Source of the DNA: Lysobacter capsici
GTDB taxonomy: Bacteria; Pseudomonadota; Gammaproteobacteria; Xanthomonadales; Xanthomonadaceae
Reading direction: 5' to 3'
Length of the DNA stretch: 64,000 nucleotides
Assembly: GCF_014779555.2 (NCBI RefSeq)
Contig: NZ_CP094357.1
Coordinates: 5,022,001-5,086,000, forward strand
Below are positions 1 to 64,000 of this stretch, one piece after another. A program made the position numbers and the translations under genes. Under the pieces are notes generated by a model. It did not search any database, was not told where the DNA came from, and saw only the letters and a program-made list of their open reading frames with translations. Each line of letters opens with the position of its first letter. Within the stretch, counting starts at the first letter, position 1.

Positions 1-1021
1 GCCACGGCAATTGCGGATAGTCCCAGTGCGCATGATGCAGGCGTCGCGGATCGATCTCGCCCATCACGCAGGCGCGCAGCTTGGGGTAGTCGACCAGCAG
101 ATCCAATGCGAGCTGATCGAGTTCGACCAGATGCGGCGCGTTTTCCTTGATGTCCACGCACTGGGTCAGTTCGGTCAATGCGCGCGTCGCCGCATGCGTG
201 GCATAGGGCGAAGCGCCGCAGCCGTGCGGAAACACGATTTCCTCGGGCAAGCGTTCCTCGGTCGTGGCGATGAAGGCCGGATAGGCCAGGTCGCTGGTCA
301 CGTCGATCAGCAATACGCGACGTTCGAGACGGCGCTGCGCAAGCTCGTGGATACGCGCAAGCTCGGCCGGCAGCGACGACGGCTCGATCAGGCGACCGTA
401 ACGCGCCGGCGCGCCGAGGTAGTGCGCGAGCATGAACAACGCCCACGCGTCGCGTTCGACGATCTCGCCGATGCCGTGCAGCGCGGCTTCCTCGAAGCTG
501 GCGCCGATCGCGGTGCCGCTGTTGGAGCTGTAGCGGGTCGCGCTGTGGTAGTCGAAATCGTCGCGCGGATCGCGCAACTCGACCGCGGGCGGATAATCGG
601 GAAACACCATGAACAACGGCACGGCCAGATCGGCCCGGCCAGAATACGACGCGTACTGGCGGCACGCCAGATGGCGCTGGGATTGATCGGCGAACTCGGA
701 CACGAACGGCAGGCCGGCGCAGCGCGGGTCGTCGGCGAGTTCGCGCGCGGCTACGAACAGCGGTTCGGTGGCCAGCGCGGACGCGCGGCAGTAGTAGTGT
801 TCGACCGCTTCGTACAAGGCGCCGGTCAACGAGGCGGCGGGTTCGCCCTTGCCGGAACCGCGACTGAGCAGTCGCCCCTGCGCATCGTGCAGGGCGCACT
901 TGATCGTGACCAGGCCATGGCCGAACTCACCGGTCTGCGCGCTCCAGCCGCGCCGCGCGATGCAGGCGTGGATGATGCGGTTGGCCTCGTCCAGGCTGCG
1001 CTCTCGTTCGTACGGAATCAT
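1..1021 (-). CDS. YcaO-domain protein, C-terminus cut by window edge
   Basis: The 340 visible codons encode a YcaO enzyme, the family that uses ATP to activate backbone amides and install azolines, thioamides or amidines on peptides. Two family blocks are clear: SRGSGKGEP followed by an Ala/Glu-rich helix (GALYEAVEHYY), and SNSGTAIGASFEEA followed by GIGEIVERDAWALF, which carry the ATP/Mg-binding Glu and Arg/Asp positions. The ATG at 1021 follows AAGGA. The 3' end lies beyond base 1, so a C-terminal PxPxP tail cannot be checked. It is 85 nt downstream of a 59-codon peptide gene on the same strand, which favours a RiPP-modifying role over the housekeeping YcaO role; that role is inferred. Partner proteins (E1-like, TfuA, dehydrogenase) would have to lie outside the window. 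Confidence 0.85.
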   Translation of the reverse strand, partial: MIPYERERSLDEANRIIHACIARRGWSAQTGEFGHGLVTIKCALHDAQGRLLSRGSGKGEPAASLTGALYEAVEHYYCRASALATEPLFVAARELADDPRCAGLPFVSEFADQSQRHLACRQYASYSGRADLAVPLFMVFPDYPPAVELRDPRDDFDYHSATRYSSNSGTAIGASFEEAALHGIGEIVERDAWALFMLAHYLGAPARYGRLIEPSSLPAELARIHELAQRRLERRVLLIDVTSDLAYPAFIATTEERLPEEIVFPHGCGASPYATHAATRALTELTQCVDIKENAPHLVELDQLALDLLVDYPKLRACVMGEIDPRRLHHAHWDYPQLPW

Positions 1022-1064
1022 TCCTTGTTCCTCGCCAATGGTGCATGCGGTGCATGAGGGCGAA

Positions 1065-1096
1065 CGCATGGCGCGCGACAGTGCGCGCGCCATGCG
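1065..1096 (-). promoter_or_regulatory. 13-bp stem hairpin between peptide gene and ycaO
   Basis: CGCATGGCGCGCG (1065-1077) and CGCGCGCCATGCG (1084-1096) are perfect complements around a 6-nt loop. The stem starts 10 nt after the peptide stop codon and lacks a T-tract on the minus strand. It could be a leaky terminator or mRNA-stabilising stem that raises peptide output over YcaO output, as in many RiPP operons. Confidence 0.7.
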
Positions 1097-1106
1097 GGTT
1101 CAGCGC

Positions 1107-1286
1107 TTACTTGGCGAACTCGTCCAGGAACGCCTGCTCCTGCGCGGTCGGCGCATTGAGCTCGTTCATCGCGACCTTGAAATCCACGCCGGACGCGGCG
1201 CTGCTGACGCGCAGCGCCTCGGTGGACGGGATGTACTTCGGCTTTTCGAGCACGGTCTTTTCGAAATCAAGGCGGGTAGCACCCAT
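1107..1286 (-). CDS. 59-aa peptide, candidate RiPP precursor
   Basis: The ATG at 1286 has an ideal Shine-Dalgarno (AGGAGG, 7 nt upstream), far better than most genes here. The peptide begins MGATRLDFEK and ends AFLDEFAK. It is charged and helical in character, has no Cys, no Gly-Gly cleavage site, no signal peptide, and a small Ser/Ala/Gly patch (SSAASG, residues 28-33). It precedes the ycaO gene with a strong hairpin in between. I do not recognise its family. If it is a YcaO substrate, the absence of Cys argues against thiazoles and for Ser/Thr azoles, backbone thioamide/amidine, or a role as leader or partner peptide. That it is a real gene is well supported; its role as a precursor is inferred. 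Confidence 0.75.
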   Translation of the reverse strand: MGATRLDFEKTVLEKPKYIPSTEALRVSSAASGVDFKVAMNELNAPTAQEQAFLDEFAK

Positions 1287-1632
1287 GACTAAACCTCCTG
1301 TTAGGTCGAAGAGGCACGGACGCGAACCGACGAGGCGGTGTCCACCAGGCTGCGGGCCGTCCTGTGCCGCAGCCTGCGGCTGCGCGATCAGGGTTAACCG
1401 CTGCGACGGACACAGGTCCATGAAGCGCGTCACCAAACCGCGCAGCGGCGGCGCAACCGGGCGACGCGCGGCGCCGATCGCGGAAAATACGGTTCAAACC
1501 TGAAACATCGCGGGCGTTGGAGTGTTCGCTGGCGGCAGGCTATGCACCGGCGCGCACCGCGACGGATGTCTCAGTCGCGGCTTTGCGTCGATCAACTGAA
1601 CACGACAGCGGCGAGCGCCGCCGCCGCGGGTT
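1287..1632. other. Intergenic region upstream of the peptide gene
   Basis: This 346-nt gap should carry the minus-strand promoter for the peptide/ycaO unit. The most AT-rich stretch is near 1485-1510. No convincing operator, terminator or additional gene was seen. Confidence 0.5.
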
Positions 1633-2454
1633 TCACAGCACGCTGGCCGCGCGCAATTCGTTCGCGGCGAAGGTCGCCGCGGCGCCTTCGGGCAGGTTCA
1701 ACGGCCCGGTCACGCAGCTGACGAACACGAACGAACGCGTGCCGCGGGTGATTTGACCGACCTGCCAGCGCACCGCTTCGCTGCCGGCCATCACCGCCGA
1801 TCCGCTCTTGGCGACCACCGAGGTGTCGTTGCGCGCGGGAAAGCGCCCGATCCCGATCGCGCCGTAGTTGCCGATCAAGGCGCCGGGCGGCTGCCGCAGG
1901 CCGGCGCGCACGTCGGCCATGGCCTGCTTGTTGACCGGCAATTGCTCGCTGAAGAAGCGGCGCAGGAACAGCATCTGTTCGTCCGGGGAAATCTGCAGCG
2001 AGCCGCCCATCCAGAAATTGGCGCCGCTGCTGGTGTCGGCGTTGCCGTAATTGAAGCGGTTCATGTACTCGCGTTCGCGGGTCTCGCCCAAGCGCTGGGC
2101 GATGAACTGGAAGTACTCGGTCGATGAATACATCAGCGCGGTGTCGAGCGAATGGGTGCCGCTGCCCGCCAGCGGCTGGCCGGCGCGCACGATGCTGCCG
2201 TCGAGCCCGGCCAGGGCGTGCGGAATATCGAAGGTCGCCGCCGGCGTGACCCGGCGCTTGCAGGCCGGCGACGGCGTGCGGCGGATTTCGCCGGCGCTCA
2301 TGTCGTACAGCAGGAAACAGGCCTGGACCTTGGGCGCCTCGGCTTCCGCGTCGGGCTCGATGAACGGATACGGCAGCGTGCTGGCGCGGTTCTGGGCGCT
2401 GGCGTTGAAGCCCAGCACCAGCAGGCTCAAAACGGCGACGAATGAGGCTTTCAT
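1633..2454 (-). CDS. Class D beta-lactamase-like protein, apparently catalytically dead
   Basis: This is a 273-residue secreted protein (signal peptide MKASFVAVLSLLVLGFNASAQ) with the overall layout of OXA-type class D beta-lactamases: the helix after the active site (IPHALAGLDG), a degenerate S-x-V region (YSSTEYFQF, residues 109-118), an intact YGN (136-138) and a KSG triad in VVAKSGSAV. The nucleophile motif STFK is replaced by ATFD (residues 73-76), so both the acylated Ser and the carboxylated Lys are missing. Known class D enzymes cannot work without these, so it is probably a binding or regulatory pseudoenzyme, or a misassigned relative. AGGAG lies 10 nt before the ATG. Confidence 0.75.
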   Translation of the reverse strand: MKASFVAVLSLLVLGFNASAQNRASTLPYPFIEPDAEAEAPKVQACFLLYDMSAGEIRRTPSPACKRRVTPAATFDIPHALAGLDGSIVRAGQPLAGSGTHSLDTALMYSSTEYFQFIAQRLGETREREYMNRFNYGNADTSSGANFWMGGSLQISPDEQMLFLRRFFSEQLPVNKQAMADVRAGLRQPPGALIGNYGAIGIGRFPARNDTSVVAKSGSAVMAGSEAVRWQVGQITRGTRSFVFVSCVTGPLNLPEGAAATFAANELRAASVL

Positions 2455-2687
2455 GCCTGAAGGACTCCTTGCAGGAAGGGCGCGGGCGGCCGCAGCGCCG
2501 TGGCGCGCCCGCGCCGGCCTGCGTCCTTGTCGCGCGGACCGGACCAGAATGCCATGCCCGGCAGGCACATTCGACCGCGGCCGGCCGCGGTTTGCGTGTC
2601 GGCGCACGCGCGGCTTGACCTGAAGCGGGCTTGAGGTCCTATGCTCGCCTGCTCCGATACCGCGCGAACCGCTTCGCGAAGGACCGC

Positions 2688-4574
2688 ATGTCCGCCACGC
2701 CACCGCAGGTTCCGCCCGCCGCCGAGCCAGCCGCCGTCGATCCGCGCGCGGTCGAGCCACCCACTTCCGCCGAACCCGCCACCTCCGAGGTCACGCCGCT
2801 CGCGCGCGCCGCCGGCCACCGCGGCGACTGGTCGGTGCTGACCTCGCTCGCGCCGTACCTGCGTCCTTATCTGGGCCGGATCGCGATCGCCCTGGCGATG
2901 GTGTTCGCGGCCAAGCTGCTGAACCTGTACGTGCCGATGGCGCTCAAGCAGCTCATCGACCGCCTCAACGTACCGCTGACCCCGCTGCTGCTGCCGGTCG
3001 GCCTGCTGCTGTCCTACGGCGCCGCGCGCATCGGCGTGACCTTGTTCACCGAGCTGCGCCAGGTGGTGTTCGCGCGAGTGATGGCGCGCACCTCGCGCCA
3101 GGTGACGCTGCAGGTGTTCCAGCATCTGCACGGGCTGAGCCTGAAGTTCCATCTCGCCCGCCGCACCGGCGGCGTCGCCCGCGACGTCGAGCGCGGCGGC
3201 AGCGCGATCGCCGACCTGCTGGACTGGACGATCTACACCATCATCCCGGTGCTGCTCGAAGTGGCGATGGTCACCACCGTGCTGGTATGGATCTACGACT
3301 GGCGCTTCGCCGCGATCGCGATCGCGACCTTGCTGCTGTACGGGCTGTGGACGTTCTCGGTGACCGAGTGGCGCACGCGCTACTACCGCGCTCAGGTCGA
3401 GGCCGACACCCACGCCAACGAACGCGCGGTCGACTCGCTGCTCAATTACGAAACGGTCAAGTACTTCAACAACGAAGACCACGAGGCCCGGCGCTACGAC
3501 GACAACCTGCGCCAGTTGGAGAACGCCCAGGTCGTGTCGATCAAGACCCTGGCCGTGCTCAATCTCGGCCAGAGCCTGGTGGTCGCGCTCGGGGTGACCG
3601 CGATGATGTGGCTGGCCGCGCGCGGCGTGGCGCGCGGCGAGATGACGGTCGGCGACCTGGTGCTGGTCAATGCCTATCTGCTGCAGTTGTCGGCGCCGTT
3701 GTTCATGCTCGGCATGATGTATCGCGAAGTGAAGCAGGCGCTGACCAACATGGAGCGGCTGTTCGGCCTGCTCGACGAGCGTCAGGACGTGCGCGACGCG
3801 CCCGATGCGCAGACACTGGCCTCGGCGCGGCCGCGGGTCGCGTTCCGCAACGTGCGCTTCGGTTACGACCCGCGTCGCGAGATTCTGCAGGGCATCGACT
3901 TCGATATCCCGGCCGGCGCCACCGTGGCCGTGGTCGGCCATTCGGGCTCGGGCAAATCGACCCTGGCGCGGTTGCTGTACCGCTTCTACGACGTCGACTC
4001 CGGCGCGATCGAGATCGAAGGCCACGACCTGCGCGCGCTGACCCAGTCCTCGCTGCGCGGCGCGATCGGCATCGTCCCGCAGGACACCGTGCTGTTCAAC
4101 GACAGCATCGGCTACAACATCCGCTATGGCCGGCCCGACGCCGACGACGCGCAGGTCGAGGCGGCCGCGCGCGCCGCGCACATCCACGACTTCATCGTCG
4201 GCCTGCCCGACGGTTACGACACGCCGGTGGGCGAACGCGGGCTCAAGCTGTCGGGCGGCGAAAAGCAGCGCGTGGCGATCGCGCGCGCCCTGCTCAAGAA
4301 CCCGTCGATCCTGATCTTCGACGAAGCCACCTCGGCCCTGGATTCCAAGTCCGAGCGCGCGATCCAGTCCGAACTCGACCGGCTCGCGGTCGGCCGCACC
4401 ACGTTGGTGATCGCGCACCGGCTGTCGACGGTGATGGACGCCGACCAGATCCTGGTCATGGACGCCGGCCGCATTCTCGAACGCGGCACCCATTCGCAGT
4501 TGCTGGCGAAGAATGGGGTGTACGCGCAGATGTGGGATTTGCAGCAGCGGCAGGCCGACGAAGTCGCCGTTTAG
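2688..4574 (+). CDS. ABC exporter, Atm1/HMT1-type half transporter
   Basis: This is a 628-residue fused permease/ATPase. A Pro/Ala/Glu-rich N-terminal tail of about 50 residues precedes six membrane helices, then the nucleotide-binding domain: Walker [10 protein letters not shown] (about 416-424), signature LSGGEKQR (about 520) and Walker [13 protein letters not shown] (about 540). The motif [10 protein letters not shown] in the membrane domain is typical of the Atm1/ABCB7/HMT1 group, which exports glutathione- or sulfur-linked compounds and contributes to metal tolerance or Fe-S homeostasis. It works as a homodimer in the inner membrane. The ATG at 2688 is chosen because AAGGA sits just upstream. 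It stands alone on the plus strand, followed by a REP-like palindrome. Confidence 0.9.
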
Positions 4575-4586
4575 CCGCACGCCGCC

Positions 4587-4617
4587 CCTGCAGGAGCGGC
4601 GTGAGCCGCGACCGCGA
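4587..4617 (+). repeat. REP-like palindromic repeat, copy 1
   Basis: A 31-bp element containing GGAGCGGCGTGAGCCGC, with the small hairpin GCGGC/GCCGC, lies 12 nt after the ABC exporter stop. A second copy in reverse orientation lies at 45242-45272; 29 of 31 positions match. Confidence 0.85.
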
Positions 4618-4717
4618 CATCACGACAACGACGCAACCCGCACACAGCAATCGCAACTTGCAACCGACGAAAATCCCGCACAACGCCACCGTTACGATCG
4701 ACCCGCGACCACGCCAA

Positions 4718-5245
4718 TCAGCCCGCCGCCGGCGCCTCCCAGATCATGTACACATCCGCCCGCTGGTAATGCGAGCCCGGACGCGGCGCCGGGTGATGGC
4801 GAAACCCGACGCTTTCGTACAACTTCAGCGCCGGCCCCAGCCGATGGCTGGACTCCAGGAATAATTCGCGCCCGCCCATGTCCTGGAACGCGGCGATCGC
4901 CCCGGCCATCAGCTTGCGGCCGATGCCGCCGCCGCGCAGGCCGGGCTCGACCGCCATCTTGGTCAGTTCGACCAGGCCGTCGTCGTAACGCAGCAAGGCC
5001 ACCGTGCCGAGCGCGCGGTCGGCGTCGTCGACCGCGAACAGCACGCGGCCGCCGCCGGCGAGCAGATGGGTTTCCGGATCGTTGAGCACTTCGCGATCGA
5101 TCGGCTCGACCACGAACCAGCGCTCCAACCATTCGATGTTGAGACGGGCGAAATCGCCGCGCCAGCGCGGCTGGAAATCGACGATGCGGACGTTGCCGAC
5201 GATTGCGATCGGCGGCGTGTCGGAGGGGGTGGCGGAATCGTTCAT
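4718..5245 (-). CDS. GNAT-family N-acetyltransferase
   Basis: This 175-residue protein transfers an acyl group from acyl-CoA to an amine. The acetyl-CoA-binding P-loop is seen as LRGGGIGRKLM (about residues 110-120), preceded by the V/ELTKMAVEP strand and followed by LYESVGFRH, the standard motif A/B arrangement. The substrate is unknown; the C-terminal Y-x-R-A-D-V-Y-M-I-W end resembles small-molecule acetyltransferases rather than RimI. The ATG at 5245 is used; the upstream in-frame extension is Arg-rich and does not look coded. Confidence 0.85.
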   Translation of the reverse strand: MNDSATPSDTPPIAIVGNVRIVDFQPRWRGDFARLNIEWLERWFVVEPIDREVLNDPETHLLAGGGRVLFAVDDADRALGTVALLRYDDGLVELTKMAVEPGLRGGGIGRKLMAGAIAAFQDMGGRELFLESSHRLGPALKLYESVGFRHHPAPRPGSHYQRADVYMIWEAPAAG

Positions 5246-5417
5246 GCCCCGATGATAGCCGCGCCGGCCGCGGCTGCACGCAGTACCAAAGTCGCAGGCG
5301 AAAACCGTCGGTCGCGACCTCGACCGGCGGCGCCGTTTCGATGGACGAAAGCGCATCGCTCGGTTCGTACCGACCTGCGCGGAACCATCCAGGACACCTC
5401 GCCACGAAGCCGATGCC

Positions 5418-5448
5418 GAAAAACAAACGGCGACCTCGCGGCCGCCGT
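5418..5448 (-). terminator. Rho-independent terminator
   Basis: On the minus strand ACGGCG, a 10-nt loop and CGCCGT are followed by TTGTTTTT, about 28 nt after the stop codon of the Lys-rich secreted protein. Confidence 0.65.
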
Positions 5449-5475
5449 GTTTATCGCCAAACCCACCCGCGCGAC

Positions 5476-6168
5476 TCAGTCGCGTTTGGCCTCGCCGGAG
5501 GCCGGCTTGCCCTGACGCTTGGCCGTCCGCTCGCCGGCGGCGCGGCTTTTACCGGGCACGCCCTTGGCCTTGGCCGCCTCGGCTTTGCCCTTCTCAGGCT
5601 TGCCCTTCTCGTCTTTGCCTTTATCGGCCTTGGCCGCGGCCGGCGCCTTCGGCGGCGGATAATCGCGGTACGGCCGGTTGGGAAAATCGCGGTGCAGTTC
5701 GGTGTCGATCGTGATCGGCCGGCCCCAGCGGTCGTAGGTCGGCACGAAACCGCGCTTGAGCCGATGGAATTCCGCCGAGCCGGGTTTCACGCCCAGGCGC
5801 TGCGCGACCTCGCCCCAGCCCTGGCCATGCTCGCGATCCCATTCGTCGACCACGTAGCGGCACGGCCGTCCCAGCACCTGCGCGATCGCGCAGGCGTAGT
5901 ACACGTCGCCCGGCGTCCAGCGGCGTTGATCGAGCAGATCGCCGACCAGTTCGCGCGGCGCGCCGTAGTAACGCACCATCTCGTCGACGAACGGTTCGCG
6001 GTAACGCGTGGCGTAGCGGCTGATGTCGCCGAGCCACACGTCCACCCAGGCATCGCCGCTGCGCGGGTCCGAGCCCGCGGGCAGATCCTGCGCCTGCGCC
6101 GACGTGCCGAGCAACGCGGCGACCGATGCGGCCAAGGCGAAGAAACGGGTCTTGAGCTTGTCGGTCAT
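5476..6168 (-). CDS. Secreted protein with Lys/Gly-rich C-terminal tail
   Basis: This 230-residue protein starts at an ATG preceded by AGGAG. Residues 1-27 form a signal peptide (cleavage after AQA). The middle has a compact domain with WTPGDVYYACAIA and YVVDEWDREHGQGW, followed by a helical stretch and PTYDRWGRPITIDTELH. The last 60 residues are low-complexity KGK/EKGK/AKAK repeats, giving a very basic tail. Two Cys (in YACAIA and RPCRYV) could pair. I recognise no enzymatic family; the domain resembles conserved periplasmic proteins of unknown function. The tail suggests binding to an anionic polymer, which is inference only. Confidence 0.8.
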   Translation of the reverse strand: MTDKLKTRFFALAASVAALLGTSAQAQDLPAGSDPRSGDAWVDVWLGDISRYATRYREPFVDEMVRYYGAPRELVGDLLDQRRWTPGDVYYACAIAQVLGRPCRYVVDEWDREHGQGWGEVAQRLGVKPGSAEFHRLKRGFVPTYDRWGRPITIDTELHRDFPNRPYRDYPPPKAPAAAKADKGKDEKGKPEKGKAEAAKAKGVPGKSRAAGERTAKRQGKPASGEAKRD

Positions 6169-6354
6169 GGCGGGCTCCTGGGACGGTCCGGCGCGAGTGG
6201 CTGTCCGGGTGTCTAGAACGTTGGGACCGGCCGGTCCGGATCAAAGCGTGATGCGTATTGCTATTCATTCGGCAGCCACGTCGACAACGCGCGCGTGGCC
6301 GTCGCAACGACGGCGGCGGGACGGCGATCAGGCCGCGCCCGCGCCGGATCGACC

Positions 6355-6828
6355 TCAACGCGAAATCGTGAACTTGCCGAAGGCCACGCCGAGGTCCCAG
6401 CCCTGGCCGGTGCCGGCCAGGGCCAGCGACACATCGCCCTTGGTCATGACCTGCGCCTTGCTCGACTTGGACGCGCCGGCATGGGCTTCGGCGGTGGCGT
6501 AGCTGCCCAGGGTGTCGTTGAGGTTGTGGACGCCGGCGAATTCACCGGTGCCGTGATCGATGCGCGACTTGCCCACCGTGAGGCCGCCGCCCTTGGCGCT
6601 GATCTTCACCGACGCGCTCTGGCCGTTGCTGCAGCTGATGGTGCCGCGGCCGGAGGAGGTCTTGTAGAACACCGACCAGCCGGACATGGAGAATTTGAGC
6701 TTGCAGGTGATGGTGTCGCGCGCCGAGGCGGCGCCCGGCAGGCCGATCGCGGCCAGCAGCAGGGCGGCCAGGATCATGCGGTGCGGACGGCGGGCGGACG
6801 CGACGGCGGATGCGGCGATGGAGCGCAT
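6355..6828 (-). CDS. Small secreted protein of unknown function
   Basis: A 157-residue product with a long N-region and hydrophobic core (MILAALLLAAIGLPGAASA) followed by a mature beta-rich domain rich in Gly, Ser and Lys. Two Cys (ITCKLKF and TISCSNG) are placed to form one disulfide. The sequence KGGGLTVGKS and the C-terminal GVAFGKFTI are strand-like. No catalytic motif is visible. A GAGG lies 7 nt before the ATG. It sits among other minus-strand secreted proteins but each seems to have its own promoter. Confidence 0.75.
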   Translation of the reverse strand: MRSIAASAVASARRPHRMILAALLLAAIGLPGAASARDTITCKLKFSMSGWSVFYKTSSGRGTISCSNGQSASVKISAKGGGLTVGKSRIDHGTGEFAGVHNLNDTLGSYATAEAHAGASKSSKAQVMTKGDVSLALAGTGQGWDLGVAFGKFTISR

Positions 6829-7002
6829 GGCGGACCTCGGTGCGGAACGTTCGGCTGGAATCGTTCGTGATGGAATCGGGGACGCCGTACCACGGCGCCG
6901 GGAAGCGGCAGGCTACCACCCGGCGCCGCTTTGGCGACCGGGGCCGATGACGAAATCCGGCGATGCCGATGCGGCAAGCCGGGCACGGCGGCCGCAAGCG
7001 CA

Positions 7003-7024
7003 GACGGCGCCCTCGGGCGCCGTC
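7003..7024 (-). terminator. Hairpin without T-tract after Tyr-rich protein gene
   Basis: GACGGCGCC (7003-7011), CTCG and GGCGCCGTC (7016-7024) form a perfect 9-bp stem 22 nt beyond the stop codon at 7046. There is no U-run, so termination is likely but not certain. Confidence 0.5.
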
Positions 7025-7045
7025 GTTGCACATACTGCCAAGCGG

Positions 7046-7519
7046 TCAGTCGTCGTGACGATCGCGCCAGCGGCCGTTGTCGTGACGGCCGCGATAGTCG
7101 TCGCGGTCGTAGCGGTTGTAGTGACGGTAATCGTCGCGACGGTCGCGGCGCGGGTCGTAATACGTCACCCGGCACTTGCCGTGGCGATTGCAATCGCGGT
7201 CGTAATAGCGATTGTTGTTGTAACCGTTGTTGTAGCCGTAATAGCGCGGCGGCGGCGCCGGGCGATAGCTGGCGTAACGCGGGACGTTGCGGTAATAGGT
7301 CGGGCGGCCCCAGCGATCGTTGACCACGATCAGCCGATCGGCGTAGCCGTAATTGCCGTAGCGGTAGTACGGGGTGTTGTTGCGCACGATGACGTCGGCG
7401 ATGTCGACGATCACGCGGGCCAGCTGATCATCGGCGCGGGCCGGCGCCGGCACCATCGCCACCGCGCCCAAACCCAGGGCGAGTACGACGGGGGCAAGCC
7501 AACGGGACAGGGCAGTCAT
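7046..7519 (-). CDS. Secreted Tyr/Arg/Asp-rich protein
   Basis: This 157-residue protein has a signal peptide (cleavage near ARA-DD at about 29) and a mature part dominated by Tyr, Asn, Arg and Asp. It includes RWGRPTYYRNVPRY and a C-terminal YDRD/HYNRYDRDD low-complexity region. Two Cys flank NRHGK. GGAGA precedes the ATG by 5 nt. Similar Arg/Tyr-rich small proteins occur in envelope proteomes, but I know of no assigned function. The composition suggests an extended, disordered C-terminus. Confidence 0.75.
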   Translation of the reverse strand: MTALSRWLAPVVLALGLGAVAMVPAPARADDQLARVIVDIADVIVRNNTPYYRYGNYGYADRLIVVNDRWGRPTYYRNVPRYASYRPAPPPRYYGYNNGYNNNRYYDRDCNRHGKCRVTYYDPRRDRRDDYRHYNRYDRDDYRGRHDNGRWRDRHDD

Positions 7520-7683
7520 GGAGGGTCTCCTGAGAAGCCTGCATCGTCGGCAGGCACGCTGCGACTGTGAGCCCGCGACAGTGAACCGGTTTTTAATGAT
7601 TCGGGTCCGCGCCGACGCCGCTCAGCCGGCGTTGCCGTGGCCGGACGCGGGTACGCGACCCGCGCCGGCCGATTGCTCTCAGG

Positions 7684-8430
7684 TCAGGCCGCCGCGACCT
7701 TCGCCAGCTCGCGCACCGCCTGCGGCAGGTCGGCGGCCTGATCGACCCGGCGCAGCCGCGGCGCGTCGGCGGCGATCTCGGCTTCGTTCTCGTGCGCCCA
7801 GGTGGTGTGGTACGGGATGTGGATGCCCCAGCCGCCGAGCGCGAGCACCGGCGCGATGTCCGAGCGCAGCGAATTGCCGATCATCACGAAACGCTGGGCC
7901 GGCAGATCGAACACGCGCAGCAGCCGCGCATAGGTCTGGGTATCTTTCTCGCTGACGATCTCGATGCGCTGGAACAGATCGGCCAAGCCGCACTGGCGGA
8001 CCTTGGCTTCCTGGTGGAACAGATCGCCCTTGGTGATCAGCACCACCTCGAACTCGGCGGCGATCTGCGCCACCGCCTCGGGGATGCCCGGCAGCATTTC
8101 GACCGGATGCCGCAGCAGGTCCTTGCCCAGCTCGACGATGCGGTGCAGGTCGGCGGCGCTGATGCGTTCGCCGGTGATCTCGACCGCGGCCTCGATCATC
8201 GACAGCACCATGCCCTTCACGCCATAGCCGAAGATGCCGATGTTGCGTTTCTCGATCTCGTACAGGCGCTCGTGCAGGCGCGCGTCGCGCAGGTCGACAT
8301 AGCCGCCGACGATGCGTTCGAAATCGAGCTGGGCCTGATCGAAGTAGTCCTGACTGCGCCAGAGGGTGTCGTCGGCATCGAAACCGATCATGCGGATACG
8401 CGAATCCGCCACGGGGGTACGGGAGTTCAT
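7684..8430 (-). CDS. HAD-superfamily hydrolase
   Basis: This phosphatase-like protein of 248 residues begins with the HAD motif I GFDADDTLW (nucleophile Asp and general acid Asp two residues apart). Motif II is VVLITKGD, and the C-terminal acidic motif is MIGNSLRSDI (Asp). A large alpha-helical cap lies between motifs I and II. Substrate is unknown; the family acts on sugar, nucleotide or organic phosphates. A second ATG nine bases upstream (8439) is equally possible; neither has a strong ribosome binding site. Confidence 0.85.
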   Translation of the reverse strand: MNSRTPVADSRIRMIGFDADDTLWRSQDYFDQAQLDFERIVGGYVDLRDARLHERLYEIEKRNIGIFGYGVKGMVLSMIEAAVEITGERISAADLHRIVELGKDLLRHPVEMLPGIPEAVAQIAAEFEVVLITKGDLFHQEAKVRQCGLADLFQRIEIVSEKDTQTYARLLRVFDLPAQRFVMIGNSLRSDIAPVLALGGWGIHIPYHTTWAHENEAEIAADAPRLRRVDQAADLPQAVRELAKVAAA

Positions 8431-8675
8431 GGGCGGCATTATGCGCCCGCGCGCATTGCAGCGGTTGCCGAGTTGGGGCTCGAGCCCTCGCCAGTCCTGC
8501 CGAGCGATCCACCCAGGATTGCGACTTCCGAGGACTCATCGCCGTCCCAAGCCGGATTCCCGCTTTACAAATGGGGGCCACGGGATTCGCTCTTGCCCTT
8601 ACCTACAAAGGCCCCAGCCGAAACGAATCGCACACATACATCACCCGCCCTGCCCGCCAGAACGCCACCAGCGCA

Positions 8676-8707
8676 AACAAAAAGAGAGGGCGGCCGAAGC
8701 CGCCCTC
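8676..8707 (-). terminator. Rho-independent terminator of the EF-hand gene
   Basis: GAGGGCGGC (8686-8694), CGAA and GCCGCCCTC (8699-8707) form a perfect 9-bp stem. On the minus strand it is followed by TCTTTTTGTTTG. It lies about 45 nt after the stop at 8752. Confidence 0.9.
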
Positions 8708-8751
8708 ACCACAACGCAGGTACAACCTACACCCCAAGGGCGCGGCCGGAA

Positions 8752-9126
8752 TCAGCCGCCCTTCTTGCTGCCGCCGCTGGACTGGACCTTGGCGACGTAA
8801 TTCTTGTACTCGTCCGGCGTCAGCGAACCATTGGCGTCGGAATCGGCCTGATCGAACACCTGACCCAGCGCCGGCACCGCGGCGGCTTCGGTCTTGCTCA
8901 GATTGCCGTCCTTGTCACCGTCGACGTCGGACCAGCTCTTCTTCTGCGGCGCGGCGGCGGTGGCCTGCGCGTCGCTCGCCGCGCCCGCATCCTGAGCGGC
9001 GCTGGCCGGGGTCGCCGCTTCGGTCGGCGGCGCCTGTTCGGCGGTCTGGGCGAACGCCATCGGCGCGGACAGCGAAGCAACCAGAGCCAACGTACCGATC
9101 AGCGACTTGCGGTTGGTGAAGTTCAT
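8752..9126 (-). CDS. Secreted EF-hand protein
   Basis: This 124-residue protein has a signal peptide (cleavage after AFA, about residue 26), an Ala/Thr/Pro-rich linker, and two Ca-binding loops: DVDGDKDGNLSK (about 68-79) and DQADSDANGSLT (about 92-103). Both keep acidic residues at positions 1, 3, 5 and a Gly at 6, with Glu/Asp at or near 12. It is probably a periplasmic or extracellular calcium-binding protein. AGGAGA precedes the ATG by 7 nt. Two conserved boxes lie 144-290 nt upstream and are shared with another small secreted-protein gene at 14.9 kb. Confidence 0.9.
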   Translation of the reverse strand: MNFTNRKSLIGTLALVASLSAPMAFAQTAEQAPPTEAATPASAAQDAGAASDAQATAAAPQKKSWSDVDGDKDGNLSKTEAAAVPALGQVFDQADSDANGSLTPDEYKNYVAKVQSSGGSKKGG

Positions 9127-9683
9127 GAGTCGTGTCTCCTGGAATGAGTGTGCTGTGCTGCGCGGTGCGAGCCGTCGATCGGCGTCGCTTGTTGCGCAGG
9201 GCGCTTACCGCACGGCCCCAACCTTGCCGCCGCGCGTCTGAACAAAACCGCGGACGCGGGTGTTAAAGCTACGTTCGCTTAACCACACGGCGCGGCGCAC
9301 GCGTTAGGGCCGCAACGCTGCGCGGGCCGAAAGCGCCGCAAAACGTGACCTGCGGCGAGAATCTGCGCACGCGTCATCGCGGCGATTTGCCTGAATGAAA
9401 CACAACGTTTACGAATTCGGCTGTCAACGAGGGATTGAGGTTCGAGGCGATCACTGGAAGGTGCGGCTCGAATTGAGGATTTGCAGCGATCTGAAACGAG
9501 ATCGCGAAGAGTGAAGGTGTTCTGATAAACGCCGTCGCGCCCATCGAGCGCTTGGCGTTTCAATTTTCACCGTGAGCGGCTCTGAGCCCCGAGGCTGTTC
9601 GACCCGACGAGACAGGGCCAGCGGCTGCCTCAACCGTATGCATTCAGACGATGCCTCGCGTACCGAAAGACGCGGATCGACCG
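9127..9683. other. Long intergenic region upstream of the EF-hand gene
   Basis: This 557-nt gap is less GC-rich than the coding DNA around it. It holds the two boxes described separately (9270-9412). The rest (9413-9683) shows no gene with a plausible ribosome binding site and no obvious hairpin. Confidence 0.5.
9270..9412 (-). promoter_or_regulatory. Conserved two-box module, copy A
   Basis: Read on the minus strand, box 1 (9391-9412) contains GTAAACGTT then TTTCATTCAG, and box 2 (9270-9283) is GTTAAGCGAACGTA. The same two boxes in the same order and strand recur at 15091-15220 upstream of a small lipoprotein gene. Spacing between boxes is 107 nt here and 94 nt there. They may be regulator sites or parts of promoters; neither matches a motif I can name. 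Confidence 0.55.
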
Positions 9684-10850
9684 CTAGGCACCGAACACGG
9701 ACAAACGCACCTCGTGCCGCGAATATCCGGGCGCCGCAACCCGCAGACAATCCTCAGCCTCTTGCTGCAACGCCGCCCGGTCCGCGGCCCGCGGCCGCTT
9801 GAACGTCTCGACGACCACCGTCGCGGTATCGCGTTCGCGCTGCAGCTTCCAGACGCCGGCGACGAAGCCGTCGATCAATACCGTCGCGGCCACCAGGCCG
9901 TTGCGGGTGAAGATCGCTCCGCGCAAGCCCTCGTCGAAGATGCGCGAGCGGTCGCGATGCGCCAGCAATACGTTGTCGAACTCCGGTAACAGCCGCACCG
10001 ACGCCGCCGTCTCGGGCGCGGGCCGCGGCGCATCGGGCAGATCGAACAACTCGGTGCCGGCCTCGTCGACAAACACACGCAGGCGCGGACGCAGGCGTTG
10101 CAGACGCTCGCGGGTGCCGGTCAGGCCCGACCATGCGCTCGCGTCGCGCGCGCTGGCCGGCCCGAACGCGGCCAGATAACGCAGCAGCATCGCATCGGCG
10201 GCATTTTCGTCGGCGTCTTCCGCGACCGGCGCGCCCAGCCAATCGTGGGCGACGGCGAAGGTCGCGGCCTGATGCGAATCCCAAACGCCGGCCGGCGGCA
10301 CATGCACCAGCAGCTCGATGCTACGCACCAGCTTCGCCAGCTCGGCGGTGTCGTGCGACGGCCAACGCGCCCGCAAGGCCTCGCCGAGCGCGGTCGCACT
10401 GAGCGCACCGCCCTGCAGCGCGTCGACGCCGGCCTTGCGCAATTCGCCCAGCTCCAGGCCGCGCAAGGCCTTGGCATGCGCGCTTTGCAACGACAGGCGC
10501 CGCAACACCGGCTGCAGCACCGGGCGCAGCGCGCGGTAATCGTCGGCGCTGACCAGGTGCAAGGTGCCGCGCATCATGGTCGCGCGCACGATCCGGCGCG
10601 CGCGCATGGCCTGGGTCAGATCGTCGAGAGCGAATTCGCGCAGCCGCGTCCACAGGCCGAGGTACGGCGGATTCGGCGCCTGCGCCTGCAAGCCGACCAG
10701 TTGCTCGATCATCGCCAGCGGCGACGCCGCGCTGCGTTCGAGCAGCGATTGCCGCGCCAGCAACGCGCGGTTGAGCGCGCGCGTGCCGAGCCGTTCGGGA
10801 TGGTCGGGACGTGTGCGGGCTACTCCGCGCGCTGCAGACGGCGTCGTCAC
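9684..10850 (-). CDS. Winged-helix DNA-binding domain protein (HTH_42/AlkZ-like)
   Basis: A 388-residue protein of the winged-helix family that includes DNA glycosylases AlkZ and YcaQ, which unhook interstrand crosslinks or alkylated bases. Family landmarks are LNRALLARQ, GLQAQAPNPPYLGLW (about 45-60), MRGTLHLV (about 95), a central HD-rich helix region and a C-terminal strand block ending in GFVAGVWK. The catalytic QxQ of AlkZ-type enzymes corresponds here to LQAQ. The start is uncertain: a GTG at 10850 avoids an Arg-rich, non-coding-looking extension, while ATG at 10955 would overlap the CPXCG gene. Confidence 0.8.
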   Translation of the reverse strand: MTTPSAARGVARTRPDHPERLGTRALNRALLARQSLLERSAASPLAMIEQLVGLQAQAPNPPYLGLWTRLREFALDDLTQAMRARRIVRATMMRGTLHLVSADDYRALRPVLQPVLRRLSLQSAHAKALRGLELGELRKAGVDALQGGALSATALGEALRARWPSHDTAELAKLVRSIELLVHVPPAGVWDSHQAATFAVAHDWLGAPVAEDADENAADAMLLRYLAAFGPASARDASAWSGLTGTRERLQRLRPRLRVFVDEAGTELFDLPDAPRPAPETAASVRLLPEFDNVLLAHRDRSRIFDEGLRGAIFTRNGLVAATVLIDGFVAGVWKLQRERDTATVVVETFKRPRAADRAALQQEAEDCLRVAAPGYSRHEVRLSVFGA

Positions 10851-10935
10851 AGTCGATGCAGTCTCGTTCGGCGCGGGGTCGTCGCAGCGGGCGCAGCGAA
10901 CCGTGGCGCGGCCTCTATGTCGGGAACCCCGCGAT

Positions 10936-11124
10936 TCACGCCTCGTCCTCGGCATAGACATCGACCCGCGGCTCGCCGTCTTCGTCGACGCTGACCGCGA
11001 CCACGATCGGTCGGCAGCACACCTGGCAATCTTCGATATAGCGCTGATCGCCCGCGGAATCGTCGACGATCAACTCGATCGGCTCGCCGCAGTAGGGACA
11101 ATCGACTTCGACACTGGGCAACAT
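10936..11124 (-). CDS. CPXCG-motif cysteine-rich protein
   Basis: This 62-residue protein carries [10 protein letters not shown] near residue 9 and [10 protein letters not shown] near residue 35, two zinc-knuckle halves that would hold one zinc ion. The length and acidic C-terminus (DVYAEDEA) fit the small CPXCG family, whose function is unknown. Start at 11124 because GAGG sits 6 nt upstream; two further in-frame ATGs at 11136 and 11157 are less well placed. The winged-helix gene follows on the same strand. Confidence 0.85.
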
Positions 11125-11434
11125 CGCGCGCCTCATGGGGTCGCCGGGAATGGGCACAGCATGGTGGCGCGGCGCGGGGGCGTCCAGTGATCTTACTCAC
11201 GTCATGCGCGGCCCGATCGACCGGCCATGTCCGACGGTCCGAGGCGGCGCAGCACCCGCCGTGCGAGCTCGATCAGGCAACCCGCGCCCATCACCGCCGA
11301 CTAACCCGATCCGGCCCATGCTCGGCGCAGGGCCCAGGCTGGTAACCGTCGGGCCGGGCCGGTGCGATCCGCGTCGTTCGCCGACGCGGTCAGGCGGCGC
11401 TCGCTGTCCGCTCGCGAGCGCCCGGGAGACCGTC
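11125..11434. other. Divergent intergenic region
   Basis: This 310-nt region separates the minus-strand CPXCG gene from the plus-strand membrane protein. It should contain both promoters. No hairpin or repeat was seen. Confidence 0.4.
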
Positions 11435-11938
11435 ATGAAAACCCGCCACGTATTCAGCACGCCCGATCTCGTCGCCGCGCAGGCCACGATGGATGCGGCG
11501 CGCGAGGCCGGCGTCGACGACCGCGACATTCTGCTGATCGCGCGTTCGGATATCGAACTGGCCTCGATCCCCAACGAACGCAAGGAAGCCGACACCGACC
11601 TGATGCCGGCGGCTTTGCGCGGCGCGGGCTACGGCAGCGTGGCGGGCTTGCTCGCCGGGCTGACCGCGGTGGTGATCGCGCCGATCGGCCTGACCCTCGC
11701 CGGCGCGGCGGCGGCGACGGTGGCCGGCGGTCTGGTCGGGTGCTGGGCCTCGGCGTTGATGGGTTCGGCGTTGCCCGATCCGATCCGGCGCAAGTTCGAT
11801 GCGCTGATCCAGCAAGGCCGCATCCTGGTGATCATCGACGGCGATCGCGAACTGCTCGCGCAAGCCGAAGCGCGCGTGCTCGCCAATACCACCGACGTCG
11901 CCGTGCTGCCGTTCGATGCGCTCAGCGCGATGGCTTGA
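11435..11938 (+). CDS. Stress-type membrane protein (DUF1269-like)
   Basis: A 167-residue protein whose first 60 residues form a soluble alpha/beta segment (FSTPDLVAAQATMDAA...DILLIAR), followed by a Gly/Ala-rich double membrane pass with GYGSVAGLLAGL and GAAAATVAGGLVG, then a cytosolic C-terminus with VLPFDAL. This layout resembles the DUF1269/general-stress 17M-like proteins. The Gly zipper suggests helix packing or oligomerisation. GGGAGA lies 9 nt before the ATG. Role unknown. Confidence 0.7.
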   Translation: MKTRHVFSTPDLVAAQATMDAAREAGVDDRDILLIARSDIELASIPNERKEADTDLMPAALRGAGYGSVAGLLAGLTAVVIAPIGLTLAGAAAATVAGGLVGCWASALMGSALPDPIRRKFDALIQQGRILVIIDGDRELLAQAEARVLANTTDVAVLPFDALSAMA

Positions 11939-12295
11939 AGCCACGGCGGTTTAAAGCCGCGATGGCGGCAAGCGGGCGATCCCGAGCGGCGCGATAAGCC
12001 GATCGTGTGCCGCGCATGCGCGTTTGCATACGCGGTCGGCACAAACGCATCCGTGTTGCGTCGCGCCGTGCGAAACCGCATGCGCGCGATGGTGAGAACT
12101 GCGTCGTGTTCCCCGCACGGCGCGCTTACGATTTCCTAGCGCGAACACCCCATTGCCCGCGTGATCGCGGTTGCGAATCGCGGCAGCGTTCGCGCCTGCG
12201 CCGCGAACTGCCGAACCGGTCGCAAGACCGCCCCGGCTTCGATGGCACTCTCGGCCGGCCTCAACCCCACGTCACCGGATCCCGGAGAAACGCAG
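11939..12295. other. Intergenic region upstream of the sugar dehydrogenase
   Basis: A 357-nt gap containing the dehydrogenase promoter and its ribosome binding site (GGAGA, 8 nt before the ATG at 12296). No terminator for the upstream gene and no repeat was recognised. Confidence 0.4.
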
Positions 12296-13459
12296 ATGAA
12301 ACGTTCGACGCTCTCCATCGTGTGCTCCACCGCGCTGCTGGCCGCGTTCGCCGCGCCGGCCGCGGCCACGCCCGACAACGCCGCGCAGGACAACGACACC
12401 GCCGACGCCAGCGCCCAGGCGGTCAAGGCCAATCCGTTCACCGCGACCGAAGTCGCGCGCTTCAACGAACCCTGGGCAATGACCTTCCTGCCCAACGGCC
12501 GCCTGCTGGTCACCGAAAAGCGCGGCGTGCTCAAGGTGCTGACCATCGGCGGCACCGCGCAGACGATCACCGGCGTACCGGCGGTGGCCTACGGCGGTCA
12601 GGGCGGTTTCGGCGATGTGGTTCTGCATCCGCAGTACGCGACCAACGGTCTGGTCTACATCAGCTATGCCGAGAAAGGCAGCACCACCGGCACCGCCGGC
12701 GCGACCGTCGCGCGCGCCAAGCTCACCCTCACCAGCAGCGGCGGCTCGCTGAGCAATCTGCAGGTGCTGTGGCGTCAGCCGAAAGTCAGCGGCAGCAATC
12801 ACTACGGTCATCGCATCGCGTTCGGCCCGGATCGCAAGCTGTGGATCACCTCCAGCGAACGGCAGAAGTTCGATCCGGCGCAGGATCTGAACTCGCCGCT
12901 GGGCAAGGTGATCCGGCTCAACGACGACGGCACCGTGCCGACCGACAACCCGTTCTACAGCCGCGGCGGCGTCGCCGCGACGGTGTGGTCGTACGGCCAC
13001 CGCAACCTGCTCGGCATCGCCTTCGATGCGCAGAGCAAGCTGTGGATCCACGAGATGGGCCCGATGGGCGGCGACGAACTCAATCTGATCGAACGCGGCT
13101 CCAACTACGGTTGGCCGCTGGTGTCGCAGGGCGATCACTACGACGGCACGCCGATCCCGCGCCACAGCACGCGCCCGGACCTCAACGCGCCCGAAGCGTG
13201 GTGGAACCCGGTGATCGCGCCGGCCGGTTTCGTGATCTATTCGGGGACGCGCTTCCCGGCCTGGAACGGCAGCGGCCTGATCGGCGGCCTGGCCTCGCAA
13301 GCGCTGGTGCGAGTGCGCTTCAACGGCAACACCGCGGCCGAGGCCGAGCGCTACCCGATGGGCAAGCGCATTCGCGAAGTCGAGCAAGGCCCCAATGGCG
13401 ATGTGTGGCTGTTGGAGGATGGGGCTAATGCGCGGTTGTTGCGGCTCACTCCGATTTGA
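12296..13459 (+). CDS. PQQ-dependent aldose sugar dehydrogenase, periplasmic
   Basis: A 387-residue secreted six-blade beta-propeller of the soluble glucose/aldose dehydrogenase family (GSDH). It oxidises aldoses at C1 using PQQ and calcium. After a signal peptide (cleavage after AAA, about 24) comes [19 protein letters not shown], then the catalytic-His segment [13 protein letters not shown] (about 165), [12 protein letters not shown] and [17 protein letters not shown], which lines the PQQ site. The length fits bacterial Asd/YliI-type enzymes. It is single, with a strong bidirectional terminator behind it. Confidence 0.9.
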
Positions 13460-13464
13460 GGAAT

Positions 13465-13646
13465 GAGTTCAGAGGAGTGAGGAGTGAGTAAAAGCGGTTA
13501 ACGCGCCTGCGCGATCCTCGCGAGAAAAAAAGCGGGCTTCGGCCCGCTTTTTTTTGCTCCGCGCTTGCACTCGCCCGTTTCTCATTCCTCTTGACTCTTT
13601 GCGCTCCACCGCCCCGCACTTACTCGTTCCTCACTCCTCTCAACTC
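13465..13646. repeat. Long imperfect inverted repeat flanking a terminator
   Basis: The 26-nt arms at 13465-13490 and 13621-13646 are reverse complements with 3 mismatches. Each arm includes the short unit GAGGAGTGAGGAGTGAG or its complement. They bracket the bidirectional terminator and the gap between two convergent genes. It may be a REP-like element or the relic of a larger palindrome. Confidence 0.75.
13525..13555. terminator. Bidirectional Rho-independent terminator
   Basis: Seven A, then GCGGGC, TTCG, GCCCGC and eight T. The UUCG tetraloop and flanking A/T runs make it functional for both convergent genes (sugar dehydrogenase and lytic transglycosylase). Confidence 0.97.
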
Positions 13647-13655
13647 ACTCCTGCT

Positions 13656-14450
13656 TCACTGCGCCGCCTTCAACACCGGCTTCCGCGTCCCCATCGCCAA
13701 CTGATAACGCTGATGCAGCGCCTGCACCTTGGCGATGTATTCCTGGGTTTCGCGATACGGCGGCACGCCGCCATAGCGGGTGACCGTGCCGATGCCCGCG
13801 TTGTAGGCCGCCGCGACCAGCATCAGGTCGTTGTTGTAGCGGCGCATCAACGCCTTGAGATGACGCGCGCCGGCGTTGATCGATTCGGCCGAGGAGAACG
13901 GATCGACCACGCCGTATTCCTTCGCGGTGTCCGGCATCAGCTGCATCACGCCCTGCGCGCCCTTGCTCGACACCGCCTTCTCGTTGAAGCCGCTTTCGGC
14001 ATGCGCGATCGCGCGCAGCCAGGCATCGTCGAGGCCGTTGGCCTTGGCGGCGCTGCTGAACTGCTTGGGGAATTTGTCCAGCTGCGGCTTGCCGACCGTG
14101 CCCAGGCCCGGATGCGCGGGCTCGCCCGGCGGCGTCTCGACGGTGAAGCCCATCACCCGCACCGAACCGGGCAGCTTGCGCGTGCTGTAGACGGTCTTGC
14201 CGTCCTGCTGGCGCTCGTAGAGATTGCCGTTGATCACGCCCATCTCGCCCCACAGATTGGGCAGCTTGACCGCGTTGTCGTCGATCTCGCGCGCGGTGCA
14301 GCGCGAACCGGGCTCCGGCGCGGTCGCCAGGCTGACCGTGCCGTCGCGCACGCAGCGGTACACGGTGCGCGCCTGCGCGCCGGCCGTCAGCGCCAGCAGC
14401 AGCGTGGCGACGACGAGGCGCGGCAGGGATTTAGATGGACGCGCGTTCAT
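13656..14450 (-). CDS. Lytic transglycosylase (SLT domain)
   Basis: A 264-residue secreted enzyme cleaving peptidoglycan between MurNAc and GlcNAc to leave 1,6-anhydro ends. A signal peptide (to AQA, about 27) is followed by a small Cys-bearing DUF4124-like segment (VYRCVRDG), then the SLT fold: AIAHAESGFNEKAVSSKGAQG with the catalytic Glu in HAESG, MQLMPDTAKEYGV, and AAYNAGIGTV near the C-terminus. The architecture matches family 1 transglycosylases of Xanthomonadaceae. ATG at 14450 is used; another in-frame ATG lies 21 nt upstream. Confidence 0.92.
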   Translation of the reverse strand: MNARPSKSLPRLVVATLLLALTAGAQARTVYRCVRDGTVSLATAPEPGSRCTAREIDDNAVKLPNLWGEMGVINGNLYERQQDGKTVYSTRKLPGSVRVMGFTVETPPGEPAHPGLGTVGKPQLDKFPKQFSSAAKANGLDDAWLRAIAHAESGFNEKAVSSKGAQGVMQLMPDTAKEYGVVDPFSSAESINAGARHLKALMRRYNNDLMLVAAAYNAGIGTVTRYGGVPPYRETQEYIAKVQALHQRYQLAMGTRKPVLKAAQ

Positions 14451-14625
14451 GGGGCGCGATTCTAGGGCCATGCACGGCCCGCGCCAGCGCCACAGGTCAG
14501 GGGGCCGGCGCGGCGTTCACGAATGCAGCGGCGGCGTTCAGCCTGGCCGCGTGGGTCGCGCAGGGACGGCGCGGGTGGATCATTCGGCAACCGGTTCCAA
14601 AAGGCCGCCCCGCAACGAATGTCCC

Positions 14626-14653
14626 AACAAAACGGGCGGCTCGTGGCCGCCCG
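14626..14653 (-). terminator. Rho-independent terminator of the small lipoprotein gene
   Basis: CGGGCGGC (14633-14640), a 5-nt loop and GCCGCCCG (14646-14653). On the minus strand it is followed by TTTTGTTG. It lies about 40 nt after the stop at 14693. Confidence 0.88.
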
Positions 14654-14692
14654 CGGTGAATATTGCGCAGCCCGCGGGCTACGCGCCTGGGT

Positions 14693-14878
14693 TCAAGTCC
14701 CCGAACCGTCGCCGGTCGCGGGCGGCGCGCCGCCGGTGTCGGCCGGTGCCGCTTCGGCGGGCGTCGCGCTGGACGCGGCCGGCGCGTCGGTGGTCTCGCC
14801 CTTGCTCGCGCAGGCGGCGAGCGACAGCGTGCCAGCGGCGGCCAATACGTACAGTGCGTTGCGGATCGTGGTGTTCAT
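14693..14878 (-). CDS. Small Ala-rich lipoprotein
   Basis: A 61-residue lipoprotein with a short signal peptide and lipobox LSLAAC (lipid-modified Cys at 23), then about 38 residues rich in Ala, Pro, Thr and Gly with no predicted fold. GGAGG lies 11 nt before the ATG. Size and composition recall entericidin-like or linker lipoproteins, but no family is assigned. The region upstream carries copy B of the two-box module. Confidence 0.82.
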   Translation of the reverse strand: MNTTIRNALYVLAAAGTLSLAACASKGETTDAPAASSATPAEAAPADTGGAPPATGDGSGT

Positions 14879-15646
14879 GGATGCGGTTACCTCCGTTCGT
14901 GGCCGGGACGCTTGCGGGTCCCGGCGTCGGTTGCTTCGGTGAAAGGCGAGCGATGCATTCGACCGCACTCGCCGCGATCGAATCGGCTGCCGCCGCGCTG
15001 GTCTGTCGGAATGTTTTGTCGAGAACGGCGGCAGCGCATGCACACTGGCGTCACCGCGATGAACCACAGTGCGACGGCGGTCCGCCTGGGTACGTTTTCT
15101 TAACCCGCTGCACGCGGATGTTCGCTAGGTCCACGCATCCAGGCGCTGAAACTGTGCGCTGCGCCGCGTTGATGGGCGATGCGCGATGGCTTTCGCGGCT
15201 GAATGGAACAAAACGTTTACAACTCGCCCTTTGCGAAAACCTGCCGCAAGCGCGAATCCCGCATCGGCATCGACAAAGACCAACGGATCTTCGTCGGCTT
15301 GCTCGCGATGAGCGATCGCTTGTTTGCGACGCGACAACGAGTTCGCTTGCGATCGCTTGTTCGCAGGCCGCGACGCATCGCCCACAAAGACCGCGCAAAT
15401 CGACCGACAAAACGCAGCGCGATGTCCCTTCCGCCGGCGGACAAAGCGCTCCGCCCGCACTCATCCCACCTGCCCGACCGCGCCGCGGCTTGACCCGCTT
15501 CGACCAAGGGCGGCCAGGATCGAGCACGCCGGCCTTGCATAGCCACATGCCGCAACGCACATTGAAACCCGCCGCCCACACCCTCTAAGGTGCGGGCAGA
15601 CCGGCGCAGCCAACGCCGCACGCCACCGAGCGAGGGGAATCACCTT
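14879..15646. other. Long intergenic region between divergent genes
   Basis: This 768-nt gap contains copy B of the two-box module (15091-15220) and, at about 15310-15372, two near-copies of the GATCGCTTGTT...CGACG motif built around GCGATCGC palindromes. A 97-codon open frame starting at 15203 lacks a ribosome binding site and is not credible. Confidence 0.5.
15091..15220 (-). promoter_or_regulatory. Conserved two-box module, copy B
   Basis: On the minus strand box 1 (15199-15220) contains GTAAACGTT then TTCCATTCAG, and box 2 (15091-15104) is GTTAAGAAAACGTA. They match copy A at 9270-9412 in order, strand and approximate spacing, and lie 213-340 nt upstream of the lipoprotein start. Confidence 0.55.
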
Positions 15647-16987
15647 TTGAGCCAGCCGCCGAGCCAGCCGACGCCGCACGCGTCCGTCCCGTCCTCGTCC
15701 ACCCTCAGCCAGACGCCCGGCACCGTGCGCGCGGTCAGCCGCTGGCAGATCGTCGGCCTGTCGATCAACGACGTGATCGGCAGCGGCATCTACCTGCTGC
15801 CGGCCGCCGCCGCGCTGCTGCTCGGGCCGGCCAGTCTGTGGGCGGTGCTGCTGGCGGGCTTCGCGGTCGCGCTGCTGGTGCTGTGCTACGCCCAGGCCGC
15901 CAGCTACTTCGATCAGCCCGGCGGCGGCTATCTGTATGCGCGCGAGGCGTTCGGGCCGTTCGCCGGGTTCGAGGTCGGCTGGATGCTGCTGCTGACCCGC
16001 ATCTCCACCGCCGCCTCGCTGAGCAACGGCCTGGCCGAGGCGGTGGCGTTGTTCTGGCCCGCGGCCAAGGCCGGGCCGGCGCGGGTGTTCGTGGTCGCCG
16101 GGTCGCTGGCGCTGCTGGTGCTGATCAACGTGATCGGCGTGCGCACCGCCGCGCGCGCCGGCGTCGCCCTGGCGATCGGCAAGCTGGTGCCGCTGGTGCT
16201 GTTCGTGGCGATCGGCGCGTTCTACTTCGACCCGAGCCTGCTGCATACCGATGCGCCGTTCCCGGTGCACAACCTCGGTGAAGCCGCGTTGCTGCTGCTG
16301 TTCGCCTACGCCGGCTTCGAGAACCTGCCCGCCGCCGCCGGCGAATACCGCAACCCGCGCCGCGACGTGCCGTTCGCGCTGCTGACCATGATCGTGCTGG
16401 TCACGATCATCTACTTCACCGTGCAGTTGGTCGCGTTGGGCACGCTGCCCGGCATCGCGACATCGTCCAGCCCCTTGGCCGAAGCGGCCGCGCGTTTCAG
16501 CGGCACGGGCCTGGCTTTGGTGCTGACCATCGGCGCGGCGATCTCGATCCTGGGCACCAACAGCAACACGGTGATGATGGGGCCGCGCTATCTGCTGGCA
16601 TTGTCGAAGGACGGCTACGGCCCGCGCGCGCTCGGCGCGATCCATCCGCGCTTCCACACCCCGGCGCGCGCGGTGCTGTTCATCGGCGTGATCGCGCTGG
16701 CGCTGGCGCTGACCGGTTCGTTCCAGCAACTGGCGCTGTTGTCGGTGGTCGCGCGGCTGTGCACCTACATCGGCACCGCGGTGTCGGTGCTGGTGCTGCA
16801 AAAGCGCCACCACGGCCGCGAGGGCGCGCTGCATCTGCCCGGCGGGCCGTTGATTCCGATCGCCGCGATCGTGTTATCGCTCGGATTGCTGGCCAGCGCG
16901 AGCACCGCCAACCTGATCGCCGCCGCGGTCGCGCTGGCGATCGGCGCGGTGATCTACAAGCTGCGACGCAAGCCCGAGGCGACCTGA
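15647..16987 (+). CDS. APC-family amino acid permease
   Basis: A 446-residue inner-membrane transporter of the amino acid-polyamine-organocation family with about 12 helices. The substrate-binding unwound helix 1 is seen as SINDVIGSGIYLLPAA, followed by ASYFDQPGGGYLYAREAFGP in the helix 2-3 region and FAYAGFENLPAAAGE in helix 6. The substrate cannot be read from sequence. The start is a TTG at 15647 with GAGGGG 10 nt upstream; a GTG 57 nt earlier has no ribosome binding site. The N-terminal tail is Pro/Ser-rich. Confidence 0.85.
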   Translation: MSQPPSQPTPHASVPSSSTLSQTPGTVRAVSRWQIVGLSINDVIGSGIYLLPAAAALLLGPASLWAVLLAGFAVALLVLCYAQAASYFDQPGGGYLYAREAFGPFAGFEVGWMLLLTRISTAASLSNGLAEAVALFWPAAKAGPARVFVVAGSLALLVLINVIGVRTAARAGVALAIGKLVPLVLFVAIGAFYFDPSLLHTDAPFPVHNLGEAALLLLFAYAGFENLPAAAGEYRNPRRDVPFALLTMIVLVTIIYFTVQLVALGTLPGIATSSSPLAEAAARFSGTGLALVLTIGAAISILGTNSNTVMMGPRYLLALSKDGYGPRALGAIHPRFHTPARAVLFIGVIALALALTGSFQQLALLSVVARLCTYIGTAVSVLVLQKRHHGREGALHLPGGPLIPIAAIVLSLGLLASASTANLIAAAVALAIGAVIYKLRRKPEAT

Positions 16988-17119
16988 TTCGCTTACCGGT
17001 GGGCCTGGCCCGAGCAGGTTGGCAACGGCGCGAATGCGACGCGCCGGCGCCCGCCCGCTTGACCTGAACCAAGATTGAGGTTTTAGCCTGCACGCCTTCC
17101 CTTCCTGTGGAATGCCTGC

Positions 17120-17695
17120 ATGAATCCCAATCTCCATCTGGCGCTGATCTACGGCAGCGCCCGCGAGGGCCGTTTCTGCGACGTGGTCGCCGACTGGGCG
17201 AAGCGCCGCATCCTGCGTCATGGCGGTTTCGACGTCGACGTCATCGATCCGGTGGACTGGCCGCTGTCGGGCCGCATCGGCCGCCAGGACGAAGCGCGGC
17301 TGCAATCCCTGCGGCAACGCCTGCACGCCGCCGATGCGTTCGTGGTGGTGACGCCCGAGTACAACCACGGCTATCCGGCGCCGTTGAAGGCCTTGATCGA
17401 TGCCTGCTACGAACCGTGGCAGGCCAAGCCGGTCGCGTTCGTGAGCTACGGCGCCAGTTCCGGCGGCCTGCGCGCGATCGAGCAACTGCGTCAGGTCTAC
17501 GGCGAGTTGCACGCAGTCACCCTGCGCGACTGCGTCACCCTGGCGCACGCGTGGCGCCAGTTCGGCCCCGACAGCGAACTGCGCGAACCGCAGGCCGCGC
17601 ACAAGGCGATGACCACCTTGCTGTCGCGCCTGAGCTGGTGGGCGCTGGCCTTGCGCGATGCGCGCGCCAGCACGCCGTACGAGGTGGCCGCATGA
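17120..17695 (+). CDS. NADPH-dependent FMN reductase (flavodoxin-like)
   Basis: A 191-residue flavoprotein that reduces FMN or quinones with NAD(P)H. The N-terminal YGSAREGRF binds the FMN phosphate. TPEYNHGYPAPLKALID (about 82-98) is the hallmark flavin-ring and dimer motif, and SYGASSGGLRA completes the pocket. It overlaps the next gene by 4 nt (ATGA), so the two are translationally coupled. Physiological acceptor unknown. Confidence 0.9.
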   Translation: MNPNLHLALIYGSAREGRFCDVVADWAKRRILRHGGFDVDVIDPVDWPLSGRIGRQDEARLQSLRQRLHAADAFVVVTPEYNHGYPAPLKALIDACYEPWQAKPVAFVSYGASSGGLRAIEQLRQVYGELHAVTLRDCVTLAHAWRQFGPDSELREPQAAHKAMTTLLSRLSWWALALRDARASTPYEVAA

Positions 17696-18198
17696 ACGGT
17701 TTCGAGCGCGCCACCCGCGAACCGGTGCGGCGTCACGACTTCGACGACGGCGATCATGCGCAAGGCCCGCAATCGGGCGACCGCCTGCTGTCCAGCGGCG
17801 GCGTGTTGCCGTTCCTGGTCGGCGCGACGGTGCCGGCCGGTCGCCCGCTGCTGTTGCTCAGCGGGCATACGCCGCCGGTGATCGATCGCGACGCGCCGGC
17901 CGACAGCATCGCCGCATTCGGCGACACTCATGCGCAGACCGACGGCTGCCTGCGCGAACTGGAACGCAGCCTGCGGCGTCTGGGACTGGAGATGGGCGAT
18001 CTGGTGCAGTTGCGGGTGTACGTGGTCGGCGACCCGGCGCTCGGCGGACGCATGGACAACGAGGGCTTTTCGCGCGCCTACGCCCGCTGGTTCGGCACGC
18101 CCGAGCAACCGCATCGGGTGGCGCGCACGCGGGTGCAGGTGGTCGGTCTGGTCAATCCGGGCTGGCTGGTGGAGATCGAGGCGATCGCCGCGGCTTGA
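17692..18198 (+). CDS. Rid/YjgF-like protein
   Basis: A 168-residue member of the Rid family, whose founding member hydrolyses reactive enamine/imine intermediates. Recognisable parts are LLLLSGHTPPV, THAQTDGCLRELERSLRRLG and DLVQLRVYVVG, then ARTRVQVVGLVNPGWLVEIEAIAA. The C-terminal Arg of RidA corresponds to the RTRVQV segment. It is longer than RidA, with a 50-residue N-terminal extension, so its chemistry may differ. It is coupled to an FMN reductase, which suggests detoxification of a small amine or flavin-linked product. Confidence 0.75.
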   Translation: MNGFERATREPVRRHDFDDGDHAQGPQSGDRLLSSGGVLPFLVGATVPAGRPLLLLSGHTPPVIDRDAPADSIAAFGDTHAQTDGCLRELERSLRRLGLEMGDLVQLRVYVVGDPALGGRMDNEGFSRAYARWFGTPEQPHRVARTRVQVVGLVNPGWLVEIEAIAAA

Positions 18199-18302
18199 GT
18201 TCGGCCCGATGCGGCGCGGCGCGCATCAATCGCGGAATGGCTCGCGCCGCGAGCGATTCGAATCCCGATCGCGGCGACGCATCGCCCCGCTCGACGACTG
18301 CC

Positions 18303-19097
18303 TCAGCGCAGCGGCTGCGCCGGCAGCGGCGTCGGCGCTCCATCGGGCAGCGCCAGCAGCTGGCGTTGCAGGTCGTACAAAATCTCCGCATCGCCCGCCT
18401 GCCACTCGCGCACCTCGTTGCCGCGGAAGTGGCGGTGGAAGGACGCCAGCGCGGCGCCGGGCTCGCGCAGGTCGTAGCCGATCAGGCGCAAGGCCGCCCA
18501 GGCATCGAAGCCCGGCGGCGGCGCGCTCAGCGGCGCGCGCGGCCACAGGCCATAACCGGCCTGCGCCAATCGCTGCCATGGGAACAACACGCTCGGATCG
18601 GTCTTGCGGGTCGGCGCGATGTCGCCGTGCGCGACGACCAGGTATGGCGGGATGCTCAGCCGCTTCGTGAGATCGGCGAGCAGGCGGATCAGGCTGTCGA
18701 TCTGCGCATCGGAGAACGGCTCGGTGCCGTCGTTGTCGAGTTCGATCCCGATCGACGCCGAATTGAGGTCCGAGATATCGCCCCAGCGGCCGGCGCCGGC
18801 ATGCCAGGCGCGCTGATCGTCGGCGACCAACTGGAAGATGCGGCCGTCGTCGCCGATCAGATAGTGGGCACTGACCTGACCCTGCGAATTGCGCGTGCGC
18901 AGCGTCTGCAACGAGCGCTCGACGCTGTCCTGCTGGGTGTGGTGCAGCACGATCAACTGCGCGCGCCGCTGGTTGTAGTTCGGCGAGGGATGCCACTGCG
19001 CGAGCGGATTGTGCGGCGGAACCGAGGCGCAACCGGCCGCGAACAGAATCGACGACAGCGCGGCGGCGCGCAGCGAGCGGTGCAGTGCGGAGGTCAC
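18303..19097 (-). CDS. N-acetylmuramoyl-L-alanine amidase lipoprotein (AmpD/AmiD-like)
   Basis: A 264-residue amidase cutting the MurNAc-L-Ala bond. A lipobox ILFAAGC near residue 20 points to an outer-membrane lipoprotein such as AmiD. The zinc ligands are seen in IVLHHTQQDS (His), HAGAGRWGDISDLNSASIGIE (His and catalytic Glu) and VAHGDIAPTRKTDPS (His, Asp). A C-terminal PG-binding-like helical region (GFDAWAALRLIGYDL) follows. The start is a GTG at 19097, chosen because the upstream frame is Arg-rich and has no membrane signal. Confidence 0.88.
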   Translation of the reverse strand: MTSALHRSLRAAALSSILFAAGCASVPPHNPLAQWHPSPNYNQRRAQLIVLHHTQQDSVERSLQTLRTRNSQGQVSAHYLIGDDGRIFQLVADDQRAWHAGAGRWGDISDLNSASIGIELDNDGTEPFSDAQIDSLIRLLADLTKRLSIPPYLVVAHGDIAPTRKTDPSVLFPWQRLAQAGYGLWPRAPLSAPPPGFDAWAALRLIGYDLREPGAALASFHRHFRGNEVREWQAGDAEILYDLQRQLLALPDGAPTPLPAQPLR

Positions 19098-19547
19098 GGG
19101 CGGCACTCGTGCGGCGGGGGTTGCGGCGATGATCGCGCGATGGGGCGACCCGGGGCAAATCCGCGATCGCCGGATTTGGATTCGGAGCGGTCGCGAAGCA
19201 TTTGGCTTGAAGGCCTTCCCGCAAACACTCGGCGACGCGCGATCTCGCGCCCATCCCTTCAAGACCGACGCTTTTTGTTCGCTAGCGACGAAAACCGAAC
19301 ACCAATGTGTTCGAGCAACCCGACGAAAACCGCGGGCTCCGCCCTGTCCCATCACGCGTCGAAACCTCGCGTGATGGGCAAACCCTTACAACTGTCATCC
19401 CCACGGCCTTTGGTGATGCATTGGACAGTTCGCGCCCGATACGTGGCCTACAGTGGCCGCGGCGCGAGCGCTCGCCCGCGCTCCGGCGTTCGCGATCAGC
19501 GCCTTGTTCGGTTCGCCGGCTCAATCGCCACGGCAGGAGGATCACCC
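19098..19547. other. Intergenic region before the Cys-rich mini-protein
   Basis: This 450-nt gap separates divergent genes. Apart from the perfect AGGAGG just before 19548, I see no hairpin or repeat. The stretch 19250-19400 is AT-richer and probably holds promoters. Confidence 0.4.
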
Positions 19548-19739
19548 ATGAAATCCAGGACGATCGGCTATCTGGCCGCGTTCGCGTTGGCCGCTTTCGG
19601 ATTCGGGTTCGGCGTGCAGGCCGCTTCGTCGGCGCCGCCGGATAAAGCGCTGTGCAGTTACAAGGTATGCCAGGACCGCTGCGGCGGCCTGCCGGGCTGG
19701 AGCCCGGGCAACGGCGAGCCGTGCCGCTGCTGCGATTGA
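19548..19739 (+). CDS. Secreted Cys-rich mini-protein
   Basis: A 63-residue product with a perfect AGGAGG and a signal peptide (core LAAFALAAFGFGFG, cleavage near AAS). The predicted mature peptide of about 37 residues has six Cys (36, 41, 45, 59, 61, 62), spaced C-x4-C-x3-C-x13-C-x-C-C, with Gly/Pro between. Such density in a signal-bearing peptide implies a disulfide-locked knot or a small metal cluster. No family is recognised; it could be an antimicrobial, an inhibitor or a structural peptide. Confidence 0.85.
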   Translation: MKSRTIGYLAAFALAAFGFGFGVQAASSAPPDKALCSYKVCQDRCGGLPGWSPGNGEPCRCCD

Positions 19740-19843
19740 AGATGCATGTCGCAGGACCGGTCGAGGTCGCGCGCCTCAAGACGCGCGCCTGAAGCCGGTC
19801 GATCGCCGCGCGGGCCGAAGACCCGCGCGGCGACCGGTTGCGA

Positions 19844-20323
19844 TCAGCCGCAGCCTTCCGGGCCGCACGGCGACAGATTGCGGTTCTGCAGCGCCCGATC
19901 GGCGTTGTCCTTGTTGCTCTTCTTCTCTTCGCGGCGCTGGGCCACGGTCTTGCAGATGCGCTCGACCCGGTTGCTGCCGACGGTGCGCACGCGTTCGCAG
20001 ACCAGACGGTCGTCGTCGGTCTTGCCGGCGTATTCGATCCAGGCCATGTCGACCCGAGCCTGATCCTGCTCGGCCTGGCTGAGGTCTTCGTAGCGGCGGT
20101 TTTCCAGCAGCTTGCTCAGCTTGTCCTGGCGCTCGCGTACTTCCTGGCGAGTGGCCGGATTCAACTTGCCGTAGGCGCCCTTGCCGGCATCGATGTCGGC
20201 GCGGATGGTCTTTTGTTGTTCGAGCACGGCCTGTGCGTCGAACGGCGTCGCCGGGGGAGCGGCGAACGCGGTGGCGGTGGCGCACAAAGCCGTCAAGACG
20301 ACGGACAGAAAAATCTTACGCAT
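19844..20323 (-). CDS. Tandem secreted paralog 3 of 3
   Basis: A 159-residue protein: signal peptide ending AFA (about 21), an N-terminal FDAQAVLEQQ helix, a charged helical core (RQEVRERQDKLSKLLENRR), the motif EYAGKTDDDRLVCERV, then GSNRVERICK and a C-terminal ALQNRNLSPCGPEGCG. Four Cys in the mature part are shared, at least in part, with the neighbours. By eye it is about 80-85% identical to the next paralog (20461-20946), and the DNA around both starts is also alike. Function unknown. Confidence 0.88.
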   Translation of the reverse strand: MRKIFLSVVLTALCATATAFAAPPATPFDAQAVLEQQKTIRADIDAGKGAYGKLNPATRQEVRERQDKLSKLLENRRYEDLSQAEQDQARVDMAWIEYAGKTDDDRLVCERVRTVGSNRVERICKTVAQRREEKKSNKDNADRALQNRNLSPCGPEGCG

Positions 20324-20460
20324 GGCAATGGCTCTCGGTCCTGGATTGAAAACGAGCGGGAGCATCAGTGCTCCACGCTTACGACGCATGGCCCGGCCGG
20401 TCATGAACGTCCGGGCCCCGCGGGCAACGCACGGGCTCCGCCCGCGCGCTGTACAACACT

Positions 20461-20946
20461 TCAGATGCAGTTCAACGCATCGGGCTTGCAACTGCTCAGG
20501 CTGCGATTTTGCAACGCGCGATCGGCGTTGTCCTTGCTGTTTTTCCTGTCGTCGCGGCGCTGGGCCAGGGTCTTGCATACGCGCTCGACCCGGTTGCTGC
20601 CGATGGTGCGCACGCGTTCGCAGACCAGGCGGTCGTCGTCGGTCTTGCCGGCGTATTCGATCCACGCCAGATCGAGCCGCGCCTGATCCTGCTCGGCCGG
20701 GCCGAGGTCTTCGTAGCGGCGGTTTTGCAGCAGCCGGCTCAGCTTGTCCTGGCGCTCGCGCACTTCCTGGCGGGTCGCCGGGTTCAACTGGCCGTACACG
20801 CCCTTGCCGGCGTCGAGGTCGGCGCGGATGGCCTTTTGTTGTTCGAGCACGGCCTGTGCGTCGAACGGCGTCGCCGGGGCAGCGGCGAACGCGGCGGCGG
20901 TGGCGCACAAAGCCGTCAACACGACGGACAGAAAGACTTTACGCAT
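20461..20946 (-). CDS. Tandem secreted paralog 2 of 3
   Basis: A 161-residue close copy of the protein encoded just downstream. It keeps the signal peptide, TRQEVRERQDKL, EYAGKTDDDRLVCERV, GSNRVERVCK and ALQNRSLSSC, but its C-terminus diverges (KPDALNCI in place of a GPEGCG end). The predicted mature protein is helical and highly charged, with two probable disulfides. Likely duplicated recently; the DNA identity extends across the ribosome binding site region. Confidence 0.88.
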   Translation of the reverse strand: MRKVFLSVVLTALCATAAAFAAAPATPFDAQAVLEQQKAIRADLDAGKGVYGQLNPATRQEVRERQDKLSRLLQNRRYEDLGPAEQDQARLDLAWIEYAGKTDDDRLVCERVRTIGSNRVERVCKTLAQRRDDRKNSKDNADRALQNRSLSSCKPDALNCI

Positions 20947-21038
20947 GGCGGTGGCTCTTGCTCGAGGCCTGGAAGCGGGCCGAAAAGGAAGGACGGGCGC
21001 CCGCGCTCACGGGGCACGCGCTTGACGATGGCGGACGC

Positions 21039-21524
21039 TCAGCAACCGCCCGGACCGCACGGGCTGATCGTGCGGTTCTGCAGCATCTGCATGGCCTGGT
21101 CCTTGCTGTTCTTGGTCTCGTCGCGCAATTGCGCCACCAGCTTGCACACGCGCTCGACCCGGTTGCTGCCGGTGGTGCGCTTGCGTACGCAGATCAGCTG
21201 ATCGTCGTCGGTCTTGCCCAGGTACTTGATGAAGACCATGTGGGTGCGCGCGCGGGTGCGCTGCGCTTCGTTGAGATCGTCGTACTGATGGCCCTGGAGC
21301 ATCGCCACCAGCTTGCGCTGGCGCTCGCGCAGTTCCTGCATCGAGATGTCGTCGAGCTGGGCGTAAGGCCCGGCGCCGGCCTCGATGTCCTTATCGATCT
21401 GGGTCTGTTCGTCCAGCACGGTCTGGACGTCGAAGGGTTCGCCCGGCAGGGTCTGCCCGACGGCGGGTGCAAGGGCGGGTGCGATAGCGGTGAGCAAGAT
21501 CAAGCCCAATAGGATGGCGCGCAT
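21039..21524 (-). CDS. Tandem secreted paralog 1 of 3
   Basis: A 161-residue, more distant member of the same family: signal peptide MRAILLGLILLTAIAPALA, PFDVQTVLDEQ, MQELRERQRKLVAML, YLGKTDDDQLICVRK, GSNRVERVCKLVAQLRD and a C-terminal ISPCGPGGC. The conserved Cys and the GSNRVER motif define the family. It is the first gene of the three on the minus strand, so it may carry the ancestral promoter. No enzymatic motif is visible. Confidence 0.88.
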   Translation of the reverse strand: MRAILLGLILLTAIAPALAPAVGQTLPGEPFDVQTVLDEQTQIDKDIEAGAGPYAQLDDISMQELRERQRKLVAMLQGHQYDDLNEAQRTRARTHMVFIKYLGKTDDDQLICVRKRTTGSNRVERVCKLVAQLRDETKNSKDQAMQMLQNRTISPCGPGGC

Positions 21525-21782
21525 GTCCGTTTGCCTCGTTGGTGGCGGCCGCACGGCCGCAGGCGAGGCGCCGGCCGGCGCCTCGCGGCACTCCATAGAT
21601 CCACTACGCCGACGGGCCCCAACCGTGCCGGCGATTCGATCCTAATGGAGACCCGAGGCACACTCCACCGACTTTTGGCCTAAATCGGTACGAAGGTTTT
21701 GCAAAATTCGTTTGTTTCGTGCTGCATCGCAACACAAACGCAGGGGAGCCGACGGCGCCCTACCCCACACGGCCGCGCCGTT

Positions 21783-21808
21783 GCGGGCGGCGCCTGAGCG
21801 CCGCCCGC
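21783..21808 (-). terminator. Strong hairpin after the endoglucanase gene
   Basis: GCGGGCGGCGC, CTGA and GCGCCGCCCGC form a perfect 11-bp stem 9 nt after the stop codon at 21817. No U-run follows, so it may act as a stabilising stem or Rho-assisted terminator. Confidence 0.6.
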
Positions 21809-21816
21809 CGCCGGAC

Positions 21817-23064
21817 TCAGGGCTTGAGCCAGTTGTTGGACACCGCCAGCATCGACAGCAGCTTGACGCTGTCGCCGTAGTAATCGCCCGGCGCGCCGCT
21901 GGCCATGTAGGTCCACAGCTTGTCGAGCCAGGCCTGCGCGTCGGGGTCGACGGTCGCCGCGACCGCGAACGGCGCGGTGAAGAACACTTCGTTGTAGTTG
22001 TCGATCACGGTGCCGTCGAGCTTGTAGCCGGCCTTGACGTTGTTGGGATTGTTGCCGGCCTTGACCCGGATCCATTGGCTGAGCTTGCGCGCCGCGGCGC
22101 GCGAGCGGGTGTCGCCGCTGACCGCCGCGTCGATGCCGATCCGCCACGGCACCCGGCCGGCGTTCCAGGAATAGTGGCCGTCGTGGTCGCCTTCCAGGAA
22201 GCCCGCCGATGCCGGCTTGGCGGCGGTGTTGGTGTTGACGATGAAGTCGGGCAGCAGGCCGGTGTTGGGCGCGTAGCTGCTCTGCATCCGGGCGATCAGG
22301 GTCTGGTGGGCGTCGAGCACGCCGGTCCAGTAGCTGTCGCCGAGCTTGGCGCCGAACGCGCGGAAGTGGCCGAGCATCCAGTCCGAACTGCGGGTGGAGT
22401 TGTAGTAACTCGGCGAACTGCTGTCGACCCAGTCGCCCAGGTTCACCAGCTTGCTGGTCGGATGCACGTTGCTGCGGCGGATCGCCGCGATCACCTTGCG
22501 CGCCTCGCTGGCGTAGTTGATCGCGCCGCCCGAGCCCCACTGCAGATCGGCCAGCAGCAGCGCGTAGGCGATGTCGAGATCGCCGTCGGTGGCCGAATCG
22601 GCGCCAACCACGTTGTTGCAGTTGACGTCCTGCGCCCAGGCCAACAGATCGGCGTCGTTGTTGCTGGGATGGCCGCGGTTGTAGCGGTGCAGGCCGTCGA
22701 AATACGCCTGCGCCTGCGGATCGTTGCCGGCCATCATCACCGTGATCAACATGCCGTAGCCCTGACCTTCCGAGACCGTGTAGGCGTCGCCGGTGTCGGC
22801 CTTGATCCGGTATTCGCCGGACCGGCACGCCGGCTTGAGATAGCGCTGTTTCCAGGTGGTGTAGAACGACGCGGTGGATTGATCGGCCGAGGCGCGGCCG
22901 ACGCTCGGGCTCAAGGTGCCGCTGACGTAGGCCTGGCGATGGCTGCCGAACGGATAGTTCGGCGCGGCGATCGCCGTGCCGGCCGCGGTGGCGGCGACCA
23001 GGGCGAGCAATTGCATACAGCGCCGCAGCGGCAGCCGGCGCGAGGGGGAGGTGACGGTGGTCAT
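21817..23064 (-). CDS. GH8 endoglucanase, secreted
   Basis: A 415-residue glycoside hydrolase of family 8 (beta-1,4-glucan, chitosan or related polymers; inverting). After a signal peptide (cleavage after AIA, about 33) come the catalytic acid in TVSEGQGYGMLI (Glu 99) and the second acidic block SATDGDLDIAYALLLA (Asp 160 region), plus the aromatic WNAGRVPWRIGIDAA. Length fits a single catalytic domain with no binding module. GGAGA lies 5 nt before the ATG. It may degrade plant or biofilm glucan, or process the cell's own cellulose; no bcs genes are in this window. Confidence 0.93.
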   Translation of the reverse strand: MTTVTSPSRRLPLRRCMQLLALVAATAAGTAIAAPNYPFGSHRQAYVSGTLSPSVGRASADQSTASFYTTWKQRYLKPACRSGEYRIKADTGDAYTVSEGQGYGMLITVMMAGNDPQAQAYFDGLHRYNRGHPSNNDADLLAWAQDVNCNNVVGADSATDGDLDIAYALLLADLQWGSGGAINYASEARKVIAAIRRSNVHPTSKLVNLGDWVDSSSPSYYNSTRSSDWMLGHFRAFGAKLGDSYWTGVLDAHQTLIARMQSSYAPNTGLLPDFIVNTNTAAKPASAGFLEGDHDGHYSWNAGRVPWRIGIDAAVSGDTRSRAAARKLSQWIRVKAGNNPNNVKAGYKLDGTVIDNYNEVFFTAPFAVAATVDPDAQAWLDKLWTYMASGAPGDYYGDSVKLLSMLAVSNNWLKP

Positions 23065-23334
23065 GGGACGTCTCCGAAGTGGGGAACGAAGCGGGACGGC
23101 GCCGCGCACTCCAGCGTCCGCCGACGCGCCGCGCGCGCTGCGTTTCGACGATGGACGAATGAAAAACCGATCCGGTGTGGCGGCGAAGGATTGCGTCGCG
23201 TTGCCGCGCATGCCGGGCAACGAACGCAACCCAGGCTAGCGCGCCAGGCGCGGCGCGTACCTGAGCGGCCGTGACCGCGCGTGTGAACCTGGCTTGCGCT
23301 GCTTCGCAGATCGACCAAGGTCTTAGGTCTTAGA

Positions 23335-24585
23335 TCACAGGTAGCTCAACCAGCGATCGCGGCGCCGCCGCTTGAGCTGCGCGAACCAGCGCGAGAACGG
23401 ATACAGCAGCGCCAGCACCGCCAGCCAGACCGCGAACACCGCCGGCAAGCCCAGGCCCCAGCCCGATTCGAACACCTCGCGCGGATGGCTCAGGATGCCC
23501 ACGAACACCGCGGCCGGAATGCCGCCGGCCACGCCGATCATCAAGGCCGCGGCGTGGACCACATAGATATGCAGCAGGTAGGTGAACAACGGCGTGCGGC
23601 CGTAAGCGAGCAGGACCGCGCGCAACGGCCCGCGCAGGCGCTGCAGCGCCAGCATCAGCAGCAGCGACACGCCGAGCGTCGCCAGCGCGTACTGCAACGA
23701 CGGCGGGTACTTGGACACGTTGAGGAAGGACAGCGCATCGAACAAGGGATCGGGCATGCGTCGCCATGGCGAGGGATCGCCGATCGAGGCCAGACGCAGC
23801 AGCGCGAACGCGACCAGCATCGCCAAGGCCAGCGCGGCGAGTGCGCGCGCTCGGCGCGCCTGGGGCAACACGAACAAGGGGCCGATCCCGTAGCCCAACA
23901 GCATCAGGCCGATCCACGGCAGGGCCGGATAGGCGACGAAGCCCTCGATGCCCGGCAGCACGCCGGGCCGCATCGACAAGGTCCATACCGGCGCCAACGC
24001 GCCCAGCCGCGCCGGGTCGAATCCGCCCAACGCGCCATGCCCGGCGACGATCGCGATGCCGAACGCGAGCACCAGCGGTCGCGGCAACCACAGCAACGCC
24101 GCCATCGCGATCATGCCCGCGCCGATCGCCCAGATCACCTGCAGAAACAGGAACGGCCACAGGAACTGGAAACCGAACACGATCACGGTGAGCTCAAGCA
24201 CGATCAGCCAGGCGCCGCGCGCGAGCAGAAACCGCGACAATTCGGAACGGGACTTGCCGCCGATGCTCTGCAGGAAGATCGACACGCCGGCGAGCAACAC
24301 GAAACTGGGCGCGCACAGATGGGTGACCCAGCGCGTGGCGAACAGCAGCGGCGTGGTCTGGTCGAGATCGGTGGGGTTGAACGCGAACGCCTGACGATGG
24401 AAATAGTCGCGCACGTGATCGAGCACCATCAGCGCGATCACCAGCCCGCGCAGAGTATCGATCATGTCCAGGCGCGGCCGGCCCAGGCGGGTCAGGCCGG
24501 CGCGGTCGGGATCGGTCTGGCCGGCCGCGGCCGCTATCGGCGGGGAATCGGCCGCGGTGGCCGAAGTCGGCGATGAGGTCGACAT
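23335..24585 (-). CDS. DUF1624/HGSNAT-like integral membrane protein
   Basis: A 416-residue protein with about 11 membrane helices, beginning with RLDMIDTLRGLVIALMVLDHVRDYF. The invariant R-G-x-x-x-x-x-M-x-x-D-H motif defines the heparan-alpha-glucosaminide N-acetyltransferase-like family, which transfers acyl groups across membranes to sugars. Other blocks are FVLLAGVSIFLQ and GRTPLFTYLLHIYVVH near the C-terminus. The substrate is unknown. A 40-residue Ser/Ala/Pro-rich cytosolic tail precedes helix 1. Confidence 0.85.
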   Translation of the reverse strand: MSTSSPTSATAADSPPIAAAAGQTDPDRAGLTRLGRPRLDMIDTLRGLVIALMVLDHVRDYFHRQAFAFNPTDLDQTTPLLFATRWVTHLCAPSFVLLAGVSIFLQSIGGKSRSELSRFLLARGAWLIVLELTVIVFGFQFLWPFLFLQVIWAIGAGMIAMAALLWLPRPLVLAFGIAIVAGHGALGGFDPARLGALAPVWTLSMRPGVLPGIEGFVAYPALPWIGLMLLGYGIGPLFVLPQARRARALAALALAMLVAFALLRLASIGDPSPWRRMPDPLFDALSFLNVSKYPPSLQYALATLGVSLLLMLALQRLRGPLRAVLLAYGRTPLFTYLLHIYVVHAAALMIGVAGGIPAAVFVGILSHPREVFESGWGLGLPAVFAVWLAVLALLYPFSRWFAQLKRRRRDRWLSYL

Positions 24586-24844
24586 GCGCAAGCCCTGAGT
24601 GCCGCCGGATGCGGCGCAGGCGAGCATAACGCGGCGGCCTGGAGCGAGCGCTTGCCGACCCGCGCGGGCCGGCGAGTCAGCGAAGTGTTTGCGCGACGGT
24701 GTTCAGACCCGGCCGTTTTCGAATCGGAAGGGGCTGACGCGGGCCGATCCAACGTCGGCAGCGAGCCCGCTACAGCGCAAGCACCGAAACCAGGCGGCCT
24801 CGGCCGCCATGCTGTTTCCGAACCGGCCTCACCGCGCCGCGTTT

Positions 24845-25750
24845 TTATTCCTTGCGAATCGCATGCCCGCCGAATTCGTTGCGCATCGCCGCCAGCAATT
24901 TGTCGGCGAACGAATCCTTGTCGCGCGAGCGCAAACGCTCCAGCAAGGACGCGGTGATGACCGGCGCCGATACGTTGAGATCGATCGCCTCGGCCACGGT
25001 CCAGCGGCCTTCGCCGGAGTCTTCGACGTAAGGCGCGATGCCGTCCAGGCTCGGGTTCTTGCCCAGCGCGTCCGAGCTCAGGTCCAGCAGCCACGAACGC
25101 ACCACGCTGCCGTGGCGCCAGATTTCCGCGATCTGATGCAGGTCCAGGCCGAAGTCGGCCTTGTGGCCCATGATCGCGAAGCCTTCCGCGTACGCCTGCA
25201 TCAAGCCGTACTCGATGCCGTTGTGGACCATCTTGGTGAAGTGGCCGGCGCCGCTCGGCCCGACCCGGCCCCAGCCGCGATCGGCCGCGGGCGCGAGGGT
25301 TTCGAAGATCGGCCGCAGCCGTTCCACCGCCGCCGCTTCGCCGCCGATCATCAGGCTGTAGCCTTCCTTCAGCCCCCACACGCCGCCGCTGGTGCCCGAA
25401 TCGACATAGTGCAGGCCATGCCCGGCCAGTTCGGCCGCGCGCCGCATCGTGTCCTTGTAATTCGAATTGCCGCCGTCGATCACGGTATCGCCGGGCGACA
25501 GCAGCGGCAGCAGTTCGGCGAGGGTCGCGTCGACCACCTGCCCGGCCGGCACCATCAGCCACACCGCGCGCGGCGCGGGCAGCGCGGCGACCAGTTCGGC
25601 CAGCGAGGTCGCCGGCACGATGCCGCGCGCGGCGGCCTGCTCGCGCGCGGCCGGACCGGGATCGTAACCGCCGACGGTGTGGCCGCCGCGGACCAGGCGT
25701 TCGGCCATGTTGGCGCCCATGCGGCCGAGGCCGACCATGCCAAGTTCCAT
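24845..25750 (-). CDS. gnd: 6-phosphogluconate dehydrogenase, short (NAD-type) form
   Basis: A 301-residue oxidative decarboxylase converting 6-phosphogluconate to ribulose 5-phosphate. The N-terminal GLGRMGANMAERLVRGGH is the dinucleotide fold. Catalytic landmarks are IDGGNSNYKDT, VDSGTSGGVWGL and GAGHFTKMVHNGIEYGLMQ (catalytic Lys in FTKMVHN). The truncated all-helical C-terminal domain is typical of the short bacterial GndA-like type that usually prefers NAD. GGAGA precedes the ATG by 5 nt. It is unlinked to other pentose-phosphate genes here. Confidence 0.93.
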   Translation of the reverse strand: MELGMVGLGRMGANMAERLVRGGHTVGGYDPGPAAREQAAARGIVPATSLAELVAALPAPRAVWLMVPAGQVVDATLAELLPLLSPGDTVIDGGNSNYKDTMRRAAELAGHGLHYVDSGTSGGVWGLKEGYSLMIGGEAAAVERLRPIFETLAPAADRGWGRVGPSGAGHFTKMVHNGIEYGLMQAYAEGFAIMGHKADFGLDLHQIAEIWRHGSVVRSWLLDLSSDALGKNPSLDGIAPYVEDSGEGRWTVAEAIDLNVSAPVITASLLERLRSRDKDSFADKLLAAMRNEFGGHAIRKE

Positions 25751-25904
25751 GTTCTCTCCAGTAGCGATTGCTGTTCGGTGGGCCGGACCTGCGGAGGATT
25801 CCGCCGCGGCGAAGCCGCTGATGTTCCCGCCCGGCCCGATAAGGAAGTGTGAGCGAAAACGCGCGATCAAAGTCCGCTCACGCAACGCAGTGTCGCGCTT
25901 TCGC

Positions 25905-26312
25905 TCAAGCCGGCGCGGATGCGGCCGCGGCGGCGGCCCGGCGCGCGGCGCGGCGGCGATGGATCGCGTGCATGCCCATCGGCAGCAACGCCAGCGCGAG
26001 CAATAGCGCGTTCACGCCGATCGCCAGCCAAAGAAACTCCGCATCGCGATAGTCGATCGAGGCCACGAGCAGACCGATGACAGGGCCGACCGCGGCGATC
26101 GTGCTGTGCCAGCGCGCGAGCGTGTGCGAGCAGTAGCGATCGAACAAGGCCAGAAACGCGAACACCACCAGATGCAGCGCGCTCCACGGCAGCACCAGGT
26201 AGAAGGTGAAGAACAGCGCCAGCATGCCGTCGTAGTTCGACGCCCAGGCCGGGCCCGACACGGCCAGCACGGCGAATGCCGCCAGGGTCGTGGACAAAGT
26301 CTTCGCCCGCAT
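25905..26312 (-). CDS. Small membrane protein of unknown function
   Basis: A 135-residue protein with an N-terminal signal-like helix (cleavage near AWA) and three further membrane helices: LALFFTFYLVLPWSALHLVVFAF, an IAAVGPVIGLLVASI segment and LWLAIGVNALLLALALLPMG. The C-terminus is a basic, Ala-rich tail (RRRAARRAAAAAAS). No motif identifies its function. ATG at 26312 is chosen because it gives the signal-like start; the upstream frame has no hydrophobic segment. Confidence 0.7.
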   Translation of the reverse strand: MRAKTLSTTLAAFAVLAVSGPAWASNYDGMLALFFTFYLVLPWSALHLVVFAFLALFDRYCSHTLARWHSTIAAVGPVIGLLVASIDYRDAEFLWLAIGVNALLLALALLPMGMHAIHRRRAARRAAAAAASAPA

Positions 26313-26388
26313 GGTCCTCGCCTGCGTTGGAAGGGACGCTGCGACTATCGGCGTTCGCCGCGCGCGCCGCAAGCATGCGGCGACCGGC

Positions 26389-27480
26389 TCAATGGAACGC
26401 GCGATCGCCGATCCGCCACAGCAATCCACGCGAAGCCTGATCCTTGCCCCGCTTGCGCATCTGCATCGCCTCGAACACCGCGATCGCGGTCGCGGTGGGC
26501 TGATCGTTGGGAATATCGTGGCTGCTGTTCTCGATCACCACCCGCTTGCCCGCGCGCGAACTCGCCATCAACGCGAGGTGGGTCTGCTCGCGCGCCGCGG
26601 TCAACGCCTTGAGATCGTCGGGCGCGACGCCCTGATACGGTCGGTCGGCGCTGAGCACGATCAGCGGCTTGCCGTCGTGGCGTTCGCTCTTGGCCACCGC
26701 GCCGGCATACAGCGCGGCGCGCTGCTGCGAAGCGGAGATCATGCTTTCCCAGAACGCGGGTTGGGACCGCCAGCCGCGGATGGCCGCGTTCAAGCCGTCG
26801 CTGTAGTTCGGGTTCGCGCCGCGCAGGCAGTTGCGCAGCGCCGGCGGCGGCGTGGCCGCCGCGAGCTTGCCGTCCTTCGCGCCTTGTTCGCAGGCGCGGT
26901 ACATCGCCAGCATCTTCGGCGCGACCTCGGTCTCGGCCTTGGCGTAGGCCGGCGAGAATTCGCCGACGTTCTGCTCCGGCGGATCGATCAGGATCAGCGC
27001 CGACACCCATTTCGGATACAGCGTGTCGAAGCGGCGCACGACCTGGCTGCCGTAGGAATGGCCGACCAGGATCACCGGCGTGTCGATATCGGCCGCGTCG
27101 ATCAAGGCATGCAGATCGTCGACATCGGCCGCAAGATCGCGCGGCAACGGGCCGGCATCGCTATAGCCCATGCCGGCGCGGTCGTAGGCGCACACGCGGT
27201 TGTGCTCGGCGATGGCCGGCTGCGACCTGGCCCAGGCCAGCGAATCAGCGGCGAAACCCGCTTCCAGAATCACGGTCGGCTCGCCCTGGCCGCTGCAGCG
27301 CAGATTGAGATGGCGGCCCTTGCCGATGTCGACCCGCTGCGCGGGCGCGGCATAGACGTCCAAGGCCGGGTCGGGCTTGGGCGCGGATGGCGGCGCCGCG
27401 AACGCCGGCACCGTAGCCAACGACAGCAACGCCCACCACGGCGGCGACACACGCCCGCGCTTCGTCCCGGAATCGCTCAT
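26389..27480 (-). CDS. Secreted alpha/beta hydrolase
   Basis: A 363-residue hydrolase with a signal peptide (cleavage after AFA, about 31). The catalytic triad is visible as VGHSYGSQVVRRF (nucleophile Ser), an Asp/Glu after LIDPPEQN and a His in ENSSHDIPNDQP near the C-terminus. ILEAGFAADSLAW is the oxyanion-hole strand. It probably acts on esters or lactones in the periplasm. The C-terminal tail is basic. It is divergent from the DGPF gene, sharing a 255-nt promoter region. Confidence 0.88.
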   Translation of the reverse strand: MSDSGTKRGRVSPPWWALLSLATVPAFAAPPSAPKPDPALDVYAAPAQRVDIGKGRHLNLRCSGQGEPTVILEAGFAADSLAWARSQPAIAEHNRVCAYDRAGMGYSDAGPLPRDLAADVDDLHALIDAADIDTPVILVGHSYGSQVVRRFDTLYPKWVSALILIDPPEQNVGEFSPAYAKAETEVAPKMLAMYRACEQGAKDGKLAAATPPPALRNCLRGANPNYSDGLNAAIRGWRSQPAFWESMISASQQRAALYAGAVAKSERHDGKPLIVLSADRPYQGVAPDDLKALTAAREQTHLALMASSRAGKRVVIENSSHDIPNDQPTATAIAVFEAMQMRKRGKDQASRGLLWRIGDRAFH

Positions 27481-27622
27481 GCCCGCCCTCGCCTTCGGTC
27501 GATGAAGGCGCGATGGTAAACATCGGATTGTCATGTCCGCTCGCGCGATCGCGCGGCCGAGACAGACCCGATTCAGCTGCGCGGCGCGGGCCCGATACGC
27601 CAGTGAAAAAGTCCGCCGCGTG

Positions 27623-27649
27623 TGTCGATCCGGCCGCGGCCGGTTCGTC
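27623..27649 (+). promoter_or_regulatory. ECF42-like promoter of the DGPF gene
   Basis: TGTCGA (27623-27628), a 17-nt spacer and CGTC (27646-27649), with the ATG 87 nt downstream. The ECF42 group of sigma factors is known to accompany DGPF genes and to recognise TGTCGA at -35 and CGA/TC-type -10 sequences. An identical arrangement occurs at 29478-29504. Confidence 0.7.
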
Positions 27650-27735
27650 GTCCTTACAAGAACGCGGCATTGCAGCATGGCCCAGCGCCGACGCCAGCCG
27701 CGACCAACCACCCGCTACACCACGGAGACACGTCC

Positions 27736-28128
27736 ATGCGCTTCATGATGCTGATGATTCCCAAGGGCTACGAATCGGCCGCGCCCGGCACCCTGCCCAG
27801 CGCCGAACGGATCGAGACGATGACGGCCTATAACCACGCGCTGCAGGAGGCCGGCGTGCTGATCGCGCTCGACGGCCTGCATCCGCCGTCGATGGGCGCG
27901 CGGGTCAGTTTCCCCAAGGGCCAGCCGCCCCGGGTCGTCGATGGACCGTTCCCGGAAGCCAAGGAAGTGCTCGGCGGCTATTGGATGCTCAACGTCGCCT
28001 CGCGCGAGGAAGCGATCGAATGGGCCAGGCGTTGCCCGGCTTCGGAAGACGAAACCATCGAGATCCGCCAGGTGATGGGCATGGAGGATTTCCCCGACGA
28101 GGTGCAAAAACAGGTCGCCGATCGGTGA
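27736..28128 (+). CDS. YCII-related DGPF-domain protein
   Basis: A 130-residue protein with the family signature VVDGPFPEAKEVLGGYWML (about 73-91) preceded by MRFMMLMIPK and the helix MTAYNHALQEAGVLIALDGL. DGPF proteins form ferredoxin-like dimers; their biochemical role is unsettled. CGGAGA lies 7 nt before the ATG. The promoter ahead of it matches ECF42-type consensus, so expression is probably under an extracytoplasmic-function sigma factor encoded elsewhere. Confidence 0.9.
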   Translation: MRFMMLMIPKGYESAAPGTLPSAERIETMTAYNHALQEAGVLIALDGLHPPSMGARVSFPKGQPPRVVDGPFPEAKEVLGGYWMLNVASREEAIEWARRCPASEDETIEIRQVMGMEDFPDEVQKQVADR

Positions 28129-28243
28129 GCGATGCGAGAGCGTCGAGCCGCCGCGTTGCCCACGCGCGCGGCTGAACGCCATCGCGCGATCGCGCTGGCC
28201 GCGCCGCCAAGCCGCCCGTATCCTGCATGCGTTCCCATCCGGC

Positions 28244-29371
28244 TTGGCCAACCCCGTGTCCCGACCCTTGCCCACCGCCGGTTCGACTTCGGAACGCCGA
28301 CGCCTCGCCATCTTCGCGCTGCTCGCCACCCTGCTCGCCGGCTGCGCGAGCCAGCCCAGCCAGGAAGGACGCCAGCCCGCGGACGTGCGCGCCGAACTCG
28401 CGCGCAAGATCCCGGCTTCAACCGCCGACCGCGAAGGTTGGGCGGCCGATATCCAGGCCGCGCTCGCCGCGCAGCGGATCGATCCGTCCAGCGAGAACCT
28501 GTGCGCGGTACTGGCGGTGATCGAGCAGGAGTCCGGCTACCGCGCCGATCCGGCAGTGGACGGACTGGCGCGGATCGCGCGCGAGGAAATCGACCGTCGC
28601 GCGGCGGCGAAGCACGTGCCCCGGTTCATGGTGACGGCCGCGCTGCAGATCAAATCCCCCGATGGACGCAGCTACGCGCAGCGGCTGGAATCGGTGCGCA
28701 GCGAACGCGAACTGAGCGAACTCTACGAAGACATCATCGGCCGCGTGCCGCTGGGCAGTCGCTTATTCGCCGGCATGAACCCGGTGCAGACCGGCGGCGC
28801 GATGCAGGTGAGCATCGACTTCGCCAAAACGAACGCGCGCGACTATCCGTATCCCCTGACCGGCTCGATCCGCGAGGAAGTGTTCACCCGCCGCGGCGGC
28901 CTGTACTTCGGCATCGCCCATCTGCTCGGTTACGCCACGCCCTACACCCGCAAGCTGCACCGTTTCGCCGACTACAACGCCGGCTGGTACGCCAGCCGCA
29001 ACGCCGCCTTCCAGAACGCGGTGAGCAAGGCGTCCGGCATCGCGCTGGCGCTGGACGGCGACCTGCTGGCGCCCGGCGCGTCGATGAAGGCGCCGGGCAA
29101 GACCGAGATCGCGGTGCGCGCGCTGGGCGCGCGGCTGGACATGGACGATGCCGCGATCCGGCGCGCGCTCGCCCGCGGCGACCGGCTCGATTTCGGCGAA
29201 ACCGATCTGTACACGCGCGTATTCGCGCTGGCCGAAACCGGCGGGCCGCTGCCGCGCGCGCTAGTGCCCGGCATCGCGCTGGAAAGCCCCAAGATCACCC
29301 GCAAGCTGACCACCGCCTGGTTCGCCGATCGGGTCAACCAGCGCTATCAGCGCTGCATGCTCAAGCCCTGA
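28244..29371 (+). CDS. DUF1615-family lipoprotein
   Basis: A 375-residue lipoprotein: lipobox TLLAGC (Cys near 34), then a transglycosylase-like helical core with VLAVIEQESGYRADPAVDG (a Glu in the place of a lysozyme-type catalytic Glu), QTGGAMQVSIDFAK and RFADYNAGWYASRN. These resemble the ESGF, GAMQ and YNAG blocks of SLT domains, so DUF1615 may be a diverged muramidase. Start codon uncertain: TTG at 28244 or GTG at 28256; no good ribosome binding site at either. Confidence 0.8.
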   Translation: MANPVSRPLPTAGSTSERRRLAIFALLATLLAGCASQPSQEGRQPADVRAELARKIPASTADREGWAADIQAALAAQRIDPSSENLCAVLAVIEQESGYRADPAVDGLARIAREEIDRRAAAKHVPRFMVTAALQIKSPDGRSYAQRLESVRSERELSELYEDIIGRVPLGSRLFAGMNPVQTGGAMQVSIDFAKTNARDYPYPLTGSIREEVFTRRGGLYFGIAHLLGYATPYTRKLHRFADYNAGWYASRNAAFQNAVSKASGIALALDGDLLAPGASMKAPGKTEIAVRALGARLDMDDAAIRRALARGDRLDFGETDLYTRVFALAETGGPLPRALVPGIALESPKITRKLTTAWFADRVNQRYQRCMLKP

Positions 29372-29477
29372 CAGGCGCGGCGCGAGCGATCGGGCATCGC
29401 CCGGCGGCGCCGACGCGAACGCCGGAATCGCGCGAACGCGCCGTTTCCTGAACAGGCGAAAATCAATTCGACCGCGA

Positions 29478-29504
29478 TGTCGATTCCCGCGCCGTCGGTT
29501 CGTC
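29478..29504 (+). promoter_or_regulatory. ECF42-like promoter of the DUF1428 gene
   Basis: TGTCGA (29478-29483), a 17-nt spacer and CGTC (29501-29504), 82 nt before the ATG. Spacer length, the flanking GGTTCGTCGT and distance to the start all match the site ahead of the DGPF gene. Confidence 0.7.
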
Positions 29505-29585
29505 GTTCCAATGAGGCAGGCAGTTCACCGGCGCGATCGCGCAGCCCTGCCCCCATTCGTTCCGTGTTCCCACCAGGAGATTTCC

Positions 29586-29951
29586 ATGTCCTACATCGAC
29601 GGTTTCGTGATCGCCGTACCCGCGGCCAACAAGCAGAACTTCATCGACTACGCCCGCCAGTTCGACCCCATCTTCATCGAACTGGGCGCGCTGCGCGTCA
29701 TCGAAGCCTGGGGCGACGACGTGCCGGACGGCAAACTCACCGACTTCCGCAAATCCGTGCAGGCCACCAGCGACGAAGTGGTGGTGTTCTCCTGGATCGA
29801 GTGGCCCGACAAGGCCACCCGCGACGCCGGCATGAAGAAAATGATGGAAGACCCGCGCATGGACCCGTCCAACCCCGACAACCCGCCGATGCCGTTCGAC
29901 GGCAAGCGAATGATCTTCGGCGGCTTCGAGCCGGTGGTCGAAATCAAGTAA
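29586..29951 (+). CDS. DUF1428-family protein
   Basis: A 121-residue protein with the family motifs MSYIDGFVIAVPAANK, VIEAWGDDVPDGKLTDF, VFSWIEWPDKATRDAG and a C-terminal FDGKRMIFGGFEPVVE. DUF1428 proteins are ferredoxin-like dimers (dimeric alpha/beta barrel) related in fold to YCII/DGPF proteins; function unknown. AGGAGA lies 5 nt before the ATG. It shares its promoter type with the DGPF gene 1.8 kb upstream. Confidence 0.92.
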   Translation: MSYIDGFVIAVPAANKQNFIDYARQFDPIFIELGALRVIEAWGDDVPDGKLTDFRKSVQATSDEVVVFSWIEWPDKATRDAGMKKMMEDPRMDPSNPDNPPMPFDGKRMIFGGFEPVVEIK

Positions 29952-30098
29952 CCACATCGCCCACCCGGACGTTCGCCCCGCGCTCCACGTGGCGAGCGCC
30001 CGGATACGACCGACACATAGCCCGACCACCTCAATCAGCGCTGCGCCGAATCCAGGACGCTATCTCAGTCCAAACCCATGCTGCCAGGTTCATCCCCC

Positions 30099-30331
30099 AG
30101 CGCTGCGAAGCCTGCAACTCGCGAGAACAAAAGCACACCCGAAGGGCGGCGCACATGGATGTGCGCCGTGCGCCACCGGGACAGGATGTCCCGTGTGGCG
30201 CATGCCCGCGTAAGCCCCGCACTTGCGGGCTCTTGATTCACAAAAAAGCATTTTTCTTTGGTTACCTTTCTTTTGTTGCTTTAGACAAAAGAAAGTAACC
30301 CGCCCGCTTGCGGGCGGAAGCTGTTGATCTT
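30099..30331 (+). repeat. Structured GGA-hairpin repeat, copy 1
   Basis: This element fills most of the 583-nt gap 29952-30534. Hairpin 1 (30147-30168): CGGCGCACA, loop TGGA, TGTGCGCCG. Hairpin 2 (30170-30201): GCGCCACCGGGACA, loop GGA, TGTCCCGTGTGGCGC with one bulge. Then a CCCGC/GCGGG stem, an A/T-rich stretch, a long stem GGTTACCTTTCTTTTGT / ACAAAAGAAAGTAACC (30260-30300) and CGCCCGC-TT-GCGGGCG (30301-30316). It starts 147 nt after the DUF1428 stop. Copy 2 at 45318 has compensatory stem changes. The rest of the gap shows nothing further. Confidence 0.9.
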
Positions 30332-30534
30332 GCTGGAAGCCGCAACGGCTTCGAAGCTCATGAAACCAAAAGCCGGATCAACAAACTTTTCATGAGCATG
30401 GAAGAAATCGTCAGCCGCCCGTTCAAACAGAATCTGAAGCACAAAAACCACTGACGCAAACGAACCCACGCTAATCCACACACGCGGCGCACCGCTCTTC
30501 CAAATCCCAAATCCCAAATAACCAATCCCGCCCC

Positions 30535-31431
30535 TCAAGCCACCTCCCGCCCCGCCCCCACCTGCCAAATCTCATACCACTCTTCCGCGCTAAGCCGAAT
30601 CGACAACGCCGCCACCGCCTCCCGCAACCCCTGCACACGCCCACTGCCCGTAATCGGCCAAGGCCGCGACGGATGCCGCAACAACCAGGCATAAGCCATC
30701 GTCGCCACCGACGCCCCACCGTGACGCTCGCCGACCGCAATCAGACGCTCGCGCACACGCGCGGCATGAGCGTCATCAGCGGCGAACAAACGCCCGCCGC
30801 CGAGCGGCGACCAGATCATCGGCCGCATGCCGAGCAACTGACATTGATCGAGCGTGCCGTCGTCGAGCGCCGGCAAATGCAGCGGCGACAGCTCGATCTG
30901 ATGCGTGGCCAGCCGATGCCGCGCATTCAACAACTGCAGCTGCGAGGGCGTGTGATTCGACACCCCCACATGCAGCACCTTGCCGGCCGCCTTGAGCTGT
31001 TCGAAGGTCAGCGCCAGCGCGTCGGCGTCCATCAGCAGATCGGGACGATGGATCAGCAACAGATCGAGCCGGTCGGTGCGCAGCGCGCGCAGCGAATTCT
31101 CGACCGAGGTCCGCACATGCGCCGCGGAGGTGTCGTAGGACTTGATCCGGTGATCGGGCCGCTGCGCCGAAGTCAGCTTGATCCCGCACTTGCTGACGAG
31201 GCGGATGCGATCGCGCAGCCCCGGCTCGGCCGCGAGGGCTTCGCCGAACAAGGACTCGACCCGGTAATCGCCGTAGATATCGGCGTGATCGAAACTGTCG
31301 ATGCCCAGCGCCAGCGCCTCGTTGATCCATCGCAGGCGCTGGCCGACATCGAAGCCCCATTCGGCCATGCGCCAGGCGCCGGCGACGATCGGAGACAGTT
31401 GCAACGAAGATGGATCGACGGATGCGGACAT
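30535..31431 (-). CDS. Aldo/keto reductase (YdhF-like)
   Basis: A 298-residue NADPH-dependent carbonyl reductase. The catalytic tetrad is present: FDHADIYGDY (Asp, Tyr), LVSKCGIKL (Lys) and LLLIHRPDLLMD (His). SPLGGGRLF and ITGSGRVQGLREAV form the cofactor phosphate site. Most similar in layout to E. coli YdhF. ATG at 31431 is used; a GTG 9 nt upstream is possible. Neither has a strong ribosome binding site. Confidence 0.9.
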   Translation of the reverse strand: MSASVDPSSLQLSPIVAGAWRMAEWGFDVGQRLRWINEALALGIDSFDHADIYGDYRVESLFGEALAAEPGLRDRIRLVSKCGIKLTSAQRPDHRIKSYDTSAAHVRTSVENSLRALRTDRLDLLLIHRPDLLMDADALALTFEQLKAAGKVLHVGVSNHTPSQLQLLNARHRLATHQIELSPLHLPALDDGTLDQCQLLGMRPMIWSPLGGGRLFAADDAHAARVRERLIAVGERHGGASVATMAYAWLLRHPSRPWPITGSGRVQGLREAVAALSIRLSAEEWYEIWQVGAGREVA

Positions 31432-31573
31432 GGCGGGCACGAGCGATGGGGGACGCTCAGTCTAGCCGCGACCGCTGCGTGCGCCAGCCTCCAGACGAAC
31501 CGGTCATCGCTCGCGACCGAATTACATCCGCGCGGGCCCCAGCACCGGCACGATGCGCGCCGGACGTCGTCGC

Positions 31574-32128
31574 TCAAGCCGCTTCGTGATCGACCAGTTC
31601 CACCGCGCGCGCATGCACCGAGTCGAACAGCGCTTCCAGCCGCGGGTGCACGCCGCGCACGCCGTCGATCACCCGCGCCGACCAGTCGAAGTACTCTTGC
31701 TTGCGCTGACGCGACCAGTCCCGCGGCGGCGCGGCGAGCAGATCGCGCAGATTGCAGATCTTGTCGGCGAGCTTGACCAGTTGCGCCTCGCGCGAGGCAT
31801 GCGCGGCGTGTTCGATCTGCAGACGCTTGCGCTCGGCCTTGGGCAGGGCCTTGTCGTCGCTGACTTCCAGCACGACCGCGGCGATGCGGGCGCCGAACAT
31901 CGCTTCGAGCTCGTCCGCGCGGGTGTCGGTGTCCTCGATCGTGTCGTGCAGCAAGGCCGCGCACAGCACGACGGTATCGTCGACGCCGCCTTCGTTGGCC
32001 AGCACGTCGGCCAGGGCGATGGGATGGTTGATGTAGGGCGAGGCGGCCTGGTCGAGGCGGCGCTGGTGGCGGTGACGCTCGGCGGCGAAGGCCGCGGCGC
32101 GGATCAGCAGGCGGTGATCGGTGCTCAT
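31574..32128 (-). CDS. MESH1-like small alarmone hydrolase (HD domain)
   Basis: A 184-residue HD-family phosphohydrolase resembling metazoan MESH1 and the hydrolase half of SpoT, which removes the 3' pyrophosphate of (p)ppGpp (MESH1 also cuts NADPH). Metal ligands: His 35 (INHPIALADVL), His61-Asp62 (ALLHDTIEDTD) and Asp 122 (LVKLADKICNLRDL). The block LEVSDDKALPKAERKRLQ is especially MESH1-like. No synthetase or regulatory domain is attached. AGGAGA lies 6 nt before the ATG. Confidence 0.9.
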   Translation of the reverse strand: MSTDHRLLIRAAAFAAERHRHQRRLDQAASPYINHPIALADVLANEGGVDDTVVLCAALLHDTIEDTDTRADELEAMFGARIAAVVLEVSDDKALPKAERKRLQIEHAAHASREAQLVKLADKICNLRDLLAAPPRDWSRQRKQEYFDWSARVIDGVRGVHPRLEALFDSVHARAVELVDHEAA

Positions 32129-32296
32129 ATGGTTCTCCTGGTCGTCCACAGGCCCGCGCCCAGCCGTCGGCGCCACGCGGCTCGGCCGCGCGGCGACAAT
32201 CGAAAGGGGGAGCGCGGCGGGACCGGTCGCAGAATGCGAGTCCGGTGCGGCCACGGATGCATTGTAGCGCGTCGGTGGCCGCTGCAAGCCGCCGAC

Positions 32297-32722
32297 TTAG
32301 GGGGCTACGGCCGCGACCGCCTCGATCTCGAACAACATGCCGTCCAGGGCCAGGCGCGGCACCGGGATCAGAGTGCAGGTCGGCCGATGATCGGCGCCGA
32401 ACGCCGCGGCCAGTTCTTCGCCGAACACGCGCAGGCGCTCGTGGCTGTGGTCGACGATCAGCACGGTCAGCTTGACCACGTCGCGGCCGCGCGCGCCGCC
32501 GGCCTCCAATGCGGTCAGCAGATTGCGCATGGCTTGGCGCACTTGCCGGCGGAAATCGGGATCGAGCGCGCCGTCGACGCTCTCGCCGCCCTGCCCGGCG
32601 ACGATGATCCAACGCGCCCCGGGCTCGACCCGGGCCAGATGCGAATAACCATTGGGCGCCGGATCGTACAGGCCGGCCGGATTGCTGAGTGCGAACACGG
32701 GTTGCGGGATTGCGGCGTTCAT
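32297..32722 (-). CDS. RidA family protein
   Basis: A 141-residue Rid protein, close in length to RidA (128 aa). Motifs: WIIVAGQGGES, QVRQAMRNLLTALEAGGA, DVVKLTVLIVDHS and a C-terminal HRPTCTLIPVPRLALDGMLFEIEAVA, in which the Arg after His corresponds to the catalytic Arg that binds the imine carboxylate. Expected role: hydrolysis of reactive enamines/imines or a related deaminase. It is the second Rid gene in this window and follows the HD gene on the same strand, though the 168-nt gap argues for its own promoter. Confidence 0.88.
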   Translation of the reverse strand: MNAAIPQPVFALSNPAGLYDPAPNGYSHLARVEPGARWIIVAGQGGESVDGALDPDFRRQVRQAMRNLLTALEAGGARGRDVVKLTVLIVDHSHERLRVFGEELAAAFGADHRPTCTLIPVPRLALDGMLFEIEAVAAVAP

Positions 32723-32907
32723 CGTCGATCCTTGCAGGTGAGGTAAACCAAGTGCGGACGACGGCGCGACGTTCAATGCGTCGCGCATTCGTTGCACTGT
32801 CCTGCGGATGACGATCCGGCTCGTATTACCGTGACATGAGGATGCGCGAGACCGAAGCGGAGATCGCCTCGTCATGCAGCACGCATCAACTCACCAAGCG
32901 CTCCAAC

Positions 32908-33321
32908 TCAAGCCACCGCGCCCTGCGCCGAGCGCTGCAACTCGAAGCCCTCGTCCAGCCAGCCGGTGATGCCGCCGGCCATCAATTTCACCGGGTAGCC
33001 CAACTCGGCCAGACGCAAGGCGCCGCGCGCGGCGCCGTTGCAGTGCGGGCCGGCGCAATAGGTCACGAACAAGGTCCGCGGCGGATACGCGCTCATGCGC
33101 GAGGCGATGATCTTGCGGTGCGGCAGGTTGATCGCGCCGGCGATATGGCCGCGCGCGAACAATTGCGGACTGCGCGTATCGACCAGCACGAAGCCGGGTT
33201 CGCCCGACTGCAGCGCCTCGCAGGTGTCCCAGCAGTCGGTCTCGAACGCGAACTGCGCCTGGAAATGCGCCATCGCCTGTGCGGGCGCGGCGGCGGGGAT
33301 CGCGGTGACGGCGTTGGCCAT
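32908..33321 (-). CDS. Rhodanese-like sulfurtransferase
   Basis: A 137-residue single rhodanese domain. FVLVDTRSPQLFARGHIAGAINLPH forms the N-terminal half. The active-site loop YCAGPHCNGA (catalytic Cys in YCAG, second Cys four residues on) is intact, and VKLMAGGITGWLDEGF closes the domain. It transfers sulfane sulfur to an acceptor thiol. ATG at 33321 preceded by GGAG is preferred to an ATG 33 nt upstream. It is divergent from a GlxA/FtrA-type regulator, an arrangement often seen in proteobacteria and probably regulatory. Confidence 0.92.
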   Translation of the reverse strand: MANAVTAIPAAAPAQAMAHFQAQFAFETDCWDTCEALQSGEPGFVLVDTRSPQLFARGHIAGAINLPHRKIIASRMSAYPPRTLFVTYCAGPHCNGAARGALRLAELGYPVKLMAGGITGWLDEGFELQRSAQGAVA

Positions 33322-33390
33322 GGCGGGCTCCAAGCTGGCGGTAGGTGCGGCCATTGTCGGCAGTCGCGCGGCGGTTCACCATTGGCGGCA

Positions 33391-34413
33391 ATGCCATCTA
33401 TCGATCAGATCATGCCTAAGTCGAAAACCGCGCCGCGCGGCATCGGGCCGATCAACCCGCGGGTCGCCGTGCTGGTCTACGACGGCCTGTGCGCATTCGA
33501 ATTCTCCTGCGCGGCCGAAGTGTTCGGATTGCCGCGGCCGGAACTCGGCCGCGACTGGTACCGCTTCGAAACCTGCGCCGCGCAGCGCCGGCCCTTGCGC
33601 GGCCAGTACGGGTTGAAGCTGTCGGCCGACGCCGGCCTGGACCGGCTGGCCCGCGCCGGCACCGTGATCGTTCCGGGCTGGACCTCGCTGGACACGCCGG
33701 TGCCGCCGCGCATCCTCGCGGCGCTGCGCGAGGCGCACGCTCGCGGCGCGCGCTTGCTGTCGATCTGTTCGGGCGCGTTCGTGCTCGCCGCGACCGGCCT
33801 GCTCGACGGCCGCCGCGCCACCACCCATTGGCGCTATGTCGATGCGCTGCGCGAGCGCTATCCGCGCATCGAGGTCGATGCCAACGCGCTGTACATCGAC
33901 GAAGGCCGCCTGCTCACCTCCGCCGGCAGCGCCGCCGGCCTGGACCTGTGCCTGCATCTGGTGCGGCGCGACCGCGGCGCCAAGATCGCCAACCATGTCG
34001 CCCGCCGCCTGGTGATTCCGCCGCACCGCGACGGCGGCCAGGCGCAATACATCGATCGTCCGGTCGACCGCAGCGAACGCGGCGCGCTGGCGCCGCTGCT
34101 CGACGCGCTGCGCCGGCGCTTGGCCGAACCGCTGCCGGTGGCGGAACTGGCGCGCATGGCGTCGATGAGCGAACGCAGCTTGATGCGCCGCTTCAAGGCC
34201 GCCACCGGAATGACCCCGGGCGACTGGCTGATCCAGGCGCGGGTCGAGCGCGCGCGCGAACTGCTCGAAACCACCGCCGCGTCGATCGACCGGGTCGCCG
34301 CGCAGACCGGCTTCGGCAGCGCGATCACCATGCGCCATCATTTCCGCCGCAAACTCGGGCTGAGCCCGCGCGATTACCGCGAACGCTTCGCCCGCGCCGC
34401 CGCGGCCGGCTAA
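33391..34413 (+). CDS. GlxA/FtrA-type transcriptional regulator (DJ-1 domain + AraC HTH)
   Basis: A 340-residue AraC-family activator with an N-terminal DJ-1/PfpI-like domain (VAVLVYDGLCAFEFSCAAEVFGL; LSICSGAFVLAATGLLDGRRATTHW around the Cys of the nucleophile elbow) and a C-terminal double HTH (PVAELARMASMSERSLMRRF and DRVAAQTGFGSAITMRHHF). The conserved Cys and His may be non-catalytic ligand sites. Divergent from the rhodanese gene; the 69-nt gap must hold both promoters. An alternative ATG lies at 33412. Confidence 0.92.
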   Translation: MPSIDQIMPKSKTAPRGIGPINPRVAVLVYDGLCAFEFSCAAEVFGLPRPELGRDWYRFETCAAQRRPLRGQYGLKLSADAGLDRLARAGTVIVPGWTSLDTPVPPRILAALREAHARGARLLSICSGAFVLAATGLLDGRRATTHWRYVDALRERYPRIEVDANALYIDEGRLLTSAGSAAGLDLCLHLVRRDRGAKIANHVARRLVIPPHRDGGQAQYIDRPVDRSERGALAPLLDALRRRLAEPLPVAELARMASMSERSLMRRFKAATGMTPGDWLIQARVERARELLETTAASIDRVAAQTGFGSAITMRHHFRRKLGLSPRDYRERFARAAAAG

Positions 34414-34433
34414 GCGCTTCGTCCAGCGCGACC

Positions 34434-35045
34434 TTATCCGTCCAGCGCGCCGGCCTCGTCCAGCCACTGCCGCATCGACGCGACACCGCGGTAATGATGC
34501 GCATTGACCCCCAGCGCGGCGGCCGCGGCCACGTTGCGCGCGTCGTCGTCGACGAACAGCAGGCGTTGCGGCGCGGCGTCGGCGCGATCGAACGCGGCCT
34601 GGAACAGCGCTGCGTCGGGCTTGGCCACGCCGACTTCGCTGGAATTGACGACCGCGTCGAAATGCCGCGACAGCCCCAGCGTCTGCAGATCGCGCGGCAG
34701 GCGCGAGGTCGCGTTGCTGACCAGAATGCGGCGCAGGCCCGGCCGGCAAGCTTCGAGCAAGGCCAGCACCGGCGTATCGACTTCGCCGCACGACAGCGAC
34801 CATTGCCGCACCGCATCGTCCGCCTGCGCGCGCGGATGCGCCGCGCGCAGGCGCGACGCGACCTGTTCGCGCCATTGGTCGTCGTCGATGCGCCCGGTCA
34901 CCGCCTGGGCCAACAGCTCCGACGCGAACGCGGTCGCGCGCAGACTGCCGCGCGGCAGGTCGTGGGCGGCTTCGATCGCCGCGTCGCGCTCGGGCCAGCG
35001 GCGCAGCACCCCATCGAGATCGATCAGCAACGCGTGATAGTTCAT
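34434..35045 (-). CDS. HAD-family hydrolase
   Basis: A 203-residue HAD phosphatase. Motif I is LLIDLDGVLRR (Asp-x-Asp), motif II LVSNATS, the Lys is in GVAKPDAALF and the acidic motif IV is LFVDDDARNVAAA. The cap is short and helical. It resembles epoxide-hydrolase N-terminal-like or YihX-type phosphatases acting on sugar phosphates. It converges with the FtrA-type gene with a 20-nt gap. Confidence 0.88.
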   Translation of the reverse strand: MNYHALLIDLDGVLRRWPERDAAIEAAHDLPRGSLRATAFASELLAQAVTGRIDDDQWREQVASRLRAAHPRAQADDAVRQWSLSCGEVDTPVLALLEACRPGLRRILVSNATSRLPRDLQTLGLSRHFDAVVNSSEVGVAKPDAALFQAAFDRADAAPQRLLFVDDDARNVAAAAALGVNAHHYRGVASMRQWLDEAGALDG

Positions 35046-35147
35046 GGCATCGCCCGCGGGTCGGTGGTTGTAGCGATTATCGGGCCGGTTGCCGGCCCAG
35101 ATCGCGCGAGGCGCGTGCGCGATCGTGAATACGTCGAACGCGTCACC

Positions 35148-35723
35148 TCAGCCGGCCGCATCGCGCCCGCGCTCGAAGCGCAGACCTTCGGCGGCGCGCG
35201 CGTTGCCGCTGCGCACGAAGCCCAGCTTGCTCAGCACCCGCACCGAGGCCGGATTGGCCCATTCGGTTTCGGCTATCACCCGCTCCACCCGCGGCTGCGC
35301 CAGCGCCCAGTCGACCAGGGCGCCGGCCATTTCCGTTGCGTAGCCGCGGCCTTCGAACTGCGGCAACACCGCATAGCCGACCGCGACCTCGCCGTCGAGC
35401 GGCGGACCGATGAAACCGCCGCTGGCGACCAGCACCGATGCCGCGCCGTCCTCGTGCCGCGCCAGCGCATACCAACTGAACCAGCCGCCGCAGGCCGGCG
35501 CGGCCTGCAGCCACAGCGCGAACAGCGGCAATGCGTCGGCCACCGTCTGCGGCGGCCATGCATCGGGAATATGCGCATCGAGCAAGGCGGCGAACGCCGC
35601 GCGGTCTTCCAGTTCGGCGCGAGCCAGCGCGAGCGTGGCCGGCACCAGCCGCAGGCGCTCGGTGACGATCGGCTCGGCGCCCGGCGGGGCGATCGGAAGT
35701 ACGGCATCGCGGGTGAAGCTCAT
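35148..35723 (-). CDS. GNAT acetyltransferase (RimJ/RimL type)
   Basis: A 191-residue acetyltransferase: TERLRLVPATLA at the start, a middle GEVAVGYAVLPQFEGRGYATEM (acetyl-CoA pyrophosphate loop QFEGRGYA) and ETEWANPASVRVLSKLGFV (Asn-x-x-Ser-x-x-x-x-x-K-x-G-F) near the end. This pattern is that of RimJ/L- and aminoglycoside-like enzymes with small-molecule or N-terminal acceptors. Start at 35723 because it gives the usual spacing to the TERL motif. Confidence 0.88.
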   Translation of the reverse strand: MSFTRDAVLPIAPPGAEPIVTERLRLVPATLALARAELEDRAAFAALLDAHIPDAWPPQTVADALPLFALWLQAAPACGGWFSWYALARHEDGAASVLVASGGFIGPPLDGEVAVGYAVLPQFEGRGYATEMAGALVDWALAQPRVERVIAETEWANPASVRVLSKLGFVRSGNARAAEGLRFERGRDAAG

Positions 35724-36032
35724 GCTTGCGATCGCCTGACGAAACCGGAACTGGAGACTGCACCTTACCCCGCATGGCTGCGCGCAAGCGACCGCGGCCG
35801 CGCCGTGCCCTTCACGATCCGCGCCGTCGCGCGCTGACAAACGCGACGCGCATCACTCATCGCGCATCGCGTTGTCCTGCGCCGCCCGGGTTCTACGTGG
35901 GCTTCGTTCAGGGCGCCGATATCCGCATGCGACATCCGCGCCCTCCGCTTCCGCATTCCGCCAGGACGGCGCCGCGCGACCGGCGACTTCGCTGCGTCCG
36001 CTCCCCACGCTTGCCCCCACCACGGAGTCCTC

Positions 36033-36857
36033 ATGAGCACCTTCACCACCCGCGCCGGCGTCGACCTGTACTACAAGGATTGGGGCAGCGGCCCGATCGT
36101 GGTGTTCTGCCACGGCTGGCCGTTGAGCGCCGACAGTTGGGAAGCGCAGATGTTCTTCCTCGCCGGCAACGGCTATCGCTGCATCGCCCACGACCGTCGC
36201 GGCCACGGCCGTTCCAGCCAACCGTGGGACGGCAACGACATGGATCACTACGCCGACGATCTGGCCGAATTGCTCGAACATCTGGACGTCACCGATGCGG
36301 CCTTGTTCGGTTTCTCCACCGGCGGCGGCGAAGTCGCGCGCTACATCGGCCGCCACGGCACCGCGCGGGTCACCAAGGCCGGATTGATCTCGGCGGTGCC
36401 GCCGCTGATGCTGAAGACCCCGGCCAATCCCGGCGGGCTGCCGATCGAGGTCTTCGACGGTTTGCGCGCCGGTTCGCTCGCCGATCGCTCGCAGTTGTAC
36501 AAGGACCTCGCCGCCGGCCCGTTCTTCGGCTACAACCGGCCCGGCGCCACGCCGTCGCAAGGCGCGATCGACTGGTTCTGGCTGCAGGGCATGGCCGGCG
36601 GCCACAAGAACACCTACGACTCGATCGCCGCGTTCTCGGCCACCGATTTCACCGAAGACCTGAAGAAGTTCGACGTGCCCACGCTGATCGTGCATGGCGA
36701 CGACGACCAGGTCGTGCCGATCGACGCCGCCGGCCGCGCCTCGGCCAAGCTGATCGCGGGCAACAAACTCATCGTCTACCCCGGCGCGCCGCACGGCCTG
36801 ACCGACACCCACAAGGACCGGCTCAATGCCGACCTGCTGGCCTTCCTGCAATCGTGA
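36033..36857 (+). CDS. Alpha/beta hydrolase, non-heme chloroperoxidase-like
   Basis: A 274-residue cytosolic hydrolase of the cofactor-free haloperoxidase/perhydrolase family. The nucleophile is Ser 95 in [10 protein letters not shown], the acid is in [14 protein letters not shown], and the His is in [12 protein letters not shown]. The [12 protein letters not shown] strand forms the oxyanion hole. Likely reactions are esterase or perhydrolase activity; halogenation in vitro is a by-product. ACGGAG lies about 8 nt before the ATG. Confidence 0.92.
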
Positions 36858-36937
36858 CACCCGCGCGCTGACACACACCGCCGCCCTCGCCCGCGCGCGA
36901 CGGCGGTTTTCTCCCAGGTATCCCCAGGAGCCCAGCC

Positions 36938-37471
36938 ATGTTCGGTATCACTGCGTTCGGCATGTTCCACACCGTACTCGGCCTGATCGCGGTCGCCGCC
37001 GGTTTCGTCGCGATCGCGCGCCACCACGAAATCGCGATGGCCTCGCGCAGCGGTTGGTTGTACGTCTGGCTGACCGTGGCCACCTGCATCACCGGCTTCT
37101 TCATCTTCCACCACGGCGGCTTCGGCAAGCCGCATGTGCTCGGCATCGTCACCCTGCTGGTGCTCGCGGTCGCCTGTCTCGCCGAGCGCCGCAAGCCGTT
37201 CGGCCGGTTCTCCCACTATGTCGCCGCGATCGGCTACACCCTCACCTTGTTCTTCCACATGATCCCGGGCTTCACCGAAACCCTGACCCGCCTGCCCGAA
37301 GGCCGTCCCTGGGCCAGCGGCCCGGACGACCCGCAACTGGCGCAGCTCATCGGCGGCGTGTTCGTGGCCTATCTGGGATTGATGGTGTGGCAGGGGTTGC
37401 GGATACGGCGCGAGCGTCGCCGTTCGCAGGTGGTGCATGACATCGCGTCGGCGGATCACGCGGGCGGCTGA
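36938..37471 (+). CDS. Four-to-five-helix membrane protein (DUF2306-like)
   Basis: A 177-residue inner-membrane protein. Hydrophobic segments: FGMFHTVLGLIAVAAGFVAI, LYVWLTVATCITGFFIF, VLGIVTLLVLAVACL, HYVAAIGYTLTLFFHMIPGF and IGGVFVAYLGLMVWQGL. Conserved His residues (FHTVLG, FHHGG, FFHMIPGF) could bind heme or metal, as in small cytochrome-like membrane proteins. Ribosome binding site AGGAG. It follows the hydrolase by 80 nt and may be co-transcribed. Function unknown. Confidence 0.75.
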   Translation: MFGITAFGMFHTVLGLIAVAAGFVAIARHHEIAMASRSGWLYVWLTVATCITGFFIFHHGGFGKPHVLGIVTLLVLAVACLAERRKPFGRFSHYVAAIGYTLTLFFHMIPGFTETLTRLPEGRPWASGPDDPQLAQLIGGVFVAYLGLMVWQGLRIRRERRRSQVVHDIASADHAGG

Positions 37472-37599
37472 CTTGCATCTGCGTCGCATCGCTTGTTTAC
37501 GTTGATGGGCTATCGGAGCGGTCGGCTCAGCCCCGACCGCGCCCGCGCGCGAACCGCGCTACCATCCGCGCTCAGCATGGAATCTCGCGCAAACCCGTC

Positions 37600-38532
37600 A
37601 TGAAGACCCTGCAACTGTGGCCGATCCTCAGCCTGGAACCGAGCGAGGGCGAGCTGGTCGCCTTCGATATCGGCCCCGACCGCGCGGTGTACCTGTTGCA
37701 TGCGCTCAAGCCGCTGGACTATCGGCGCGAAGACAAAGGCGCGAGTTTCGCCAAGGTCCGCCCCGCCACGCCGCAGCGGTACCGCGCGCAGGCCTGGCTG
37801 GATGGCGCGCAATTGCTCGACCTGTGCATCGACAACGAACCCTACAACGTCCACGCCCTGCAACCGCTCGGCGATGATCTGCTGTTGGTCTGCGCGCGCT
37901 CCACCTCGCGCGGCGGCCACAGCGATCTCAATGGCCGCGTCTATTCGCGCGACGGCCGGCTGCTGAACGAAATCGCGCTGGGCGACGCCATCGAGCACGT
38001 GCAGACGACCGCACGCGGCGAAATCTGGCTCGGTTACTTCGACGAAGGCGTGTTCGGCGACCATCCCCTGTCGGCGCACGGCCTGGTCGCCTGCGACCGG
38101 CAAGGCACGCCGGTGTTCCGTTACCAGCCCGACGCGCCGCTGGACACCATCGCCGATTGCTACGCGCTCAACGTCGCCAGCCACAACGAAGCATGGACCT
38201 GCTACTACACCGACTTCCCGCTGGTGCAGCTGCGCGATCATCGCATCGTGCGCCACTGGAACGTACCGGTGTACGGCGCGCATGCGTTCGCCGTGTATCG
38301 CGATCGCGCGCTGTTCGCCGGCGGTTACGATGCGCGCCACGCCTGTACCCTGCTGCGTCTGGACGACGGCCCGGACGCATCGGTCATGGCGACCTTCAAG
38401 CTGCTCGATGAGCACGGCGAACCGCTGCAGGCCGAACTCGTCCGCGGACGCGGCGACACCTTGTATCTGTACCGGGACGATAGCGTCTACGCCTGCGATA
38501 TCCACCAGGCCATAAGCGCGTTTTCGAACTGA
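37600..38532 (+). CDS. Predicted cytosolic beta-propeller protein
   Basis: A 310-residue protein without signal peptide. Regularly spaced strand patterns (LLLVCARSTSRGGHSDLNGRV, GEIWLGYFDEGVFG, AWTCYYTDFPLVQL, RALFAGGYDARHACTLLRL, TLYLYRDDSVYACD) are consistent with a propeller fold. No catalytic motif identified. The start is the ATG at 37600 with weak GC-rich upstream sequence. It converges with the amidohydrolase gene, with 7 nt between the two. Confidence 0.75.
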   Translation: MKTLQLWPILSLEPSEGELVAFDIGPDRAVYLLHALKPLDYRREDKGASFAKVRPATPQRYRAQAWLDGAQLLDLCIDNEPYNVHALQPLGDDLLLVCARSTSRGGHSDLNGRVYSRDGRLLNEIALGDAIEHVQTTARGEIWLGYFDEGVFGDHPLSAHGLVACDRQGTPVFRYQPDAPLDTIADCYALNVASHNEAWTCYYTDFPLVQLRDHRIVRHWNVPVYGAHAFAVYRDRALFAGGYDARHACTLLRLDDGPDASVMATFKLLDEHGEPLQAELVRGRGDTLYLYRDDSVYACDIHQAISAFSN

Positions 38533-38539
38533 CCGGCGC

Positions 38540-40048
38540 TCAATGCGCCGGGTGGCGCGCGTCCTTGAGCCGCTCGATCTGCTCGCCCAAGCCGCGTTCG
38601 AACGCCTGCCCCTCGCCCAGTCGACGATCGATCTCGGCCATCGGCAACCACCGTCCCTGCGCGAACACGCCGGCGATCTTCGACACATTCTGGGTATCGG
38701 CCAGCGGGTCGGCATCGAGCAAGACCAGATTCGCGCGTTCGCCTTCGCGCACCGCGCCGCTGCCGGCGTCCGGATCGAACAAGCGATGGGCATTGATCGA
38801 AGCCGCGCGCAGTACGTCCAGCGGGCTCAATCCGACCTCGCGCAGTTCGATCATCTCCTGCTGCACCGACACCCCGAACGCGAGCCCCGGCAGGGCCGCA
38901 TCGGTGCCGACAGTCAGCCTGACGCCGCGCTTGTACAACTCGCGCGTCAACACGCGGGAGAAGTCGTAACCGGCCGAGAAGGTGTCGGCGCCTTCCTGAT
39001 CGCGAAACGCCTGACTCAGGTAGCGATTGGCCGGCGGCGTCCAGTCCAGACGGGTGACCGGATCGACGAGCTTGATCCAGTCGCCCGGCACCGACGGCAC
39101 CTCGCGCTGCACATACATGCCGACGATGGTCTTCAGCGTGATCAGGGTCGGCGTCACCGAAACGCCGCTGTCGTCGACCGCCTGCGCCAACGCCGGGATG
39201 TCGCTGGGCGACAGATCGCTGCCGATGCGAGCGAACCGCGCCAGCTCTTCGCTGTGGGCGATATTGGTCATCGGATGAGCGAACGCGAACGCACGATCGG
39301 CGCAGCTCGCGCAACCCAGTTCGGGCAGATGGCCGGTGGTGATGAAGCCTTGGCGCCGGGATTCCTCGACCACCGCCTGATAGGTCTCGCGATTGAGGAA
39401 CTGATACGGCTTGATGAAATCGTAGCCGCGTTCGCGCGCGCGGCGCACCGCGGCGATGCCGTCGGCGGCGGTATACGGCGCTTCGGGCCTGGACGCCGGC
39501 GGCGTCGATTCGGGCTTGTTCGCCACCGCCGCGCGCGGCCCGTTGATGCGCTTGCCCACGTACAGCCGCGGGCCGTCGATGCGGCCTTGATCGATCTGCC
39601 CGCGCAGCCACAGCAGGTCCTCGTCGCTGCCCGCGCTGCCGCCGAGATTGGCCGCGCCGGTGACGCCGGCCTTGAGGAACGACAGCATCACTTGCCGGTC
39701 GTAGGCGTGATCGCGGCCCAGCTCGAGCGCGGCCATCGCCGGGTCCTTGCTGTCGCGGATCGCGCCTTCTGTGGCGATGTGCACATGCGCATCGACGAAA
39801 CCGGGAATCAAAAACTTGCCGGTCCCGTCGACGACCGTCGCGCCCTCGACCCGCGTCCGCGCGCCCTGCGTCGCGATCCGCGCGATCTTGCCGTCGCGGA
39901 TCAGCACCGTGCGATGGCGCAGCACTTCGTCGGTATCGACCGGTATCACGGTGACGTCGGTGATCACGTAGCTGCCGCCCGGCGCCGCCATCGCGGTGGC
40001 CGACAGCGACGCGAGCCCGAGGCCTAGCGCCAACGCATGAACGATCAT
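38540..40048 (-). CDS. Secreted amidohydrolase (metal-dependent)
   Basis: A 502-residue member of the imidazolonepropionase/prolidase-like amidohydrolases. A signal peptide (cleavage near AMA, about 21) precedes VDAHVHIATE (HxH metal pair), FIKPYQFLN with a probable bridging Lys, HLPELGCASC and HPMTNIAHSEELA (His ligands), and TVGTDAALPGLAFG (Asp ligand). It probably hydrolyses a cyclic amide, peptide or lactone in the periplasm. GGAGA lies 5 nt before the ATG. Confidence 0.88.
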   Translation of the reverse strand: MIVHALALGLGLASLSATAMAAPGGSYVITDVTVIPVDTDEVLRHRTVLIRDGKIARIATQGARTRVEGATVVDGTGKFLIPGFVDAHVHIATEGAIRDSKDPAMAALELGRDHAYDRQVMLSFLKAGVTGAANLGGSAGSDEDLLWLRGQIDQGRIDGPRLYVGKRINGPRAAVANKPESTPPASRPEAPYTAADGIAAVRRARERGYDFIKPYQFLNRETYQAVVEESRRQGFITTGHLPELGCASCADRAFAFAHPMTNIAHSEELARFARIGSDLSPSDIPALAQAVDDSGVSVTPTLITLKTIVGMYVQREVPSVPGDWIKLVDPVTRLDWTPPANRYLSQAFRDQEGADTFSAGYDFSRVLTRELYKRGVRLTVGTDAALPGLAFGVSVQQEMIELREVGLSPLDVLRAASINAHRLFDPDAGSGAVREGERANLVLLDADPLADTQNVSKIAGVFAQGRWLPMAEIDRRLGEGQAFERGLGEQIERLKDARHPAH

Positions 40049-40195
40049 TCCAGTCTCCGGTTGCTTGCAGGTCGATGATAACCACGCGATCGCGATGGAC
40101 AGGGGCGAATCTCGCATCCCCGCGCATCGCAACCCGCCCTCAACAGATGCCGTCGATGGCGTCATGGTTGAAAGCCACAATCGCCCGACAGGCTT

Positions 40196-40636
40196 ATGAA
40201 CCACGACGATGACGATCGCCATATCGACCGGCGATGGCTGGCCTGCGACGCGATCGGCCAGGTCGCCGCGTTCACCACCGCCGGATCCGGCCCGATTCCG
40301 CGCTCGGCGCGGGCCGCTGTCGACGGGGCCGATGCCGGCGTGGAGGCCTTGCCGATCCGCGGCGCTTACCGGCTGATTGCGCACGCCGGCAACGCCGAGG
40401 ATTGGATAAGCTGCGTTCAGAGCGGCCTGTTCGCCTACGATTGGAGTGACATCGTCGCGGACGATGGCGGTTACGCCTACGAATTGCTCGCCGTGCCGCT
40501 CGCTCCGATCCGGCTGCCGGAGTTGCCGTCGCCGCTGCGCGAGATCGCCGCCGCGACGACAATCGCCGATGTCGTCTTCGGCGAAAACGATCTGCTGTCG
40601 CGTCGTCTGCTTCCCGATACCGAGCTCCCCGCATGA
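40196..40636 (+). CDS. Hypothetical protein coupled to the sirtuin
   Basis: A 146-residue acidic cytosolic protein. Recognisable features are only the N-terminal MNHDDDDRHIDRRWLACD and a central GAYRLIAHAGNAEDWISCV. It ends with an ATGA overlap with the sirtuin gene, so the two products are made from one message and may act together. The pattern resembles DUF4265-like or small immunity-type proteins, but I cannot assign a family. Confidence 0.72.
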   Translation: MNHDDDDRHIDRRWLACDAIGQVAAFTTAGSGPIPRSARAAVDGADAGVEALPIRGAYRLIAHAGNAEDWISCVQSGLFAYDWSDIVADDGGYAYELLAVPLAPIRLPELPSPLREIAAATTIADVVFGENDLLSRRLLPDTELPA

Positions 40637-41319
40637 AAGACAAAATCGTCGTATTCACCGGCGCAGGCGTCAGCGCCGAAAGCGGCCTGAAGACCTTCCG
40701 CGACATGGGCGGGCTGTGGCACGAGCATCGCCTGGAGGACGTGGCTTCGCCGCAGGGCTGGCAGCGCGATCCGGCCACCGTGCTGCGTTTCTACAACGAA
40801 CGCCGTCGCGGCGTGCTGGCGGCGCGTCCGAACGCCGCGCACGAGGCCATCGCCCGTCTGGAAGAGCGCTATGAGGTCGTGGTGATCACCCAGAACATCG
40901 ACGACCTGCACGAGCGCGCCGGTTCCTCGAACGTGCTGCACGTCCACGGCGAAATCCTCAAGTCGCGCAGCACCGGGCTGACCCCGCCACGCATCTACAC
41001 GCTCAAGGGCCCGACCATCGAGATCGGCGATCTGTGCGAGCGCGGCAGTCAGTTGCGTCCGGACGTGGTCTGGTTCGGCGAGGCCGTGCGTCATATGGAC
41101 GAGGCCGAGGCGCATTTCGCGACCGCCGCCAAGGTGCTCGCGATCGGCACCTCGCTGACCGTGTATCCGGCCGCGGGCCTGGTCGATTGCGCGCCGCTGT
41201 CCGCCGAGCGTGTGTTCGTCTCGCCGGAGGTGCAGCAGGTGCCGCGTCATTACCGCTTCATGCAAGGCACCGCGGTGGAGACCGTGCCGCCGTTGGTGCA
41301 GCGATGGATCTCGCAATGA
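40633..41319 (+). CDS. Sir2-family NAD-dependent deacylase lacking zinc ligands
   Basis: A 228-residue sirtuin that removes acyl groups from Lys with NAD. Present: GAGVSAESGLKTFRD (residues 10-24), TQNIDDLHERAG (86-97), catalytic His 105 in HVHGE, and VVWFGE. Tyr 54/Arg 57 in FYNERRR match the Y-x-x-R that gives SIRT5-type enzymes preference for acidic acyl groups. The two C-x2-C zinc pairs are gone; only Cys 135 remains, and the zinc module is shortened. The start overlaps the upstream gene. Confidence 0.9.
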   Translation: MKDKIVVFTGAGVSAESGLKTFRDMGGLWHEHRLEDVASPQGWQRDPATVLRFYNERRRGVLAARPNAAHEAIARLEERYEVVVITQNIDDLHERAGSSNVLHVHGEILKSRSTGLTPPRIYTLKGPTIEIGDLCERGSQLRPDVVWFGEAVRHMDEAEAHFATAAKVLAIGTSLTVYPAAGLVDCAPLSAERVFVSPEVQQVPRHYRFMQGTAVETVPPLVQRWISQ

Positions 41320-41341
41320 AAGTGCACTAAGGCACTTTTTT
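41319..41341 (+). terminator. Rho-independent terminator of the sirtuin operon
   Basis: AAAGTGC, a 6-nt loop and GCACTTTTTT. The stem begins at the last base of the sirtuin stop codon. Confidence 0.92.
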
Positions 41342-41770
41342 AGCGCTGATTTTGGGGAATGCAGTGTGCTGGCGAGGACGCTAGCATGAGCATGCTCAAA
41401 TCATCGCCCGTGGGGGACCGATGTTCGCCCAGAGCGGCCCGCACACCAGGGCCGCGTAAATGCATGAAAGCAAGACCTTGCGTGCCGTTGTCCACGCATG
41501 GGCCTTGCGCCGTGCACGCTGTTCGTCTGCGAGTCGACTTCCCCGGCAATAACGCGATGCGACGTTCGCCGATGCGGCGGGACGCACGACAGCGAACACG
41601 ATCAAGCAAGCGAACGGATCACCGACCATGCGTGGATCGATACAACGCCCATCGCCGCGGCATGTACACGCAACCGGTCGCGGCACCGGCCCGACTCAAA
41701 CCAACGCTCCCGCAACCGGGGCGCTCACTTTTTCGATCGCCCCTGGCGATGTCGCAGTCCTGGAGGACAG
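41342..41770. other. Intergenic region before the surface protein
   Basis: A 429-nt gap that should contain the promoter of the large secreted protein. GGAGG lies 6 nt before 41771. AT-rich stretches occur near 41620-41660. No gene, repeat or operator was recognised. Confidence 0.45.
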
Positions 41771-44461
41771 ATGACCAGCACCACCGCCATAACGCCCCAT
41801 CGGTCGCGACGGGACTCAACCCGTCCGCTGCCGCGTTCGACCGGGCCGCGGCCGTGGGCGCTGACCCTGGCGCTGCTGTGGCTGGCCTTGCCGCCGCCCG
41901 CGCAGGCGCAGTTCGCGACCCAGGGCTCGGGCACCTATCGCAACAACATCATCTGGTTTCGCTGGGGAAACGGCACCTGTCTCAACAGCCAGGACAACTG
42001 CGCGGAAATCGGCAACAACACCGCCAACCAGACCATCACCAGCCAGCAGACCTACAACGTGGCGGGTCAGCCGCTGGTGGTGACCTGCACGCTGTCGGGG
42101 GTGGACGACAACGAGTTCCGCACCTATCGCTCCGGCTTGTGGCAGGGCGACGGACTCGACGACTTGTACAATATCGGCGGCGTCGGCACGGCCAATACCT
42201 TGTACAACGGCCTGCTGAATTTCGGCCAGACCCAGGTATCGACGGCCACGTTCGCCTGTGGCGCCACGCTGGGAGGCAATCCTTTCCCGCTGGAGGGACT
42301 GGTGGTCGCCGACGCAGAGCAGTCCCTTACGGGCGGCACCGGCCAGAACGAATCGATTTCCGCCAATGCGCCGACCGCGACCAGCTGGCGCATCATCGAC
42401 CGCTTCCGCACGCCCGGCTGCACGACCAACGCCACCGCCAACATCACCGCAACGACGCTGACCCTCAACGGCAGCACCCCACTGTGCACGGCCGGTCCGA
42501 TGGCCGTCGCCTTCATGGAGGGCGCCACCGGCGCGACCCTGACCCTGCGCGGCAACGGGCGTTCGGCCATGGCCCTGGGCGTGATGGTGTTCGTCGCCGA
42601 CCGCAGCGATGCGCCGCTGAGTTACGGCGAGCCTCAGCACTTGCCGAACTTCACCTGGAACGGCGGCAATCTGCCGAACGGCAACACCACCTACACCACC
42701 ATGATCCTGGCGACGCTGAACCAGCCGGCGGTGCGGCTGGGCACGCGGGTCGACATCGAGAACGTCTCTCTGGCCGGCGCTCCGGCGACCGGCGACGACA
42801 GCAACTTCACCACCCCGACCGCCACCGACGACGAAGACGCCTTCGCCACGCTGGCCAATATCGCGCTGTCGCCGGGCGCCAGCCACAACCTGTCGGTGCC
42901 CTGCGCCGGCAACGGCGCCTTCGTGCGCGGCTTCATCGATTTCAACCGCGACGGCGATTTCACCGACGCCGGCGAAACATCCGCCTCGGCCACCTGCAAC
43001 GGCACCGCCGCCGCGGTGACCTGGACGATGCCGGCGGTCGCCGGGTTGAACCCGGGCGCCAGCTATGCGCGCTTCCGCATCGCCTCGGCCGCCATCGACG
43101 TGGCCAGTCCCGTCGGTCTGGCGAGCAGCGGCGAAGTCGAGGACTACCCGGTCACCCTGACCTCGCAGACCCTGACGCTGCGCAAGCAATGGACCGGCGC
43201 GGCCGTCGGCGACGACGCCGTCATCACCGCCTCGCGCGGCGGCAGCGTGATCGACACGCTCAACAGCAATGCCGACGCCGCGGGCGAACTCGAAACCGAT
43301 CCCACGCCGGCCAATGTGTTCGCGGGCGAGACCATCGTCCTGGCCGAAACCCTCGCCGCCGGCAACGTCGGCGGCTATGCCCCGGCCCTGGCCTGCACCG
43401 GCGCCGCGGACACCAATCCCAACGACGGCATCGCCATCGCCGCGACCGACACCAACATCGTCTGCACCTACACCAATACGCGCGTGGCCACCCTGCAACT
43501 GGCGAAGGCCTGGGCCGCCAACAGCAGAACCGGCGATACCTTGACGATCGGCGCCACCACCGGCGGCAACAACAACACCGCGCCGTTCGACGCGACCGCG
43601 CCGACCGCGGCCAACAGCGGCGCGCCGGTGAACGTGCGCCTGGGCGATGTCGTCACGCTGCCCGCGGAAACCGGAACCGGCCTGGGCAACTACACCACGA
43701 CACTGGCCTGCACCGGCGGCCATACCCTGTCCGGAACCAACGGACAGGCCGCCAACACGCTGACCATCACCAGCGGCAACGCGGCCGTGTGCACCTACAC
43801 CAACACTCGCATAGCGCAGCAGATCAACCTGGCCAAAGTGTGGAGCGCGAACAGCACCAATGGCCACACCGCCAGCGCGACGACCACCGGCGGCAGCGCC
43901 AACCCGACCTTCAACGCGACCGCTCCGACCAACAGCGCCGGCCCGGCCGTGACCGTGTTCGCGGGCGACGTGCTGACGTTGCCGGCGGAAACCTTCGGCG
44001 GCGGCGCGACCGCCGCCAGTTACACCACCGCGCTGGCCTGCACCGGCGGCAGCCCGCTGGCCAGCGGCGCGACCGGCCGGACGCTGACGATCACCGCCAG
44101 TACCGCGGCGACCACCTGCACCTACACCAACACCCTGGTGGTGGTGGATCTGTCGATCACCAAGACCAACACCTTCGCCGCGGGGCCGCGCGATCAGGTC
44201 AACGACACGGTGGCATCGGGCGCCACGACCACCTATACGCTGGTCGCGACCAATAACGGACCTGGCCAGGTCACCGGTTCGATCGTGCGCGACACGCCCG
44301 TCGCCGGGCTGACCTGCCCGCCCGGCAATGCGGTAACGATCACCGGCAATGGCGTGCCCGCGGGCAGCTTCACCGTCGCCGACCTGAGCGCCGGCATCGC
44401 GCTCGGCACGCTCGGCGCGGGGCAGAGCACCACGCTCAGCTTCGACTGCCAGGTGAATTGA
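41771..44461 (+). CDS. Large secreted multi-domain surface protein (CshA-like/GEVED/Cna-B-like/DUF11)
   Basis: An 896-residue exported protein. After a long n-region and signal helix (cleavage after AQA near 46), residues about 47-300 form a CshA-adhesin-like non-repetitive domain (GTYRNNIIWFRWGNG). Residues 360-460 are a GEVED domain with FIDFNRDGDFTDAGE (a Ca-binding-like loop) and GEVEDYPV. Three prealbumin-like repeats follow (about 466-570, 572-683, 684-790), each ending CTYTNT, then a DUF11 domain (VDLSITKTN... to the end). There is no C-terminal anchor, so it is probably released or held by a secretion partner. Ribosome binding site GGAGG. Confidence 0.88.
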   Translation: MTSTTAITPHRSRRDSTRPLPRSTGPRPWALTLALLWLALPPPAQAQFATQGSGTYRNNIIWFRWGNGTCLNSQDNCAEIGNNTANQTITSQQTYNVAGQPLVVTCTLSGVDDNEFRTYRSGLWQGDGLDDLYNIGGVGTANTLYNGLLNFGQTQVSTATFACGATLGGNPFPLEGLVVADAEQSLTGGTGQNESISANAPTATSWRIIDRFRTPGCTTNATANITATTLTLNGSTPLCTAGPMAVAFMEGATGATLTLRGNGRSAMALGVMVFVADRSDAPLSYGEPQHLPNFTWNGGNLPNGNTTYTTMILATLNQPAVRLGTRVDIENVSLAGAPATGDDSNFTTPTATDDEDAFATLANIALSPGASHNLSVPCAGNGAFVRGFIDFNRDGDFTDAGETSASATCNGTAAAVTWTMPAVAGLNPGASYARFRIASAAIDVASPVGLASSGEVEDYPVTLTSQTLTLRKQWTGAAVGDDAVITASRGGSVIDTLNSNADAAGELETDPTPANVFAGETIVLAETLAAGNVGGYAPALACTGAADTNPNDGIAIAATDTNIVCTYTNTRVATLQLAKAWAANSRTGDTLTIGATTGGNNNTAPFDATAPTAANSGAPVNVRLGDVVTLPAETGTGLGNYTTTLACTGGHTLSGTNGQAANTLTITSGNAAVCTYTNTRIAQQINLAKVWSANSTNGHTASATTTGGSANPTFNATAPTNSAGPAVTVFAGDVLTLPAETFGGGATAASYTTALACTGGSPLASGATGRTLTITASTAATTCTYTNTLVVVDLSITKTNTFAAGPRDQVNDTVASGATTTYTLVATNNGPGQVTGSIVRDTPVAGLTCPPGNAVTITGNGVPAGSFTVADLSAGIALGTLGAGQSTTLSFDCQVN

Positions 44462-44716
44462 TGAGGGCATCGGGCCCAGGCGGCGAGTTGTCGATGCTCG
44501 GCGTCTCGCCGTCCGTGCATTCACCACGGGCCGGTCGTGTACGCGCCGTTGCTGGCACGGCGGTGCGAACGACGCTGCCGTTGGTCGAGGGCTGGTTGGC
44601 GCGCTGACGACGGGGCGGCATCCGTCGCGCCAGTGGTCGCAGCCGCGGCGGATGCGCTACCGTTCGATCCAGTACCTCTACGGCCCCAATGGCCCGGTTC
44701 ACTCAGGAGCAGGCCG

Positions 44717-45172
44717 ATGTTCGCATCCAGGGCGATCACGTTCTCCGCATTGGCCTTGATTCTGGCGGTCTTCGTCGCCGCCCCTGTTTTCGTCCTGCAG
44801 GCCAGCCCTTACATGCAGCCGGGACAAAACTGGTCGATGGGCTTGCTGGCCGGCGGAGACCTGCGCTTGCTCGATTCCGGCCGCTATGTTCATCGGTCGT
44901 GGTGCGACATGTGTCCCAACCAGATGATCGTGCAGGGCACCTGGCGGCGATCGGGCGATTGGCTGCTGTTGCAACCGGCATCCGCCGAGCGCGCTGAAAG
45001 AAAGCTGCGCGTGGCCACGATCAAAGGTTGCCCGATGCTGATTCCGTTGCAGAACGGCGAGTGGCCCAAATGGATCAGTCACGGCACGGTGTATTCGCGC
45101 GCGGGCGACCGGTGTGCGATCGAGCTGGATATGGCGGGCCGAACCGGGGAGTTGCTGCGCGATCTGCAATGA
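44717..45172 (+). CDS. Exported or membrane-anchored protein of unknown function
   Basis: A 151-residue protein with an N-terminal hydrophobic helix (ITFSALALILAVFVAAPVFVL) acting as signal or anchor. The rest has a strand-rich pattern (LRLLDSGRYVHRSWCDMCP, IVQGTWRRSGDWLLLQP, GTVYSRAGDRCAIELD) that resembles a small calycin-like barrel. Four Cys could form two disulfides (WCDMCP pair, GCPML, RCAIE). AGGAG lies 7 nt before the ATG. Confidence 0.75.
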   Translation: MFASRAITFSALALILAVFVAAPVFVLQASPYMQPGQNWSMGLLAGGDLRLLDSGRYVHRSWCDMCPNQMIVQGTWRRSGDWLLLQPASAERAERKLRVATIKGCPMLIPLQNGEWPKWISHGTVYSRAGDRCAIELDMAGRTGELLRDLQ

Positions 45173-45183
45173 GGTCGTTGCAT

Positions 45184-45202
45184 CCTGGTTCGCTCAACCA
45201 GG
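45184..45202 (+). terminator. Short hairpin after the exported protein gene
   Basis: CCTGGTT, CGCTC and AACCAGG, 11 nt after the stop codon; no T-run. Confidence 0.45.
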
Positions 45203-45241
45203 TAGTGCGGCAAGTTCGAAAGTAGCCTTGTCTTTGCAGTC

Positions 45242-45272
45242 TCGCGGTCGCGGCTCGCGCCGCTCCTACAGG
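45242..45272 (-). repeat. REP-like palindromic repeat, copy 2
   Basis: Reverse-orientation copy of the 31-bp element at 4587-4617, with two substitutions. It sits just ahead of the structured repeat. Confidence 0.85.
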
Positions 45273-45317
45273 TAGGCCATGCAGCTTCTGCTTGAGCCTG
45301 AGGTCCAGTGCGCCACT

Positions 45318-45582
45318 AGCGCTGCGAAGCTTGTAACTCGCGTTAGCAAATGCACACCCGAAGGGCGACGCGCAGGGATGCGCGTCGCGCGCCACCGGGA
45401 CAAGGATGTCCCGTGTGGCGCGTGCCCGCGTCAGCATCGATCTTGCGGGCCTTTGATTCAAAGAAAAGCATTTTTCTTTGGTTACCTTTTGACCGAAGGG
45501 AATCCAGGCGGACTTTTGTTGCTTTAGACAAAAGAAAGTAACCCGCCGTTTCAGCGGCGGAAGCTCTCAGCATTTGATCTTG
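45318..45582 (+). repeat. Structured GGA-hairpin repeat, copy 2
   Basis: Hairpin 1 (45366-45387): CGACGCGCA, loop GGGA, TGCGCGTCG. Hairpin 2 (45389-45421): GCGCCACCGGGACA, loop AGGA, TGTCCCGTGTGGCGC. Relative to copy 1, hairpin 1 has two base-pair changes, each with its partner also changed. The A/T stem is better formed here (CAAAGAAAA / TTTTCTTTG), and a 23-nt insertion interrupts the long GGTTACC...AAAGTAACC stem. The last stem is CCGCCG/CGGCGG instead of CGCCCGC/GCGGGCG. It starts 145 nt after the upstream stop codon. Confidence 0.9.
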
Positions 45583-45779
45583 ATGGGTGAATAGAAGGTC
45601 ACCGAATCTCCTACTCAAAGACCTCAAAGGCTTCGGGCAGGGCCAACGCCCGTTTCACGGACCACAGCAGCATCGGGCACCCCCAACATCGCAGCCCAAA
45701 CCATCCACAAAGGCCAACCCCCAAGCAAAACATACGCCCGCGTGTGGACAGCCCCGAACCGCCCTCCTAGACTCCGCTC

Positions 45780-46289
45780 ATGCACCTGACCCTCACCGCC
45801 GAACGCAGCATCGCCGCCGCGCCCGAGGCGGTGTTCGCGCTGGCGCTGGACCACGAACGGTTCCCGACCCTGTTCGACGGCTACGGCCCGATCCCCGGGC
45901 TCAAGCGCATCACCCCGCTGTCGCCGCCCGCGCTCGGCAGCCTGCGCGCGCTGGAGAACCGCGACGGATCCAAGCTGCGCGAACGCATCACCGCCTGGCA
46001 GCCGCCGCATCATCACGCCTACGTGCTCGACGGCTTCCGCGCGCCGCTGTCGTGGCTGGCGCGCGAGGGCCAGGCCGACTGGCGCTTTCACGCCGAACCC
46101 GACGCCGACGATACGCGGATCGCGAACGTCACCCACGTGGTGTGGACCTACCGATTCGAACTCACCTCGTTCCTGGCCTGGCCATTGGCCGCGCCGCTGC
46201 TGCAAGGCTGCATGCGCGCGGCGATGCGGCGTTGCCTGGAGCGCATGGCGCAATCGCTGGAAACCGCGTGGCGCGAGGAGCGGCGCTGA
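45780..46289 (+). CDS. SRPBCC-family ligand-binding protein
   Basis: A 169-residue protein of the START-like (SRPBCC) superfamily: MHLTLTAERSIAAAPEAVFALALDHERFP is the typical beta1-alpha1-beta2 start, followed by RERITAWQPPHHHAYVLDG and a C-terminal helix RCLERMAQSLETAWREE. These proteins bind hydrophobic ligands. It overlaps the fatty acid hydroxylase gene by one base (TGATG), so the pair is translationally coupled; ligand and enzyme substrate may be related. Confidence 0.85.
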   Translation: MHLTLTAERSIAAAPEAVFALALDHERFPTLFDGYGPIPGLKRITPLSPPALGSLRALENRDGSKLRERITAWQPPHHHAYVLDGFRAPLSWLAREGQADWRFHAEPDADDTRIANVTHVVWTYRFELTSFLAWPLAAPLLQGCMRAAMRRCLERMAQSLETAWREERR

Positions 46290-47185
46290 TGGAAGAGTGG
46301 ATCCTGATGGCGCTGGCGCCGGTGTTCCTGCTGTTGATCGCGCTGGAAGCCTGGTATTGGCGCAAGCGCCGGCCCGATCAGTACAGCCTGCGCGACACCT
46401 TGTCGAACGCGGCGCTGGCGTTGATGCACCAGGCCAGCGACGCGATCGCCTGGCTGATCGTGATCGGGCTGTACTACGCGGTCTACGCACATCGCTTGTT
46501 CGAATTGCCCGCCTCGGCCTGGACCATCGCCGGCCTGTTCCTTGCCCAGGATTTCTTCTACTACTGGTTCCATCGCGCCAGCCATCGCATCCGCTGGATG
46601 TGGGCCTCGCACGTCACCCACCATTCCTCCGAGCGGCTCAACCTGTCGACCGCGTTCCGGCAGAGCCTGACCTATCCGATTTCCGGCATGTGGCTGTTCT
46701 GGCTGCCGCTGGCGTGGATCGGCTTCGAACCCAAGCACATCGTGGCGGTGGTCGCGATCAACCTGGCGTTCCAGTTCTTCGTGCACACCCAGGCGGTCGG
46801 CAAACTCGGCTGGCTGGAAAAGGTGTTCAACACGCCCTCGCACCACCGCGTGCATCACGCGCGCAACGCGAAATACATCGACCGCAACTACGCCGGCGTG
46901 CTGATCGTCTGGGACAAATTGTTCGGCACCTATGTCGAGGAAGACGAGGCGGTGCCGTGCGAGTACGGCATCATCGGCCAGATCCACAGCCACAATCCGA
47001 TCAAGCTGACCTTCCACGAATGGATTGCGATGTTCGGCGACGCCTGGCGCGCGCGCGGTCTGCGCGGCATGCTGGGCCAGCTGTTCGGGCCGCCCGAGCG
47101 GTCCTTGGCGCATACCGACCCCGTGGTTATTCCTACGGCGTCGACGTCGACTTCGACGACCGTGCTGGCAGACGGCCGCGATTGA
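46289..47185 (+). CDS. Sterol desaturase/fatty acid hydroxylase family protein
   Basis: A 298-residue membrane di-iron oxygenase. The His clusters are WFHRASHR, HVTHHSSERLN and SHHRVHHARN, with a further FVHTQ; this is the eight-His signature of the family. Helices at the N-terminus (ILMALAPVFLLLIALEAWY) and between clusters suit an inner-membrane enzyme. Substrate unknown: the related group includes alkylglycerol monooxygenase and carotenoid or lipid hydroxylases. The C-terminus is Thr/Ser-rich and disordered. Confidence 0.9.
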   Translation: MEEWILMALAPVFLLLIALEAWYWRKRRPDQYSLRDTLSNAALALMHQASDAIAWLIVIGLYYAVYAHRLFELPASAWTIAGLFLAQDFFYYWFHRASHRIRWMWASHVTHHSSERLNLSTAFRQSLTYPISGMWLFWLPLAWIGFEPKHIVAVVAINLAFQFFVHTQAVGKLGWLEKVFNTPSHHRVHHARNAKYIDRNYAGVLIVWDKLFGTYVEEDEAVPCEYGIIGQIHSHNPIKLTFHEWIAMFGDAWRARGLRGMLGQLFGPPERSLAHTDPVVIPTASTSTSTTVLADGRD

Positions 47186-47188
47186 AGC

Positions 47189-47217
47189 GGCTGCAGGTTC
47201 CAGCCTACGGTTTTTTT
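47189..47217 (+). terminator. Probable terminator after the hydroxylase gene
   Basis: GGCTG, a 7-nt loop and CAGCC, then TACGG and seven T. The stem is short, but the U-run is convincing. Confidence 0.65.
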
Positions 47218-47327
47218 CGCTCGCTTAAATCGCGCGCGGCACTTCATCAGCGATCCAACAGCGACAAACCGAAACACATGTAATTGCGAGCACTTCTGCT
47301 CAGCGGCCTGGGCGCGACCGCGCTGGT

Positions 47328-47945
47328 TCAATCGTGGGTCTCGCCCGACAACGGCGTGGCCCGCATCGAATCGCGCCGCTCGAACGCATCGAACCAGCCG
47401 CTGAGTTTCGGCCGGCCCTCGCGGAAATCCGGCAGTTCGCGAAACGCCAACCAGCTCAGCGCGGTGGCGATGGCGATATGACCCACGTGCAGCGGCGCGT
47501 CCGCATCGAGTTCGCGCTCGAGCCAGTCGTAGCTCTCGATCAGCTTGAGCGTATACGCCTCGCGCAAGGCGTCGTAGCGCAAGGCCTCGGGACGGCGCAC
47601 GGTTTCCCAGCGCACCTTGATCCCGGCATCGGCCAAGCCCTGCGCGATCGCCTGCAGGCGCAAGGCCTGCCAGCGCGCCTCGCCGTCGCGCGGAATCAGC
47701 GGCGCGCGGTCGTGCAAGGTGTCGAGGTAGGCGCAGATGATGTCGGAGTCGAACAATGCCGACCGTCCGGGACGAATCAACACCGGCACCTTGCCGAGCG
47801 GGTTCTGCGCGTACACCGCGTCGTTGCGCAGGGTCGGGCTGGTTTCGTGGTGCACCACCTCGATCCGATCAGCCAGCCCGGCCTCGTGCGCGAACACCAG
47901 CACCTTGCGCGCGTACGGCGAGTGGGTTTGATAGAGCAGTTGCAT
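47328..47945 (-). CDS. Glutathione S-transferase family protein
   Basis: A 205-residue GST: thioredoxin-fold N-terminal domain with LLYQTHSPYARKVLVFAHEAG (the Ser/Tyr near the active site), NPLGKVPVLI (cis-Pro) and LFDSDIICAYLD (Glu/Asp-Ser glutathione contact), then the all-helical C-terminal domain. The substrate is not predictable. ATG at 47945 is preferred over an upstream TTG; AGGAA lies 10 nt upstream. Confidence 0.88.
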   Translation of the reverse strand: MQLLYQTHSPYARKVLVFAHEAGLADRIEVVHHETSPTLRNDAVYAQNPLGKVPVLIRPGRSALFDSDIICAYLDTLHDRAPLIPRDGEARWQALRLQAIAQGLADAGIKVRWETVRRPEALRYDALREAYTLKLIESYDWLERELDADAPLHVGHIAIATALSWLAFRELPDFREGRPKLSGWFDAFERRDSMRATPLSGETHD

Positions 47946-47987
47946 GGTCAAGTTCCTGAGAAGCAGATGAGGATCAAAGCACGAACG

Positions 47988-49409
47988 TCATCGCGGATCG
48001 GCATCGCCGCGGGCATCGTGCAGCAGCCGCGCCAGCGCCGCGGTGATCCGGCGCGCGGTCGGCAGGTGCAGGAACTCGTTCGGCCCGTGCGCATTGGATT
48101 GCGGCCCGAGCACGCCGGTGACCACGAACTGCGCCCGCGGAAAACGCTCGCCGAGCATGGCCAGAAACGGAATGCCGCCACCGCCGCCGATCAAGGCGCC
48201 GTCGCGGCCGAACGCGTCGCGCGACGCGCGTTGCAGGCTGTCGGCCAACCATGGCGCGACCGCCGGCGCATGCCAGCCTTGGCTGATCGAATCGACCGTA
48301 AATCCGACCTGGCTGCGATACGGCGGGTCGGCTTCGAGCAACGCCTTCAATCGTTGCGATGCGATCTTCGGGTCCAGCGTTGGCGGCAAACGCAGGCTCA
48401 GCTTGAGCGCGGTATGCGGCTGCATCACCGCCGCCGCATCGGCCACCGCCGGCAGTCCGTCGATGCCGGTGATCGCCAGCTGCGCGCGCCAGGCACGATT
48501 GAGCGCGAGTTCGCCGAGCGCTTCCTCGACCGGACGGGTGTCGGCATGAAACGGAAACCCACGCACTAGTTCGTCGCCGAGCGCGTTCGCGGCCAGCCCG
48601 GCCTGTTCGCGCCGCGCCGCGGGAATCTCGACCTTGAAGTCGGCGATCACTTCGCCGCTGATCGGATCTTCCAGCCGCGACAACAAGTGCCGGGCGATGC
48701 GGAAACTCGACGGAACGATCCCCGACGCATCGCCCGAATGCACGCCTTCGTCGAGCACCCGCACGCTCAGGGTCCCGGCGACCTGGCCGCGCAGCGAGGT
48801 CGTGGTCCACAGCTGATCGTAATTGCCGCAGCCCGCGTCGAGCGCGACGATCAGGCGCGGCTCGCCGAGCCGCGGCGCCAGCAGTTCGATGTACGCCGGC
48901 AGATCGACACTGCCCGACTCCTCGCTGGCCTCGATCACGATCAGGCAGCGCGGATGCACCAGCCCTTGATCGCGCAGGGCGCGCAGCGCGGCGATCGCGG
49001 CGAAGATCGCGTAGCCGTCGTCGGCGCCGCCGCGTCCGTACAGACGCTCGCCTTCGAGCACCGGCGTCCAGGCCGCGCGCCCCGGCGCCCAACCCGGCAT
49101 CGGCGGCTGTTTGTCGAGGTGACCGTAGATCAAGCTCGGCGGGCCGGCTTCGCCGGGCACGTCGATGAACAACAGCGGCGTGCGCCCGGGCAGGCGCAGC
49201 ACCTCGACCGTGGCGCCGGCCATCTCGGCGAGCTGCTGACGCGCCCACTGCGTCATCAACTCGACCGCGCTCTCCATATGGCCGTTGTCGGCCCAATCGG
49301 GATCGAACGCCGGCGATTGGCAGGGTATGGCGATGTAATCGCGCAGCGCCGGCAGGATGTCGTCCTGCCAGGCGCGGTCGATATGTTGGCAAAGCGCGGG
49401 GAAATCCAT
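47988..49409 (-). CDS. M20-family metallo-dipeptidase
   Basis: A 473-residue zinc peptidase. Metal and catalytic residues: IYGHLDKQP (His and catalytic Asp two residues on), YGRGGADDGYA (bridging Asp), EASEESGS (catalytic Glu pair) and a late His in GPQSNAHGPNEFLH. A dimerisation domain is inserted in the middle. It most resembles the carnosinase-like dipeptidases. GAGAGG lies about 7 nt before the ATG. The GST gene follows it on the minus strand after 42 nt. Confidence 0.92.
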   Translation of the reverse strand: MDFPALCQHIDRAWQDDILPALRDYIAIPCQSPAFDPDWADNGHMESAVELMTQWARQQLAEMAGATVEVLRLPGRTPLLFIDVPGEAGPPSLIYGHLDKQPPMPGWAPGRAAWTPVLEGERLYGRGGADDGYAIFAAIAALRALRDQGLVHPRCLIVIEASEESGSVDLPAYIELLAPRLGEPRLIVALDAGCGNYDQLWTTTSLRGQVAGTLSVRVLDEGVHSGDASGIVPSSFRIARHLLSRLEDPISGEVIADFKVEIPAARREQAGLAANALGDELVRGFPFHADTRPVEEALGELALNRAWRAQLAITGIDGLPAVADAAAVMQPHTALKLSLRLPPTLDPKIASQRLKALLEADPPYRSQVGFTVDSISQGWHAPAVAPWLADSLQRASRDAFGRDGALIGGGGGIPFLAMLGERFPRAQFVVTGVLGPQSNAHGPNEFLHLPTARRITAALARLLHDARGDADPR

Positions 49410-49521
49410 GCAATGACCTCTCGATGAGGCGAAAAGGCTAACGGCGCGGGCGCGCGCTTTCGCCGCGAACCGATACCCGCCCGCGCGGTTTTCCGGCGCG
49501 TTCGCGCTCTAAGATGCGGCC

Positions 49522-49998
49522 ATGAAACTCGACCGATTCGACCGTCAATTGCTGAACCTGGTGCAGGAGGACGCCGGCCAGACCGCCGACCGCCTCGCCG
49601 AACAGGTCGCGCTGTCGCCCTCGGCGATCCAGCGACGGCTGCGGCGCATGCGCGAGGCCGGGGTGATCGTGCGCGAAACCGCGGTCGTCGATCCCAAGCA
49701 AGTCGGCAAGCCGACCTTCTTCGTCGTCTCGCTGCAGGTCGAGCGCGAACGGCCGGAACTGCTCGCGCAACTGCGCCGTTGGCTGAGCGCGCACGATCAG
49801 GTGCAACAGGTGTTCTATGTCACCGGCGAGGCCGATTTCGTGTTGGTGGTGACCGCGCCGGACACCGAGGACTTCGACGCGCTGATGATCCGCATGGTCG
49901 GCGAGAATCCGAACATCCGCCGCTTCACCACCAATGTCGCGCTGAGCCTGGTCAAGCGGGGGCTGACCATTCCGGTGTCGCTCGACGAGGACGACTGA
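49522..49998 (+). CDS. Lrp/AsnC-family transcriptional regulator
   Basis: A 158-residue regulator: N-terminal HTH (FDRQLLNLVQEDAGQTADRLAEQVALSPSAIQRRLRRMREAGVI) and C-terminal RAM domain (FYVTGEADFVLVVTAPDTEDF, with the amino-acid-binding loop VTGEAD). It senses amino acids and forms octamers. It is encoded 115 nt upstream of the diaminopropionate lyase-like gene on the same strand and divergent from the M20 peptidase, so it may control one or both. Confidence 0.93.
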   Translation: MKLDRFDRQLLNLVQEDAGQTADRLAEQVALSPSAIQRRLRRMREAGVIVRETAVVDPKQVGKPTFFVVSLQVERERPELLAQLRRWLSAHDQVQQVFYVTGEADFVLVVTAPDTEDFDALMIRMVGENPNIRRFTTNVALSLVKRGLTIPVSLDEDD

Positions 49999-50112
49999 GC
50001 CGCGCGCGAGTGCGCGGGCCGGCCGCGAGCGCAAGCACGAATGCGCCGAAATCCCGCGCGCGGCCGCCGATTTCGCCGCCAAGTCGCGCGCGCCGCCGCC
50101 CACACTGGCGGC

Positions 50113-51162
50113 ATGAGCGAACACTGGCTGAGCGACCCGACCCGGCTGTGGCCGGACTACCGACCCACCCGATTGATCGAACTGCCCGCGCTCGCGCGCC
50201 GCGCCGGTGTCGCGCGCGTGTTGGTCAAGGCCGAGAACGAACGGCCGCTGGGCAATTTCAAGGCGCTCGGCGGCATGGTCGCCGGCTTGCGCGGGTTGGC
50301 GCGGATCACCGGCGCGCAGTCGCTGGATGAACTTCGCCATCGTTGCCGCGCATGGCCCACGCCACTGCGCCTGATCTGCGCGAGCGACGGCAACCACGGC
50401 CTGGCGGTGGCCGCCGCGGCGCAACACGCGGGCGTGGTCGCTACTGTGTTCCTGCCCGAGGCGGTCGGGTCGGTGCGCGCGGCGCGTATTCGAGCGCTCG
50501 GCGGCGAGGTGGTGGCGGTGGCCGGCAGTTACGACGACGCGGTCCTCGCCGCGCGCGATGTGGCGGCGCGCGGCGACGGCTGGTTGATCGCCGACACCAG
50601 CGACGATGCCACCGATCCGGCGGTGATCGACGTGATGGCCGGTTACGGCCTGATCGCGCGCGAACTCGCGCCGCAGTTGCGCGCATGCGCGGCGACCCGC
50701 GTCAGCCATCTGTTCGTGCAGGCCGGGGTCGGCGGATTGGCCGCCGCGCTCGCCGACGGCCTGCATGCGCAGGCGCAGGCGTCGGGGCGGTTGATCGTGG
50801 TCGAACCCGAAGCCGCGGCCTGCGTCGCGCGCGCGTTGGCGCGCGGCAAGCCGGTGCAGATCGACGGCGAATTGGACACCGCGGCGCAGATGCTGTCGTG
50901 CGGGCTCGCCTCGGCCTCGGCGCTGGCCTTGTTGCTGTGGCATCGCGCGCAGGCACTGAGTGTCGATGAGCCGGCCTTGCGGCGTGCGCCACGCGAGCTG
51001 CTGGAATGCGGCGGCCCGCGCAGCACGCCGTCGGGCGCGGCCGGCGTGGCCGGGTTGCTGCACGCGGCCGACGATCGCGCGCGGCGCGAGCTGCATGGAC
51101 TGGATTCCACCAGCACGGTGTTGCTGATCGTTACCGAGGCCGCGATCGAAGACGCCGACTGA
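50113..51162 (+). CDS. PLP-dependent lyase, diaminopropionate ammonia-lyase-like
   Basis: A 349-residue fold-type II PLP enzyme. The Schiff-base Lys is in NERPLGNFKALGG. The Ser/Asn-rich phosphate/substrate loop is ICASDGNHGLAVAAAAQ, and QAGVGGLAAALADG is the glycine-rich phosphate cup. The combination ENERPLGNFKALGG and SDGNHG is that of diaminopropionate ammonia-lyases (DAPAL). The ATG at 50113 has a weak ribosome binding site. Downstream of an Lrp-type regulator, which fits control by an amino acid. Confidence 0.88.
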   Translation: MSEHWLSDPTRLWPDYRPTRLIELPALARRAGVARVLVKAENERPLGNFKALGGMVAGLRGLARITGAQSLDELRHRCRAWPTPLRLICASDGNHGLAVAAAAQHAGVVATVFLPEAVGSVRAARIRALGGEVVAVAGSYDDAVLAARDVAARGDGWLIADTSDDATDPAVIDVMAGYGLIARELAPQLRACAATRVSHLFVQAGVGGLAAALADGLHAQAQASGRLIVVEPEAAACVARALARGKPVQIDGELDTAAQMLSCGLASASALALLLWHRAQALSVDEPALRRAPRELLECGGPRSTPSGAAGVAGLLHAADDRARRELHGLDSTSTVLLIVTEAAIEDAD

Positions 51163-51198
51163 TTATTCGAAGCCCGATGAGGCACGCGACGCCGCCGT

Positions 51199-52092
51199 TC
51201 AAGGACGCGCGAAACAATCGAGCAGGAATTCCACCGTCGCGCGCACGCTCGGCAACTGACCGCGCCGATGCGGCACCAGCAGCGTCGTGGTCACGCGGCC
51301 GGCGGTCCATTCGGGCAACACGCGCAGCAGTTGGCCGTTGCCGAGCTCGGCGCGGCACATGCGTTCGGGCAGCACGGTGATGCCCAGGCCGGCGACGGCG
51401 CTCGCGCGCAGCACCCGGCCTTCGTTCGCGGTCATGCGCGCGCGCGGTTCGACCTGCATCTGCGCGCCGTCGGACCGGGTCAGCTGCCACGCCTCGCCGC
51501 CGGCTTGCCCGGTCAACAAGGCATCGTGTTCGCTCAGCTCCAGCGGCCCGCTCGGCAGACCGTATTCGGCCAGATACATCGGCGCGGCCACCAGCACGAT
51601 GTCCTCGGCCAGGGCCTGGCGCTGGATCAATCCCGAATCCGGCAGCGGCGCGAAATGGCTGCGCACCGCGATGTCGTAGCCCTCCTGGACCAGATCGACC
51701 CGGCGATCGCTGACATCGACCTGCACATGCATGCGCGGATACTTGCGCGCCAACACCGGCAGATGCTCGGCCAGATAGTCCTGGGCGGTCGGCACGCCGC
51801 AGCTGATGCGGACCTTGCCGCTGGGCTCGGCGACACGGCGGCGCACGCTGTTCTCCGCCGCTTCGGTTTCGATCAGCGCGGCGCGCGCGTGTTCGTAGAA
51901 ATCGCGGCCGGTGTCGGTCAGGGTGAAGCTGCGTGAGGTGCGATGGATCAGGCGCACGCCCAGATCGTCCTCGAGCGCGGCCACGCGTTTGCTCAGCGTG
52001 GACTTGGGCACGCCGAGCCGGCGCGAGGCCGCGGCGAAACCACCGTGTTCGACCGCGGCGGCGAACAGGACCAGATCGTTGAGGTTGAGCAT
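51199..52092 (-). CDS. LysR-family transcriptional regulator
   Basis: A 297-residue LysR regulator: HTH at the N-terminus (LVLFAAAVEHGGFAAASRRLGVPKSTLSKRV) and a periplasmic-binding-like effector domain (VRISCGVPTAQDYLAEHLPVLARKYP). It is divergent from a GST-like gene (52254), the usual arrangement for its target. A perfect inverted repeat GCAAAGT-N12-ACTTTGC lies 5 nt upstream of its start codon. Confidence 0.93.
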   Translation of the reverse strand: MLNLNDLVLFAAAVEHGGFAAASRRLGVPKSTLSKRVAALEDDLGVRLIHRTSRSFTLTDTGRDFYEHARAALIETEAAENSVRRRVAEPSGKVRISCGVPTAQDYLAEHLPVLARKYPRMHVQVDVSDRRVDLVQEGYDIAVRSHFAPLPDSGLIQRQALAEDIVLVAAPMYLAEYGLPSGPLELSEHDALLTGQAGGEAWQLTRSDGAQMQVEPRARMTANEGRVLRASAVAGLGITVLPERMCRAELGNGQLLRVLPEWTAGRVTTTLLVPHRRGQLPSVRATVEFLLDCFARP

Positions 52093-52096
52093 CGGT

Positions 52097-52122
52097 GCAA
52101 AGTACACACAGGCAGACTTTGC
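52097..52122. promoter_or_regulatory. Candidate LysR operator
   Basis: GCAAAGT (52097-52103) and ACTTTGC (52116-52122) are perfect inverted repeats separated by 12 nt. The position, directly before the regulator start codon, suits autorepression; the site lies about 130 nt upstream of the GST-like ATG. Confidence 0.6.
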
Positions 52123-52253
52123 GTCCACTTTCCGCCGACTACTCGGACCAAGTCCACATACCTACAGTGATCGGCACCGGGACAGCGTGCCTGCAAGCGA
52201 GCGCGATCTCGCCCGGCGCCGCCCCTTCCATCCCCATCACTCAAGGAATTCCG

Positions 52254-52958
52254 ATGTCTGCGATCCTCTACTACGGCGTCCCCTCCGGCTGTTCGTTCGG
52301 CTCCATCGTCGCGCTGGAATGGTCCGGCCTGCCCTACCGGCTGGCGCGGGTCGACATGCCGCAGATGATCCACACCCCGGCCTACCGCGCGATCAATCCG
52401 GTCGGCGAAACCCCGGCTTTGCTGACCGCGCGCGGCGACGCGCTGGCCGAAAGCCTGGCGATCCTCAACCACATCGGCGCGCAGGCCATCGCCAGCGGCA
52501 TCGCCTTCGCCCAGGGCACGCGCGGGTTCGACGAACTCAACCGCATGCTCGCCTTCCTCAACACCACCTTCTTCAACGCGTTCGCGCCGCTGTGGCATCT
52601 GCTCGAACACGAGAGCAACGAGCACGAGAAGCTCGCGTTGACCGCGTACGGGCGCGACAAGGTCGAGCGCGCGCATGCGCAACTCGAACGCATGCTGGGC
52701 GACAAGCCATGGCTGCTCGGCGAGCATCGCACCCTGGCCGATGCCTACTTCATCGGCATCGCGCGCTGGACCAAGTACCACGCGGTAATCGATCGCCGCG
52801 ACTATCCGAACCTGCAACGCCTGTACGACAAGCTGGAAGCCGATCCGGCGGTGATCTTCGCCCATGCGATCGAGCAGCAGACGGTCGCGGTCAGCGCGGG
52901 TGGGTTTGCCGGTGAGATCGGATTGGAAGAGGCGCTCGGGTTCAAGCAGGCGGCTTGA
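52254..52958 (+). CDS. Glutathione S-transferase family protein, LysR-controlled
   Basis: A 234-residue GST: YYGVPSGCSFGSIVALEW (N-terminal active-site region with Ser/Cys), NPVGETPALL (cis-Pro) and LAESLAILNHI, then a C-terminal domain including PWLLGEHRTLADAYFIGIARW. The N-terminal Cys suggests an Omega/Beta-like thiol transferase rather than a Ser/Tyr class. AAGGAA lies 5 nt before the ATG. Probably induced through the divergent LysR regulator. Confidence 0.88.
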   Translation: MSAILYYGVPSGCSFGSIVALEWSGLPYRLARVDMPQMIHTPAYRAINPVGETPALLTARGDALAESLAILNHIGAQAIASGIAFAQGTRGFDELNRMLAFLNTTFFNAFAPLWHLLEHESNEHEKLALTAYGRDKVERAHAQLERMLGDKPWLLGEHRTLADAYFIGIARWTKYHAVIDRRDYPNLQRLYDKLEADPAVIFAHAIEQQTVAVSAGGFAGEIGLEEALGFKQAA

Positions 52959-53006
52959 TGCCGGTTTCAGCTTTGCCTTAAGCAATGGCAATCGGCGGAG
53001 CAAGAG

Positions 53007-53158
53007 CAAATCCCCCTGCCCCCCTTTTTCAAAGGGGGGAACTCAACGGGTAGATCGGTGCGCGCCGAAATGCGCGATCACTCAAGCCGAAGCTGCCTTT
53101 GCTGTTGCCCCCTTTAGAAAAAGGGGGCGGCGTCCGCGCAGCGGACGCGGGGGATTTG
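53007..53158. repeat. 152-bp palindromic intergenic element
   Basis: The ends CAAATCCCCC (53007-53016) and GGGGGATTTG (53149-53158) are perfect inverted repeats. Inside are CCCCCCTTT-TTC-AAAGGGGGG (53019-53039), CCCCCTTT-AGAA-AAAGGGGG (53108-53127) and CGTCCGC-GCA-GCGGACG (53131-53147). It lies between convergent genes and could act as a bidirectional terminator. The form is that of a non-autonomous interspersed element. Confidence 0.85.
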
Positions 53159-53159
53159 A

Positions 53160-53193
53160 GCTGTTGCTGTTGCTGTTGTTCTTGCTGTTGCTC
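53160..53193. repeat. TGTTGC microsatellite
   Basis: Imperfect tandem copies of TGTTGC just outside the palindromic element and 12 nt before the desaturase stop codon. Length may vary between strains. Confidence 0.8.
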
Positions 53194-53204
53194 TCGCCGC
53201 CCCA

Positions 53205-54350
53205 TCAACCCTGAGCTTCAACCGCCTCAGCCCGCACCAACGGCCGCCGCGCGCGCGGCCGGCTCGGCCACGCATGCCGCAGAATCCGCCACATCACCTG
53301 CCCGAACTGCCGCGGCAGCGAGCCGGTGTCGTAATGCTGACCATAGCGCCCGCAGATCTCGCGCACCTCCACCGCCATCGCCGCATACCGACGCGCCGGC
53401 AGATCGGGATAGAAGTGATGCTCGATCTGATGGCTCAGGTTGCCGGTCATCAGATCCATCCACTTGCCGCCGCTGAGGTTGGCCGAACCGCGCAGCTGAC
53501 GCAGATACCAATGCCCGCGCGATTCGTTGCGCACCGATTCCTTCGGGAACACTTCCGCATCGGCGGTGAAGTGGCCGCAGAAGATCACCGTGTAGGTCCA
53601 CAGGTTGCGGATCACGTTGGCGACGACGTTGCCCAGCAGCACCGGCAGGAAGAACGGACCGGCCAACGCGGGAAACAACACATAGTCCTTGAGCATCTGC
53701 TTGCCCATCTTGCGGCCGACCGGCACGAACTTGCGCCACATCGCGCGGTGCTTGGTCTTGCCGGTGAACCAGCGGCCCACGCGCAGTTCCTGGATCGCCA
53801 CGCCCCACTCGAACAACAGCGCGAACACCACCGCGATGAACGGCTGCAGCAGATAGAACGGGCGCCAGCGCTGCTCCGGGAACAGACGCAGCAGGCCGTA
53901 GCCGATGTCGTCGTCCATGCCGCGCACGTTGGTCCAGGTGTGGTGCATGTAGTTGTGGGTTTTGCGCCAGTTGTCGCCGGTGGCGACGATGTCCCATTCG
54001 TAGGTCTTGCCGTCCAGATGCGGGTCGCGCATCCAGTCGTACTGGCCGTGCATGACGTTGTGGCCGACCTCCATGTTCTCCAGGATCTTCGACAGCGCCA
54101 GCAGCGCGGTGCCGAGGATCACGCCGGGCCAGAACAGCCAGGCCACGAACGCGCCGCCGATCGCGCCGACCATCAGCAGCAAGCGGCCGAGCAAACCGGT
54201 GTAGCGCACCACCGCGACCACGCGGCGGATGTAGTCGGCGTCGACCCGGCCGATCTGGGCGACAGTGCGCGCGCGCAGCGCATCGAGTTCGGCGCCGAAG
54301 CGGTCGAGTTCGGTCGGGGTCAGCGCGCGATTGCGTTTGGATGCGGTCAT
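53205..54350 (-). CDS. Acyl desaturase (DesB-like membrane di-iron enzyme)
   Basis: A 381-residue membrane-bound fatty acyl desaturase. The three His boxes are GHNVMHGQ (97-101), THNYMHHTW (132-137) and HQIEHHFYP near residue 320. Four helices in two hairpins surround them. It introduces a double bond in an acyl chain with electrons from the ferredoxin reductase encoded 7 nt upstream. The order regulator-reductase-desaturase matches the P. aeruginosa DesT/DesC/DesB set, where DesB acts on acyl-CoA or phospholipid chains. Confidence 0.92.
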   Translation of the reverse strand: MTASKRNRALTPTELDRFGAELDALRARTVAQIGRVDADYIRRVVAVVRYTGLLGRLLLMVGAIGGAFVAWLFWPGVILGTALLALSKILENMEVGHNVMHGQYDWMRDPHLDGKTYEWDIVATGDNWRKTHNYMHHTWTNVRGMDDDIGYGLLRLFPEQRWRPFYLLQPFIAVVFALLFEWGVAIQELRVGRWFTGKTKHRAMWRKFVPVGRKMGKQMLKDYVLFPALAGPFFLPVLLGNVVANVIRNLWTYTVIFCGHFTADAEVFPKESVRNESRGHWYLRQLRGSANLSGGKWMDLMTGNLSHQIEHHFYPDLPARRYAAMAVEVREICGRYGQHYDTGSLPRQFGQVMWRILRHAWPSRPRARRPLVRAEAVEAQG

Positions 54351-54357
54351 GGGCGGA

Positions 54358-55479
54358 TCACAGGTCGAGGACGAGGTCGCTGGTCGCGCTGTTCACGCAC
54401 AGACGCAGCGAGGACACCGGTTCGGCATGCACGTCGCCGGTGTGCAGATGACGGGTGGCGCCCGAGGATTTGCCGCAGGAGCAGGTGTTGCACAGGCCCA
54501 TGCGGCAACCGGAATTCAACTTCAGGCCCTGCGCTTCCAGCGCGGTGAGCAGCGATTCGCCGCGCGCCAGTTCCAGGGTGCGGCCGCTGCGCGCGAGGGT
54601 GACCGCGACCGTGCCGGTGTCTTCGACCGCGCGCGGCGGCGGCGTGAACGCCTCGGCCGCGAACGCTTGCGCGCGCGCTTCGATCAGGCCGCGCGCGTTG
54701 GCGACGAAACCGCCGGGGCCGCAGGCATAGACCTGACGCGCGGCGAGATCGTCGATGTGCGCATCCAGCAGCGAGGCATCGATGCGGCCGGCGTCTTCGT
54801 CGGCGGCGCGCGGCTCCTGCCGCGTCAGCAGGAAGCGCACGCGGAAATTCGGATGCGCCGCGGCGATCGCGCGCAGTTCCTCGACGAAACACAGTTCTTC
54901 GCGGCGACGCGCCCAGTACAGCAGGGTCAGCGGCACCGGCATGCCCTGCGCGGCGAGTTGCCGGGTCATCGCCATCAACGGGGTGATGCCGCTGCCGGCT
55001 GCGACGAACAACCAGCGGCCATCGACGCGCGCGGGCAAGGTCATTTCGCCGAACGCAGGCCCGAGTTCGAGCACGTCGCCGACGCGCGCGTCGCGGTGCA
55101 GATGGCGGCTGAGCTTGCCGCCCTCGATCGCCTTGACCGTGATCGCGATGCGGCCGTCGGCGCGCCCGGCCTCGGACAGGCTGTAGCTGCGCGACACCAG
55201 CGCGCCGTCGATACGGGCGCCGATCATCAGGTGCTGGCCGGCGCGGGCGGGCTCGTGACGGCGACCGGCCCAGTTGCGGTTCGGCGCCAGCAGCAGGGTC
55301 ACTGCGTCGGCCGACGCCTCGCTGCGACCGACGATGCGGGCGAGCGGACGCTCCCAGCTCCAGGTCGGATGCAGGCGCGAGGCCCAGAAATCAAAGACTT
55401 GCGGAACAACCAGCGGCGCGATCAGGCGTCGCAGACGGCTGCGCGGACGGTGGCTGGCGGGATGAAGGGCAGCGTTCAT
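54358..55479 (-). CDS. Ferredoxin-NAD(P)H reductase with 2Fe-2S domain (DesC-like)
   Basis: A 373-residue electron donor: FAD domain (SRSYSLSEAGR), NAD(P) domain (VAAGSGITPLMAMTRQL and VYACGPGGFV), then a C-terminal plant-type ferredoxin with CRMGLCNTCSC and a fourth Cys in RLCVNSA. It carries electrons to the desaturase just downstream. It is transcribed with it, divergently from the TetR-type regulator; the intervening 100 nt carry a candidate operator. Confidence 0.92.
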   Translation of the reverse strand: MNAALHPASHRPRSRLRRLIAPLVVPQVFDFWASRLHPTWSWERPLARIVGRSEASADAVTLLLAPNRNWAGRRHEPARAGQHLMIGARIDGALVSRSYSLSEAGRADGRIAITVKAIEGGKLSRHLHRDARVGDVLELGPAFGEMTLPARVDGRWLFVAAGSGITPLMAMTRQLAAQGMPVPLTLLYWARRREELCFVEELRAIAAAHPNFRVRFLLTRQEPRAADEDAGRIDASLLDAHIDDLAARQVYACGPGGFVANARGLIEARAQAFAAEAFTPPPRAVEDTGTVAVTLARSGRTLELARGESLLTALEAQGLKLNSGCRMGLCNTCSCGKSSGATRHLHTGDVHAEPVSSLRLCVNSATSDLVLDL

Positions 55480-55490
55480 GGGGGCACTAT

Positions 55491-55532
55491 ACACATATCC
55501 GCACAGATGTGTGCACAACCGTATATTAATAT
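55491..55532. promoter_or_regulatory. Candidate DesT/FabR-type operator and promoters
   Basis: In the 100-nt divergent gap: ACACAT (55491-55496) and ATGTGT (55507-55512), 10 nt apart, and the perfect palindrome ATATTAATAT (55523-55532). The gap is far more AT-rich than its surroundings, so overlapping -10 elements are likely. Confidence 0.6.
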
Positions 55533-55579
55533 TGGGACGGGAGTATGATGTCGGCTGCCCGTCTTAGCGCCAGCCACTC

Positions 55580-56230
55580 GTGAGCCAACGCATCACCGAC
55601 ATCGACGTCGACATCCACCCGGGCCGCAAGGCGACGATCTCGCGCGAAGACCTGATCGCCGCCGCGCTCAAGCTGATCGGCCCGCACCGCAGCGTGTCGA
55701 GCCTGAGCCTGCGCGAGGTGGCGCGCGAAGCCGGCATCGCACCCAACAGCTTCTACCGCCAGTTCCGCGACACCGACGAACTCGCGGTCGCGCTGATCGA
55801 TCTGGCCGGGCAATCCCTGCGCAAGATCGTCGGCGAGGCGCGCCATCGCGCCGCGACCCGGCGCAGCATCGTGCGCAGCTCGCTCGAGGCTTTCATGGAA
55901 CAGTTACGCGCCGACGACAAACTGCTGCACGTGTTGTTGCGCGAAGGCACGGTCGGCTCGGACGCGTTCAAGCGCGCGGTCGATCGCGAACTGTCGTTCT
56001 TCGAGGAGGAACTGCGCGTCGACCTGATCCGGCTGGCCGCGCAGGACCAGATGCCGCTGTACGAACCGGCCGTGGTCGCGCGCTCGATCACCCGCCTGGT
56101 GTTCGCGATGGGCGCCAGCGCGATGGACATGCCGCGCGCGCGCGATCCGGAACTGATCGAAGAAATGAGCACGATGATCCGGATCATCCTGGCCGGCTCG
56201 CGCGCATTGGCCCAGACCACCAAGCGCTGA
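55580..56230 (+). CDS. TetR-family regulator, FabR/DesT-like
   Basis: A 216-residue TetR regulator. The HTH (SREDLIAAALKLIGPHRSVSSLSLREVAREAGIAPNSFYRQF) is close to FabR/DesT. These sense the ratio of saturated to unsaturated acyl-CoA/ACP and control desaturase genes. The start is a GTG at 55580. Divergent from the reductase/desaturase genes, so control of them is likely. Confidence 0.9.
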   Translation: MSQRITDIDVDIHPGRKATISREDLIAAALKLIGPHRSVSSLSLREVAREAGIAPNSFYRQFRDTDELAVALIDLAGQSLRKIVGEARHRAATRRSIVRSSLEAFMEQLRADDKLLHVLLREGTVGSDAFKRAVDRELSFFEEELRVDLIRLAAQDQMPLYEPAVVARSITRLVFAMGASAMDMPRARDPELIEEMSTMIRIILAGSRALAQTTKR

Positions 56231-56417
56231 GCAGCCCACACCGCACCGGCGCGCAACGCGCCGGCCGCAACGCATCTTCCACTACCGCGCCGACCACGAC
56301 GAGGCGATGAGCCGTCGCCGCGCGCTTTTGCTAGTTCATCAAGGCACCGCACGAACCGCCGGCAGCACCCAGCGACAATGAAAGCCTGCGGTACTGAGCG
56401 AACCCAGCGCAGCAATC

Positions 56418-56448
56418 GGCGGCACGTCGGCGATACCGACGTGCCGCC
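56418..56448. terminator. 13-bp hairpin between convergent genes
   Basis: GGCGGCACGTCGG, CGATA and CCGACGTGCCGCC are perfectly complementary. No U-run on either side, but the site (about 190 nt after the TetR stop and 33 nt after the minus-strand stop at 56481) suits bidirectional termination. Confidence 0.6.
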
Positions 56449-56480
56449 GACATCGCAACGGCATCGTCAGCCATCGCCGC

Positions 56481-56987
56481 TCAGGCGAGCTGCATCTCGA
56501 CGAACGACAACGGCCGCGCATCCGCATCGCTCAACAGCGCGCCCAGCGACTCGACGAAATCGCGAATCTCCGCGGCGCTGCCCGGCCCCCAGTTGTAACG
56601 GCCCTCCGGCGCGAGTTCGGCAAGCACCGTCATCGCCGAACCATCGGTCGCCGACACCGAAGATTCCAGGCAGAAGAACCGCAGTTTCCCCGGCAACAAG
56701 GCCGCGGCCAGGTAATAGGCCTCGTTGCGCTTGCGCGGCGCCGGCAAGGTCAGCACGAGCAGCTTCGGCCCATCGGCGCCCAAACGCACGCGATCGACCT
56801 GCAGGCCTTCGGCCTCGACCCGATCCTCGGCCGGCAGGTCCTCGCCGAGCAAGCGCCAAAACTTTCGCAAGGCTTCCTCGCCGCTGTCGGCGGCGAAGGT
56901 GTTGACGAACCACACCGGGTCCTGCAACGCGCTGCTCGCCAGCATGTATTTGGCTTTCATGTGGTGCGCGCGGGTGGTGTCGGTCAT
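56481..56987 (-). CDS. Hypothetical cytosolic protein
   Basis: A 168-residue protein without signal peptide or membrane segment. It begins MTDTTRAHHMKAKYML and ends SFVEMQLA; the middle has strands such as KLLVLTLPAPRKRNEAYYLAAALL and LRFFCLESSVS. The region VWFVNTFAADSGEEALRKFW recalls immunity or effector-partner proteins but no family can be assigned. Three TCAAAC repeats lie upstream (57045-57077). Confidence 0.72.
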   Translation of the reverse strand: MTDTTRAHHMKAKYMLASSALQDPVWFVNTFAADSGEEALRKFWRLLGEDLPAEDRVEAEGLQVDRVRLGADGPKLLVLTLPAPRKRNEAYYLAAALLPGKLRFFCLESSVSATDGSAMTVLAELAPEGRYNWGPGSAAEIRDFVESLGALLSDADARPLSFVEMQLA

Positions 56988-57044
56988 GGCGAATGCGGTC
57001 GGGTTGAGTCGGATGGGATGAGTTCAAGCGATCCAGGTCGCGTC

Positions 57045-57077
57045 GTTTGAACCATGAGTTTGAATCAATTGGTTTGA
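57045..57077 (-). repeat. Three spaced TCAAAC repeats
   Basis: On the minus strand TCAAAC occurs at 57077-57072, 57063-57058 and 57050-57045, spaced 14 and 13 nt. They lie 58-90 nt upstream of the hypothetical gene and could form an operator. Confidence 0.45.
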
Positions 57078-57116
57078 CATAGGTCGTTCGAAACCACGCA
57101 GGTCCGTATCGATTGG

Positions 57117-57560
57117 TTAGAGCCCACCGTACAGACGCGACGCGCCATTGCAGACATCCGGCACGCCCACCGGCGTCAGCGCCGGCAATGCCAAGCGCGA
57201 CGCCGCCTGCGCGTACTGTGCGGCAGACAACGGCCCGATGACAATCGAAGCCGTATCGGCCATCGGTTGGTAGCGTCGCTTGGGCAAGATCACGAAACGC
57301 TCGACGGCGCCCACCACCCGCAGGCGCTGCCTGACCGCGATGTAGTCCGCGTTCTCGGCGACCGCCGATACGCAGGCATTCACGACCGGCGCGCTGGCGG
57401 TCGTCGTCAGGCGATAAGCCAGATGCGCGTCGGCCGGTTCGTCGATCCACAACACCTCGTAAGGTCCGGACGCCCACTCCACCCGCGAATCGAATGCGCC
57501 GCAGCCGCTCAGGCAGACCGCGGCGATGCAGCCCAGACAAATGGACAGGCCACGAATCAC
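57117..57560 (-). CDS. Lipoprotein coupled to the ATP-grasp gene
   Basis: A 147-residue lipoprotein: GTG start at 57560, lipobox CLSGC (Cys near 20), then an extracytoplasmic domain with VEWASGPYEVLWIDEPAD and a C-terminal helix QYAQAASRLALPAL. It overlaps the preceding ATP-grasp gene by four bases (GTGA). This implies coordinated synthesis with a cytosolic ATP-grasp enzyme. Function unknown. Confidence 0.85.
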   Translation of the reverse strand: MIRGLSICLGCIAAVCLSGCGAFDSRVEWASGPYEVLWIDEPADAHLAYRLTTTASAPVVNACVSAVAENADYIAVRQRLRVVGAVERFVILPKRRYQPMADTASIVIGPLSAAQYAQAASRLALPALTPVGVPDVCNGASRLYGGL

Positions 57561-58381
57561 GCCGCGCCCGCTTGCATGGATTCGATGATCGCCGACCAGA
57601 TCGCGCGCGGCGCGGCCGCGGCATAGCCCGATTCCTGCGCGTCGTTGCACTCGATCACTATCCAGCGGCCGTCGGCGGTCCTGGCGATATCGACCACCAG
57701 GAACGGCACCTGCAGCCTGCGCGCCGCTTCGGCGGCCAGCGCCAGGCCGTCGTCGATGTCGTCGCAGGCGTACTGGGCCGCCTGATACCAGTAGCGGCCC
57801 CAACCCACGCACGCGCCGTGCCACCAAAAACTGCGGAACTCCATCGACGCGGGCACCTTGCCGGCGATGCCGCCGGCCACCGCCTGCAACGGTACGAACT
57901 CGCGCACCACCGGCCGCTGCCAGTGCAGGACCGGATCGCGGCGATAGTGTTCGCTGGCCCACGCGTAATGTTCGCGATCGCCGATCACCGACAACTTGGC
58001 GTTGTGCTTGCTGGTCTGGCGCGATCCCTTGAGGAAAATCGGCCAATCGAATTCACGCTCGATCTGCGTCGCGTCGGGCAGTGATTCGAATATCCGCGTG
58101 CGCGGCGTCATGTCGGTCAACAGCGGATACCACACCGCCAGTTCGCTGGCGCGTTCGTGCTGCTCGGGCGTGTTGACCGGCTGCAGCCCCCAGTCGCGCA
58201 TGGCCTGATACTGCGCGTAATAATCCTCGACCGCGCCGACCCGCAACACGCAAGGCATGCCTTCGTCGAAGAAGGTCGGATGGCGACAGCGGAAATACAG
58301 CTCGAAATCGAAGTCGTACACCGCCACGCCGATGCGGGCGCTGACCACGGCGAGCACGTCTTCGAGCAAGGCCACACGCAT
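57557..58381 (-). CDS. ATP-grasp domain protein
   Basis: A 274-residue ATP-grasp enzyme: WPIFLKGSRQTSKHN (ATP-binding Lys and loop, about residue 115), MEFRSFWWHGACVGWGRYW and LVVDIARTADGRWIVIECNDAQESGY (metal-binding Asp/Glu/Asn). The pattern resembles the R2K-type clade of small ATP-grasp ligases linked to conflict systems and peptide modification. Substrates (peptide, amine or acid) are unknown. AAGGA lies about 8 nt before the ATG. Confidence 0.8.
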   Translation of the reverse strand: MRVALLEDVLAVVSARIGVAVYDFDFELYFRCRHPTFFDEGMPCVLRVGAVEDYYAQYQAMRDWGLQPVNTPEQHERASELAVWYPLLTDMTPRTRIFESLPDATQIEREFDWPIFLKGSRQTSKHNAKLSVIGDREHYAWASEHYRRDPVLHWQRPVVREFVPLQAVAGGIAGKVPASMEFRSFWWHGACVGWGRYWYQAAQYACDDIDDGLALAAEAARRLQVPFLVVDIARTADGRWIVIECNDAQESGYAAAAPRAIWSAIIESMQAGAA

Positions 58382-58446
58382 GAACGAATCCTTTCGAAAA
58401 GCGGCGATGCGCCGGGCCGGACGAGCCGCGGAGCCGCGGCGCGCCG

Positions 58447-58983
58447 TCAATCGCGCGCGCGCAGCGCCGCCATCTTGACGATGAATTCCAGCACCTGATG
58501 CGGATCGGCCGCCACGCCCGACAGATTGACGTTGAGCGCGGAGTATCCCATGCGCTGGTTCAGCGCCACCAGCTTGCGCTGGGTCGGCGACAGTTTGCCG
58601 ATCCAATGCTCGGGGTTGCGCAGTTCCAGGCAGATGAAGTGGTTGCGCTGCATCGATTTCAACTCGGCGCCGATGATGTCGCGCCAGGGGATCACGCCGA
58701 TGCCCAAGGTGCGGTCGAACACGCCGCGCTGGTCGAGGACGATGCGCGGGCGGCTATCGAGCAACTGCCATACGAAGACCAGCGCGCAGCCGCCGAAGAA
58801 CAGGATCGACGACCAGCCGATCAAGCCATTGGCGCCTGGCTCGTGGCGGACGATGACCACGCCGGCGACGACGAACGCCAATGCGCCGACCAGCATCAGC
58901 AGGTACAAGCCACGCGAATTGCCTGCCACCAGCCTGAGTGGATCCATCGTTGCGAGCCCGGGTTGCGAAGATTGATCGGTCAT
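58447..58983 (-). CDS. STM3941-like membrane protein
   Basis: A 178-residue protein with two membrane helices (GLYLLMLVGALAFVVAGVVIV and SSILFFGGCALVFVWQLL), then a cytosolic PH-like beta domain (RPRIVLDQRGVFDRTLGIGVIPWRDIIGAELKSMQ). This is the layout of the STM3941/PH-like family, function unknown. The ATG at 58983 is used because the upstream TTG gives a non-membrane extension. Possibly in one transcript with the ATP-grasp pair (66 nt gap). Confidence 0.78.
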   Translation of the reverse strand: MTDQSSQPGLATMDPLRLVAGNSRGLYLLMLVGALAFVVAGVVIVRHEPGANGLIGWSSILFFGGCALVFVWQLLDSRPRIVLDQRGVFDRTLGIGVIPWRDIIGAELKSMQRNHFICLELRNPEHWIGKLSPTQRKLVALNQRMGYSALNVNLSGVAADPHQVLEFIVKMAALRARD

Positions 58984-59643
58984 CGGCGATGGTGCCGATC
59001 CGGCCGGGATTTTCAAAGCCCTTCGACCGTGCCGTCACTGGGCGGCGGGGCGCATCCATGGCGGCGAGGAAGACTTCGAGCGTCTGCCGCCGGAAGCGCA
59101 TGAGGCGTCGACGGCGCGGCGACCGTCGTCGCGTGGCCGCGCGCGCGGCAAAGAAACCGCGCCGCGAACCGTCACCGCCCACAGGGAGGACAGCGACGGT
59201 CGCGGCGTGGCCTTGCCCGGATCGACGGCCCGGTGCGCACTGCGCTGGCCGGGATGCACGTCCTGCCCGATTTACCTTAGCCATCGCGGCGTATCCGATC
59301 CAGGAACAATCCGGGAACGAATCGGGACATGCGGGGGGCTGTGCGGACGACGCGGCTCGCGAGCCATCGGAAATGCGACGGCAATCGCGTGCGTTCGCAA
59401 CGGCGCGGAGATTTCCTGGTCGATGCGCCTCGTCGATGCGCTGCGTGGTAACCGAACGCGAGATCAGATGACAATCGGCGAAGACGCGATACGAGAGCAG
59501 CGCCGCGAATATACCGCGCGGCAATCGTTACGAAACTTGTCGGGAATCTGCGCGGTCATCGTCGTAAAGGGCGTGCATCTACAACGCGGGCGATGCCACA
59601 ACGGTCCGCCCCGTGCATGGGGCGGACCGCGATCGCGATGGGC
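58984..59643. other. Long intergenic region
   Basis: 660 nt with no credible gene. The AT-richer stretch 59460-59600 probably carries a promoter. The hairpin at 59602-59629 lies close to the effector gene stop. Confidence 0.45.
59602..59629 (-). terminator. Hairpin after the T4SS effector gene
   Basis: CGGTCCGCCCC, GTGCAT and GGGGCGGACCG form an 11-bp stem 15 nt beyond the effector stop codon. On the minus strand it is followed by TTGTGG, a weak U-tract. Confidence 0.7.
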
Positions 59644-60960
59644 TTACGCCATCATCGTCTTGGGCTGCTGACGTTCCTGCGCCGGTTCCTGGGTCTGGTT
59701 CTGCGTCGGCGCGTCCTGCTTGAGCTGCTGGGTCGACTGCTCGATGCTCTGGCTGCTGGCCTGCGCCTTGTCCACCACCACGCGCTGGCTGGCCGGATCG
59801 CGCAGTTCGCCCTGCACCGCGAACAGGCCGGTGCCGCTGGCGTTAGGCACGACGTGGTCGATCTTGGTCATGCCGCTGACCCGCGCCTCGTAGGTCATCG
59901 TCCCGGCCGCGCGCTCGAGCGCGGCGTGGTCCTTGAAGCCGGCCTGCGGTCCGAGCTTCTCCAGACCCGCGACGGCCTGCTTGTACATCGCGTGGTCCGG
60001 ATGCGCCGGATTGGACAGTTGCACCTCGCCGGGCTTCTCGGCCGGTTTCTCGGTCTGCGGCCCGGCCGGTTGCGCGTTCTTCAGCGCCTCCAGGGTCTTG
60101 GGACCGGCCTTGCCGTCGACTTCCAGATTGTTGGCGCGCTGGAAGGCTTCGACCGCTTCCTTGGTGTGCTTGCCATAGTGGCCGTCGGGCTTGAGCTCGT
60201 TGCCCTGCGCGTCGCGGAAACCGGCCTTGTTCAACTGTTCCTGCAGCGAGGTCACCGCCGGACCGCGCTCGTCGGGCTTGAGCACGCCGTCGGCCATCGC
60301 GTCGCGCGGCGCGCGCTGCGAGGAACCCGGGCTGGTGATCGAGGCGGGCAAGGTGCGGTTCGGATCGTCGCCGGTGGTCGCCTTCCACGCATCGGCCGGC
60401 GACAGGCCCTTGTCGATATTGGCCTTGTACTCGGTGCGCATCTGATTGAGCGCGTCGGCCGACTGCTGCAGGGTGATGCTGGCGTGGTTCGCGCCGCCGT
60501 AGTGGCTGGCGCCGTTCTTGTTCGGATCGCCGAAGCTCGCCCATTCCTTGGACAGACCGTGCTGCGCCTCGGCCAGGGTCGCGCCGGGCTTGCCGGTGAT
60601 GTAGTCGGCGACTTCAGGGCGTTTGTCGACGATCAGGTATTCGGAGAACACCTTGTCCTGCAGGGCCGGGGTGAACGGCTGATTGCGGTCCAGGCCCATC
60701 TCGGCCACCGCGCCGCGCATCGTCTGCGGAATGATCTGGTACTTGCCGACCGCGAACACGCGATCGTCGTTGCCGTTAGGCAGCGCCTGCCGGTCCATGA
60801 CCTGGCCCAGCGTCATCTGCGAGAAATCGATCGGGCCGTTGGGACCGCGGATGCGCTCCTTGCCCGCGTCGTCGGTGTAGGTGCCGCGGTTGTATGCGTT
60901 GTAGCCGGCCGCGCCGGACTCGCCGCGGTACATCAGTTCCAGCAATGGATTGTTGCTCAT
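59644..60960 (-). CDS. Type IV secretion (X-Tfe) antibacterial effector: muramidase-like, PG-binding, XVIPCD
   Basis: A 438-residue effector of the Xanthomonadales killing T4SS. Residues 1-150 form a lysozyme-like domain: YRGESGAAGYNAYNRG (candidate catalytic Glu 14) and FAVGKYQIIPQTM. Residues 224-295 are a PG-binding type 1 domain (DGHYGKHTKEAVEAFQRAN). Residues about 315-414 are the XVIPCD, the VirD4-binding secretion signal (HPDHAMYKQAVAGLEKLG, MTKIDHVVPNASGTGLFAVQG, DPASQRVVVD). The Gln-rich tail (415-438) is also typical. There is no signal peptide. The immunity lipoprotein is encoded just upstream. AGGAGA precedes the ATG. Confidence 0.92.
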   Translation of the reverse strand: MSNNPLLELMYRGESGAAGYNAYNRGTYTDDAGKERIRGPNGPIDFSQMTLGQVMDRQALPNGNDDRVFAVGKYQIIPQTMRGAVAEMGLDRNQPFTPALQDKVFSEYLIVDKRPEVADYITGKPGATLAEAQHGLSKEWASFGDPNKNGASHYGGANHASITLQQSADALNQMRTEYKANIDKGLSPADAWKATTGDDPNRTLPASITSPGSSQRAPRDAMADGVLKPDERGPAVTSLQEQLNKAGFRDAQGNELKPDGHYGKHTKEAVEAFQRANNLEVDGKAGPKTLEALKNAQPAGPQTEKPAEKPGEVQLSNPAHPDHAMYKQAVAGLEKLGPQAGFKDHAALERAAGTMTYEARVSGMTKIDHVVPNASGTGLFAVQGELRDPASQRVVVDKAQASSQSIEQSTQQLKQDAPTQNQTQEPAQERQQPKTMMA

Positions 60961-61091
60961 GAGAATCTCCTTTTCCTGTCGTATGAATCGGTGCATGCGC
61001 GGCGGCGTCCTCTTTGCCGCTCACGCGCATGCACCCCGATGCTTCCTGTTAACGCTGTTCGCGGCCGGCGACGGCCCGCGATCGGCGGCGA

Positions 61092-61682
61092 TCAGTCGGC
61101 CTTGGCGGCCAGTTCCCAACCGGTGACCTTGAAACCCGAATCCTTGCCGCTGTCCTTCCAGTACTGCGCCTCGCCGTAACCGGTGGCCTGCAGCACGCCG
61201 GTCACGCCGGCATGGGTGAACTGCACCAGGCAATGCGCGTCGCCGCTGCACGAGTTGAGTTCGGGAAGGTCCTCGCAGATCTGGCACAGGCCCGGATCGG
61301 CCGCGCAGATTTTTTCGTATTTGCCGCCGACCACGTTGGCCTTGCACTTCGGATCGACCAGCGGCTGCCAGCCCTGCGCCAGCACGGCCTTGCGGAAATC
61401 GCCGTAGGCCATGCCCTTGCTCAGCGCCGCTTCGGTGTTCTTGACGATCGTCGCCGAATCCGCGGCAGCCGGCGCGGCGCTCGGCGCAGCAGCCGGCATC
61501 GCGGCGGCTTGCGCGTTCGCGTCGGGCGCGGGCGTGGATGCAGGCGCGGCCTCGGCCGGCGCGGTGGCGGCGGGCGCCGGCGCGGCGGTGGCCGCGGCCG
61601 CTTCGGACGCGGCATTGCCGGAATTGCATGCGGCCATGACGGCGCACAACGCCAACGCACTCAGACTGTGAACAAGTTTCAC
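61092..61682 (-). CDS. Lipoprotein, candidate immunity protein (X-Tfi)
   Basis: A 196-residue lipoprotein: GTG start at 61682 with GGGAGG upstream, lipobox CAVMAAC (Cys near 19), a low-complexity Ala/Pro/Thr linker of about 55 residues, then a compact domain with six Cys (DPKCKANVVG, KICAADPGLCQICEDL, SCSGDAHCLVQF). The partner effector is encoded 131 nt downstream on the same strand. In known X-Tfe/X-Tfi pairs the immunity proteins are periplasmic lipoproteins that inhibit peptidoglycan hydrolases, which fits well. Confidence 0.85.
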   Translation of the reverse strand: MKLVHSLSALALCAVMAACNSGNAASEAAAATAAPAPAATAPAEAAPASTPAPDANAQAAAMPAAAPSAAPAAADSATIVKNTEAALSKGMAYGDFRKAVLAQGWQPLVDPKCKANVVGGKYEKICAADPGLCQICEDLPELNSCSGDAHCLVQFTHAGVTGVLQATGYGEAQYWKDSGKDSGFKVTGWELAAKAD

Positions 61683-61987
61683 GCAACCTCCCGATTCGAA
61701 TTCCATGGACTGCTGTGTCGTCCCGCGGCGCCGTGAGCGGCGGCGGGGCTTCCAAGCCTTGTCTGGCAATGCGCCAGTGTTCCTGCCGGAACCCGCCGAT
61801 AATAGCGACAGCGGCCCCATTGCGGCGTAACGATGGGCGCGGCGCAAGCTGAACAGCGGCGCCGGTCATGGCCGAACCCCGCAAACGCGATCCATGCCCG
61901 CTTTTCGGCCGATCGGGGTCACCTCGTCATTTGCATGCAACGCACGCTCGGCACAGTGCAGCCTCCCCTGATTTACCCGAGCCCCGC
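61683..61987. other. Divergent intergenic region
   Basis: This 305-nt gap separates the immunity lipoprotein from alkaline phosphatase and must hold both promoters. A recognisable PhoB box was looked for and not found. Confidence 0.45.
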
Positions 61988-63652
61988 ATGCGCCAGATTC
62001 CGCATTCTTTCGCCGCCACCGTCCTCGGCGCGGCCGTCCTCACCGCGCTCGTCGCCCTGCCCCTGCTGTCCACCGACGCCTTCGCCGCGCCCAGGCAAGC
62101 CGCGCGCAAGGCGCCGCCGCGCGCCGAGAGCGCGCAGCGCTGGTTCGAGGAAGGCGCGCAGACCGCGCGCGACGGCGCCAACCTGCGCCCGAGCCCGGGC
62201 AAAGCCAAGAACGTCATCCTGTTCGTCGGCGACGGCATGGGCATTTCCACCATCGCCGCCGCGCGCATCCGCGAAGGCCAGCTCAAGGGCGGCAGCGGCG
62301 AAGAGAATTCGCTGTCGTTCGAACGCCTGCCGTACGTGAGCCTGTCCAAGACCTATTCGGTCGACGGCCAGACCCCCGACTCGGCGCCGACCATGACCGC
62401 GATGGTCACCGGCATCAAGACCAACCAGGGCGTGCTCAGCGTCACCCAGAAAGCCAAATACGGCGATTGCGCCTCCGCGCGCGGCCAGGGCGTGGTCAGC
62501 ATGCTCGAACTGTCCGAAGCGCTCGGCCTGGCCACCGGCATCGTCAGCACCGCGCGCATCACTCATGCGACCCCGGCCGCGACCTACGCGCACACGCCGA
62601 ACCGCGACTGGGAAAGCGACGCCGAACTGTCCGCCGAAGCCAAGACCAACGGCTGCAAGGACATCGCCCGCCAGCTGATCGAATTCCCCTACGGCGACGG
62701 CCTGGAAGTCGCGCTCGGCGGCGGCCGCAGCTACTTCCTGCCCGCGACCGTGAGCGACCCGGAAGACGCCGGCGCCTCCGGCCGCCGCAAGGACGGCCGC
62801 AACCTGCCGACCGAATGGGCCGCGCGCCCGGGTTCGTCGTACGTGTGGAACAAGGCTCAGTTCGATGCGATCGACCCGCGCCGCACCCGCCACCTGCTCG
62901 GCCTGTTCGAACGCTCGCACATGGAATACGAACAGGATCGCGGCAAGGACGCCGGCAAGGAACCCAGCCTCGCCGAGATGACCGCCAAAGCCATCGACGT
63001 GCTGGAAAACAGCAGCCGCAAGGGTTACTTCCTGATGGTCGAAGGCGGCCGCGTCGATCACGCCCACCACGCCGGCAACGCCAGCCGCGCGCTGACCGAC
63101 GCCATCGCGCTGTCGGACGCGGTGCGCAAGGCGCTGGAGAAAACCTCCGAGCGCGACACCCTGATCATCGTCACCGCCGACCACAGCCACACCTTCACCG
63201 TCGCCGGCTATCCCGATCGCGGCAACGACATCCTCGGCAAGGTCGTCACCAACGGCCAGCTCGCGCTCGACAAGAACGGCAAGCCCTACACCACGCTCGG
63301 CTACGTCAACGGCCCCGGCTACCGCGGCCCGAACGCGCGCCCGGACCTGACCGCGATCGACACCGCGCATCCGGATTACCTGCAGGAAGCCACCGTGCCG
63401 CTGGGCGACGAAACCCACGCCGCCGAAGACGTCGCCATCTACGCCCGCGGCCCCGGCGCGCATGCGTTCCAGGGCGTGGTCGAGCAGAACACGATCTTCC
63501 ACGTGATGGCGCAGTCGCAGCGCAACACCAGCATCTTCCTGTGCACCTTGCTGGGCCAGTGCGGCCAGGGCCGCGCCCGTTCGGCGATTCCCGCGCCGCT
63601 GATGGAAGACGACCTGCGCGCTGGCATGGCGAAGCAGTCGGCTTCGCTGTAA
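61988..63652 (+). CDS. Alkaline phosphatase, secreted
   Basis: A 554-residue enzyme of the classic alkaline phosphatase family, hydrolysing phosphate monoesters in the periplasm or outside. Signal peptide to about 34. FVGDGMGIST (Asp 82) starts the metal site, PDSAPTMTAMVTG carries the nucleophile Ser 132, and VEGGRVDHAHH, TADHSHTF and DETHAAEDVAIYARG supply the remaining zinc/magnesium ligands. The family typically has about 450-550 residues. It overlaps the next gene by one base. Confidence 0.93.
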   Translation: MRQIPHSFAATVLGAAVLTALVALPLLSTDAFAAPRQAARKAPPRAESAQRWFEEGAQTARDGANLRPSPGKAKNVILFVGDGMGISTIAAARIREGQLKGGSGEENSLSFERLPYVSLSKTYSVDGQTPDSAPTMTAMVTGIKTNQGVLSVTQKAKYGDCASARGQGVVSMLELSEALGLATGIVSTARITHATPAATYAHTPNRDWESDAELSAEAKTNGCKDIARQLIEFPYGDGLEVALGGGRSYFLPATVSDPEDAGASGRRKDGRNLPTEWAARPGSSYVWNKAQFDAIDPRRTRHLLGLFERSHMEYEQDRGKDAGKEPSLAEMTAKAIDVLENSSRKGYFLMVEGGRVDHAHHAGNASRALTDAIALSDAVRKALEKTSERDTLIIVTADHSHTFTVAGYPDRGNDILGKVVTNGQLALDKNGKPYTTLGYVNGPGYRGPNARPDLTAIDTAHPDYLQEATVPLGDETHAAEDVAIYARGPGAHAFQGVVEQNTIFHVMAQSQRNTSIFLCTLLGQCGQGRARSAIPAPLMEDDLRAGMAKQSASL

Positions 63653-64000
63653 TGCGCGGCCGGGTTTTTCTGGGTACGGCGACGTGGTGCGTCGCCGTTT
63701 CGCTCGCGTTCGCCGGCCCGTCCTGGGCCGGCGATACGGTTCGGCCTGAAGCGGGCGCGATCGCCGGACTGGCCGGCGATCGCGGCGATGGACCGGCCGC
63801 CGCGAATGCGGCGTCGGCGCCGGTATTGGTCGCCGAGTATCAGGTCCGCGATGCACGCGGCGAACGCCGTCTGGTGTTGGTGCGCTCGGCCGATCGCATC
63901 GAATATCGCATGCAGGGCGAGCCGGTCGAAGTCTGGCGCAAGACGCCCGATGGCATCGCGCGTCTGGAGTTGTTCGCGAAGGAGCAGCGCAGCGTTTCGT
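63652..64000 (+). CDS. Secreted protein, C-terminus cut by window edge
   Basis: The 116 visible codons begin with ATG at 63652, the A being the last base of the alkaline phosphatase stop codon (TAATG), so translation is coupled. A signal peptide (MRGRVFLGTATWCVAVSLAFA, cleavage near SWA) is followed by a Gly/Ala/Asp-rich linker and a strand-rich segment (VLVAEYQVRDARGERRLVLVR, IEYRMQGEPVEVW). Family not recognised. Coupling suggests a role together with phosphatase, perhaps a phytase- or phosphate-linked accessory. Confidence 0.7.
   Translation, partial: MRGRVFLGTATWCVAVSLAFAGPSWAGDTVRPEAGAIAGLAGDRGDGPAAANAASAPVLVAEYQVRDARGERRLVLVRSADRIEYRMQGEPVEVWRKTPDGIARLELFAKEQRSVS

Follow-up and report, generated by a model that had tools for sequence, protein, structure and literature searches.

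The window analysed here is a stretch of 64,000 nucleotides, positions 5022001-5086000 of a 6.24-Mb single-contig Lysobacter genome, and at its left end a short peptide gene lies directly upstream of a ycaO gene, both on the minus strand. The peptide gene (1107..1286, minus) is an ORF of 59 codons with its ATG at 1286 and its TAA at 1107-1109, and encodes MGATRLDF...PTAQEQAFLDEFAK, a putative YcaO substrate. It is preceded by a perfect Shine-Dalgarno sequence, AGGAGG (1294..1299, minus), which an earlier note on this DNA had called exceptional, and indeed AGGAGG with a start codon 4-9 nt off is found at only 3 sites when both strands of the 64 kb are scanned. The translation has neither Cys nor Gly-Gly, as the same note had observed. 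Codons T47 to K59 (1110..1148, minus) specify a predicted capped C-terminal helix with the pattern TxxE. The hairpin that had been reported 10 nt after the peptide stop and before ycaO is confirmed at 1065..1096 (minus), with 13 perfect pairs and a 6-nt loop. No sigma-70 promoter was found in a scan of the locus, and Rfam gave no match over 900-1700.

The ycaO gene (PF02624) occupies 1..1021 on the minus strand, comprising its start and first 340 codons, and runs left beyond the window. The whole gene is L004:17751-19022, for a protein of 423 aa that begins MIPYERERSL. We place the start at the ATG at 1021 because MIP[YL]ERER opens all 23 Lysobacter YcaOs, that of the window included; the start at 1093 given by the ORF finder, which is inside the hairpin, was rejected on the same ground. 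The gene has the peptide gene on its right and a convergent rtcR on its left, and to the right of the unit there is a gene for a transpeptidase-domain protein. The YcaO is a single-domain, unfused protein with no partner gene adjoining. With regard to the S12-accessory form of YcaO near ribosomal genes, which the earlier note named as a finding that would go against its reading, the YcaO_C domain is absent and no ribosomal gene was recognised to the left of ycaO when the ORFs were scanned by eye. The note had also advised looking leftward for TfuA, and here the search was negative, the left neighbour being rtcR, with no PF07812 match anywhere in the genome.

The assignment of the enzyme is clear, with a match to PF02624 at E 1.3e-31 and 110.6 bits (cut-off 25.7). 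Residues E71, E74, E178, E186, E189, R190, R280 and E284 are invariant in 9 sequences, 4 of them from Lysobacter and distant relatives included, and we take these Glu and Arg residues to be the Mg/ATP (nucleotide) site. An AlphaFold2 model of the protein has a mean pLDDT of 85.8, and in a structure search its top match is the archaeal stand-alone YcaO of M. jannaschii (Z 32.6, rmsd 3.8, 357 residues), followed by a second archaeal stand-alone YcaO (Z 31.8, rmsd 3.4, 337 residues), then LynD, MusD and McbD, and then E. coli YcaO (Z 23.7). Bottromycin YcaO is not among the matches, an absence that carries no weight. In a YcaO tree with distant relatives some Lysobacter clades were resolved and the deep order was not, and the program warned of long branches; we base nothing on it.

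The hairpin is distinctive in the window, where perfect stems of at least 13 pairs with loops of 3-8 nt occur in only 3 places, and a stem this long was found in none of 100 mononucleotide shuffles of the intergenic stretch. It lacks a T-run and is not called as a terminator in a consensus scan. In clade A all 9 loci, a count that takes in L008 with its imperfect stem, have the hairpin with 13 pairs and 99.1% of cells paired. Five pairs are changed on both sides across the 9 loci and are thus compensatory, and the covariation score of 0.331 compares with 0.156 in shuffles (0/500), and with at most 0.130 when the register is slid. By a strict count of perfect stems over all 23 loci there are 14 with at least 10 bp and 9 with a shorter stem, and a T-run follows the hairpin in two (L026 and L027). 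A dispersed repeat was considered and rejected, the arm being no commoner than chance in the 64-kb window. We read the hairpin as an element that lowers expression of ycaO relative to the peptide.

The genome has three YcaO genes, all over the cut-off in a PF02624 profile search and each with a peptide gene upstream, and one of the two pairs outside the window lies about 1.7 kb right of its end. The other two copies have 45-codon peptide genes, with products that end PTPEEKAILDLLAK and LTAKEKSFLDQYAK as against PTAQEQAFLDEFAK in the window, and their YcaOs are 52% and 50% identical to that of the window. One of these paralogues was scanned for YcaO_C and also lacks it; the flanks of both copies were read by eye.

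A search of 60 relatives at E 1e-20 found 23 related ycaO genes, all in Lysobacter, and none in 40 non-Lysobacter relatives; with 11 of 20 genomes having them, the presence of the pair in Lysobacter is patchy. The peptide gene is 70-161 nt upstream of ycaO in 23/23 Lysobacter loci, and the peptides at all of these loci end in L[DE]xxAK. Such conservation, which extends to 24 loci, rules out a chance ORF. A peptide profile gave 24 confident matches in the 20 Lysobacter genomes, every one at a ycaO locus; 3 further matches (E ~0.014), inside 865-aa frames, were judged to be chance. The profile was built from the same peptides, and the search therefore tests the absence of solitary copies. Solitary homologues of the peptide had been named in the earlier note as evidence against its RiPP reading, and there were none among the confident matches. 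Peptide and ycaO are one-to-one in 22 of the 23 loci. At the exception (L018 925-1417, in G017) two different peptide genes stand in tandem before one ycaO, with a hairpin predicted after each, the second being a perfect 11-bp stem. In one other locus (L010) the YcaO frame is closed by an in-frame TAG nine residues earlier than usual.

The peptides themselves are not recognised by existing models: Pfam gave no match for 3 of them, and NCBIfam nothing for 10 except 1 meaningless match at E 0.011. Among 18 peptides there are 7 invariant columns, of which 5 (T47, E50, L54, A58 and K59) are in the C-terminal segment T47-K59, as its invariant T, E, L, A and K. The remaining two, M1 and K10, are outside the C-terminus, which counts against a reading based on C-terminal docking. 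The N-terminal halves are of four quite different kinds with one common C-terminal motif; the window peptide and those of the g48 genus discussed below start Met-Gly, and the three MKK subtypes do not. Within subtypes dN is less than dS in 33 of 34 peptide pairs, the remaining pair being identical (the pairs are not independent, and the groups omit L018). Amino-acid change is most constrained in the last 15 codons, which have pN 0.039 and pS 0.189, the rest having pN 0.086 and pS 0.217. Peptide and YcaO distances are strongly correlated (Mantel r 0.945, 0/5000 permutations), common descent explaining part of this. From the excess of dS over dN and the correlation of distances we conclude that the peptide is a translated gene evolving with its enzyme. 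The AlphaFold2 model of the peptide is weak overall (mean pLDDT 72.9, pTM 0.29); the last 19 residues alone reach a pLDDT of 86-87, and there it has a helix at 48-58. Since T47 immediately precedes this predicted helix, the T-x-x-E pattern looks like a helix capping box.

Beyond Lysobacter the family is rare, being found in 4 of 398 phylum genomes and 3 of 369 class genomes, our own included. The peptide profile found no match outside Lysobacter in 247 genomes of the family at E 0.001, the divergent 30-aa g48 peptides being beyond its reach, and a YcaO profile run on the same 247 genomes adds one genome, of genus g48. In this sister genus of the same family a search of 91 genomes gave four YcaO loci, distributed over three of them. 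At the three loci that are close relatives there is an upstream 30-aa peptide, MGIF[NG]IPFLISG...LQLNAQE[IV]ALLG; the fourth YcaO (32% identity) has no upstream peptide. No convincing peptide was seen upstream at G800, G292 or the second YcaO of G744 (L094). The G800 gene (L102), from a 1.4-Mb genome of the same class, is a YcaO relative at E 3.9e-51 with no recognisable upstream peptide.

Plasmids are another source of relatives. A tblastn search matched 145 records, mostly Rhizobium apart from the 6 that were examined, which cover 69-93% of the query at 27-34% identity and have a short upstream peptide in all 6 cases; there was no YcaO match in phage records. The peptide is annotated as a 'hypothetical protein' in Streptomyces NBC_01707, Pantoea and Vibrio sp. 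16, and was found by its ribosome site in Vibrio europaeus, Acinetobacter and Nonomuraea, that of Nonomuraea being picked among three candidate frames. The unit is followed by a gene for a SagB-type dehydrogenase in Streptomyces, a methyltransferase in Pantoea and Acinetobacter and an ABC transporter in Vibrio. The Pantoea (L086) and Acinetobacter (L087) records have an identical YcaO protein and the same gene order, for which the explanation may be a wrong name on one of the records or movement of the plasmid. In Nonomuraea (L089 5685-10718) the unit is among protease-like, large NTPase-like and subtilase-like genes as judged by eye, which together might make up a conflict or signalling island, and an S8 peptidase is annotated near the Streptomyces unit (L085).

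Taking 10 kinds of peptide together, 7 begin Met-Gly and 7 are without Cys. The pattern [LIVMPK][TSN]xxExxx[ILVF], containing a possible helix-cap motif [TSN]xxE, is present in 9 of the 10 and missing in Vibrio sp. 16; the motif was chosen after viewing the peptides and also turns up in 2-9% of the shuffled versions of each. Beyond the motif a further 10 to 24 residues are present in Nonomuraea, Pantoea and Streptomyces, and the helix is not terminal there. Rhizobia-like loci (L079, L080 and L081, from G525, G381 and G319) have a peptide gene for 43-47 aa upstream of YcaO, with a good ribosome site and a product ending [TV]HAL[KR]FR. In L107 and L108, which were compared, no more than ~20 nt separate the end of the peptide gene from the YcaO frame, and TfuA comes after YcaO (by Pfam in L107). 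These upstream peptides are a candidate for another precursor family.

The pairing of peptide and ycaO is solid on genome evidence. That the peptide is the YcaO substrate, as the earlier note proposed, is supported by the pairing in 23/23 loci and we hold it to be highly probable; since peptide and enzyme always travel together, an unknown natural product is very probably made from the peptide. The proposal as a whole, a two-gene RiPP-type module present in three copies in this genome, seems to us on balance the better reading. In it the peptide would probably be made in excess over the enzyme, having a strong ribosome site and then a hairpin that damps ycaO. The capped C-terminal helix would dock on YcaO as a follower, and YcaO would spend ATP on activating at least one backbone amide within the N-terminal or central region of the peptide, without an E1-like partner or TfuA encoded beside the unit. 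Later cleavage and export would need genes elsewhere. For the docking step, which draws on a predicted helix, we see the chances as evenly balanced. The Lysobacter and g48 peptides have little or nothing beyond the helix, and therefore there is no room for a conventional C-terminal core; by analogy with bottromycin we infer that the helix may be a 'follower' and that the core it presents to the partnerless YcaO is N-terminal or central. Our first guess for the chemistry is an amidine, and it is a tentative one, with azoline formation at Ser/Thr and then a thioamide as the order in which we would consider other products. Against the module reading, there is no protease, exporter or tailoring gene within the two-gene Lysobacter unit, which is unusual for a secreted RiPP, and the peptides are conserved within subtypes and not hypervariable, which would fit a regulator or partner subunit.

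Of the other explanations the one that survives best is a thioamide module, in which the stand-alone YcaO puts sulfur in place of a backbone oxygen of the peptide, with free sulfide or a sulfur carrier of household metabolism as the source. Archaeal McrA YcaOs thioamidate without TfuA, the two nearest folds (Z 32.6 and 31.8) are archaeal stand-alone YcaOs, and the Lysobacter peptides have no Cys to cyclise. The E. coli YcaO acting on uL16 also works without TfuA (PMC13063428). However fold rank says little about chemistry, this genome has no TfuA, and the nearest TfuA-linked YcaO examined, a rhizobia-like one (E 3.9e-19 over part of the profile), adjoins its TfuA, and we consider a thioamide unlikely. 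Somewhat less likely again is a role for the peptide as small partner or activator of YcaO, standing in for an E1-like or leader-binding protein, with another protein or peptide as true substrate. The high conservation of the peptide, its predicted helical C-terminus, the nearly strict one-to-one pairing and the lack of processing genes in the unit all fit this, but a strong ribosome site followed by a hairpin, the presence of two peptides with a single enzyme at G017 and four different N-terminal halves on one C-terminal motif do not, and we prefer to see the peptide as the substrate. That YcaO modifies a household protein, for example a ribosomal one, with the peptide a regulatory leader of ycaO, has in its favour the upstream position and intervening hairpin, as in attenuation, and the fact that uL16 is the target of E. 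coli YcaO (PMC13063428), but is very improbable given the purifying selection on peptide amino acids, the patchy presence in 11 of 20 Lysobacter genomes, the three paralogues and the lack of a YcaO_C domain.

Most stand-alone YcaO proteins of Actinobacteria are stated to be of unknown function (PMC8442711), and the same seems to hold outside Actinobacteria. In the Lysobacter family an enzyme can be matched to a definite peptide, in a soil genus that makes antibiotics, and because the unit consists of two genes the question of the substrate can be put to one co-expression experiment. The family also allows guidance of a YcaO by a C-terminal follower to be tested outside bottromycin. In L. gummosus a YcaO gene is reported as 2.5-fold up and listed among antibiotic genes, with three L. 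capsici orthologues also raised, and peptides are not mentioned in that account of these genes (PMC10745450). The occurrence of three in one genome fits their being members of the peptide-paired family described here. The Lysobacter peptides were not found described in the literature searched, subscription papers and supplements being outside its scope.

With regard to known systems, we propose that the Lysobacter pair belongs among the YcaO-dependent RiPP systems, its mechanism being likewise a proposal. E. coli YcaO, which carries out uL16 thioamidation, has its fold in common with the Lysobacter enzyme (Z 23.7), but it has the YcaO_C domain that the Lysobacter YcaO lacks and there is no BLASTP similarity (best E 0.54), and this type was rejected. 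YcaO-TfuA pairs have the YcaO domain in common, and the rhizobia-like ones also a short peptide directly upstream, but with 0 PF07812 matches in the genome a TfuA-type system was rejected as well. The earlier note expected that this would not be a conventional thiazole peptide, and a conventional TOMM was indeed rejected: there is no Cys in 24/24 Lysobacter peptides, the SagD model TIGR03604 gives 65.2 bits, under its cut-off of 219.25, and PxPxP is absent from the last 50 residues of all 23 Lysobacter YcaOs (4 of the 23 have an internal one, at 335-337). TIGR03882, the sole E1-like model used, gave one partial match in the genome, at 24.6 bits against a cut-off of 36.9 and far from the units.

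In streptamidine (ami) systems, surveyed in Actinobacteria and six Firmicutes, a stand-alone YcaO is near a short, often unannotated peptide without a Ser/Thr/Cys-rich region, and the product is an amidine (PMC8442711). The Lysobacter stand-alone YcaO likewise adjoins a short peptide. In the main type of ami cluster the YcaO is accompanied by iron transporter genes and by AmiB, which fold prediction places with the E1-like proteins, as well as by a hydrolase, a dehydrogenase and ABC transporters, and the ami family includes 22 members without the paper's own motifs (PMC8442711). In contrast the ALV motif of ami precursors is in none of the 24 Lysobacter peptides, and it is rtcR and the transpeptidase-domain gene, not AmiB, AmiC, AmiE and transporter genes, that flank the window unit.

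The bottromycin YcaOs BtmE and BtmF are said to work without a partner protein (PMC8442711; PMC7136475), although the amidohydrolase BtmI is proposed as a helper of the macrocyclising one (PMC5103208), and by this description the Lysobacter YcaO, unfused and with no partner gene adjoining, is alike. The bottromycin precursor BtmD is not rich in Cys, Ser or Thr (PMC4603692), its core comes after a Met-Gly start (PMC5103208), and with the core N-terminal it is the C-terminal follower that is bound by the machinery (PMC7136475). The window and g48 peptides likewise start Met-Gly, and the conserved, predicted capped helix at the C-terminus of the Lysobacter peptides may be such a follower. However there is one YcaO per Lysobacter locus, the methyltransferases, P450, amidohydrolase and aminopeptidase of bottromycin are absent from the two-gene unit, and the precursor model NF033414 matched none of 10 peptides up to E 10 with HMMER filters on. 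We would suggest, as a possibility that we hold at somewhat short of even, that partnerless two-gene YcaO systems constitute a new RiPP class, found in Xanthomonadaceae, on plasmids of other Gammaproteobacteria, and in Actinobacteria. Its peptides, most of them without Cys, would undergo backbone editing of the amidine or another non-azole type, directed by the capped helix as a C-terminal follower. Among stand-alone YcaO systems the closest described relatives of the Lysobacter pair in working are bottromycin and streptamidine.
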